Made by a program: the position numbers and the translations under genes
Part shown: positions 1-39,211 of the stretch, piece after piece
Numbering within the stretch: position 1 is the stretch's first letter
Layout of the letters: every line of letters begins with the position of its first letter
Source of the DNA: Abyssibacter sp.
Lineage (GTDB): Bacteria > Pseudomonadota > Gammaproteobacteria > Nevskiales > OUC007
NCBI GenBank assembly: GCA_023146115.1
Contig: JAGLCS010000128.1
Coordinates: 1 to 39,211, forward strand
Length of the DNA: 39,211 bases
Direction: 5' to 3'
The notes under the pieces: generated by a model
What the model was told of the DNA's origin: nothing
The model's input: only the letters and a program-made list of their open reading frames with translations
The model's database searches: none

Positions 1-639
1 CTGGAGCGCTCGCTGGATGAGCTGGGCGTTGCACCGCGTGTGCTCAAGGGCGATGACGCCGAGCAGGTGTTGGCCAAGCTCGAACTGGACGACATGGAAG
101 ATCTTTACGCCAGCATCGGCCTGGGTCGGCGCCTGTCGCCGCTGGTGGCCCGCCTGTTCCTGGAACCTGCTCAGCAGAACAGCGCCATTGCACTGGTCGC
201 CCCGTTGGCGATTCAGGGCACGGAGGGCCTGATCGTCGAGTACGGCGGCTGCTGCCATCCAATCCCCGGCGATCCGATCCGCGGCCATGTCTCGATGGGG
301 CGCGGCATCGTGATTCATCGGGTCGATTGCAAATCCGGCATTCAGAACCGCAAGGGTGGGCCGCATGACTGGGTTTCGTTGTCCTGGTCCGATGATGTCG
401 AGGGTGACTTCATCGTCGAACTGCGGATTCAAGGGCCCAATCAGCGCGGATTCCTGGCCACCGTTGCCACCGAGATCGCCGATGCCGGTTCCAGCATCGA
501 GAACGTGAACATGTCGGACCGGTCCAGCGGGATGGCGGATATGCGCATCAACATCACCATCCGTGACCGCATTCACCTCGCGCAGGTCATGCGCGGTCTG
601 CGACGCCTCGATATCGTCGAGCGCGTGCAACGCAGCTAA
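1..639 (+). CDS. spoT: Bifunctional (p)ppGpp synthetase/hydrolase SpoT, C-terminal part (5' truncated by window edge)
   Basis: The reading frame is open from base 1 (LERSLDELG...), so only the last ~212 residues of a roughly 700-residue protein are present. The visible part holds the RIS/zinc-finger-like regulatory segment with the conserved YGGCCHPIPGD motif (about residues 80-90) and a C-terminal ACT domain (IQGPNQRGFLATVATEIADAG..., ending RRLDIVERVQRS). In the Rel/Spo family these regions transmit ribosome and metabolite signals to the N-terminal hydrolase and synthetase domains that make and break the alarmone (p)ppGpp in the cytoplasm. The gene immediately downstream is ridA, a common spoT neighbour in gammaproteobacteria, which favours SpoT over RelA. 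The stop codon TAA lies inside the CTAA tetranucleotide that borders the repeat element starting at the next base. Confidence 0.95.
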   Translation: MERSLDELGVAPRVLKGDDAEQVLAKLELDDMEDLYASIGLGRRLSPLVARLFLEPAQQNSAIALVAPLAIQGTEGLIVEYGGCCHPIPGDPIRGHVSMGRGIVIHRVDCKSGIQNRKGGPHDWVSLSWSDDVEGDFIVELRIQGPNQRGFLATVATEIADAGSSIENVNMSDRSSGMADMRINITIRDRIHLAQVMRGLRRLDIVERVQRS

Positions 640-766
640 GGAAACACTGATCTATTCTCACCACCGAGACGGAGTGAGCGCGGTTTGATCATTCCAAATG
701 AGCGAACGACCACGCAGGCTTGCGGGAAAATCGGCAACTTGGCGGCGTGATTAGATCAGTGTTTCC
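640..766. mobile_element. MITE-like repeat, copy 1 (127 bp, internally deleted)
   Basis: The element starts with GGAAACACTGATCTA (640-654) and ends with its perfect reverse complement (752-766). The tetranucleotide CTAA stands on both sides (636-639 and 767-770), as expected of a 4-bp target-site duplication of YTAR type, known for the IS5 group. Compared with copy 2 at 17014-17276 it lacks two internal stretches. One is the ~29 bp between two CGGAG direct repeats; the other is the ~110 bp between two CGGC sequences. It carries no transposase. The left CTAA supplies the spoT stop codon. The IS5 link is inference from the ends and the target; the repeat itself is seen directly. Confidence 0.8.
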
Positions 767-795
767 CTAACGTCCCCCATTTATCTGGAGCAACC

Positions 796-1179
796 ATGCG
801 CCGCATCATCAGCACAGATCAGGCCCCGGCGGCCATCGGAACTTACTCGCAGGCCGTGCAGGCCGGCAACACGGTCTACATTTCCGGCCAGATCCCGCTG
901 GACCCGGTGACCGGCGCCATGGTCGAAGGCGATTTCGAAGCCCAGGCGCGGCAGGTCTTCAGCAACCTCTCGGCGGTGGCCGAGGCCGCCGGCGCCACGC
1001 TGCAGGCGGCGGTCAAGCTGACCATCTTCCTGACCGACCTGGGTGAGTTCGCTGCGGTGAATCGGGTGATGTCCGAATTCTTTTCCGAACCGTACCCGGC
1101 GCGGGCGGCCGTCGAGGTGTCTGCCTTGCCCAAGGGTGCGCAGGTCGAGGCCGACGCAATTCTCGTCCTCGAGGACTGA
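796..1179 (+). CDS. ridA: RidA family reactive intermediate/imine deaminase
   Basis: This 127-residue protein matches the RidA/YjgF/YER057c family over its full usual length. RidA hydrolyses 2-aminoacrylate and related enamine/imine intermediates released by PLP enzymes such as threonine dehydratase, giving 2-oxoacids and ammonia, and so protects PLP enzymes in the cytoplasm. Visible signatures are [24 protein letters not shown] at the N-terminus and the substrate-carboxylate-binding arginine in [23 protein letters not shown] near the C-terminus. The ATG at 796 has a GGAG ribosome binding site (787-790) at good spacing. It follows spoT, separated only by the repeat element, so any spoT-ridA co-transcription now reads through that element. 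Confidence 0.93.
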
Positions 1180-1195
1180 GCGCACTCGAACGACG

Positions 1196-3307
1196 ATGGC
1201 GACTCGGGGGCGCATTGCCGCGGCACGCACCACGCCGTTGACTCCGGACTCACCGCTGACGGCGTTTCCCGGCGTCGGCGACGCAATGGCCGCACGGTTG
1301 GCGCAGTTGGGCCTGCAGGTGGCCGAAGATCTGCTGTTCCACTTGCCCAATCGCTACGAGGATCGCACTCGCCTGTGGACCATCGGCAGCCTGACGCCGG
1401 GTATCCGCGCACAGCTGGTCGGACGGGTCGAGCGGGCCGACCTCAAGTTTGGACGGCGGCGATCGCTACTGGTGTCGCTCACCGACGGCACCGGCCGGCT
1501 CGGCATGCGCCTGTTCCATTTTTCGCGCGCGCAGCAGCGCCAGTTCGTCTCGGGACAGTGGGTGCGTGTGTTTGGCGATGTGCGTCCCGGCCCCACCGGA
1601 CTGGAAATGGCGCATCCGGAGTACAAACTGGTGCCCGGCCCGGAGGACGAGTCCGTCACCGAAGACGCGCTCACGCCGCTGTATCCGCTGACCCAGGGCG
1701 TCACGCAGGGGCGCTTGCGAGCGATGATTGCCCGGGCGATGGACCACCTGCTGACCCAGGTGGATGATCCCTTGCTCGGCGAGTCGTTCGCGGGCCTGCC
1801 CCTACCTGCGCTGCATGAGGCGATCACCGTCTTGCACCGGCCGCCGGTCGGCAGTGATGTCAATCTGCTCGCCAGCGGTTACCACCCGGCCCAGCGGCGC
1901 CTGGCGCTGGAGGAATTGCTTGCGCATCGGCTGAGCCTTAGTGATCTCAAGCGGCGCGCGCGGGAGCAACTGCGGGCCACGCCGCTGCGTCTCGATCGCG
2001 CGGTGCTCCAGCCGCTGCTGGACGGGCTCGGGTTTACGCTCACCGGCGCCCAGCAACGCGTGGTTGGCGAGATCGCTGATGATCTGGCGCGGGAGGGCCC
2101 GATGATGCGCCTGGTTCAGGGCGACGTTGGTGCGGGCAAGACGGTGATTGCCGCGGCCGCACTGCTGGCTGCGGTCCGCGCCGGACATCAGGCCGCATTG
2201 ATGGCACCTACCGAATTGCTCGCCGAGCAACATGCGGTGACCTTGCAGGGTTGGCTGGCGCCCCTCGGGGTGGAGGTGCTGCTGCTGTCCGGAGCACGCA
2301 AGGCACAGGAGCGTCGTCAAATCGAAGCGCGCCTGGAATCCGGAGACGCATTACTCGCCGTCGGAACCCATGCACTGTTCCAGCGCAGCGTTCAGCTGCC
2401 GAAGCTGGCGCTGGTCGTGGTGGATGAACAGCACCGCTTCGGCGTGCATCAACGGCTTGCGCTGCTCGACAAGGGCGCAGACCGCTATCCCCATCAACTG
2501 GTCATGACCGCCACGCCGATCCCCCGGACACTGGCGATGCGGGCCTACGCCGACCTCGACACCTCGGTGCTCGACGAACTGCCGCCGGGCCGGACTCCGG
2601 TCGCGACCATTGTGCTGGACCAGCAGCGTCGCGATGCTGTCATCGAACGCGTGGCCGCCGCCTGTCAGCGCGGCCGGCAGGCGTATTGGGTCTGCACGCT
2701 GGTGGAAATCTCGGACCAACTGGATGCCGAGGCGGCCGAAGCGGCGGCGGAGCGGTTGCGTGCAGACTGCCCCCAGCTGCGTATCGGCCTGGTCCATGGC
2801 CGCATGAAACCGGCCGACAAGCAGCGCGTGATGGCGGAGTTCAAGGCGGGCGGCATTGATCTGCTGGTCGCGACCACGGTCATTGAGGTCGGGGTAGACG
2901 TGCCGAACGCATCGCTGATGATCATCGAAAATGCCGAACGTCTGGGGCTGGCTCAGTTGCACCAGCTGCGGGGGCGCGTGGGCCGTGGCAGCGAATCCAG
3001 CCATTGCGTGCTGATGTATCAGGGGCCGCTGTCACAACTCGCGAAATCAAGGCTGGCGGTGATGCGAGAAACCACCGACGGCTTCCGGATCGCTGAGCGG
3101 GACCTGGAATTGCGCGGACCGGGCGAGGTGATGGGAACACGGCAAACCGGCGAGGTCGGCCTGCGCATTGCCGACATGGTCCGCGACGCCGATTTGCTGG
3201 ATGCGGCCGAGGCCATCGCGGTGGGTCTTGGCGAGCGCAGCGATGATGTCCGCCGAGTGCTGTCGCAACGCTGGGTCGCCGGAGCCGAGCGCTTCGCACG
3301 CGCCTGA
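1196..3307 (+). CDS. recG: ATP-dependent DNA helicase RecG
   Basis: RecG is a monomeric double-strand DNA translocase that remodels stalled replication forks and Holliday junctions. The protein (703 residues from the ATG at 1196; E. coli 693) shows the N-terminal HhH/wedge region (LTAFPGVGDAMAARL; PNRYEDRT) with the OB-fold wedge domain at about 60-160. The superfamily 2 helicase motifs are GDVGAGKT (Walker A), DEQHRFGVHQR (a DEQH form of motif II), TATPIPRTLAM (III), TTVIEVGVDVPNA (V) and RGRVGRG (VI). The ORF track begins at 1136, inside ridA; the ATG at 1196, 16 bp after the ridA stop, fits the family N-terminus better. The close spacing to ridA suggests a spoT-ridA-recG operon; spoT and recG are neighbours in many proteobacteria. 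Confidence 0.96.
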   Translation: MATRGRIAAARTTPLTPDSPLTAFPGVGDAMAARLAQLGLQVAEDLLFHLPNRYEDRTRLWTIGSLTPGIRAQLVGRVERADLKFGRRRSLLVSLTDGTGRLGMRLFHFSRAQQRQFVSGQWVRVFGDVRPGPTGLEMAHPEYKLVPGPEDESVTEDALTPLYPLTQGVTQGRLRAMIARAMDHLLTQVDDPLLGESFAGLPLPALHEAITVLHRPPVGSDVNLLASGYHPAQRRLALEELLAHRLSLSDLKRRAREQLRATPLRLDRAVLQPLLDGLGFTLTGAQQRVVGEIADDLAREGPMMRLVQGDVGAGKTVIAAAALLAAVRAGHQAALMAPTELLAEQHAVTLQGWLAPLGVEVLLLSGARKAQERRQIEARLESGDALLAVGTHALFQRSVQLPKLALVVVDEQHRFGVHQRLALLDKGADRYPHQLVMTATPIPRTLAMRAYADLDTSVLDELPPGRTPVATIVLDQQRRDAVIERVAAACQRGRQAYWVCTLVEISDQLDAEAAEAAAERLRADCPQLRIGLVHGRMKPADKQRVMAEFKAGGIDLLVATTVIEVGVDVPNASLMIIENAERLGLAQLHQLRGRVGRGSESSHCVLMYQGPLSQLAKSRLAVMRETTDGFRIAERDLELRGPGEVMGTRQTGEVGLRIADMVRDADLLDAAEAIAVGLGERSDDVRRVLSQRWVAGAERFARA

Positions 3308-3404
3308 CCATGCTCGACTGCGTTGGCTGCGGGTGTGAACGCCAGCGTCGCAACGCGGTCTCGTGCACTGTACCGCCCATTCCTCACGAACCAGGAGTTA
3401 CTTC

Positions 3405-4295
3405 ATGTCCGATGATCAGGGTTACACGCCGCCGACAGTCTGGACCTGGGATGCCGAAAGCGGAGGGCGCTTCGCCAGCATCAACCGCCCGGTGGCCGGT
3501 CCGACCCACGACAAGAGCCTGCCAGTGGGCGAGCACCCCTTGCAGCTCTATTCGTTGGCGACGCCGAATGGCGTCAAGGTCACCGTCATGCTGGAAGAGT
3601 TGCTGGAGCTCGGTCATGCCGGAGCCGACTACGATGCCTGGCTGATCAACATCACGGAGGGCGATCAGTTTTCGTCCGGCTATGTCGACATCAACCCGAA
3701 CTCGAAGATTCCGGTGATGGTAGATCGCAGTACCGACACGCCTACCCGGGTGTTCGAATCCGGTTCGATTCTGCTGTATCTGGCCAACAAATTCGGCGCG
3801 CTGTTGCCGCTGGAGCACCACGCGCACACCGAGGCCATGAACTGGCTGTTCTGGCAGATGGGCAGCGCCCCCTTTCTGGGAGGCGGGTTCGGCCACTTCT
3901 ACGCCTACGCGCCAATCAAGATCGAGTACGCGATCAATCGCTACGCGATGGAAACCAAGCGCCAGCTCGATGTGCTCAACCGACATCTAGCCGAGCATGA
4001 ATACCTGGCCGGGGACGACTACAGCATCGCCGATATCGCCAACTGGCCGTGGTACGGCGCGCTGGTCAAGGGCTTGCTGTACGAGGCGGGGGAATTCTTG
4101 CAGGTGCAGGACTACAGCCATGTCATTCGCTGGGCGGATGCCATTGCCGCGCGGCCGGCGGCGCAGCGGGGGCGCAAGGTCAACCGGGTTTGGGGCGAGC
4201 CGTCCGACCAGCTCTTCGAGCGGCACGACGCCAGCGATTTCGATCAGCGCACCCTGGACAAGCTCAATCCGTCGGCCAAGGCCACGACGCTATAA
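3405..4295 (+). CDS. yghU: YghU-type glutathione S-transferase / disulfide-bond oxidoreductase
   Basis: This 296-residue protein aligns by eye with E. coli YghU along its whole length: an N-terminal extension (VWTWDAESGGRFASINRPVAGPTHDK), a thioredoxin-fold GST domain (about 45-130, PLQLYSLATPNGVKV, NPNSKIPVM, ESGSILLYLA) and an all-helical C-terminal domain (MNWLFWQMGSAPFLGGGFGHFY...DYSIADIANWPW). Nu-class GSTs of this type bind two glutathiones and have disulfide reductase and organic peroxide reductase activity in vitro; the physiological substrate is unknown. The start ATG at 3405 has AGGAG 8 bp upstream; the longer ORF start at 3363 has no such site and adds residues foreign to the family. 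It lies 97 bp after recG, probably with its own promoter. Confidence 0.92.
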   Translation: MSDDQGYTPPTVWTWDAESGGRFASINRPVAGPTHDKSLPVGEHPLQLYSLATPNGVKVTVMLEELLELGHAGADYDAWLINITEGDQFSSGYVDINPNSKIPVMVDRSTDTPTRVFESGSILLYLANKFGALLPLEHHAHTEAMNWLFWQMGSAPFLGGGFGHFYAYAPIKIEYAINRYAMETKRQLDVLNRHLAEHEYLAGDDYSIADIANWPWYGALVKGLLYEAGEFLQVQDYSHVIRWADAIAARPAAQRGRKVNRVWGEPSDQLFERHDASDFDQRTLDKLNPSAKATTL

Positions 4296-4326
4296 GGCTG
4301 CGACGCTTCGGCAGGTTCCCGCGTCT

Positions 4327-4406
4327 CGCTGGGGAGGGCACCCCGCCCGGCAACAAGGCATGCCGACCGCGCCACTGGCCGGGCGGCTTCGCAGGGAGAC
4401 GCGACC
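4327..4406 (+). other. GC-rich imperfect inverted repeat upstream of a small secreted-protein gene
   Basis: Two nested pairs are visible: outer arms GCGTCTC / GAGACGC and inner arms CCCGCCCGG / CCGGGCGG, separated by about 30 bp. The 3' outer arm contains the GGGAG ribosome binding site of the gene starting at 4407, so folding of the transcript would hide it. No known riboswitch class could be recognised. The structure is imperfect and could be chance in GC-rich DNA. Confidence 0.3.
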
Positions 4407-4703
4407 ATGACCAATCGAAGATCCACGCAAGGGCGGCCATGGCTGGCCGTCGGGCTAGTCCTGGGCCTGCTCGCGGCGCCCGGCGGGGCCGCTGCTGGCG
4501 CGGTGCCGCGCACGGCCGACCCCGATAGCGCCCGTCATTGGCTGGTGCTGAACTTCGATACGCAACCTGTTGGTCGGCAAATCGCCCAGCAGGGCAACGC
4601 AGCGCTGCAGAGGATTCGTGCGGGCATCCGGGTCACCGCCCCAGCGCTGCCGCGGCCCCAGCGCGACGAACTGGCGAGTCGTCAGGCTCAGCTCGACGGC
4701 TAG
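4407..4703 (+). CDS. Small secreted protein of unknown function
   Basis: This 98-residue protein was not recognised. It begins with a basic stretch (MTNRRSTQGRPW) followed by a hydrophobic segment (LAVGLVLGLLAAPGGAAAGA), which reads as a Sec signal peptide with cleavage near the AxA at about residue 31. The mature part (~65 residues) is soluble, arginine- and glutamine-rich, with no cysteine. The ATG has GGGAG 8 bp upstream. It ends 57 bp before the convergent oxyR gene; between them is a perfect palindrome, GTCGCCGCGGCGAC (4705-4718). The start, ribosome binding site and signal peptide support a real gene, but codon context alone does not prove it. Confidence 0.6.
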   Translation: MTNRRSTQGRPWLAVGLVLGLLAAPGGAAAGAVPRTADPDSARHWLVLNFDTQPVGRQIAQQGNAALQRIRAGIRVTAPALPRPQRDELASRQAQLDG

Positions 4704-4760
4704 CGTCGCCGCGGCGACTGATTTGCCTGGCAATCGCCGGCACGACATGGCCTGAGAGAA

Positions 4761-5711
4761 TCAGGCGGCTGGGCTGACCTCCCAGGGAGCCGGCTCCTGT
4801 ACCCAGGTGACGCCAGCCATGGCGCTGGAAAGTATCGCTTCCTGCAGTGCGGCGATGGCCTGCCGGCGAGGGAAGTTCTTGCGCCAGGCTATGGCGATGC
4901 GGCGCTGCGGTGCCGGTGACTGAAACGGCCGCGTGATCAGCATGGTGGTTTCATCCGGCCGGTTGACGATTGAGCTCTGAGGCAGGACGGTGATACCCAG
5001 CCCGCTGGCGACCATGTGTCGGATCGTCTCCAGACTGGAGCCGGTTAGCGGTCTCGGCTGACCCTGCACCTGATCGACACAATTCGGGCAGGCCTCGACG
5101 ACCTGATCCCGGAAGCAGTGACCTGGTCCCAGCAGCAGCAGGTGCTCGCCGGCCAGCTCTTCGGACGGAATGTCCTCGGCCGCCGCCCAGGGGTGGTCGG
5201 CGGGCAGGACCACCGAAAAGCTCTCGTCGTAAACCGGCCACGTCTGCAGGCCGGCCTGATCAATCGGCAACGCGATGAGGATTGCATCCAGTTCGTTCTG
5301 CTTGAGCTGCTCAATCAGATTGACCGTGAAGTTTTCCTCGATGATTAGCGGCATGCTGGGCGCTGCCTTCCGCAGGGCCGGGACGAGGTAGGGCAACAGA
5401 TAAGGCCCGACCGTGTAAATCGCCCCCAGGCGCAGTGGGCCAGCCAGTTCGTTCTGTCCAGCGCGGGCCAGCTGCTCGATCTGTGCCGCTTCGGACAGCA
5501 CCACCCGGGCCTGGGCGATGATGCGTTCGCCGATGGGGGTGGGTCGCGCTTCGCCGCGGTGCCGTTCGAACAGCGTCACGCCGAGTTCATCTTCCAGTTT
5601 GCGCAGCGCCACCGACAACGTCGGCTGGCTAACAAAGGAGCGGTCGGCCGCGCGGCCGAAGTGGCGTTCGCTGTCCAGGGCGACCAGATACTTGAGTTCG
5701 GTCAGTGTCAT
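4761..5711 (-). CDS. oxyR: Hydrogen peroxide-sensing transcriptional regulator OxyR
   Basis: This 316-residue LysR-type regulator has the N-terminal winged helix-turn-helix (MTLTELKYLVALDSERHFGRAA...QPTLSVALRKLEDELG) and a periplasmic-binding-protein-like sensor domain. The OxyR-defining pair of cysteines is present in GHCFRDQVVEACPNC, nine positions apart as in E. coli Cys199/Cys208, where peroxide forms an intramolecular disulfide that turns on the activator. Known targets include ahpCF and katG; ahpC-ahpF lie in this same window at 30967-33252 with an OxyR-like site upstream. It is the last gene of the minus-strand hemF cluster, 54 bp after hemF, so basal expression may come from that operon. 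Confidence 0.94.
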   Translation of the reverse strand: MTLTELKYLVALDSERHFGRAADRSFVSQPTLSVALRKLEDELGVTLFERHRGEARPTPIGERIIAQARVVLSEAAQIEQLARAGQNELAGPLRLGAIYTVGPYLLPYLVPALRKAAPSMPLIIEENFTVNLIEQLKQNELDAILIALPIDQAGLQTWPVYDESFSVVLPADHPWAAAEDIPSEELAGEHLLLLGPGHCFRDQVVEACPNCVDQVQGQPRPLTGSSLETIRHMVASGLGITVLPQSSIVNRPDETTMLITRPFQSPAPQRRIAIAWRKNFPRRQAIAALQEAILSSAMAGVTWVQEPAPWEVSPAA

Positions 5712-5765
5712 GACGGGAGTCTGTCCCGGCCGGTATGGCTGCGCAACATAGACCGGGCGCGACCG

Positions 5766-6683
5766 CTACGCCCAGGCTCGCGGTACGAGGAAATGTTCCG
5801 TCAGCGCAGCCTCTGGCGAGCCGGGTTCTGGCACGTGCCGATACCGCCAGCCGGAGGCAGGTGGCATGGACATCAGAATGGATTCGGTGCGCCCGCCCGA
5901 CTGCAGCCCGAACAGCGTGCCGCGGTCGTGCACCAGGTTGAACTCCACATAGCGCCCGCGGCGGTATAGCTGGAACGCCCGCTCGCGTTCGCCGTACGTC
6001 ATGTCGCAGCGGCGCTGCAGTATCGGCAGCAGCGCATCGACATAGCCCCGACCGACCGACTGCTGGAACGCGAAACAGCGCTCGAAACCCCCATCGTTGA
6101 GGTCGTCGAAGAACAACCCACCAATGCCGCGGGGCTCCTGGCGGTGCGGCAGATAGAAGTAGTCGTCGCAGGCCTGCTTGTAGCGCGGGTACACCTCGGC
6201 GCCGAAGGGTGCGCAAAGCGCTTTCGCTGTCGCATGCCAGTGGCGGCAGTCTTCGTCGAAACCATAGATCGGCGTGAGATCGAAGCCGCCACCGAACCAC
6301 CAGATCGGCGGGCTATCGGCCGATTCCGCGACCAGAAAGCGCACGTTCATATGTGACGTGGGCGCATAGGGGTTGCGGGGATGGACGACCACGGAAACGC
6401 CCATGGCGCGAAACCCCCGGCCGGCCAGCTCGGGATTGCGGGCACTAGCCGCGGGCGGCAGCCGCTTGCCCTGGATGACCGACAGCGCCACGCCGGCGCG
6501 TTCCAGTGCGGCGCCATCTTCCAGCACCCGGGTGTTGCCGCCACCGCCTTCGGCGCGCTGCCAGACATCGTGTGCGAAGCGTGCGGTGGGCTCCAGCGAC
6601 TCCAGCGCCGAGCAGATGTCGCTTTGCAGTTGACGCAGAAATGCCTCAACCGCCGCAGGCTGGATGGTCGCGGAATCAGCCAC
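5766..6683 (-). CDS. hemF: Oxygen-dependent coproporphyrinogen III oxidase HemF
   Basis: HemF decarboxylates two propionates of coproporphyrinogen III to give protoporphyrinogen IX, using O2, in haem synthesis in the cytoplasm. Family blocks seen are [60 protein letters not shown] and [31 protein letters not shown]. The ORF track starts at a TTG (6722). A GTG at 6683 is preferred because it has GAGGCGG just upstream, overlaps the tsaC stop by 8 bp (GTGGCTGA), and gives 305 residues, close to the E. coli 299. It is the penultimate gene in the topA-tsaC-hemF-oxyR run. Confidence 0.94.
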
Positions 6684-7233
6684 GTGGCATGCCGCCTCGT
6701 GCGTAGTCACCGCTGCCGGCAACGCGGATGGGGGTTGCGCCGCGTAGCGGGCCGGTTCGCCCGCCCAGTTTCAGGTCGACCGCCTGACGGATCTGCGGGT
6801 CGATCTGGGAGGCCCGTCGCGGTGCCGGCCGGCCCCCAGGGTTGGCGCTGGTCGACACGATGGCACCGCCGAAGTGGGCACAAAGCCCGGCGGCAACGGG
6901 ATGGGTGGTGATACGCACGGCGAGCGTCGGTCGTCCCCCCGTCAGCCACCAGGGGCAGGCGACGTGAGCCGGCAGAATCCAGGTCGTCGGTTGATCGCCG
7001 GGCGCCGGTAGATCGCTCAGGTCCACGACATAGGGGGCGAGCCGCTCCGCGCGGTCGGCGATGAGGATCAGCCCCTTGGACACGGGGCGGGCCTTCAGCG
7101 CCAGCAGGGCGAATACCGCGTCCGGGTCCAGCGGATTGCAACCCAGCCCCCAGACACCTTCGGTGGGGTAGAGCGCCAGCCCGCCGGCGCGCAGCCTACC
7201 GGCGGCCTGACGAAGCTGAAACGCCGTCGTCAC
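6676..7233 (-). CDS. tsaC: Threonylcarbamoyl-AMP synthase TsaC (YrdC)
   Basis: TsaC makes threonylcarbamoyl-adenylate from threonine, bicarbonate and ATP, the first step of t6A37 modification in ANN-decoding tRNAs; TsaBDE complete it. The 185-residue protein has the YrdC-domain blocks [42 protein letters not shown] and [11 protein letters not shown], and the basic nucleotide-binding cleft they form. The length fits the short, single-domain TsaC type rather than Sua5. The start is GTG at 7233 and overlaps the topA stop in GTGA, a typical translational-coupling junction. The gene position between topA and hemF is common in gammaproteobacteria. Confidence 0.94.
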
Positions 7234-9557
7234 CCGCTCTTCTTGGCCTTAGGCGCGGCCTTGCGCGTACCGCGTTTCTTGCGTTCAGGCGCCGCTGCAA
7301 TCAGTTCCTGGCACTGCTCCAGTGTCAGCGACTTGGGCTCGGTGTCCTTGGGAATCTTGGCGTTCTTCTTGCCGTCGGTGATGTACGGGCCGTAACGGCC
7401 GTTCAGCACCTTGATGCCCTCGTCTTCCCAGACGTGGATCTCGCGTTCCGCATCCAGCTTTTTCTTCGCCGCGACCAGTTCCAGGCAGCGGTCTCGACTG
7501 ACCGTGTAGGGGTCGTCTTCCTTGCCGAGCGACGCGAATTTCTTGCCGAAGCGCACGTAGGGCCCGAAGCGCCCGACGTTGACCTGCATCTCTTCGCCCT
7601 GAGGCGTTTCGCCCATGTCACGCGGTAGCTGGAACAGGGCCAGGGCCTCGTCCAGGGTGATCTTGTCCAGGCGTTGCCCGGGCCGCAGGCTGGCGAACTT
7701 CGGCTTGTCTTCGTCGTCCTTGGAGCCGATCTGCGCGAAAGGCCCATAGCGGCCGATCCGAACGATCACCGGTTTGCCTGACTTGGGGTCGGTGCCCAGT
7801 TCCCGGGCCTGCGCCACCTCGGCGCGGGAGATGTCCTGCTTGGATTCCACGGTCTCGTGGAAGGGTTCCCAAAAGCCTTCGAGCAGCGGCTTCCAGTCCT
7901 TTTCACCACGTGAAACGGCGTCCAGTTCATCTTCCAGCCGGGCCGTGAAGTCGTAATCCACGTACTGGGTGAAGTGTTCGGTCAGGAACCGGGTGACGAT
8001 GCGGCCGATGTCGGTGGGGTAGAACCGCTTGGATTCCAGTTCCACATACTCGCGCGACAGCAACGTGGAGATGATGCTGGCATAGGTCGACGGCCGGCCG
8101 ATGTCGTATTCCTCCAGCGTCTTCACCAGGCTGGCTTCGGTGTAGCGAGGCGGCGGCTCGGTGAAGTGCTGGTCGGCGGCGATGTCCAGCAGTTCCAGTA
8201 CATCGCCCTGCTCGACCGGCGGCAGGGTCTTGTCGTCGTCGTCGGCCTTCGAATCGTCGCGGCCTTCCTGATAGACGGCGATGAAGCCCGGCTCGACCAG
8301 GGTCGATCCGGTGGCGCGGAAGCTGTGTCCGTCGCCGGCGGCCAGCGTCAGTGACACCGTGTCGTAGAGCGCCGGCTGCATCTGGCTGGCCATCGCACGC
8401 TTCCAGATCAGCTCATACAGCTTGCTCTGGTCGCTGTTGAGGTATTTTTTCATGTCGGCCGGGTGACGAGCTGCCGATGTGGCGCGCACGGCTTCGTGCG
8501 CTTCCTGGGCATTCTTGGACTTGGTCTTGAAGTGGCGCGGCTTGTCGGGCAATGCCTTGTTGCCGTAGCGCTCGGCAATCACCTCACGCATTTCCACCAG
8601 CGCATCGTTGGCCAGCGACACCGAGTCGGTCCGCATGTAGGTGATCAGGCCGATCGAGGAGCCGTCGATCTCGATGCCCTCATACAGCTGCTGCGCCGTG
8701 CGCATGGTCCGCGTCGTCGTGAAGCCGAGCTTGCGCGAGGCTTCCTGCTGCAGGGTCGATGTCGTGAACGGCGGTGCGGGATTGCGGCGACGTTGTTTTT
8801 TCTCGACCGTCTCTGCGGTGAGCGAGCCGCCGGCTGCGGCCAGCAGCTTTTCGCGGGCGCCGGTGGCGCCGGCCTCGTCGGTGAAGGTGAACTGCTCCAC
8901 CTTGTCGCCGCCGAAGGTCCACAAGCGGCCGGCAAAGGACTGGCCATCCTTCTGCACCTGGGCGTCGATGGACCAGTATTCCTGTGCGACGAACTTGTCG
9001 ATCTCGTCTTCGCGTTCAACGATCAGCCGCAACGCCGGACTTTGCACGCGCCCCGCTGACAGTCCGCGCTGTACCTTGCGCCACAGCAGGGGGGAGAGAT
9101 TGAAACCGACGAGATAGTCGAGGGCGCGCCGCGCCTGCTGTGCATCGACCAGGTGATCGGACACGGCGCGCGGATGGCTCAGGGCCTCCTGGATCGCGCG
9201 CTCGGTGATTTCGTGGAACACCACGCGCTGCACCAGCTTGTCGCCCAGCAGCTTGCGCTCCTTGAGGATCTCCAGCAGATGCCAGGCGATGGCCTCCCCT
9301 TCGCGATCAGGGTCAGTCGCCAGCAGCAGGGAGTCGGATTTCTTCAGCGCCTCGACAATGTTCTTGACGTGCTTTTCGTTGCGGTCGATGACCTGATAGC
9401 GCATCGCGAAATCTGCGCTGGGATCAACAGCCCCTTCCTTGGGAACCAGGTCTCGCACATGGCCGTAGGACGCCAGTACTCGGTAATCCTTACCGAGATA
9501 TTTCTCGATGGTCTTGGCCTTGGCAGGCGATTCGACGATGACCAGATTCTGCGCCAT
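7230..9557 (-). CDS. topA: DNA topoisomerase I (type IA), form without zinc fingers
   Basis: Topoisomerase I relaxes negative supercoils by single-strand passage. The 775-residue protein has the Toprim domain (LVIVESPAKAKTIEKYLG; LLLATDPDREGEAIAWH), the central gate domain with LSAGRVQSPALRLIVERE, and the active-site tyrosine at about residue 307 in GLITYMRTDS, followed by IGRPSTYASII. The C-terminus differs from E. coli TopA: there are no CxxC zinc ribbons. Three Toprim_Crpt-like repeats (GRYGPFAQIG, GRFGPYVRFG, GRYGPYITDG) and a lysine-rich tail ([16 protein letters not shown]) stand instead, as in Xanthomonas-like and actinobacterial enzymes. It sits between smg and tsaC; the stop overlaps the tsaC start. 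Confidence 0.96.
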   Translation of the reverse strand: MAQNLVIVESPAKAKTIEKYLGKDYRVLASYGHVRDLVPKEGAVDPSADFAMRYQVIDRNEKHVKNIVEALKKSDSLLLATDPDREGEAIAWHLLEILKERKLLGDKLVQRVVFHEITERAIQEALSHPRAVSDHLVDAQQARRALDYLVGFNLSPLLWRKVQRGLSAGRVQSPALRLIVEREDEIDKFVAQEYWSIDAQVQKDGQSFAGRLWTFGGDKVEQFTFTDEAGATGAREKLLAAAGGSLTAETVEKKQRRRNPAPPFTTSTLQQEASRKLGFTTTRTMRTAQQLYEGIEIDGSSIGLITYMRTDSVSLANDALVEMREVIAERYGNKALPDKPRHFKTKSKNAQEAHEAVRATSAARHPADMKKYLNSDQSKLYELIWKRAMASQMQPALYDTVSLTLAAGDGHSFRATGSTLVEPGFIAVYQEGRDDSKADDDDKTLPPVEQGDVLELLDIAADQHFTEPPPRYTEASLVKTLEEYDIGRPSTYASIISTLLSREYVELESKRFYPTDIGRIVTRFLTEHFTQYVDYDFTARLEDELDAVSRGEKDWKPLLEGFWEPFHETVESKQDISRAEVAQARELGTDPKSGKPVIVRIGRYGPFAQIGSKDDEDKPKFASLRPGQRLDKITLDEALALFQLPRDMGETPQGEEMQVNVGRFGPYVRFGKKFASLGKEDDPYTVSRDRCLELVAAKKKLDAEREIHVWEDEGIKVLNGRYGPYITDGKKNAKIPKDTEPKSLTLEQCQELIAAAPERKKRGTRKAAPKAKKSG

Positions 9558-9740
9558 GGGGGGCGGAAACCCTTTTGTTGGATTGGGGATTTGGGGGCGC
9601 GAGCATGGCCGTGGCTTGGAAGACTTGCAAGTCGGGCCGTCTGCAAACGGCCACGGGCCAAGTCTTGGCGCAAGCCCGCTCAGGCTCTGGTGCCGCAGTC
9701 TGGCCGGGCGCTGCGGCTGCTCTTGTCCGGCCGGTGATCA

Positions 9741-9776
9741 ACGGTCTCCGGCGCCCGGGGCGACGCCGAAGACCGT
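9741..9776. terminator. Strong hairpin after smg (terminator-like, no U-tract)
   Basis: A 13-bp stem (ACGGTCTCCGGCG / CGCCGAAGACCGT with one wobble pair) with a 10-base loop lies 7 bp past the smg stop codon. It could stabilise the smg mRNA 3' end or act as a weak terminator, but no T-run follows on either strand. The remaining 9558-9740 interval before topA carries short inverted AAGACTTG/CAAGTCTT motifs and no convincing gene. Confidence 0.45.
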
Positions 9777-9782
9777 CGGCGC

Positions 9783-10256
9783 TTAGTGCAGTGCTTCCGC
9801 GTAGTCCTGAAACACCAGGTCTTCCATCCGGGCGTAGGCCTCTTCGTGCTCGGGCTGGTTGAACAGCACCATCAGCACCACCCACTTGACGTGGTCTTCC
9901 TCGACGGCATCGTCGTCCAGGGCCATGAGGCGCTCGATGACCAGTTCGCGGCCGTCCGGGTGGAGGATGCCCAGATTCTCCAGGTGCATCAGCAGACCCC
10001 GGCAGCCGGTCGACAGCCGCGCCATCTCCTCTGCGGCATAGACCCGTGAGGCGGTACTGACAGTGACGGTTTCGATCGAGCGCTTGCGCGATTCCAGGCC
10101 TTCCAGCCAATCGAAGGCGTGGCTGATCGCTTCCATTGGGAAGCCAGCGGCTTCGAGTTCTTCGCGGAGAGGGCTGCCGTCGTAACGGGCCTCGATTTCT
10201 TCTTCCAGGTAGTTCTCAAACAGGTAAAGGAGGACGTCGAGCACGTTTTCCTTCAT
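9783..10256 (-). CDS. smg: Smg family protein (DUF494)
   Basis: This 157-residue acidic protein (same length as E. coli Smg) begins MKENVLDVLLYLFENYLEEE and ends in VKWVVLMVLFNQPEHEEAYARMEDLVF, both diagnostic of the DUF494/Smg family. The molecular role is not established; the gene is conserved next to dprA/smf and topA, as here. The ORF track extends to 10367, but the extra 37 residues are not family-like and the ATG at 10256 has an AT-containing upstream stretch beside the divergent dprA end. It is cytoplasmic with no membrane segment. Transcription is probably shared with lysM and dprA upstream. Confidence 0.9.
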   Translation of the reverse strand: MKENVLDVLLYLFENYLEEEIEARYDGSPLREELEAAGFPMEAISHAFDWLEGLESRKRSIETVTVSTASRVYAAEEMARLSTGCRGLLMHLENLGILHPDGRELVIERLMALDDDAVEEDHVKWVVLMVLFNQPEHEEAYARMEDLVFQDYAEALH

Positions 10257-10370
10257 GTCGTTTGCCCTTGAGTTGGGCCTGTCTGCGCAGGCGTGGTACC
10301 GGTTTCGATTGACGTGAAACCAAGGCATCAGCCACCCATGCCGTGGTTCCACAGCGCGGTTATTCACGAT

Positions 10371-11492
10371 TCAGTGTGCAGATGACAATCGCATGAAAAG
10401 TCCGCTAGAGGCGGAGGCAACAACACCATCCAACTCTAGGACCAGCAGCATGGAAGAAACCGCCTCGACGGTCAATTCGGTCCGATCGACGAGCGTGTTG
10501 AGACTGACCGGCGCGTCGCCCATTGCCTTCAACAAGCGTTGGTAGTCCGCGTCATAGCGCGGTGTGGTCGCAGGGTCAGGGAATGCATCGGAGGCCTGGG
10601 CGCCGGCGCCGGGCGTCCAGTCGAGCCGGCCTGCCAAGGGTTCCAGTAAGTCTTCAGCCGTTTCCACCAGGGTGGCGCCATCGCGGATCAGCCGGTGGCA
10701 GCCACGCGCCAATACGTTGTGGATGGAGCCGGGAATCGCGAAGACTTCGCGGTTTTGCTCCATGGCATCGCGCGCGGTGATTAATGAGCCGGACTCGATG
10801 GCGGCTTCGACGACCAGCACGCCCAATGCCAGCCCGCTGATGATGCGATTGCGGCGCGGGAAATGCTCGGCCTTGGGAGGCGTGCCCGGTGGCCACTCCG
10901 ATACCAGCGCACCTTCCGCCGCGATCTGATGCGCCAGATCGCGATGGGTGGCCGGGTACACGCGGTCCAGCCCGGTACCGCAAACCGCCACCGTAAGCCC
11001 GCCCGCGGCGAGGGCGCCTCGATGCGCCTGTCCATCAACGCCGAGGGCCAGGCCGCTGGTGATGGTGAGTCCGCGTGCGGCAAGGGAATAGGCGAAGGCC
11101 TGTGCATTCTCCGCGCCCTGCGGGGTCGGGTTGCGACTGCCAACGATGGCGAGCTGCGGCAATCGCAGCACATCCGGGTCGCCCAGAACGAATAGTGCCG
11201 CTGGCGGCGCGGCGATTTGCCGGAGTGCATCAGGAAACACCGCATCGTCTCGTGTGATCAGCGCTCGGTTCGGCTCGGCGTCCAGCCAGCGCAGATCGTC
11301 GTCGATGCCCACCGGTTCGATGTCCAGTGCGGCCGCCACCGCGGCAGGCAGGCCCGCTCGCTCACGCTCGGTTCTCGGCGCCGCCAGGGCCTGATCGGGA
11401 TGGCCGAACGCATCGAGCAGACGCTGCGTGCGAACCGGACCCAGGCCGGGGGTGCGCAGCAGGCGCAGCCAGACCCGGCGCGGGTCAGTCAA
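10371..11492 (-). CDS. dprA: DNA processing protein DprA (Smf)
   Basis: DprA binds incoming single-stranded DNA during natural transformation and loads RecA on it. The 373-residue protein has a SAM-like N-terminal region (VWLRLLRTPGLGPVRTQRLLDAFG), the Rossmann-fold core with IVGSRNPTPQGAENA, SGLALGVDGQAHRGAL, GTGLDRVYP, FPRRNRIISGLALGVLVVEA and SGSLITARDAMEQNREVFAIPG, and a C-terminal winged-helix domain (about 305-365). The predicted start is a TTG at 11492, 9 bp after the lysM gene, with a GAGGT upstream; no better ATG/GTG exists before the conserved VWLRLLRTPGLGP block. dprA is widespread also in species not known to be transformable. Confidence 0.93.
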   Translation of the reverse strand: MTDPRRVWLRLLRTPGLGPVRTQRLLDAFGHPDQALAAPRTERERAGLPAAVAAALDIEPVGIDDDLRWLDAEPNRALITRDDAVFPDALRQIAAPPAALFVLGDPDVLRLPQLAIVGSRNPTPQGAENAQAFAYSLAARGLTITSGLALGVDGQAHRGALAAGGLTVAVCGTGLDRVYPATHRDLAHQIAAEGALVSEWPPGTPPKAEHFPRRNRIISGLALGVLVVEAAIESGSLITARDAMEQNREVFAIPGSIHNVLARGCHRLIRDGATLVETAEDLLEPLAGRLDWTPGAGAQASDAFPDPATTPRYDADYQRLLKAMGDAPVSLNTLVDRTELTVEAVSSMLLVLELDGVVASASSGLFMRLSSAH

Positions 11493-11501
11493 TCCGCGAC
11501 C

Positions 11502-12611
11502 TCAGCGTCCGGGTTGAGGGTTCTTGACCTTGTCCAGCACATGCACCGGCCGGAAAGCCTCCATGACCAGGCCATAGGAGAACCGCTCGTACGTCTTGAA
11601 GACCAGTAGCGTACCGGCGAGCTGGTCCGGTAGCTGGACCTTGCCGTAGCCGCTCTTGTACGGATCGGAGACCTTGCGGCCGGCCTGATAAACGCTCAGC
11701 ACATGGCCGGGCGCAAGACCGTGGGTCTGGCCGCGGTTCAGCGCCACGATGGCGTACTGACCAATCTGCGAAACGCCTTCGTAGACGCTGACGATGCGGC
11801 CTTCGACGTCGTTGGCGGGCGAATGCGGGAAAAAGTTCGCGCTGAAGATTTCCTCTTCCGACGGCAGCATGTGATCGCCGATCAGAATCTCGCGCTGTGA
11901 ATCGAGTACCCGGGCCACGGCGGGTGAGCCGTAGTCCAGCACCTCGATCTCGCCAATCGGAATGGCCTCGACACCGAGTATCTTGTTGTTGTCCGGATCG
12001 CGGTAGGTCTCGCCGCGGCGCACGATCTGATAGGCCGTGACATCGTTTTCCGGCAGGCGCATGACATAAACCGACATGCCCTCGGCGCCGATCAGATGCT
12101 CGCCGACGAATTCAAGCACATAGGGCGCGTCGTCCAGCGTGTCGGTTTCGATCAGACGCGGTCCGCGCAGGAAATTGCGGATGGCGTCGATCGGAATCGT
12201 CGGAATGGCGGCGTCCAGCGGCAGATTGCGCACGCGCGGCGACAGGCGCTCGACGCCCAGGCCGGAACGGCGAATCTGAGGGCGCCCGTCGACCCAGACC
12301 AGCAGCAACTCGTCGCCGGGGAAGATCAGATGCGGGTTGTTGACCTGCGGATTGACGTACCAGACCTCGGGCCAAAGCCATGGATCGCGCAGAAAGTAGC
12401 TGGCGATGTCCCACAGCGTGTCGCCTTTCTTCACCACGTATTTCAGGGGCGCGTTGTCGGCAACCTCGACCACCGGTGGCGGTAAGCCCGGTTCGGCCCT
12501 GGGTGGCGGCGGCTCGAACGAGGGTGAGGGCGCAGGCGCCGGATCGCTGGCACAGGCCATCAGCAGGCAGGCGCCGGCAATCGAAGACAGCAAAGGTTTA
12601 TACTTCGTCAT
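11502..12611 (-). CDS. LysM-domain lipoprotein
   Basis: This 369-residue protein starts MTKYKPLLSSIAGACLLMACAS, a lipoprotein signal peptide with lipobox LMAC. After a proline-rich linker comes a LysM domain (KYVVKKGDTLWDIASYFLRDPWLWPEVWYVN...LIFPGDELLL, about 55-105), expected to bind peptidoglycan glycan chains. The ~250-residue C-terminal part is typical of the LysM protein encoded upstream of dprA in Pseudomonas and relatives; its role is unknown. The ATG at 12611 has GGGAG/GGGGA upstream; the longer ORF start at 12656 would bury the signal peptide. It is the first gene of the minus-strand operon and is divergent from def across 111 bp holding both promoters. Confidence 0.9.
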   Translation of the reverse strand: MTKYKPLLSSIAGACLLMACASDPAPAPSPSFEPPPPRAEPGLPPPVVEVADNAPLKYVVKKGDTLWDIASYFLRDPWLWPEVWYVNPQVNNPHLIFPGDELLLVWVDGRPQIRRSGLGVERLSPRVRNLPLDAAIPTIPIDAIRNFLRGPRLIETDTLDDAPYVLEFVGEHLIGAEGMSVYVMRLPENDVTAYQIVRRGETYRDPDNNKILGVEAIPIGEIEVLDYGSPAVARVLDSQREILIGDHMLPSEEEIFSANFFPHSPANDVEGRIVSVYEGVSQIGQYAIVALNRGQTHGLAPGHVLSVYQAGRKVSDPYKSGYGKVQLPDQLAGTLLVFKTYERFSYGLVMEAFRPVHVLDKVKNPQPGR

Positions 12612-12722
12612 TCGCGTCCCCACTCCCAACATCGCGGCTGACAGGACCAGCGACATCGAGGAACGGTGACTGTTGCACAGTGAATTCCTTGAGCCGCATC
12701 AAGTTGTTGCGAGCAATTTAGC

Positions 12723-13229
12723 ATGGCAATCCTGAAAATTCTTCACCATCCTGATCCTCGTCTACGCAATGCCGGCAAACCGGTGAAGCAGTTCGATGAT
12801 GAACTGCAAGCGCTGATCGACGACATGTTCGAAACGATGTACGACGCCCCCGGCGTCGGACTGGCGGCCACCCAGGTCGGTATCGCCTTGCGGTTGGCGG
12901 TCATGGACTGCTCGGAGAAGAAAGATTCTCCGATCGTGATGATCAATCCCGAGATCATCGGGGCCGAGGAGCCGGAGCTTGTCGAAGAGGGCTGTCTGTC
13001 GGTGCCGGGGCACTACGACCGCATCGAACGTCATGGACGGACGACCGTGCGTGCGCTGGATCGCCATGGCGAGTCCTTCGAGCTGACCGGCGAAGGCCTG
13101 CTCGCCCAGTGCATCCAGCATGAGATCGACCATCTCGACGGCAAGCTCTATATCGACTACCTGTCGCAGCTGAAGCGAAACCGTATCCGCCGCAAGCTGG
13201 AGAAGCAGCAGCGGCAGGAATCGGATTGA
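12723..13229 (+). CDS. def: Peptide deformylase
   Basis: Def removes the formyl group from the N-terminal methionine of nascent proteins at the ribosome exit. The 168-residue protein has all three catalytic motifs: [10 protein letters not shown] (motif I), EGCLSVPG (motif II, metal-binding Cys) and QHEIDHLDG (motif III, HExxH metal ligands with the catalytic Glu). The length and the [21 protein letters not shown] start are standard. The ribosome binding site is weak (GAGC). It leads the plus-strand def-fmt-rsmB block and is paired with fmt, which adds the same formyl group to initiator tRNA. Confidence 0.97.
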
Positions 13230-13248
13230 GCCCCGTCCGGATCGCGCC

Positions 13249-14181
13249 ATGAGGGTTGCCTTCGCCGGCACGCCGGAATTCGCGGTGCCGCCGTTGCAGG
13301 CGCTGGTGAACGCCGGGTTTGACGTCTGCGGCGTCTACACCCAGCCAGATCGTCCCGCCGGACGTGGCCGCAAGCCCCGGCCGAGTCCGGTCAAGGCATT
13401 GGCAGAGTCGCTGGACCTGCCAATCTTTCAGCCGGCATCGCTACGTGATCCTGCGGCCCAGAACGAGCTGTCGGCGCTGAGGCCTGACGTCATGGTGGTT
13501 GTGGCCTATGGGCTGATTCTACCGGCCACCGTGCTGGCGATACCGCGTATGGGCTGTGTCAACATTCACGCCTCGCTGCTGCCGCGCTGGCGGGGTGCCG
13601 CGCCCATCCAGCGCGCCTTGCTGGCGGGCGATACCGCCACCGGCGTCAGCCTCATGCAGATGGATGCAGGGCTGGACACCGGGCCGGTGCTGGAAACGGT
13701 GACGCTCCCGTTGCAGGGACGTGAGACCTCCCAGGCCGTTCACGACGCGCTTGCTGATCTTGGGGCGCAGCATCTTCCGGCCTGTCTGCAGGGTTTGGAG
13801 CAGGGTGCGCTCACCGCGGCGCCACAGCCGGAGGCTGGCGTGACCTATGCACATAAGCTGGACAAGGCAGAAGCCCGTGTCGACTGGGCGCTCGACGCAG
13901 CATCGATCGATCGCGCTGTTCGCGCCTTCAACCCGTGGCCGGTGGCGTTTTCGCCGCTGGACGATGCGCCGGTGCGCATCTGGTCGGCGCAGCCGCTATC
14001 GGGCATGAGATCCCATGCTGCACCCGGTGCCATTGTTGCGGCGAACGAGGCGGGCATCGACGTCGCCTGCGCAGACGGCGTGCTGCGCATTCTGGAATTG
14101 CAATTCCCCGGCAAGCGGCGGTTGAACGCCGCCGAGGTGGTGCGGGGGCGGCCCTTGCGCGGCCAGCAGTTCGGCTCTTGA
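13249..14181 (+). CDS. fmt: Methionyl-tRNA formyltransferase
   Basis: Fmt transfers formyl from 10-formyl-tetrahydrofolate to Met-tRNAfMet for translation initiation. The 310-residue protein shows the N-terminal catalytic domain (RVAFAGTPEFAVPPLQAL, GVYTQPDRPAGRGRK) with the SLLPRWRGAAPIQRALLAGD and MQMDAGLDTGPVL blocks containing the conserved Asn-His-Asp set (NIHASLLP), and the C-terminal OB-like domain (RAFNPWPVAF...GKRRLNAAEVVRGRPL). It begins 19 bp after def. Its TGA stop overlaps the proposed TTG start of rsmB. Confidence 0.97.
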   Translation: MRVAFAGTPEFAVPPLQALVNAGFDVCGVYTQPDRPAGRGRKPRPSPVKALAESLDLPIFQPASLRDPAAQNELSALRPDVMVVVAYGLILPATVLAIPRMGCVNIHASLLPRWRGAAPIQRALLAGDTATGVSLMQMDAGLDTGPVLETVTLPLQGRETSQAVHDALADLGAQHLPACLQGLEQGALTAAPQPEAGVTYAHKLDKAEARVDWALDAASIDRAVRAFNPWPVAFSPLDDAPVRIWSAQPLSGMRSHAAPGAIVAANEAGIDVACADGVLRILELQFPGKRRLNAAEVVRGRPLRGQQFGS

Positions 14182-15440
14182 AGGTCGACGCGCGAGCGGA
14201 GGCGGCCCGCATCGTGGCCGAGGTGCTCACCGGCCGGTCGCTGGATGACGCGCTGGCGGCCTGTCCGCCGTTTCCCGACGCGCGGGACAAAGGCTTTGTT
14301 CGCGTGCTCGCCAGCGCGGTGTTGCGAGACTGGCGTGCGCTGGATGCTCTGATTCGACGCATGGTGCAGCGCCCGCCTCAACCACGGGTGCGCGCGTTGC
14401 TCGCCGTCGGCCTCACCCAGCTGCGCAGCCTGGATACTGCCCCGCATGCTGCGGTATCGGCCACGGTGGACGCGACGCGGGCGCTGGGCGAACCCAAGGC
14501 CCGAGGGCTCGTCAACGCCATCTTGCGTCGCTATCTGCGGGAGCGCGCGGCATTGGACGATGGCCTGCCGCGGGTTTGGCTGCCGCCTTGGTTGGCTGAT
14601 GCCGTGGCGGCGGACTGGGGAGAGCAGGCCGCCGAGATCGTGTTGCAGTCTCGCGTGCCGGGGCCGATGACCCTGCGTATCAATCGGCGTCGCCTGACTC
14701 GTGACGAGGCGGCGGAACGGCTGACAGCGGACGGGCACGCCGTGCGAATCCTGGAGGGTTTGCCGGACGCGCTGGTCTTGGAGCAGCCGGTGGACCTGGC
14801 GAGTCTGCCGGGGTTCGCTGACGGCTGGTTGTCCGTCCAGGACGCCTCGGCCCAGCGAGCGGTGGACCTGGTAGCACCCAAGGATGGCGAACGCATTCTC
14901 GATGCCTGCGCCGCGCCGGGCGGCAAAACGGCGCATCTGCTGGAGCGTGCCGATGCGGCCGTCACCGCCCTGGATTCGGAGGCCGAGCGACTTTGCCGGG
15001 TGGACGAAACCTTGACGCGCCTTGGATTGCAGGCGCGCACACAGGTAGCCGATGCCGCCAAACCGGATGTCTGGTGGGACGGCACGCCCTTCGATGCCGT
15101 GCTGCTCGACGCGCCCTGTTCCGGCACCGGGGTGATCCGGCGCCACCCGGACATCCCCTGGCTGCGTCGCCCTGGAGATTTAGCGCGCCTGGCCGACACC
15201 CAGAAGCGGTTGCTGGATGCGTTATGGCCACTGGTCCGGCCCGGCGGTCGCCTGATCTACGCCACCTGCTCCATTCTGTCGGCGGAGAACGCCCAGTTGG
15301 TGGTTGATTGGTTGGCACGGACGCCCGACGCCCAGCCGCGACCGCTGAGCGGCTGGGGACTACCGGCCGGTGCCGGGCGTCGCATCCAACCGGGTGGTGA
15401 TTTCGATGGGTTCTTTTATGGCGTGTTCGAAAAGCTCTAG
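14178..15440 (+). CDS. rsmB: 16S rRNA m5C967 methyltransferase RsmB (Sun/Fmu)
   Basis: RsmB methylates C967 of 16S rRNA with SAM. The protein (420 residues; E. coli 429) has an N-terminal NusB-like domain (about 1-130, EAARIVAEVL...PHAAVSATVDATRAL...GLVNAILRRYL) and a Rossmann methyltransferase domain with LDACAAPGGKTAHLLE (SAM), DAPCSGTGVIRRHPDI (catalytic motif IV cysteine) and YATCSILSAEN (motif VI cysteine). The ORF track runs from 13935, inside fmt. The real start is most likely the TTG at 14178, which overlaps the fmt stop in TTGA. The following 179 bp before trkA contain only a small CGCTCC/GGAGCG hairpin (15455-15479). Confidence 0.94.
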   Translation: MKVDARAEAARIVAEVLTGRSLDDALAACPPFPDARDKGFVRVLASAVLRDWRALDALIRRMVQRPPQPRVRALLAVGLTQLRSLDTAPHAAVSATVDATRALGEPKARGLVNAILRRYLRERAALDDGLPRVWLPPWLADAVAADWGEQAAEIVLQSRVPGPMTLRINRRRLTRDEAAERLTADGHAVRILEGLPDALVLEQPVDLASLPGFADGWLSVQDASAQRAVDLVAPKDGERILDACAAPGGKTAHLLERADAAVTALDSEAERLCRVDETLTRLGLQARTQVADAAKPDVWWDGTPFDAVLLDAPCSGTGVIRRHPDIPWLRRPGDLARLADTQKRLLDALWPLVRPGGRLIYATCSILSAENAQLVVDWLARTPDAQPRPLSGWGLPAGAGRRIQPGGDFDGFFYGVFEKL

Positions 15441-15619
15441 ACCCACCTCCGTGGCGCTCCCCATCCGCGTCATGGAGCGGATTTGACTTGTCAGTCAGAC
15501 GACCCGGCCGTAAGGTGCGCAGCCAATGGGATGCAGGGGTTGTTGATGACGCGTTTTGCGGCGGCGGGTTGTGCCACGTCACGGCCTTCGTGCGTCCAGT
15601 TTTCGGCTGACGCCGCCTC

Positions 15620-16993
15620 GTGAAAATCATCATTCTCGGTGCCGGACAGGTGGGCTCCACGCTCGCGGAAAATCTTGCGGACGAGAACAACGACGTCACC
15701 GTGATCGACACCGACGCCGGCCTGTTGCAGGACCTGGCGGATCGCCTCGACATTCGCACCGTCCATGGGTCGGCGTCCTACCCCAACATCTTGCGCCAGG
15801 CCGGCGCTGATGACGCCGACATGATCATCGCCGTCACCGATTCTGACGAGATCAACATGATCGCCTGTCAGATCGCCTACACGCTGTTTCACACCCCGAC
15901 CAAGATCGCTCGTGTGCGCGCCGCCGAGTACCTGAACGAAAAGAATCTGTTCAGTCAGGAAGCGCTGCCGGTGGACATGCATATCAGTCCGGAGCAGCTG
16001 GTCACCGACTACATCCGGCGTCTGATCAAGTATCCGGGGGCATTGCAGGTGGTGGACTTCGCCGAAGGCCGGGTGAGGCTGGTTGGCGTGCGCGCTTACT
16101 ACGGCGGCCCGCTCGTGGGTCAGGAGTTGCGTGAGCTGGCGCATCACATTCCTGGTGTGGAGACGCGCGTCGCGGCCATATACCGTCGCGGCAAGCCGAT
16201 CATTCCCGAGGGCGACACCATCATCGAGGCGGAGGACGAGGTGTTCTTCGTCGCCGATCAGCGGGACATCTCCAAGGTTATCTCCGAGCTGCGCAAGACC
16301 GACAAGGAGGTCAAGCGCGTGATTCTGGCCGGGGGCGGCAACATCGGCCTGCGGCTGGCCCGTGCGCTGGAAGGGCATTGCCAGGTCAAGCTCATCGAGC
16401 GCTCGCGTGAGCGGGCGCGGCATCTGGCCGAACAGCTCAACCACACGGTGGTGCTGGTGGGCGATGCCGCCAGCGAGAATTTGCTGCTGGAAGAACACAT
16501 CGAGTCGGCGGACGTGTTCTGCGCCGTGACCAACGATGACGAGGCAAACATTCTTTCGGCCATGCTGGCCAAGCAGCTGGGTGCCCGCAAGGCGATGGCG
16601 CTGATCAACCGCCTGGCATACGTGGATCTGGTCGAGGGCGGCGCGGTGGACATCGCCATCTCGCCGCAGCAGTCCACGGTGTCGGCGCTGCTGGCGCATG
16701 TCCGGCGAGGTGACGTCGTGCGGGTCCACAACCTGCGTCGCGGCGCGGCCGAGGCCATCGAGGCCGTGGCCCATGGCGATCCCAAGTCATCCAAGGTTGT
16801 GGGGCGTCGCGTCGATCAGATCAATTTGCCCAAGGGCGCGACGATTGGCGCCATCGTGCGTGGTGAGCAGGTGCTAATGGCGCATCATGACACCGTGATC
16901 GAACCCGAGGACCACGTCATCCTGTTCATCGTCGACAAGACGCTCACCCCCAAGGTGGAGCGCCTGTTCCAGGTGGGCGTCACGTTCATCTGA
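15620..16993 (+). CDS. trkA: Trk system potassium uptake regulatory subunit TrkA
   Basis: TrkA is the peripheral cytoplasmic NAD(H)/nucleotide-binding gating ring of the Trk K+ transporter. The 457-residue protein contains two RCK_N Rossmann domains ([19 protein letters not shown]... and [17 protein letters not shown]...), each followed by an RCK_C domain. The full two-repeat length matches E. coli TrkA (458). The start is GTG at 15620. trkH, the membrane partner, follows after a 263-bp repeat element that separates two genes expected to be adjacent. Confidence 0.96.
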
Positions 16994-17013
16994 ACGACGC
17001 CGTGCAGCCCGAG

Positions 17014-17276
17014 GGAAACACTGATCTATTCACACCACCAAGACGGAGTCGGTTTTCCCGCAAGCCCAGGCGGAGCGAGCGCGGTTTGGTCATTCCAAAT
17101 GAGCGACGACCACGCAGGCTTGCGGGAAAACCGGCCCGTTCCATCCGGATTGCGCCTGAAAACGGGCCACGCGGCGTTGCTCGTCGCTTGTTTGGCATGA
17201 CCAAACTTCACTTCTCGCGCCTTGCCTGGCCTGTTTTCAGGCGGCAACTTGGCGGCGTGGATAGATCAGTGTTTCC
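17014..17276. mobile_element. MITE-like repeat, copy 2 (263 bp, most complete)
   Basis: This copy sits between trkA and trkH. The ends are a perfect inverted pair (GGAAACACTGATCTAT, one further G each side). The flanks are CGAG and CTAG, i.e. a YTAR-like duplication with one mismatch. Inside are three further inverted pairs: a perfect 17-mer CGGTTTTCCCGCAAGCC (17050-17066) with 17117-17133; an imperfect pair around TGGTCATTCCAAATGAGCGACGA with 17176-17206; and CCTGAAAACGGGCCA (17155-17169) with 17227-17241. The ORFs read across it (for example 17002-17280) are low-complexity by-products of the repeat. No transposase is encoded. Confidence 0.85.
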
Positions 17277-17280
17277 CTAG

Positions 17281-18735
17281 ATGGACGACTTCTCCCCAGT
17301 CCAGCGCATCGTCGGCCAACTGCTGATGTTGTTCTCGATCAGCATGCTGCCGCCGGCGGTGGTCGGCCTCTATTTTCAGGATGGCGGCGTGGCGGCCTTC
17401 GTGACCGCGTTCTTCATCACGTTGATCGCCGGTTCTGTGGTCTGGTATCCGGCCCGCCATCAGCATCGGGAACTGAAGATCCGCGATGGCATGCTCGTCG
17501 TCGTGTTGTTCTGGGTGGTGCTGAGTCTGTTCGGCGCGATTCCGCTCTACCTGTTCGAACGGCCGTTCCTGTCGATCACCGACGCGGCCTTCGAAGCGGT
17601 TTCCGGGCTGACCACGACCGGGGCCACGATTCTGGTCGGAATCGATTCCCTGCCGCATTCGGTGCTCTGGTACCGCCAGCAACTCCACTTCTTGGGTGGC
17701 ATGGGCATCATCGTGCTGGCCGTGGCGATTCTGCCGTTGCTGGGTGTGGGGGGCATGCAGCTTTACCGGGCGGAAACGCCGGGGCCGATGAAGGATGCCA
17801 AGCTCACGCCCCGCATTACGGAGACGGCCAAGACGCTCTGGCTGATCTACATCGGCCTCAACGCGGTCTGCGCCGTGGCCTTCTGGCTGGGCGGCATGAC
17901 CTGGTTCGACGCGATCTGCCACGCGGTCTCGACCGTTGCAACCGGTGGGTTCTCGACCCACGACCAGAGCATGGGCTACTACAACAGCGCGGTGCTGGAA
18001 GGCATTGCCGTGGTGTTCATGATTCTCGGCTCGTTGAATTTCGGCCTGCACTATCTGGCCTGGCGGTCAGCCTCCGTCAACGCTTATTTGAAGGACCCCG
18101 AAACGCGCGTGTTCTTTATGGCGGTGGGCATTGTCACCGTCATTGGCACCGGGTATCTGTATCTCGAAGGTACCTATGCGCGGCTGCCGGAGTCATTCAT
18201 GGCGGCGATCTTCCAGGTCGTGTCCATCGGCACAACGACCGGATTCACCACGGCCGAGTACACGCTGTGGCCGAGCTTTCTGCCGATGCTGTTGCTGCTG
18301 GGTTCCTTCGTCGGCGGTTGCGCGGGTGGAACCACCGGCGGCATGAAGGTGATCCGGTTTTCGCTGATCGTGCGGCAGGGGCGGCGAGAGGTGATGCAAC
18401 TGCTGCATCCGAGCGCGGAACTGCCGATCAAGGTGGGTTCCAAGCGGGTGCCGGACCGGGTGATCCAGGCGGTCTGGGGTTTTTTCGCCGCCTACGTGCT
18501 GATATTCGTGACCATGATGCTGGCGCTGATGGGGCTGGGACTGGACGAGGTCACGGCCTGGTCGGCTGTCGCGGCCTGCTTGAACAACCTGGGTCCGGGG
18601 CTGGGCGATGTGGCGACCAACATGGCGTCGGTGGGTGATCCGGAAAAATGGATTCTGATCCTGGCGATGTTCTTCGGGCGGCTGGAGATCTTCACATTGC
18701 TGGCCATCCTCACCCCGGCCTTCTGGCGCCGGTGA
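17281..18735 (+). CDS. trkH: Trk potassium uptake transporter membrane subunit TrkH
   Basis: TrkH forms the K+ pathway through the inner membrane and is gated by TrkA. The 484-residue protein is strongly hydrophobic with the four-fold M1-P-M2 repeat; the four selectivity-filter loops are visible as GLTTTGATIL, STVATGGFST, SIGTTTGFTT and NNLGPGLG. The N-terminus (FSPVQRIVGQLLMLFSISMLPP) matches the family, so the ATG at 17281 is accepted. No Shine-Dalgarno sequence is visible because the repeat element's CTAG ends at the base directly before the ATG. Translation may depend on coupling or leaderless-type initiation; this is inference. Confidence 0.95.
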   Translation: MDDFSPVQRIVGQLLMLFSISMLPPAVVGLYFQDGGVAAFVTAFFITLIAGSVVWYPARHQHRELKIRDGMLVVVLFWVVLSLFGAIPLYLFERPFLSITDAAFEAVSGLTTTGATILVGIDSLPHSVLWYRQQLHFLGGMGIIVLAVAILPLLGVGGMQLYRAETPGPMKDAKLTPRITETAKTLWLIYIGLNAVCAVAFWLGGMTWFDAICHAVSTVATGGFSTHDQSMGYYNSAVLEGIAVVFMILGSLNFGLHYLAWRSASVNAYLKDPETRVFFMAVGIVTVIGTGYLYLEGTYARLPESFMAAIFQVVSIGTTTGFTTAEYTLWPSFLPMLLLLGSFVGGCAGGTTGGMKVIRFSLIVRQGRREVMQLLHPSAELPIKVGSKRVPDRVIQAVWGFFAAYVLIFVTMMLALMGLGLDEVTAWSAVAACLNNLGPGLGDVATNMASVGDPEKWILILAMFFGRLEIFTLLAILTPAFWRR

Positions 18736-19043
18736 GCTTGCGCGAGCGGCTGGAAGCGGCGCTGGCGGCCGGTCAGGACACCGCCTTGCTGCGCTTTTCG
18801 CTGGGCGACCTGCTCGCAAAATCGGGTGATCTTGATACCGCCTGCGAGCACCTGCGGCGAGCGGTCGAGCTGGACCCCCAGTATTCCGCTGCCTGGAAGT
18901 TGCTCGGGCGTACCCAGCTTCGTGTCGGGTACGCATCCGATGCGCGCGTGACGCTCAGGCAGGGCATTGCAGTGGCTCGGGCGCAGGGCGACAAGCAGGC
19001 CGAGCGCGAGATGGACGTGTTTCTCAAACGGTTGGATCGCTGA
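18732..19043 (+). CDS. Small TPR-repeat protein
   Basis: This 103-residue protein contains about two tetratricopeptide repeats (LLRFSLGDLLAKSGDLDTACEHLRRAVELDPQYSAAWKLLGRTQLRVG, about 20-70), a helical hairpin scaffold for protein binding. No signal peptide or catalytic motif is present and the partner is unknown. The start is the GTG at 18732 overlapping the trkH stop in GTGA; the longer ORF start at 18648 lies inside trkH. It also overlaps the next start (TGATG), so trkH, this gene and thrB are probably translated as a coupled unit. Confidence 0.8.
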   Translation: MSLRERLEAALAAGQDTALLRFSLGDLLAKSGDLDTACEHLRRAVELDPQYSAAWKLLGRTQLRVGYASDARVTLRQGIAVARAQGDKQAEREMDVFLKRLDR

Positions 19044-19987
19044 TGTCGGTTTTCACTCCGGTTACCCGCCGAGCCCTGGAGCCATTTCTCACGCATTTCG
19101 ATGTCGGCGAACTGGTGAATTTTCACGGCATCTCCGAAGGCGTGGAAAACACCAACTACTTCGTCGACACCACGGCCGGGCAGTACGTGCTGACGCTGTT
19201 CGAACGCCTGGACTATGACCAGCTGCCGTACTTTCTAGGTTTGATGGCGCACCTCAATGCTGCGGGCGTGCCGACGCCCGCGCCGATGCCGACGCTGCGG
19301 GCCGGCGAGTTGAGCCAACCGCTGCTGAACAAGCCGGCCGCGCTGGTTCAACGCATTGAGGGGATCGGTGTTGCGGATCCATCCGCGAAGCAATGCGCTG
19401 CGGTCGGCCGTGCACTGGCACAGCTTCACACGGTGGGGCAGGGCTTCGGCAAAACGCGCCCGCCGGACAGGAGCGTGGCCTGGTGGCATCGCACGGCCGA
19501 CGCGCTGCGTGATCATCTCGGCGCCGAGGAACGATCGCTGCTGGACGATGAACTCGCTTTCCAGGGTCGCGTCCCGCGCGATGGACTGCCGGGCGGGGTC
19601 ATCCATGCGGACCTGTTTCGCGACAATGCATTGTTCGCCGGCGAGCGGCTGTCCGGGCTGATTGATTGGTACTACGCCTGCAACGATCGCTTCATCTATG
19701 ACCTTGCCGTGTCGGTGAACGACTGGTGTGTCGATGAGCTGCGGCAGCCGCGCGAGTCGCACTGGCATGCCTTGCTGGAGGCCTACGCCGCGCTGAGACC
19801 GTTCAGCGCTCAGGAGCGCGAGGTCTGGACCGCCGAGCTACGGGCCAGCGCGCTGCGGTTCTGGTTGTCGCGGCTTTACGACCGGGTGTTCCCGCGCGGC
19901 GGCGACCTGACCGTGATCAAGGACCCCACGCCGCAGCGCCGTCGCCTCGAACACTGGCGCGACGGCCAGGCATTGCCCCTACCCTGA
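19043..19987 (+). CDS. thrB: Homoserine kinase, APH-fold (ThrB type II)
   Basis: This 314-residue protein belongs to the Pseudomonas/Xanthomonas-type homoserine kinase, which has the aminoglycoside-phosphotransferase fold rather than the GHMP fold of E. coli ThrB. It would phosphorylate L-homoserine with ATP in threonine synthesis. Seen are the start SVFTPVTRRALEPFLTHFDVGELVNFHGISEGVENTNYFV, the catalytic loop HADLFRDN (HxDxxxxN) and the metal-binding GLIDWYYACND segment. The ATG overlaps the upstream stop by one base. Other APH-family kinases cannot be fully excluded, but the N-terminal block is specific. Confidence 0.88.
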   Translation: MSVFTPVTRRALEPFLTHFDVGELVNFHGISEGVENTNYFVDTTAGQYVLTLFERLDYDQLPYFLGLMAHLNAAGVPTPAPMPTLRAGELSQPLLNKPAALVQRIEGIGVADPSAKQCAAVGRALAQLHTVGQGFGKTRPPDRSVAWWHRTADALRDHLGAEERSLLDDELAFQGRVPRDGLPGGVIHADLFRDNALFAGERLSGLIDWYYACNDRFIYDLAVSVNDWCVDELRQPRESHWHALLEAYAALRPFSAQEREVWTAELRASALRFWLSRLYDRVFPRGGDLTVIKDPTPQRRRLEHWRDGQALPLP

Positions 19988-20001
19988 TCGGAGACGCTCG
20001 C

Positions 20002-20598
20002 ATGCAACTGCTCTGTACCCTCACGTCGCCGTTCGCGCGCAAGGTCCGGATGTTCGCGCTCGCAAAAGGGGTGTCTGACCGGATTGAGCTGGTGCCGTCG
20101 AATCCATTGGACGATCCGGACGCACTGCTTCGGATCAATCCGCTATCAAAAGTACCGGCACTGGTGCTGGACGACGGCATGGGGCTTTATGACAGCCGGG
20201 TGATCTGCGAATACCTGGACACGCTCATGGATGCTCCTGTGCTGATTCCCAGGCAGTCGGATCAATACTGGAACCTGATGCGCCATCAGGCGCTGGCCGA
20301 TGGCCTCATGGACGCCGCCGTCAACATCGTCTTCGAGCGCCGCCGGCCAGCTCATGAGCAGTCTCCGTCATGGATGCTGCGCTGGGAAGACAAGGTCCGC
20401 CGAGCCTTGCAGGCTCTCGATGCCGAGCAGGCAACCCTCAGCTTGCAACGGCTTGATGGCATTGCCGCAGCCGCGGCCTTGGCGTATCTCGACTTTCGGC
20501 TCCCCGACCTCGACTGGGCGGGACACTGCCCGCTGCTGACGCAATGGTGGAAGCAGGCTGCGCAGGCCCGCTGCGTGATCGAAACCGCGCCGGCCTAA
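20002..20598 (+). CDS. Glutathione S-transferase family protein
   Basis: This 198-residue protein has the thioredoxin-like N-domain (MQLLCTLTSPFARKVRMFALAKG; NPLSKVPALVLDDGMGLYDSRVICEYLD, the cis-Pro and the Asp-Ser that bind glutathione) and a helical C-domain (WNLMRHQALADGLMDAAV; LAYLDFRLPDLDW). It resembles the YibF/GstB bacterial group. The substrate is unknown. GGAG lies at good distance before the ATG. It is 14 bp after thrB and converges with the lipoprotein gene across 20 bp. Confidence 0.85.
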   Translation: MQLLCTLTSPFARKVRMFALAKGVSDRIELVPSNPLDDPDALLRINPLSKVPALVLDDGMGLYDSRVICEYLDTLMDAPVLIPRQSDQYWNLMRHQALADGLMDAAVNIVFERRRPAHEQSPSWMLRWEDKVRRALQALDAEQATLSLQRLDGIAAAAALAYLDFRLPDLDWAGHCPLLTQWWKQAAQARCVIETAPA

Positions 20599-20618
20599 AC
20601 AACGCAGCGACCCCGGAC

Positions 20619-21458
20619 CTATCCGTCGACCGGAATCAGCGTGCCCTTGACGCACATTTCGTGGATGAACAGAGCGTCGCCCAGATCCAGCGACAGCAGC
20701 GGCGCGTTCATGCGGATTTCCACCTGATCGTAGGGCTGGGTCACACGCCGGCCAACATAGGCATATTTTTCGGTGCCTAGCGAAAACCCGAGCAGATCCA
20801 GGTTGACAGCGGAGATCGACACCGGCTCCTCCTGCTGGACGCCGTCCAGAAAGGTCGTCACCTCAACGCTGTTGAACAGCGCGAGGCTTAGCAAGCTCTC
20901 CGGGAACGAAATCGCGAAAACCGCGTAGTTCTCGCCGTTGGCCTCGATGGGGATCGGCATGTGGACGCGTTCACCCAGGGCGGACACGGTATCGCCCAGC
21001 AGCGACAGCGTGAGCGTGAAGACCGATGCCGTGCGCATGGTGTTGTCGGCAACATAGGGCAGATCGCCGACCGCGGCCAACAGGTCGGACAGCGAATCGC
21101 CTTCCAGCAAGTCGACCAGATCAACCACGGCACCGCCGACCAGCCCGAACGCGGCGGCCTCCACCGTGACTCCCTCGGGTCCGCTCGCCGAATCCGAGCA
21201 GGCGAAGTTCATGCCGCTGTCGCCACCGACGATTTGCGTGGTGTCTTCGAAGATCGCACCGCCGGCCTCGCCGGCGTTGGGAAAGCCGGTGTCGTCGTTG
21301 CCGCCGCCGGGATCATCGCTGCCGTCATCGGGATCGACAGGGGCCACGCCGTCGGGGATATCGGTAGTGACGTCGGCATCGGCCTCGCAGCCGGTGAGCG
21401 CGGCGAGCATCGGAATGCAAAGCGCCAAGGCAAAGAGCGGGCGGAGTCGGTGGTGCAT
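20619..21458 (-). CDS. Putative lipoprotein of unknown function
   Basis: This ~279-residue protein was not assigned to a family. With the start chosen at 21458 (MHHRLRPLFALALCIPMLAALTGCEAD) it has a clear lipoprotein signal peptide with lipobox LTGC; AGGATGAGG precedes this ATG, while the two upstream ATGs (21485, 21467) lack good sites. The mature N-terminus is a flexible Asp/Gly/Pro-rich stretch (DPDDGSDDPGGGNDD) that looks like a surface spacer, followed by a ~200-residue domain rich in beta-type sequence. It is 39 bp downstream of an OmpA-like gene on the same strand, so both probably act in the outer membrane. An acidic linker could bind Ca2+, which is only inference. Confidence 0.75.
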   Translation of the reverse strand: MHHRLRPLFALALCIPMLAALTGCEADADVTTDIPDGVAPVDPDDGSDDPGGGNDDTGFPNAGEAGGAIFEDTTQIVGGDSGMNFACSDSASGPEGVTVEAAAFGLVGGAVVDLVDLLEGDSLSDLLAAVGDLPYVADNTMRTASVFTLTLSLLGDTVSALGERVHMPIPIEANGENYAVFAISFPESLLSLALFNSVEVTTFLDGVQQEEPVSISAVNLDLLGFSLGTEKYAYVGRRVTQPYDQVEIRMNAPLLSLDLGDALFIHEMCVKGTLIPVDG

Positions 21459-21497
21459 GGTCCTCATCCTGTGATGGTCGGGCATTGACGCGTGCGT

Positions 21498-22553
21498 CTA
21501 GTTCAGAACCCGGAGTTCGACACGGCGATTGCGTTCGCGGCCGGTGGGGGTGTCATTGGGGGCGATGGGTTGGGTCTCACCGTAGCCCCGCGCCTGGATT
21601 TGCGAGACACGAACCCCGGTCTCCACGAAGTAGTCGACCACGGTTTGCGCACGGGCCTCCGAGAGCGCCTGGTTGTAGTCATTGCTGCCCAGACTGTCGG
21701 TGTGGCCGGCGACCTCGACTTGCATATCCGGATAGCGCCGGAGCAGCTTCACCGCCCAGTCCAGCAGGCTTTGAGCATCCGGCCGCAGGCGTGTCGCATC
21801 GAGTTCGAACGTGACGCCCTTGAGTTCAAGGATCTCCTGCAGCTCGCAGCCATCGCCGTTAACGCGTGTGCCCGGTGGCGTGCGCGGGCAGCGGTCCTTG
21901 TCGTTGATCACGCCGTCGTCGTCGTCATCCAGCAGGCCGGTGGGGACCTCGACCACCTGGACCTGCGGCTTGGCCGGCGGGAGCGGTGGCGGCGGGGCTG
22001 TCCATAGCGGCATCTCGACGCCGATCCCAAGCTCTGGCTCCCAGTAGCCTTCGCCCACGTCGTCGTAGCCGTACAAGGCTTGTGCACGGACCTTCACTGG
22101 AAAATCGCGGAACAGGGGTGCCGTGACCAGCCCGACGCCAATCCGTCCCGTTGCGGTCAGGCCGTCGTCGTCATCAGGCAGCACGTCGTTGAATCCGCCG
22201 CCGAGGCCGACCATGACAAACGGCGTCAATGCCTCACGATTTCCAAAGGAATAGGTGGCGTCGAGTCCGAAGCCATAGCGGTAGAAATCGGTTGCCGTGG
22301 CGCTGCCGGTCTCGAAGGTATCCAGGTCGACGTTAATCTCGAAGCCGAGTCCGCCGTCGCGCTCAAACATCGCGCCGATCAGAAAGCCCACACCGCCGCC
22401 GTAGTCCACGTCGGTGGCGGCACGGTCGTCATCGGGCGCGATGTACTGCCCGAGTACCGCCGCATAACTCGACCATGCGGACGCGTTGGCCATCGCCTGG
22501 GCGGGCGTAGCCACTGCCGCCAATGCCAGTGCTGAATACAGAAACTTTCGCAT
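21498..22553 (-). CDS. OmpA-family outer membrane protein with thrombospondin-type linker
   Basis: This 351-residue protein has a Sec signal peptide (MRKFLYSALALAAVATPAQA), an N-terminal beta-barrel-like region (about 25-190, alternating aromatic/Gly strands), a proline-rich hinge (APPPPLPPAKP), a TSP3-like Ca2+-binding repeat (DDDDDGVINDKDRCPRTPPGT) and a C-terminal OmpA/MotB domain (about 240-351) with VEVAGHTDSLGSNDYNQALSEARAQTVVDYF and the ending GRERNRRVELRVL. Such domains bind diaminopimelate in peptidoglycan, so the protein should tie the outer membrane to the cell wall. The ATG at 22553 has GGGAGG upstream. The downstream lipoprotein gene is probably in the same operon. Confidence 0.9.
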   Translation of the reverse strand: MRKFLYSALALAAVATPAQAMANASAWSSYAAVLGQYIAPDDDRAATDVDYGGGVGFLIGAMFERDGGLGFEINVDLDTFETGSATATDFYRYGFGLDATYSFGNREALTPFVMVGLGGGFNDVLPDDDDGLTATGRIGVGLVTAPLFRDFPVKVRAQALYGYDDVGEGYWEPELGIGVEMPLWTAPPPPLPPAKPQVQVVEVPTGLLDDDDDGVINDKDRCPRTPPGTRVNGDGCELQEILELKGVTFELDATRLRPDAQSLLDWAVKLLRRYPDMQVEVAGHTDSLGSNDYNQALSEARAQTVVDYFVETGVRVSQIQARGYGETQPIAPNDTPTGRERNRRVELRVLN

Positions 22554-22899
22554 GCGTCAGCCTCCCTGCCGAACGCTATTCCCGAGATGTCCGATCCGGA
22601 CCAAGCGCGACCGCGGCGCAAATGGCACCGGCCGGCTGGGTCTGGTCGAGTGGTATGGGGCGGGCCTCGCGCTCCCTGCTGCTGCCCCGAGCGGCCACAG
22701 CAAACCATGGATATGACCAGGAAATTCCCACGCAAGGTGACCAAAGTACGTTGACGACCGATCAGCGGATTCAGTCAGTGTTAAACGGTAATATTTTGGG
22801 AATAAAAACCTCTTTAACTGATTGAAATATTGAGTAATGCGCGAATTACGATTGCCGAGTTGTTGAATGGTGTGGCTAAAACGCTGGCTAGGCTTTTTG

Positions 22900-22933
22900 G
22901 TGTCATCAATCTGTCATTTCTGTTGCATAGACT
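22900..22933 (+). promoter_or_regulatory. Candidate PhoB-binding Pho box with -10 element
   Basis: GTGTCAT-caat-CTGTCAT (22900-22917) matches the PhoB consensus of two CTGTCAT heptamers spaced by 4 bp, 13 of 14 heptamer bases. A third, weaker heptamer GTTGCAT follows in the same 11-bp register (22922-22928). A -10-like TAGACT starts at 22928, 10 bp after the 18-bp box, the same distance as in E. coli phoA. It points to the PhoX-like gene at 23180 and would give a leader of about 240 nt. Confidence 0.65.
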
Positions 22934-23021
22934 GCGGGCGGCTTGAATGATCAGGTGCTAATCAAGCATCTGAAAACAATAAGAATTCGTCTTGGGTTCT
23001 GGGCTCCTTTTCCCGCCGGCG

Positions 23022-23046
23022 GAGATCGCTGAAAGTGTGCGATCTC
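23022..23046 (+). other. Stem-loop in the leader of the PhoX-like gene
   Basis: A perfect 8-bp inverted repeat GAGATCGC / GCGATCTC with a 9-base loop lies about 130 bp before the start codon, inside the leader predicted from the Pho box. There is no T-run behind it. A role in mRNA stability or as an operator is possible but not shown. Confidence 0.35.
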
Positions 23047-23179
23047 GGCATGCGGCTGATTGCGTCAGGCCGGTCTTGGGCGGTCAATGCCGACCCATCG
23101 CTGCCTGGCCGCCTTGCCATCGCTGAACCTCTGCCGTCACGACGAGATTCTGGGAACAACTGACTGTGGGAGTGTCCGA

Positions 23180-24490
23180 ATGATCAATGCTTTACCCCAT
23201 CGCACGGGTGGCAAGATTCCTGCGCGGTTGTCGCGGCGGGATTTTCTACGCCACAGCCTGGCCACGTCCGGTCTTGCCGTCACCGGCCCGCTGCTGTGGA
23301 GTTGCAGCGGCGGCGGTGGTTCCGGCCCCGGAGGCACCGTGCTGGCGCCGTCGCTGACCAAGCTTGGCGTGTTGGGAGAGCCGGATGCCCTTGGCCTGCG
23401 GCTGCCGGAGGGATTCTCCGCACGCATCCTCGCCGAGTCCGGCATTCCTGTTGTCGGTGATCTGCTGGATCCGATTCTCGGTCCGGTGCTCGGTTACGAC
23501 TGGCACACGTTTCCCGACGGCGGTGCGACCTTCCCGGCAGAAGACGGTGGCTGGGTCTACGTGTCGAATTCCGAATCGGTGCCCGGCGGTGTAGGTGCGC
23601 TGCGATTTGATGCGGCTGGTCAGGTGATCGACGCGTACCAGATTCTCGCCGGCACTATCATCAACTGCGCGGGTGGGCCGACGCCGTGGGGCACCTGGCT
23701 GTCCTGCGAGGAGATTCCCACGGGGCGTGTTCACGAGTGCAATCCGTTCGGGGGCATTCTCGATGCCCGTGCCAGACCCGCACTGGGGATTTTCGATCAT
23801 GAGGCGGTAGCGGTGGACCCGGTGCGTCGGCAGCTCTTTCTGACCGAGGATGCCGGCGACGCGACGTTCTACCGCTTCGTGCCCAGCGCCATCGACTGGC
23901 CGGCCGGTGCCGAGCGCCCGGCGCTGGAGGACGGCGCGTTGCAGGTCATGGTGGTGCCGGGTGTTGCCGACTCGCGCGACATCCCGTTCGAATCCGATCC
24001 CGTACCGGTGCAGTGGATCGATGCCCAGGCGCCGGATCGACCACAAGCATCGAACCGGCTTGCCGAGGCGACCGTGTTCGCGGGCTCCGAGGGCATCTGG
24101 TACATCGACGACATCGTCTATTTCACCTGCAAGTCCGGCAACCGGGTCTGGGCATATCACTGTGTCGATCAGACGGTGCAACCGATTTACGACGACGATG
24201 CCTACGGCGGCGGCGAGGCGCCGCTGCGCGGCGTCGACAACTGCGTGGTGTTCGGGCCCTCGCGCGATCTCATCGTCGCCGAGGATGGCGGTGACATGCG
24301 GATTAGCGCCATTGGGCTGGACGGTGCCGTGGTTCCGATCATGCAGCTCGTCGGCCAGGATGATTCCGAAATCACCGGGCCGGCCTTCAGCCCTGACGGC
24401 AGTCGCCTGTACTTCAGCTCACAGCGCGGCGGCCGCCTGGGCAGCGGTATCACCTACGAGATGACCGGCCCATTCGGCGAGCCGCGCTGA
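23180..24490 (+). CDS. PhoX-like (DUF839) Tat-exported lipoprotein, putative phosphatase
   Basis: This 436-residue protein begins with a Tat signal (RLSRRDFLRHSLATSGLAVTGP) that ends in a lipobox-like LLWSC, so it should be exported folded and perhaps lipid-anchored. The mature part shows PhoX family blocks: SNSESVPGGVGALRFD, INCAGGPTPWGTWLSCEE (in PhoX this Cys is an iron ligand), HEAVAVDPVRRQLFLTEDAG and PAFSPDGSRLYFSSQRG. PhoX enzymes are Ca/Fe-dependent alkaline phosphatases. This protein is shorter than classic PhoX and may act on another phosphoester. GGGAG stands 7 bp before the ATG at 23180. The Pho box upstream supports a phosphate-starvation role. The convergent TonB receptor is 22 bp downstream. 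Confidence 0.82.
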   Translation: MINALPHRTGGKIPARLSRRDFLRHSLATSGLAVTGPLLWSCSGGGGSGPGGTVLAPSLTKLGVLGEPDALGLRLPEGFSARILAESGIPVVGDLLDPILGPVLGYDWHTFPDGGATFPAEDGGWVYVSNSESVPGGVGALRFDAAGQVIDAYQILAGTIINCAGGPTPWGTWLSCEEIPTGRVHECNPFGGILDARARPALGIFDHEAVAVDPVRRQLFLTEDAGDATFYRFVPSAIDWPAGAERPALEDGALQVMVVPGVADSRDIPFESDPVPVQWIDAQAPDRPQASNRLAEATVFAGSEGIWYIDDIVYFTCKSGNRVWAYHCVDQTVQPIYDDDAYGGGEAPLRGVDNCVVFGPSRDLIVAEDGGDMRISAIGLDGAVVPIMQLVGQDDSEITGPAFSPDGSRLYFSSQRGGRLGSGITYEMTGPFGEPR

Positions 24491-24512
24491 AGCCGGTGCT
24501 GCGCGTGCGCGT

Positions 24513-26960
24513 TCAGAAGCGAAGGTTCAACGCCGCGAAATACTGCCGGCCACTGGCCAGTTGCGCCTGGTAAGTGCCGGGAAAGAACGGCGTATCGGTG
24601 ACCTGGTTGAGCACGCGCTCGTCGGTGAGGTTGGTGCCGCCGACGGTGATCGACCAGGACTCGCTCTGCGACCCCAGCGTGATGCGCGCAGCGTACTTGG
24701 TGTAGGCGGGCACATAGGTGTTCGGGTCCAGGTCCGAGTCCACGAACTGATCACCCTGGTACAGCACATCGACGGCGGTGATCAGCGCCATCGACCCGAT
24801 CGGAACGCTTAGCGTCGGCGTCAGCGTCGCGGTGGCGCGCGGGGCGAAGGCGATGCGCTGATCGCTGAGATCCTGCTCCGCGTCGATGCCCTGCTGAATC
24901 GGAGCAGGGGCGTCGGTGTATTCGTCGTAGCGGGCATCCAGCCAGCCGAAGGAGCCGGCCAATTCCAGCGGCGTCCAGGGCGTCAGCCACAGGAAGTCAG
25001 CTTCGAGGCCGCGTGAGTACGCTGTGGCAGCGTTGCTGACATCGAAAAAGGTGCCGTTGAAGGCCAGAACCTGCAGGTTGTCGAACTCCGTTTGATAAAC
25101 CGTCAGATTGACCGACAGGGTGCGGTCGAAAAAGCGACCCTTGACGCCGGCTTCCACCGTCTGCGTTTCCTCGGCCTCGTACTCCAGGTCGTCGCCGGTG
25201 TAGGACAGCGAATTGAAGCCGCCACTCTTGAAGCCTTTTGCCCAGGACGCGTAGTAGTTGACGTCGTAGTCGCTGAAGTACTGCAGGACGAACTTGGGCG
25301 AGAGGTCGGATTCTTCGCGGCGAAGATTGTTGCGGTCGTAATCGTTTGCGCCCAGCAACAAGCCCATCACGCAGGGGATCACGCTGGCTGGGGTGCGCTC
25401 GCAGAACGCCGTGCCGGCCGTGTCGACACGCTTTTCCTCGCGGTTGTAGCGGATGCCGGGCGTGATCGCCCAGCGGTCCGTCAGGTACCAGGTCATCTGC
25501 CCGAACAGCGCCGCCGAACTGATGTCCTGCGTGTAGTCGAACTGGTAGAAATCGTTTTGCAGCAATGGCACAAGCAGCGGTCCAAGGCCTTGCAGCAGCG
25601 TCAGCGGGCTGCTGATATCGCCGCTGCCCGTGATCAGCTGCAGCGCGTCGTCGGTGAACACGTAGCTGCTCAGATCCTCGCCGGCGACGATGCGCGCCAG
25701 CAACTCGTAGCTCGAATCGAACCAGAACGCCCCGGCGACGAACTCCACGCCTGTTCCCCAGCCAAACGGCGCCGGGCCGGCACCGCTGAAGCGCAGCTCG
25801 GCCGATAGCTGATCGTGGTCTTCGTGGTTATCGAGGCGGCTGATGTTGGCCGGCGAAATGTCCAGCTCGTTGAGCTGGTCGATGTAAAACCGCGACCCGC
25901 CGAGCACCAGCACCGTGCTCAGGTCATCCAGCACGCCAACCGGCCCGTGGGCCCACTCGGTCTTCCAGCCTATGGTGCGTGAACCCTTCTCGATCCAGCC
26001 CGGTGTTTCCGCGGAGTTGATGAAGTTTTTCGGATCGTCCTCGATGTCCGGGTCGAAATCCTCCAGGTAGTTGCGGGTGTCGGCATCCAGATTGAATAGC
26101 TGAAACGGCCAGAAGGCCGCTTCCGTGTCGGAGATCACCGCGGTGATTTCGCTGTCGATGTCGTAGCTGGGCAGTACTCGGAACTTCAACCGCGCCGCCT
26201 GTTGTTCCAGGCGCTCCTCATGGCGATCGAGAAACTGGTTGTACAGCTCGCCGTCCTGCGCCCGGTCGAGCACCGCCAGGCGGGCGCCTACCCATTCGTT
26301 GAGCATGCCTCCAGCACCGGCCTCAACGCGGTGTTCGCCATGCTCGCCGTAGAACACGCGGCCATCGACGCCGGCGCCAGACACCGGCCCCTTGCTGATC
26401 ACGTTGAATACGCCGGCCACCGTGTTCTTGCCGAACAATGTGCCTTGCGGCCCGCGCAGGACCTCGACGCTATCGACATCGAACATCGCCTCGGTGAAGT
26501 AGCCGGGGCGACCGAAGTAGATTTCGTCCTGAACAAAACCGACAGAACTTTCGAAGCTGGGATTGAAGGCGTTGGTGCCGAATCCGCGGATGAAGACCTG
26601 CGGAGAACCCAGATCGTCGGCATCGACGCGCACATTCGGTACGTAGAGCGACACATCTGCCAGATCCGCCGCGCCGCTGGCCTGGATGAAGCCGCCGTCG
26701 ATGGCCGTGACCGATACCGGGACCTCTTGCAGCGTCTGCTCGGTCTTTTGCGCCGTGACCACCATTTCCTCGAGCTGACGAGGCGGATCATCGGCGCGGG
26801 TTCTGGCGGGCTTGTCCACCGGCCGCACCGGAATCAATTCCAGCTCGGCCTCGACGGGCTCGGGTCCGCCGGGGCGCTCCTGCTCGGGTGATTGCGCACC
26901 GACACTGAAACTCACGATCATGGCGAGTGTCGCCATTCCCTGCGGCGAAAAGTGCTTCAT
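24513..26960 (-). CDS. TonB-dependent outer membrane receptor
   Basis: This 815-residue protein has a Sec signal peptide (MKHFSPQGMATLAMIVSFSVGAQS), a proline/acidic linker with a TonB-box-like EEMVVTAQK, the plug domain (about 85-200: VPVSVTAIDGGFIQASGAADLADVSLYVPNV, VEVLRGPQGTLFGKNTVAGVFNVISK) and a ~600-residue beta-barrel ending in the terminal strand QYFAALNLRF. It resembles the large environmental group of receptors for complex organic ligands rather than a defined siderophore receptor; the ligand cannot be told. The start at 26960 has AGGGAG upstream; the ORF track start at 27269 is inside the divergent cytochrome gene. The promoter lies in the 220 bp shared with that gene. Confidence 0.93.
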   Translation of the reverse strand: MKHFSPQGMATLAMIVSFSVGAQSPEQERPGGPEPVEAELELIPVRPVDKPARTRADDPPRQLEEMVVTAQKTEQTLQEVPVSVTAIDGGFIQASGAADLADVSLYVPNVRVDADDLGSPQVFIRGFGTNAFNPSFESSVGFVQDEIYFGRPGYFTEAMFDVDSVEVLRGPQGTLFGKNTVAGVFNVISKGPVSGAGVDGRVFYGEHGEHRVEAGAGGMLNEWVGARLAVLDRAQDGELYNQFLDRHEERLEQQAARLKFRVLPSYDIDSEITAVISDTEAAFWPFQLFNLDADTRNYLEDFDPDIEDDPKNFINSAETPGWIEKGSRTIGWKTEWAHGPVGVLDDLSTVLVLGGSRFYIDQLNELDISPANISRLDNHEDHDQLSAELRFSGAGPAPFGWGTGVEFVAGAFWFDSSYELLARIVAGEDLSSYVFTDDALQLITGSGDISSPLTLLQGLGPLLVPLLQNDFYQFDYTQDISSAALFGQMTWYLTDRWAITPGIRYNREEKRVDTAGTAFCERTPASVIPCVMGLLLGANDYDRNNLRREESDLSPKFVLQYFSDYDVNYYASWAKGFKSGGFNSLSYTGDDLEYEAEETQTVEAGVKGRFFDRTLSVNLTVYQTEFDNLQVLAFNGTFFDVSNAATAYSRGLEADFLWLTPWTPLELAGSFGWLDARYDEYTDAPAPIQQGIDAEQDLSDQRIAFAPRATATLTPTLSVPIGSMALITAVDVLYQGDQFVDSDLDPNTYVPAYTKYAARITLGSQSESWSITVGGTNLTDERVLNQVTDTPFFPGTYQAQLASGRQYFAALNLRF

Positions 26961-27180
26961 GCACGCTCCCTGTGCTGTCTGGATCCGACCGCCCCGGTGG
27001 TTATCAGCCCCGTATTGCGATCCCTGCTGCCTTTCCTCCGCAACATCGAAGATAGAGCACCGTCCGGCGCTGGGTAGTCGTAAATTGATCCTAATCCGTC
27101 GCGAACGCCCGCCCTGGCGGATGCGGCTGGCATGATTACGGCATCCACACCGCCATAGAACGCGCAAGGGAATGCAAATC

Positions 27181-27546
27181 GTGAACCGATTGTTTCTGTG
27201 TATGGGATTGGCCTTGCTGGTCGCGGCCTGCGGGCCCAGCGATTCGTCAGGAGGCATCTCACCAGCCAAGGCCTTGTCGATGGCGCCGGCTGATCCCGAT
27301 CTGGCCGAGCTGTATCAATCGAGCTGCCGCGCCTGCCACGCCACGGCCGCCGGCGGTGCGCCACGTACCGGCAGCGCCATGGCCTGGCGGTCCCGTCTCG
27401 CCAAGGGCATGAGCACGCTGGTGGATCACACCATCACCGGTTTCCAGGGCATGCCGCCTATGGGCCTGTGCTCCGATTGTTCCGAGGCCGAGCTGCGCGC
27501 CCTGATCGAGTTCATGGCCACGCCGCCGGTCGAGGACGACGCGTGA
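27181..27546 (+). CDS. Cytochrome c5-like c-type cytochrome (lipoprotein)
   Basis: This ~121-residue protein has a lipoprotein signal (RLFLCMGLALLVAACGPS, lipobox VAAC) and one class I haem c domain: haem motif CRACH, axial Met in GFQGMPPMG, and the extra cysteine pair in GLCSDCSEAELRALIEFM that marks cytochrome c5. It should be a periplasmic, membrane-anchored one-electron carrier. AAGGGA lies 9 bp before the GTG at 27181, which is preferred; an in-frame ATG at 27172 is too close to that site. The stop overlaps the start of the flavoprotein gene (GTGA), so the cytochrome is its likely electron acceptor. Confidence 0.88.
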   Translation: MNRLFLCMGLALLVAACGPSDSSGGISPAKALSMAPADPDLAELYQSSCRACHATAAGGAPRTGSAMAWRSRLAKGMSTLVDHTITGFQGMPPMGLCSDCSEAELRALIEFMATPPVEDDA

Positions 27547-28949
27547 GGCGGCGGGACTTTCTCGCCGGCAGCGCGGCGGTTGCCACCCTGCCGCTGGCAG
27601 GTTGCGACGACTACGGTGCGGCCAACATGCCCCGACCACCGGAGCCGAAAGCAGGCCCTGATGGCCAGCGCCTGCTGCCATGGCAGAACTGGTCGGGCTA
27701 CCAGTCCAGCCTGCCAAGCCAGCGAATCGCGCCCGAGACGGAAACCGCCTTGGCGGAGTTGCTGACCTCCACTGCTGGCACGGTGCGGCCGGTCGGCTCC
27801 GGCCATTCGTTCACACCGCTGGTCCCCACGGACGACACCATTGTCTCGCTGCGGCATTTCAGCGGCCTGCTGGAGCACGACACCGCGGCGATGACGGCCG
27901 TGGTTGGCGCCGGCACCAAACTGGGCAGCCTAGGAGCGCCGTTGCATGACGCCGGGCAGGCGCTGATCAACATGCCCGATGTCGACGCTCAGACCCTGGC
28001 CGGCTCGATGGCCACAGCGACCCACGGCACCGGAGCCGGCCTGGGTGCATTGCACACGGCGGCCACGGGGTTTCGACTGGTGACCCCGACCGGAGAGATC
28101 ATCGATTGCTCGGCCGGCGAGAACCCGGACGTCTTCCAGGCCGCGCAGGTCTCGCTCGGCGCCTTGGGTGTGATCACCCGAGTCACGCTGCAAAACGTGC
28201 CGACCGTGCGCATGAAGCGCCGGGTCTGGGTGGAGGATTTCGCGGCGCTGGTGGAACGGTTCGACACGCTGGCCGCCGAACATCACAGCTTCGAGATGTA
28301 CTGCGTGCCGCATTGCGACTACGGCATCGGCATCACCATCGACCCGACCGATGATGCCATCCAGCCCCGCGGCCCGGAGCAGGACAACGATGCGGTCATG
28401 GACCTCAAGAAGCTGAGGGATTTGCTGTCCTGGTTCCCCGCCGCTCGCCGCTGGCTGCTCAATATGGCGATGCAGGACTACGAGCCGGAGGAGGCCGTGG
28501 ATGTCTGGTACCGCATCTTCCCGTCCAGCCGCGCCGTCCGGTTCAACGAGATGGAATACCACCTGCCGCGTGAGGCCTTGTTGCCGACCTTGCTGGAAGT
28601 GCGCAAGACGCTGGAGCAAAAGCATCCCGGCGTGTTCTTTCCGATGGAGATCCGCCTGGTGAAGGGTGACGACGCCTGGCTGAGCCCGTTTCAGGGCCAC
28701 GCGACCTCCGGCTCGATTGCCGTGCACCGCTACTTCGAGGAGGACCCGCTGCCGCTGTTCCGGGACGTGGAGCCGCTGTACCAGCCGCTGGGCGGGCGCC
28801 CGCACTGGGGCAAGATGCACACGCTGGGCCCGGCGACCCTGGCCGAACGCTATCCGCGTTTCGGTGATTTCGTCGCCCTGCAGGCGAGGCTGGACCCGGA
28901 CGGCCGCATGCTCAACGACTACCTGAAAGGATTGCTTGACCATGCCTGA
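27543..28949 (+). CDS. Tat-exported FAD-linked aldonolactone oxidase/dehydrogenase family protein
   Basis: This 468-residue protein starts MRRRDFLAGSAAVATLPLAGC, a twin-arginine signal with lipobox LAGC. It has an FAD-binding PCMH domain (about 45-220: VRPVGSGHSFTPL, where the His is the usual covalent flavin site in this family; AGSMATATHGTGAGLGALHTAATGF) and the C-terminal ALO domain (about 230-465) with PMEIRLVKGDDAWLSP and GGRPHWGKMHTL, the hallmark of L-gulono/D-arabinono-1,4-lactone oxidases. It probably oxidises a sugar lactone or polyol in the periplasm and passes electrons to the neighbouring cytochrome. The GTG start overlaps the cytochrome stop by 4 bp. The exact substrate is not known. 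Confidence 0.88.
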   Translation: MRRRDFLAGSAAVATLPLAGCDDYGAANMPRPPEPKAGPDGQRLLPWQNWSGYQSSLPSQRIAPETETALAELLTSTAGTVRPVGSGHSFTPLVPTDDTIVSLRHFSGLLEHDTAAMTAVVGAGTKLGSLGAPLHDAGQALINMPDVDAQTLAGSMATATHGTGAGLGALHTAATGFRLVTPTGEIIDCSAGENPDVFQAAQVSLGALGVITRVTLQNVPTVRMKRRVWVEDFAALVERFDTLAAEHHSFEMYCVPHCDYGIGITIDPTDDAIQPRGPEQDNDAVMDLKKLRDLLSWFPAARRWLLNMAMQDYEPEEAVDVWYRIFPSSRAVRFNEMEYHLPREALLPTLLEVRKTLEQKHPGVFFPMEIRLVKGDDAWLSPFQGHATSGSIAVHRYFEEDPLPLFRDVEPLYQPLGGRPHWGKMHTLGPATLAERYPRFGDFVALQARLDPDGRMLNDYLKGLLDHA

Positions 28950-30273
28950 GCTGGATATCCACTGGAAGCGCCGCACGTTCCTGGCGGCCTGCGTCGCCGC
29001 GCCGATCGGCCTGCTTGCGGCCAAGAAGCCGCGGGACCAAGGTCAGGGCGGTCACGATGACTACTTCGCGGGCCTGCAGCAGGCCCTGCGCGATGCGGAC
29101 CTGATGCGACCGACGCTGGTGATCGATCGTGCGCGGCTGGACGCCAATATCGCCCTGCTCAAGCAGCATCTGCCATCGGACATGGCCTACCGCATCGTGG
29201 CCAAGTCGTTACCCAGCGTGGAGCTGATCCGGCGCGTGCGCGCTGCGACCGGCACGAATCGGCTGATGGTCTTCCACCAGCCGCACCTCAATGTGCTGTC
29301 CCAGGCCATGCCGGACGCCCATCTGCTGCTGGGCAAGCCGATGCCGGTGGGCGCGGTCGACAGCTTCTTCGCCCAGTACCAACCCGGAGCATTCGATACG
29401 GCTACGCAAATCGAGTGGTTGGTCGATACGCCGCAGCGCATTGCCGACTATCGCGAGCTCGCTGCGGCGCGGGTGCGCGATGGCGCCGGGCCGATGGCGC
29501 TGAACCTGGAGCTGGATGTCGGTCTGCACCGCGGCGGATTCCGCAACACCCGCGATGTGGCCGAGGCGATTCGGTCGTTGCAGGCCGACCCGAACGTGCG
29601 ATTCGCCGGCTTCATGGGCTACGAGGCGCATGCTTCGAAGATTCCGGATGCCCTGGGCGGCCCGGCCGGTGCGCTGGCTGACGCCATGGCCTACTACGCC
29701 GATTGTGTTGAAGTCGCCAAGGCCGTGCTCGGCGACGCCTATCGGCCCGCCGAGCTAACCCTGAACGCGGGTGGAAGCAGCACCTACCAGCTTTACGACA
29801 ACGCGGCGCCCTGCAACGAACTGGCCATGGGCTCGGGGCTGGTCAAGCCATCGGATTTCGACACCGCCACGTTGTCCGACCATCAAGCGGCCGCCTACAT
29901 CGCGACACCGATCCTCAAGCAGCTCGACGGCACCCGGCTGCCCAGTCTGGAGCGTTTGTCGGGCCTGTTTCAGGCCTGGGATCCGAACACCGCCCAGACC
30001 TTTTTCCTCTACGGTGGCTACTGGCTTGCCGACACCGTGTCGCCGCCCGGCTTGCAGCGCAATGCCATCTGGGGGCATTCCACGAATCAGGACATGCTCA
30101 ACGGCTCAGCCCAAGTCGAACTCGCCGTGGGCGACCACGTGTTCCTGCGGCCGCAGCAAAGCGAGTTCGTGTTTCTGCAGTTCGGCGACATCGCGGTGTA
30201 TGAGCAGGGCCGAATTGTCGATACCTGGCCGGTGTTTCCGCAGGCGCCCATGGCGCAGCCCGCTCAGGCCTGA
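28942..30273 (+). CDS. Exported PLP-dependent alanine racemase-fold enzyme (D-threonine aldolase/DSD1-like)
   Basis: This 443-residue protein begins MPELDIHWKRRTFLAACVAAPIGLLA, a Tat-like signal (KRRTFLAA). The mature part has the alanine-racemase N-terminal TIM barrel (RPTLVIDRARLDANIALLKQHL; the PLP lysine in YRIVAKSLPSVEL; LNLELDVGLHRGGF; GGSSTYQLY phosphate-binding loop) and a C-terminal beta-domain as in D-threonine aldolase and D-serine dehydratase. The usual PxHxC metal-ligand motif near the C-terminus reads PQQSE here, so the metal site of those enzymes seems absent. AAAGGA precedes the ATG; the gene overlaps the flavoprotein gene by 8 bp. Its substrate is probably a D-hydroxy amino acid or an amine linked to the flavoprotein pathway; this is inference. 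Confidence 0.82.
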   Translation: MPELDIHWKRRTFLAACVAAPIGLLAAKKPRDQGQGGHDDYFAGLQQALRDADLMRPTLVIDRARLDANIALLKQHLPSDMAYRIVAKSLPSVELIRRVRAATGTNRLMVFHQPHLNVLSQAMPDAHLLLGKPMPVGAVDSFFAQYQPGAFDTATQIEWLVDTPQRIADYRELAAARVRDGAGPMALNLELDVGLHRGGFRNTRDVAEAIRSLQADPNVRFAGFMGYEAHASKIPDALGGPAGALADAMAYYADCVEVAKAVLGDAYRPAELTLNAGGSSTYQLYDNAAPCNELAMGSGLVKPSDFDTATLSDHQAAAYIATPILKQLDGTRLPSLERLSGLFQAWDPNTAQTFFLYGGYWLADTVSPPGLQRNAIWGHSTNQDMLNGSAQVELAVGDHVFLRPQQSEFVFLQFGDIAVYEQGRIVDTWPVFPQAPMAQPAQA

Positions 30274-30488
30274 ACGGTTTCCGGCGCCACCGTCTCGGTG
30301 CTAAAGCCCGTGACATGCACGCCCCCGAACTGCCGCAGAAACGCATCGACGATTAGGCGCGGCACCGGCTGGCCATCGAACATCGGCGTCAGCTTTCGGG
30401 CCTGATCCACGCGCTCGAAGGCCTGCGGCGTGCGTTCCACGACAATCACTCGATTGTCACCATCCCTGTACATGTAGGCGTGTTGCAT
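30264..30488 (-). CDS. Small protein of unknown function
   Basis: This 74-residue protein (MQHAYMYRDGDNRVIVVERTPQAFERVDQARKLTPMFDG...) was not recognised. It has no signal peptide or membrane segment and no cysteine. The ATG at 30488 is chosen because AGGAG stands 8 bp before it; the ATG at 30494 would be only 2 bp from that site, and the ORF start at 30605 lacks support. Its 3' end overlaps the end of the PLP-enzyme gene by 10 bp, convergently. It is divergent from the next small gene across 184 bp containing two CCGGACATCC direct repeats (30540 and 30577). Confidence 0.6.
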   Translation of the reverse strand: MQHAYMYRDGDNRVIVVERTPQAFERVDQARKLTPMFDGQPVPRLIVDAFLRQFGGVHVTGFSTETVAPETVQA

Positions 30489-30672
30489 ATCCATTGCTCC
30501 TGCGTCTGGTGTCCTACAGAACGGCATTCGGAACCGGATCCGGACATCCGAAACCATTATTTCGTCGGAGTCCGCGCCGGACATCCCCCTGAACAGGGCG
30601 TACACGGTTGGGCACGCGGTTTCACGCGCTTTATCTTGGTGGGTGGGGAAACTGGTGAGGTCGCAAGGGGCA

Positions 30673-30861
30673 ATGGCGGAACAACAGCGCGAACAACAGG
30701 AAAAAGTGCGAGCACGAGAGCTGGAGCAGCTCGACCGCAGGATGGGCGAGTTGCTAAGAACCTCGCTGTTTTACGAGGCGATGCAGGCGGAGGCCGCGTG
30801 GCAGACCCGCGATCAGGCTCGCCGCCTGACACGGCATGATCAGAAGCCGATCGCTGAATAA
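30673..30861 (+). CDS. Small coiled-coil protein of unknown function
   Basis: This 62-residue protein is almost wholly helical and charged (MAEQQREQQEKVRARELEQLDRRMGELL...), with a coiled-coil-like first half and an Arg-rich end. No family was recognised. The ATG at 30673 is preferred, with GAGG or AAGGGG upstream (neither at ideal spacing); in-frame GTGs at 30643 and 30655 are possible. It ends at the ahpF terminator. Codon pattern and an upstream AG-rich site make it plausible, not certain. Confidence 0.45.
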   Translation: MAEQQREQQEKVRARELEQLDRRMGELLRTSLFYEAMQAEAAWQTRDQARRLTRHDQKPIAE

Positions 30862-30907
30862 AAGAATCCCCGCGCCGTGCATGAGAGGAGGAGATGCACG
30901 GGCGGGG
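30856..30907 (-). terminator. Intrinsic terminator of ahpF (minus strand)
   Basis: A near-perfect GC-rich stem CCCCGCGCCGTGCAT (30868-30882) with ATGCACGGGCGGGG (30894-30907) and an 11-base loop is followed, reading on the minus strand, by ATTCTTTTATT. This is a Rho-independent terminator layout about 60 bp past the ahpF stop codon. It may also stop the converging small gene's transcript in part. Confidence 0.75.
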
Positions 30908-30914
30908 ACGCTTC

Positions 30915-30969
30915 GTCCCGGCGAGCCGGGGTGCGGGGGGATAGCCCGCCGGGACAATCAGGCGGGCTA
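30915..30969 (-). other. Two mutually exclusive hairpins at the ahpF stop codon
   Basis: GTCCCGGCG (30915-30923) pairs perfectly with CGCCGGGAC (30947-30955); TAGCCCGCC (30942-30950) pairs perfectly with GGCGGGCTA (30961-30969), which contains the ahpF stop. The two stems share bases 30947-30950, so only one can form at a time. They stand between the gene and its terminator. Function, such as mRNA 3'-end protection, is inference. Confidence 0.45.
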
Positions 30970-32547
30970 GGCCGCCTGCTGTTGCGCGTCGTCAGGGGCC
31001 GAACTACGCATCAGGTGGTCAAACGCGCTGAGCGCGGCGGTGGAGCCGCCACCCATGGCGATGATGATCTGCTTGTACGGCGTGGTGGTGACATCACCCG
31101 CGGCGAATACGCCCCGCATGGAGGTCTGCGCCCGGTCGTTGACGATGACCTCGCCGCGCTCGCTGAGCTCCAGCGTGCCCTTGAGCCATTCGCTGTTGGG
31201 CAACAGGCCGATCTGAACGAACACGCCTTCGAGTGCCACGTCGTGAATCTCGCCGCTGTTGCGATCCTTGTACTTCAGGGCCTGCACCTTCTGCCCGTCG
31301 CCGATGACTTCGGTGGTCTGCGCGGAGGTCAGCACCTTCACGTTCGGCAGGCTGAGCAGCTTGCGCTGGAGGACAGCATCCGCCCGCATCGTGCTGTCGA
31401 ACTCCAGCAAGGTGACGTGCTTGACGATGCCGGCCAGATCGATCGCGGCCTCGACGCCGGAATTGCCGCCCCCGATGACCGCGACGCGCTTGCCCTTGAA
31501 CAGCGGACCGTCGCAGTGCGGGCAGTAAGCCACGCCCTTGTTGCGGTACTCCTCTTCGCCAGGCACGCCCATCTGCCGCCAGCGGGCACCGGTGGCGATG
31601 ACCAGGCTCTTGGCCTTGAGAGCGGCACCGCTGTCGAGGTGGACTTCCAGAAACTCATCGCCTTCGACCAGCTTGCTGGCCTTTTGCAGCTTCATCACGT
31701 CGACGTCGTAGTCCATGACGTGCTGTTCCAGGGCCGCGCCCATCTTCGGGCCTTCGGTCTTGGACACCGAGACAAAGTTCTCGATGTCCATTGTGTCCAT
31801 GACCTGGCCGCCAAAGCGTTCGGCAACCACACCGGTTCGAATTCCCTTGCGCGCGGAGTAGATGGCCGCGGCGGCGCCAGCCGGGCCGCCACCGACGATC
31901 AGCATGTCGAAAGGGTCCTTCTGCTTGATCTTCTCGGCTTCGCGCTCGACCGCGCCGGTGTCCATCTTCGCCAAGATCTCATCGACCGTCATACGCCCTG
32001 AGGCGAAGTGCTCGCCGTTCAGGAATACGGCCGGCACGGACATAATCTGGCGTTGCTCGACCTCGTCCTGGTTGAACGCGCCGTCGATGGCCACGTGTTC
32101 GATGTTCGGGTTTAGCACCGCCATGGCGTTGAGCGCCTGGACCACATCCGGGCAGTTCTGGCAGGACAGCGAGAAGAAGGTTTCGAACTTGTGGGTGCCA
32201 TCAATGGCCTGGATCTGCTCGATGGCGTCTTCACCCAGCTTGGGCGTGTTGCCGCCGACCTGCAGCAGCGCCAGCACCAACGAGGCGAACTCGTGGCCGA
32301 GCGGAATGCCGGCGAACTCCAGATGGATGTCCGCATCCGGCGTGCCGATCGCGAAGCTGGGAATCCGCTTGCCGCTGTCGGTGCCGCTGTTCACGCTGAT
32401 CTTGTCGGAGGCGCTCTTCAATTCGCCGAGGAAACTGAGCATTTCCTTGGAGTGGTCGCCATCGTCGGTGTAAGCGGTGATTTCGACCGACCGGGACAGT
32501 CGTTCGAGATACTGCTTGAGTTGTGCTCTCAGGTTGTCATCCAACAT
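30967..32547 (-). CDS. ahpF: Alkyl hydroperoxide reductase subunit F
   Basis: AhpF is the NADH- and FAD-dependent disulfide reductase that recycles AhpC. The 526-residue protein (E. coli 521) has a tandem thioredoxin-fold N-terminal domain with the redox pair CQNC (about residues 129-132), an FAD domain ([21 protein letters not shown]), the second redox pair in [14 protein letters not shown] (about 347-350), an NAD domain ([19 protein letters not shown]) and the FAD-closing [15 protein letters not shown]. All four redox cysteines are present, so the enzyme should be active. The ATG has AGAGGAA upstream. It lies 141 bp after ahpC, with a hairpin between, and is followed by an intrinsic terminator. 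Confidence 0.97.
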
Positions 32548-32644
32548 CTCGTCGTTCCTCTCTCTGGCGGCCGCACTCGCCTCAGCGGTGCTGGCCGGCG
32601 TCGGTCAGGTCAGCTGCTTTGGCAGCCGACCGCGTGTTTGGGGT

Positions 32645-32669
32645 GGCAGGCCGGCATGGCCGACCTGCC
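32645..32669 (-). other. ahpC-ahpF intercistronic hairpin
   Basis: An 11-bp stem (GGCAGGCCGGC / GCCGACCTGCC, one wobble) with a 3-base loop lies 20 bp past the ahpC stop. No U-tract follows. It is the kind of structure that partly terminates or stabilises the upstream message, so that AhpC is made in excess over AhpF. A smaller GCTGC/GCAGC stem stands beside it (about 32605-32635). Confidence 0.5.
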
Positions 32670-32688
32670 GATCCAACAGCGGAGCTGT

Positions 32689-33252
32689 TTAGATCTTGCC
32701 GACCAGGTCCAGGGACGGGGTCAGCGTCTTTTCGCCTTCTTTCCACTTGGCCGGGCAGACTTCGCCAGGATGGGCGGCCACGTACTGGGCAGCCTTGACC
32801 TTGCGCAGCAGCTCTTCGGCGTTGCGGCCGATGCCGTTGTCGTGGATTTCACAGAGCTTGATCTCGCCGTCCGGGTTGACCAGGAAGGTGCCGCGCAGGG
32901 CGATGCCTTCTTCTTCGATCATGACCTGGAAGGCGCGAGCCAACTGGCCCGTCGGATCGCCGATCAGCGGGTACTTGACCTTGCCGATGGCTTCGGAGGT
33001 GTCGTGCCATGCCTTGTGCGCGAAATGGGTGTCACAGGACACGCCGTAGATCTCGACGCCAATGGCCTTGAACTGGTCGTAAAGGTCAGCGAGGTCTTCC
33101 AGCTCCGTCGGGCAGACGAAGGTGAAGTCGGCCGGGTAGAACACGATCGCCGACCACTGGCCCTTGAACGTGTCTTCACTGACATCAATGAACTCGCCTG
33201 CCTGGAATGCGGTGGCCTTGAACGGCTGCACCGAAGTATTGATCAGGGACAT
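32689..33252 (-). CDS. ahpC: Alkyl hydroperoxide reductase subunit C (2-Cys peroxiredoxin)
   Basis: AhpC reduces H2O2, organic peroxides and peroxynitrite in the cytoplasm and is recycled by AhpF. The 187-residue protein is the standard AhpC length and has the peroxidatic Cys in FYPADFTFVCPTE (about residue 47), the resolving Cys in HPGEVCPAKW (about 166), the MSLINTSVQPFKATAF start and the DNGIGRN segment typical of bacterial AhpC. AAGGAG precedes the ATG at good spacing. It is the first gene of ahpC-ahpF and is read from a promoter region with an OxyR-like site. Confidence 0.98.
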   Translation of the reverse strand: MSLINTSVQPFKATAFQAGEFIDVSEDTFKGQWSAIVFYPADFTFVCPTELEDLADLYDQFKAIGVEIYGVSCDTHFAHKAWHDTSEAIGKVKYPLIGDPTGQLARAFQVMIEEEGIALRGTFLVNPDGEIKLCEIHDNGIGRNAEELLRKVKAAQYVAAHPGEVCPAKWKEGEKTLTPSLDLVGKI

Positions 33253-33557
33253 TCCTCTCTCCTTATTGCGTGGGTGTTCCTTAAGCGGAAGCGAACGCTA
33301 CAAAGCCACGAGCAATAGAGCAAGACAATCGTTTTTATGGATGTCATTATATTTATGCATCAAGCGGAAGCGATTGATCTGGCGGCTTTTTTGGCCTCGT
33401 TGCCGGGGCTATCAGCCGGATGAACGGCGGACTAGCAGCCTCCGTCGAGACAAACCATTGCGCGCTTGCGCATCCATCATGGCTTCGGGCCTGACACTTT
33501 TGGTGCCGGCTGCGTCTACCGGGTGAATCGACTATTCACTGGAACAGGAGCAGCACC
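33253..33557. other. Divergent regulatory region between ahpC and the VWA gene (305 bp)
   Basis: No gene is seen. The segment 33310-33360 is AT-rich and holds the OxyR-like site. A 12-bp direct repeat AAGCGGAAGCGA occurs at 33283-33294 and again at 33362-33373, bracketing that site. Close to the VWA gene, GTGAAT-cgact-ATTCAC (33523-33539) is a perfect inverted repeat just before its ribosome binding site and may be an operator. Confidence 0.55.
33315..33351 (-). promoter_or_regulatory. OxyR-like binding site upstream of ahpC
   Basis: The OxyR consensus is four tetramers, ATAG-CTAT-ATAG-CTAT, each 7 bp apart. Here ATAG (33315), CAAT (33326), ATGG (33337) and TATA (33348) occur at exactly that 7-bp spacing; the first three fit 10 of 12 bases and the fourth is poor. 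A site 60-100 bp before ahpC, with oxyR in the same window, is what established OxyR biology predicts. Confidence 0.45.
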
Positions 33558-35333
33558 ATGAAATCACGGGTCGCAGGGAGCTTGATGTTGAGCATGGCCG
33601 TCGCGGTCGGACTGGCGGCCTGTGCCGGCGGGGGGGATCGCCAGACGCTAGCGGACCAAGAGCCGGTGCAAGAGCCGGCCACCACTTCGTCGGATCGGGC
33701 GAGCAATGCGACAGTGGCGCAGCCTCCGGCCGACGCTGGGGCCGCGATGGCGCAGGCGGCCAGCCCGAAACAGGCGATGCGATCCGCCCTGTTCGCTCGG
33801 GAGAACATGGCGAGCATGATGCTGCCGCCGCGCATGCCGCCGGCCGCGCCATTCAACCGGGAAGGCTACGAGGCCATCACCGAGAACCGCTTTCACGACC
33901 CGCAGGTCACGCCGTTGTCGACCTTCGGCCTGGATGTGGACACGGCGTCCTATACCAACCTGCGACGCCTGCTCAACGCCGGGCAGACGCCCCCGATCGA
34001 TGCCGTGCGCATTGAGGAACTGGTGAACTACTTCGACTACAGCGAGTTGCCGGTCAGCGGGCGGCACCCGATTCGCCTACGCACGGAGCTGACGGAGGCC
34101 CCCTGGGCTGATGGGCATTTGCTGGCCATGGTGCAGGTGGCCGCACACGCGCCGAAACCGGCGCAGGCACTTCCGAATCGTCTGGTCTTTCTGATCGATA
34201 CCTCCGGCTCCATGCAGGCGCCGGACAAGCTGCCCATGCTGCAGCGCGCTTTCCGTCAGCTCACCGAACAGTTGGGCCCGGAGGATTCGGTTGCGATCGT
34301 GACCTATGCCGGCAACGCCGGCGTCGCATTGCCGGCCACGAGAGGGGATCAGAAGTCCAAGCTCTATGAGGCCATTGGCCGCATGCAGGCAGGAGGCTCG
34401 ACGGCTGGCGCACGCGGCATCGAGCTGGCCTACCAGATCGCGCAGCAACAGTTCGATGCCGAGGCCAACAACCGAGTGATTCTGGCCACAGACGGTGACT
34501 TCAACGTGGGCGCCTCCAGCCAGGGCGAGCTGGTGCGGTTGATCGAACAGCGACGCGACCAGGGCATCTACCTGACCGTGCTGGGTTTCGGCACCGGCAA
34601 CTATCAGGACGGCCGCATGCATCGCCTGGCCGATCATGGTGACGGCAACTACTACTACATCGACACGGATCTGGAGGCGCGGCGGGTGTTGGTCGACAAG
34701 CTCCAGGGCACGCTGGTGACCGTCGCCAAGGACGTCAAGCTGCAGGTGGAGTTCAATCCACAGCGTGTCGCCCAGTACCGGCTGCTCGGCTACGAGACGC
34801 GGGCGCTCGCCGCCGAGGACTTCAAGGACGACCGCAAGGACGCCGGTGACGTCGGCGCCGGCCAGCGGGTGACGGCCTTGTACGAGATCGTGCCGGTGGG
34901 CGCGCAGACCGGCGCCCCTGACGCACTGCGCTACCAGACCCGTAAGCCGACCCCCGCGAGCCAGCGCAAGGACGAATGGATGCTGGTCAAGGCGCGCTAC
35001 AAGCAGCCGGATGGCGGGGCCAGCACCGAGTTGCGTAACGTCGTGGAGGCGGATGTCACCGCACTTGCCCAAGCATCGGCGGATCTGCAATGGGCCGCTG
35101 CAGTCGCTGAGTTCGGTCTGGTGATGCGCAAGTCCGAACACGCCGCCGACGCCAGCTTTGCCGATGTGCTGCGCCGGTCGGAGCGCCTTGCGCAGCGCAT
35201 CGATGACCCTGCCCGGGACGAGTTTGTCGGGCTGGTTCGCCAGGCCAACCTGCTGGCCAAAGCGCCGGAACCGCTCCGCATGGGCCGGGACTATCAGCCG
35301 GCACATCAGACCACCGCGCGGGTTCAGGAATAA
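33558..35333 (+). CDS. YfbK-type von Willebrand factor A domain lipoprotein
   Basis: This 591-residue protein has a lipoprotein signal (MKSRVAGSLMLSMAVAVGLAACAGG, lipobox LAAC), a low-complexity Ala/Pro-rich linker, the VWA-N domain (about 105-195: NRFHDPQVTPLSTFGLDVDTASYTNLRRLLNAG), the VWA domain (about 210-390) with an intact MIDAS motif DTSGSM and the ATDGDFNVG segment, and a C-terminal DUF3520 domain (about 400-580). It matches E. coli YfbK in layout; such proteins bind ligands in a metal-dependent way, mostly with unknown targets. AGGAG precedes the ATG. It is followed by an anti-sigma-like and an ECF sigma gene, a frequent neighbourhood for this family, which suggests a cell-envelope signalling role. 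Confidence 0.92.
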   Translation: MKSRVAGSLMLSMAVAVGLAACAGGGDRQTLADQEPVQEPATTSSDRASNATVAQPPADAGAAMAQAASPKQAMRSALFARENMASMMLPPRMPPAAPFNREGYEAITENRFHDPQVTPLSTFGLDVDTASYTNLRRLLNAGQTPPIDAVRIEELVNYFDYSELPVSGRHPIRLRTELTEAPWADGHLLAMVQVAAHAPKPAQALPNRLVFLIDTSGSMQAPDKLPMLQRAFRQLTEQLGPEDSVAIVTYAGNAGVALPATRGDQKSKLYEAIGRMQAGGSTAGARGIELAYQIAQQQFDAEANNRVILATDGDFNVGASSQGELVRLIEQRRDQGIYLTVLGFGTGNYQDGRMHRLADHGDGNYYYIDTDLEARRVLVDKLQGTLVTVAKDVKLQVEFNPQRVAQYRLLGYETRALAAEDFKDDRKDAGDVGAGQRVTALYEIVPVGAQTGAPDALRYQTRKPTPASQRKDEWMLVKARYKQPDGGASTELRNVVEADVTALAQASADLQWAAAVAEFGLVMRKSEHAADASFADVLRRSERLAQRIDDPARDEFVGLVRQANLLAKAPEPLRMGRDYQPAHQTTARVQE

Positions 35334-35409
35334 CCAAACCGCACTCCTCGCGCCTTGCCTGGCCTGTTTTGAGGCAGCAACTTGGTGGTGTGACCAGATC
35401 AGTGTTCCC
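35332..35409. mobile_element. MITE-like repeat, copy 3 (right-end fragment)
   Basis: About 78 bp match the right end of copy 2 (CTCGCGCCTTGCCTGGCCTG..., CAACTTGG.GG.GTG, AGATCAGTGTT.CCCTAG) with a few substitutions. The left half is missing. The outer CTAG tetranucleotide is at 35410-35413. The element start coincides with the VWA stop codon: copy 2 has ATGACCAAAC where this copy has ATAACCAAAC, so the stop may come from the element. The anti-sigma-like gene begins 6 bp after the CTAG. Confidence 0.75.
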
Positions 35410-35419
35410 CTAGTTCTCC

Positions 35420-36256
35420 ATGGCAGATGACATCGACAATTGGCTGGACCAGCTGGCGGGCCGCGCGGCCACCGGCCTAGAGCACCCGTTGGACCAGGCC
35501 CTGGTGAGCGCACTGCACGCTGAGTCGGCGCCCATGGGCGATGACCTGGGTTTGCGACGGCTGCACCGCCGCCTCGAAGCCGAGGGACTGCTCAACGCCA
35601 AAGACAAGGTTCGGCGTTCGCCGCGATGGCTGGCCGTTGCGGCCTCGCTGATGGTCGCGGTGTCGCTGGGCTGGTGGATGTTGCCGGAACAGGCGCTGCA
35701 TGAATTTGGCGATACGCCGAACGCCGCGTCCAGGGCAGGCGAGGCCGCCGATAGTCGGCCCATGTCCGCGGAAGACCGCGCGCCGGAACCGGTGATCGCT
35801 GCGCCTGCGCCACCGCCGCCAGCCGAAGCGGTGCAGCGCTCGTCGAGAGAGCCGGTCACGGCGCCGGCCATACCGTCGCCCAGTCGTGAGGCGCAAGCAG
35901 CCGCCGACGCGGCCGTGCAGGATTTCGCCGAGCAGCAGGCGATGCGCGAGCGGCGGGCCGTGGCGAAGTCGAACGCCGCGGCGCAAAGCGCATTCGCCGC
36001 CACGCCACCGGTGGCGCTGTTGCCGCAGGAGGCCGGAAATAACCTAGCCGACCTCAGTGAGCGCCTGAACGCTTTGGAGGGCGTCCGGGCGGTAGCCTGG
36101 CCGCCCAGCCGTGGCGACGGTCTGCAGGTGAGCTGGGCCGATGCCGCGGCCAGGGCGCGGTTGATCGCGGCACTGCCCCCCGGGACCGAGCCGCTGCCCG
36201 CGGCTGACAGCGGCCAGGTGCTCCTGCGCCGGCCCGGCAGCGGGGCCGTTCAATGA
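35420..36256 (+). CDS. Single-pass membrane protein, putative anti-sigma factor
   Basis: This 278-residue protein has a helical, mainly acidic N-terminal cytoplasmic part (MADDIDNWLDQLAG...LRRLHRRLEAEGLL, 1-65), one membrane segment (WLAVAASLMVAVSLGWWML, about 69-88) and a long Ala/Pro-rich periplasmic region (PAPPPPAEAVQ...) that ends in a small folded segment. This topology, directly before an overlapping ECF sigma gene, is that of a membrane anti-sigma factor; no classic HxxxCxxC zinc motif is visible, so the assignment rests on topology and context. No Shine-Dalgarno sequence is seen before the ATG, where repeat copy 3 ends. Confidence 0.65.
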   Translation: MADDIDNWLDQLAGRAATGLEHPLDQALVSALHAESAPMGDDLGLRRLHRRLEAEGLLNAKDKVRRSPRWLAVAASLMVAVSLGWWMLPEQALHEFGDTPNAASRAGEAADSRPMSAEDRAPEPVIAAPAPPPPAEAVQRSSREPVTAPAIPSPSREAQAAADAAVQDFAEQQAMRERRAVAKSNAAAQSAFAATPPVALLPQEAGNNLADLSERLNALEGVRAVAWPPSRGDGLQVSWADAAARARLIAALPPGTEPLPAADSGQVLLRRPGSGAVQ

Positions 36257-36822
36257 CGGTGCCGGAGGCCGAGTGGTTACAGCAGATCGCAGCCGGTGGG
36301 GAGTCGCGTCGCGAGGCCGTGTCCGCCTTGTACCGGCATTACGCCGCGCGGTTCCGTGGCTACTTCCAGCGTCGTGGCGCGAGTCCTGCGGATGCCGAGG
36401 AGCTGTGCCAGGACAGTTTTGTTCGATTGGTGCGAGCCCTGGACCGGGGCACACGGGTGGAACAGCCCAGGGCCTGGATCTGGTCGGTGGCCCAGTCTCA
36501 ATGGCTGGATTGGCGGCGCGGCGCAGGGCCGGATACCGAGGACATCGCCGACTGGGAGGCCGCCCAATCGCAGGATGACCCGGCCGACCGCAGCCTGCAC
36601 CTGGACGATTGTGTGCGCCGACAATTCGCCGCCTACTCGGCCGCATACCCGGTCGGAGCGCAGGCCCTGCTGTGGGCCAGTGTTGAGCAGTTCACCGCGC
36701 CGGAAATCGGTGAGTTGCTGGGACGTACCCCGGGTGCGACGCGTCAGTTCCTCAGCGAGGCGCGTAAGCGTGTACGTGGCTACCTGGCCGTTTGCCAGGA
36801 GTGGTTGGACGATTCCAGTTGA
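36253..36822 (+). CDS. ECF-family RNA polymerase sigma factor
   Basis: This 189-residue protein has sigma region 2 (ALYRHYAARFRGYFQRRGASPADAEELCQDSFVRLVRALD...PRAWIWSVAQSQWLDWRR, about 25-95) and region 4 (LLWASVEQFTAPEIGELLGRTPGATRQFLSEARKRVRGYL, about 135-180, a helix-turn-helix for -35 recognition) and lacks regions 1 and 3, as in ECF sigma factors. The ATG overlaps the stop of the preceding gene in ATGA. The order anti-sigma before sigma is the reverse of the common one. The last 43 bp overlap the convergent GGDEF/EAL gene. Its regulon and stimulus are unknown; an envelope or surface signal is likely from the neighbours. Confidence 0.87.
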   Translation: MTVPEAEWLQQIAAGGESRREAVSALYRHYAARFRGYFQRRGASPADAEELCQDSFVRLVRALDRGTRVEQPRAWIWSVAQSQWLDWRRGAGPDTEDIADWEAAQSQDDPADRSLHLDDCVRRQFAAYSAAYPVGAQALLWASVEQFTAPEIGELLGRTPGATRQFLSEARKRVRGYLAVCQEWLDDSS

Positions 36823-39211
36823 TCCAGTGCTGCCGCGAGGTTTGCGGCGTTTTGAAATAGCTGGCCTTGCCGAAAATCCACACCGATTTGCTGGACTGCC
36901 GTGTCGATGGCGGCGGTCTCGACAAACTCGGCGATGGTGCGCACGCCGAGCAGCTTGGCGATGCCGTCGATGGCGGCGACCAGATCGCGGCTGGCCTGAT
37001 CGGACAGCATGTCCCGGACGAAACTACCGTCGATCTTGACCAGGTCGCAGGGTAAGGACTTCAGGTAGTGGAACGACGCCAGGCCGCTGCCGAAGTCATC
37101 GATTGCAACGCGGCAGCCATGGCTTCGCAGCTGGCGTACAAAGTCGATGGCCCGATCCAGGTTGGAGATGGTCGCGGTCTCCGTGATCTCGAAGCAAAGC
37201 TTGTGCGCCGGTACGCGGCTGCCGCTAACGAGCGAAAGCACCTCGCTGGCGAATCCGCCGTGGCCAAGGCTTTGCCCGGACACATTGATCGAGACGAATT
37301 CCAGTGCTGCAATCCTGCTCAGGTTGGCTTCCAGATCGCGCAACGCCAGTCGCAGTACATGGAGGTCCACGTCCGGTGCCAGGCCGTAACGCTCGGCGGC
37401 CGCAATCAGGTCGCCGGTGTCCACAGCCGGTGCATCCGTTGGTCGTTGTATGCGCAGCAGCATTTCCAGACCGACAACACGGTCCGTGGCCGTGGCGACG
37501 ATGGGCTCGCAGGCCAGATGGATCGCATCGTCAGCCATGGCGTTGCGGATCAGGCCGGCCCAATGCATTTGTGTTCGGCGGCGACGGTTGCTGATGTCGG
37601 ATGCGTCGTAGACGCGCACCGAGCCCGGTCCATCCTTGCGGGAAACATCGCTGGCGACATCCGCCCGCCGCAGCACTTCTTCAGCCGTGATGTCCTGTTC
37701 GCCAATGCCGACCATGCCGATGTAGCAGCTGAGCTTGAAGGCGTGCTCGCCGACGGTGATCGAGGAACCGGACAGCGCTGCCAGCAAGCCATCGGTGACA
37801 CGTGTGGCCTCGTCGAGCGGGCAGTACTCCATGAGAATGCCGAACTCGTCACCACCGAGCCGCGCCACGATGTCGCGCGCGCGGGTGTACTGGCGCAGCA
37901 CGGCAGCGAACTGCTGCAACACCGCATCGCCGATCTCGTGTCCGGCCGAATCGTTGATCAGCTTGAAGTTGCACAAGTCCAGGCGGACCAACACGTGCTG
38001 GGTGCCGGGCTTGCGCACGCCGCGCAGAATGCGCCGCAGAATGGCGTCGAATTCGCGGCGATTGACCAGACCCGTCAGTCCATCGTGGGTGGCATGGAAC
38101 TCGAGTTGCTGCGATAGGCGCCGTTCTGTCGTCAGGTCCTGGCACTGCACAACCAGCGTCCGTGCGCCGTGCGAATCGACCGCACGCACCACGCATCGTG
38201 CCCATAGCGGCTCGCGGCCGGTGCCGGCGAACCGGATATCCCACTGTCTGACCTCGCCGGAATCCAGTGCTGCGCGCAGCACCGCGCGGGTTTGTGCAGG
38301 GCGTGTGCCGAGCGTGGTGAAATCCACCCCTATCAAGGTGTCCGGCGAGCGCCCAAGCTGCCCTGCGCCAAAGGCATTGATGGACTCGATACGCAGGTCC
38401 GCCGTCAGCGAGAAAGCCATGGATGGGCTTTGTTCATAAAGCCTGCGATAGTGCGCTTCGTTGCGGCGCAGTTCGGCCTGCGCCTCGTCCGCCTGCTCGA
38501 GCTTGCGTTGCAGCGCCACGTTTACGGACGAGAGGTCCTCATTGAGCGCCTGCAAAGCAACGCGGCTCGATTCGACCTCTTTGTGACGGCGGCTGGCTTC
38601 GTCGGACAGGTTCCGTAGCGATGCCTCCATCGATTCGAGTTGCTCCGCCGAGCTTTGCAGTGCCTCATGCGCAGCCCTTAATTCCTGCTCTAGCGCGACG
38701 ATGGTGCTATCCGGCTCGGGTGTCGGTTCGCCCCCCGCAGTTGCGACCACACCGGTCTGCAAGCTGACGAGGCATAACGGTTCGGGAACCGTCGGGTAAG
38801 CGAGCGGACTTGCCGTGATCTGCAACGGCTGCACGGTGGGTTCCAACAGACGGGCGGGCATGATCACCGTGGTCTGCTCCGAGAGTGCGCGGCGAACGGC
38901 CTCACGCAGCTTGGCGCGCAACCCACGGCGGGCCAGCGTGAGCAGATTCTGCCTGGCCGAAGCAGCACAGGGCTGCAAATACGTGTCGACCTGGCCAAAG
39001 CGTTCGACTACATCAAATCCGCCGGTGACCACCAGCGACGCAGGAACAAACCGTTCTTGTAACAGCCCCTGCACATAAGGCGCCAACATGTCGGAACCTG
39101 ACGGCGTTTGCGGACTGGGCGGCCCCTGTAGCGGCGGGCGCAGTGCCCGCAGGCTGGTGCGTTCGAACAATGTCGCGCCCTGCACACGCTGATAGATGCT
39201 GGCGCTGGCGT
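36780..39211 (-). CDS. Hybrid CheR-linker/PAS/GGDEF/EAL signalling protein, C-terminal part (5' truncated by window edge)
   Basis: The frame is open to the window end, so only the last ~809 residues are seen. The N-terminal ~150 visible residues (IYQRVQGATLFERTS; LLQERFVPASLVVTGGFDVVERFGQVDTYLQP; NLLTLARRGLRAKLREAVRRAL) match the segment that follows CheR in CheB-CheR fusion proteins. Then come a long coiled coil (about 165-245), a PAS domain (SPSMAFSLTADLRIESINAFGAGQLGRSPDTLIG), a GGDEF domain with intact RLGGDEFGIL, and an EAL domain in which EAL reads EML, with INVSGQSL, EITET and IDDFGSGLASFHYLK retained. The protein could both make and break cyclic di-GMP. A CheB-CheR start is inferred, as it lies outside the window. 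Confidence 0.85.
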   Translation of the reverse strand, partial: ASASIYQRVQGATLFERTSLRALRPPLQGPPSPQTPSGSDMLAPYVQGLLQERFVPASLVVTGGFDVVERFGQVDTYLQPCAASARQNLLTLARRGLRAKLREAVRRALSEQTTVIMPARLLEPTVQPLQITASPLAYPTVPEPLCLVSLQTGVVATAGGEPTPEPDSTIVALEQELRAAHEALQSSAEQLESMEASLRNLSDEASRRHKEVESSRVALQALNEDLSSVNVALQRKLEQADEAQAELRRNEAHYRRLYEQSPSMAFSLTADLRIESINAFGAGQLGRSPDTLIGVDFTTLGTRPAQTRAVLRAALDSGEVRQWDIRFAGTGREPLWARCVVRAVDSHGARTLVVQCQDLTTERRLSQQLEFHATHDGLTGLVNRREFDAILRRILRGVRKPGTQHVLVRLDLCNFKLINDSAGHEIGDAVLQQFAAVLRQYTRARDIVARLGGDEFGILMEYCPLDEATRVTDGLLAALSGSSITVGEHAFKLSCYIGMVGIGEQDITAEEVLRRADVASDVSRKDGPGSVRVYDASDISNRRRRTQMHWAGLIRNAMADDAIHLACEPIVATATDRVVGLEMLLRIQRPTDAPAVDTGDLIAAAERYGLAPDVDLHVLRLALRDLEANLSRIAALEFVSINVSGQSLGHGGFASEVLSLVSGSRVPAHKLCFEITETATISNLDRAIDFVRQLRSHGCRVAIDDFGSGLASFHYLKSLPCDLVKIDGSFVRDMLSDQASRDLVAAIDGIAKLLGVRTIAEFVETAAIDTAVQQIGVDFRQGQLFQNAANLAAALDQLESSNHSWQTAR

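Follow-up and report, generated by a model that had tools for sequence, protein, structure and literature searches.

The window, that is, the whole 39,211-nucleotide stretch of Abyssibacter sp. DNA that was analyzed, carried three consecutive genes on the plus strand and a TonB-dependent receptor gene diverging from them (Table 1). The ORF coordinates confirmed the three-gene operon proposed in the earlier note, with overlaps of 4 bp (27543-27546) between the sphB-like and sphC-like genes and 8 bp (28942-28949) between the sphC-like and sphD-like genes. The sphB-like ORF started with a GTG that was preceded by AAGGGA about 9 nt upstream, and an alternative in-frame ATG start occurred at 27172; the sphC-like and sphD-like ORFs started with GTG and ATG, respectively. 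In the stretch between the receptor gene and the operon, no sigma-70-type match was found, and promoter and terminator scans gave nothing above chance. As for the surrounding genes, a PhoX-like protein gene (23060-24490) adjoined the receptor gene and was convergent with it, and a small minus-strand ORF (30264-30605) without a Pfam match overlapped the end of the sphD-like gene. Genes for an AhpF-like reductase (30967-32547) and an AhpC-like peroxiredoxin (32689-33252) lay on the minus strand just past the trio.

Table 1. Features of the trio and its divergent receptor gene in the window
Feature	Position	Strand	Basis
TonB-dependent receptor gene, divergent from the trio	24513..26960	-	Plug and TonB_dep_Rec domains
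Receptor/operon intergenic stretch, divergent promoter region	26961..27180		
sphB-like gene, cytochrome c5-type monohaem lipoprotein	27181..27546	+	PF13442, CRACH haem motif, homology to P. aeruginosa SphB
sphC-like gene, FAD oxidoreductase of the aldonolactone/alditol oxidase family, Tat lipoprotein	27543..28949	+	TIGR01679, conserved residues
sphD-like gene, fold-type III PLP enzyme, Tat signal, probable membrane anchor	28942..30273	+	Ala_racemase_N, model

The trio is a marine-type relative of the Pseudomonas sphBCD operon. It had in common with P. aeruginosa sphBCD (PA5328-PA5326) the gene order of cytochrome c, flavoprotein, and PLP enzyme on one strand, the protein families, a Sec lipoprotein cytochrome and a Tat flavoprotein, and a link to neutral ceramidase. 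Over the aligned parts, identity to the P. aeruginosa proteins (locus L077) was 60% for SphB, 45% for SphC, and 45% for SphD. The two operons differed, however, in that the window SphC and SphD fell into a separate clade, a divergent TonB receptor gene lay beside the window trio, and the window SphC is a lipoprotein whereas P. aeruginosa SphC is of the signal-peptidase-I type. Moreover, the trio in the P. aeruginosa record adjoins an outer-membrane channel gene (the sphA position) and sphR, whereas neither sphA nor sphR was adjacent to the window trio; these neighbors are not known to be needed in an operon of this kind. No SphR or SphA matches were found beside the trio in the window-clade loci L043-L049, and SphA was not found in the window's own genome, which leaves SphA unsupported as the outer-membrane channel for this trio.

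The sphBCD type was reported in 2014 (LaBauve and Wargo 2014; followed by work in 2016 and by DiGianivittorio et al. 2025), and in P. aeruginosa it is induced by sphingosine. SphB and SphC are required there for growth with sphingosine and for sphingosine loss, sphD is dispensable for growth with sphingosine, and SphBC may or may not attack sphingosine directly (PMC11893366). The P. aeruginosa trio and the ceramidase gene cerN also rise together with sphingomyelin (PMC5150637). Therefore, what the earlier note took for an undescribed periplasmic pathway had already been described in outline by this published work, as a pathway acting in sphingosine metabolism.

Export motifs were seen on all three proteins, in agreement with the earlier note: a Sec lipoprotein signal on the SphB-like protein (VNRLFLCMGLALLVAAC), a Tat signal with a lipobox on the SphC-like protein (MRRRDFLAGSAAVATLPLAGC), and a Tat signal on the SphD-like protein (KRRTFLAACVAAPIGLLAA). 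Tat calls were made here by a crude test for a twin arginine plus a hydrophobic run, together with conservation. On these motifs the PLP protein appears to be exported, and not cytoplasmic, the case that had been named as refuting. An exported PLP enzyme, which the earlier note found unexpected, has a precedent in PvdN, a protein of aminotransferase type that leaves the cytoplasm by Tat (PMC6085387). When twin-Arg signals were scored automatically at 106 loci with both genes readable, they occurred on both SphC and SphD at 83 loci, on neither at 8, on SphD only at 12, and on SphC only at 3. At no fewer than 9 of the 12 SphD-only loci, inspection by eye or of a longer translation revealed a twin-Arg motif in SphC, and the others were incomplete. 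These counts suggest that the two proteins have export signals in common at nearly all loci and that SphD is almost always Tat-exported, probably acting in the same compartment as SphC. Tat export of P. aeruginosa SphC has been proven and its start codon found to be misassigned; the main text of that paper (PMC6085387) makes no mention of PA5326. For P. aeruginosa SphD (L077:7929-9206), a GTG preceded by AAAGGAG, a good ribosome-binding site, lay 23 codons before the annotated start and opened the frame VNRRKFMFAGLGAGALLAGAAAW, which adds a twin-Arg signal. Apparently, the P. aeruginosa SphD start has been annotated too late, so hiding a Tat signal, and this protein would be Tat-exported too.

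Strong SphD was found in 26 of 61 genomes (own plus relatives), and in the regions around these 26 genes the flavoprotein gene adjoined in most and the cytochrome gene preceded in many. The own genome held one SphD and one TIGR01679 flavoprotein above the cut-off. A set of 72 named genomic loci whose upstream DNA spanned 3.3 kb or more was picked as best SphD matches and is no census; here the flavoprotein gene lay immediately upstream of the SphD gene in 65, a cytochrome gene was present upstream in 45, and both were in 44. This gene order is far beyond chance, and the trio withstood the test of conservation in other genomes that had been set beforehand. In both the SphC tree and the SphD tree, the same 13-row window clade was recovered with strong support, and P. 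aeruginosa SphC and SphD stood on a separate, supported branch; therefore, the substrate of the window clade could differ. Within one genus (g10), genomes had either window-type or P. aeruginosa-type SphD and none in this sample had both, a mutual replacement that suggests equivalence of the two types. Two contigs labelled Acidobacteria (L159 and L139) encoded trio proteins nearly identical to those of a Hyphomonas MAG (L134); this near-identity probably reflects a binning error or recent transfer.

One strong neutral ceramidase (PF04734, 411.7 bits) was encoded in the own genome, and this family was absent from all 14 control genomes. In a class sample of 274 genomes, a ceramidase above 100 bits was present in 7 of 8 strong-SphD genomes versus 0 of 266 others, with 4 weak matches among the latter. 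For the 61 own and related genomes, the corresponding numbers were 20 of 26 versus 8 of 35, and at the phylum level they were 3 of 23 versus 2 of 376; significance was assessed by Fisher tests, which ignore shared ancestry. Thus, ceramidase tracked SphD strongly within the order and class and weakly in the phylum. Because of this weaker phylum-level link, ceramidase is not an obligate partner. Support separate from the co-occurrence counts came from physical linkage, as the ceramidase gene adjoined the trio in three genomes (G018, G052, and G005) and lay between the flavoprotein and SphD genes in another (G097).

The TonB receptor gene was divergent upstream of the trio in 11 of the 13 window-clade members. 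Among solved structures, its nearest relatives were receptors for siderophores and pesticin, with the match falling mostly on the plug. Other relatives also had orthologues of the receptor, with 54-63% identity, that did not lie near the trio, so that a receptor dedicated to the trio is only partly supported. All 20 genomes of the sample with a receptor orthologue, the own genome included, carried SphD or a distant PLP homologue. As an uptake partner in the window clade the receptor is a plausible candidate.

The SphB-like protein matched cytochrome c (PF13442, 1.7e-14), aligned with cytochrome c5/ScyA relatives in the PDB, and had both the CxxCH haem site (CRACH) and the second CxxC pair (CSDC) of cytochrome c5. 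The SphC-like protein scored 498.1 bits against TIGR01679, for which the curated cut-off is 292.25, and also matched ALO (PF04030). The partnership of flavoprotein and cytochrome envisaged in the earlier note has genetic support in P. aeruginosa (PMC11893366). Its premise that plant and yeast relatives reduce cytochrome c held for plant-type GalDH but not for fungal ALO, which reduces O2 (PMC11099136). The closest structures to the SphC model (pLDDT 88) were galactonolactone dehydrogenases and alditol oxidases. The FAD- and substrate-binding residues of alditol oxidase 8ot8, His45, His118, Glu327, Arg329, His350, and Lys382 (PMC10771423), corresponded to SphC H88, H161, E369, R371, H395, and K424, which were invariant in 25 of 25 proteins. 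SphC has in common with alditol oxidase (AldO; PDB 2vfr, 8ot8) the fold, the covalent-FAD His, the Glu-x-Arg, and the catalytic-site His and Lys, whereas it differs in being exported and paired with a cytochrome and in three positions. The AldO Ser103, which contacts flavin N5 (8ot8, PMC10771423), was replaced by Asp (D146) in all 25 SphC proteins; Gln295 corresponded by extrapolation of the alignment to an equally invariant Glu (E336, 25 of 25). We infer that D146 and E336 are new acids near the SphC site, which would fit a cationic amine substrate. The third is the oxygen gatekeeper position as defined in GalDH (PMC11099136), SphC position 145, which was Pro in the window protein and P/G/A/S across the family, so SphC may have oxygen reactivity.

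The SphD-like protein matched Ala_racemase_N (PF01168, 1.7e-16), and the Pfam search reported no Ala_racemase_C domain. Its model (pLDDT 91) was best matched by D-hydroxyaspartate aldolase, D-threonine aldolase, and hydroxyaspartate dehydratase, at 15-19% identity. In sequence and fold matches, the D-hydroxyaspartate and D-threonine aldolases ranked ahead of alanine racemases, and together with the unreported C-terminal domain this does not favor an alanine racemase. BsrV, a periplasmic racemase and a second precedent for an exported PLP enzyme, was among the Foldseek matches. SphD has in common with D-threonine aldolase and D-3-hydroxyaspartate aldolase (4v15, 6qkb) the alanine-racemase-like PLP fold and the PLP lysine (K88, invariant in SphD), but it is exported and its active site departs from theirs. 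The metal ligands of D-threonine aldolase, His347 and Asp349 (PMC4401734), fell in a profile alignment with aldolase-like proteins on Q406 (38 of 42; V in 4 of 42) and E408 (42 of 42). The Glu-His of the EHG motif aligned with N382-Q383, and the catalytic base His193 with K233, a variable position. Given that the metal ligands and the catalytic base are missing, SphD as a strict D-threonine aldolase is ruled out, and so retro-aldol cleavage is not assured. To judge from these residues, SphD should not be classed with the D-threonine aldolases, although it may work like one of them.

Homology, gene order, the ceramidase link, and the residues all support a model in which the products of the sphBCD-type operon clear the periplasm of sphingoid bases, namely sphingosine and its analogues, and as a whole we consider this model probable. 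A sphingoid base is the likely substrate of the window trio. In a first step, a neutral ceramidase whose gene lies elsewhere in the genome would split ceramide, and the free sphingoid base would cross the outer membrane, here probably via the divergent TonB receptor. In a second step SphC, an FAD protein that Tat exports in folded form and that has a lipid anchor, would oxidize the C1 hydroxyl to an aldehyde and perhaps continue to the acid, in the way that alditol oxidase oxidizes glycerol onward to acid (PMC11009771). In a third, SphB, the lipoprotein cytochrome, would take up the electrons from SphC and pass them to the respiratory chain. In a fourth step, SphD, which would leave the cytoplasm together with its cofactor and is probably tethered to the membrane, would cleave the C2-C3 bond of the 2-amino-3-hydroxy product, releasing a long-chain aldehyde along with glycine (or aminoacetaldehyde). 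When C1 of a natural sphingoid base is oxidized to a carboxyl, C2 becomes D-configured, and compounds of this class are handled by the SphD-type fold, so the product would suit the SphD enzyme. The substrate in this organism, the C1 regiochemistry, the SphD reaction, and the receptor role are the parts of the scheme that we infer. An aldol cleavage linked to an oxidation, one of the options in the earlier note, gained support, and the idea had already been proposed (PMC3900636).

Alternatively, the same operon type could act with the same chemistry on the amino-diol or polyol head group of a different lipid from outside the cell, such as bacterial or algal sphingoid-like bases. The separate clade with its own TonB receptor would fit this, as would the clade member G024, in which no ceramidase match was found. 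Of the 9 related genomes with the window type, however, 8 had a strong ceramidase, and in one genus each SphD type can take the place of the other, which makes a different head group rather unlikely. Still less probable, to the point of being hard to sustain, is an operon for sugar-lactone or polyol oxidation with an unrelated PLP enzyme. Although the family name of SphC (D-arabinono-1,4-lactone oxidase), its TIGR01679/ALO membership, and the likeness of its model to galactonolactone dehydrogenase and alditol oxidase would agree with such an operon, the conserved linkage to the PLP enzyme and to ceramidase and the sphingosine-induced relatives speak against it. A sugar-lactone pathway was rejected, as no sugar-catabolic gene was recognized among the recurrent neighbors, and as substrates we consider lactones and polyols less likely.

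A further alternative touches only the fourth step and leaves the other parts of the sphingoid-base model intact. Here SphD would be not an aldolase but a racemase/epimerase, a dehydratase, or a scavenger of the toxic amino aldehyde made by SphC. The replacement of the metal ligands by Gln406 and Glu408, of the EHG Glu-His by Asn-Gln, and of His193 by a variable Lys agrees with this reading, as does the dispensability of sphD for growth with sphingosine (PMC11893366). Set against it are the ranking of the two aldolases ahead of alanine racemases and the unreported Ala_racemase_C domain, and we regard a non-aldolase SphD as possible but doubtful.

Within the model of periplasmic sphingoid-base removal, we tentatively suggest, as a possibility open to considerable doubt, a TonB-receptor-fed sphBCD variant, widespread in Proteobacteria, in which exported SphD would act as a fold-type III PLP lyase that needs no metal and would finish the breakdown, leaving a fatty aldehyde and a C2 unit. 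If true, such a route would parallel that of sphingosine-1-phosphate lyase but involve no phosphorylation. The lipid that sphBCD detoxifies is an antimicrobial one of the sphingosine type, found in hosts and plants, and the ceramidase linkage extends this likely function beyond Pseudomonas to Nevskiales/Salinisphaerales-type bacteria with an added TonB receptor. The operon type itself was already known; new here are the clade-specific TonB receptor, the predicted Tat export of SphD, its missing metal ligands, and the alditol-oxidase residues and putative acids of SphC, and the comparison adds testable mechanistic constraints.

Distant pairs of a flavoprotein and a PLP homologue were found at L187 (G020), L188 (G042), L076 (G047), L075 (G012), and L030 (G046). 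In G020, G042, and G047, this second pair adjoined ceramidase, and in G042 a gene for an SphR-like AraC regulator lay near the pair and the ceramidase gene. No signal peptides were visible on the pairs where these were checked (L074-L076), and the distant pairs could possibly be a cytosolic version of the pathway.
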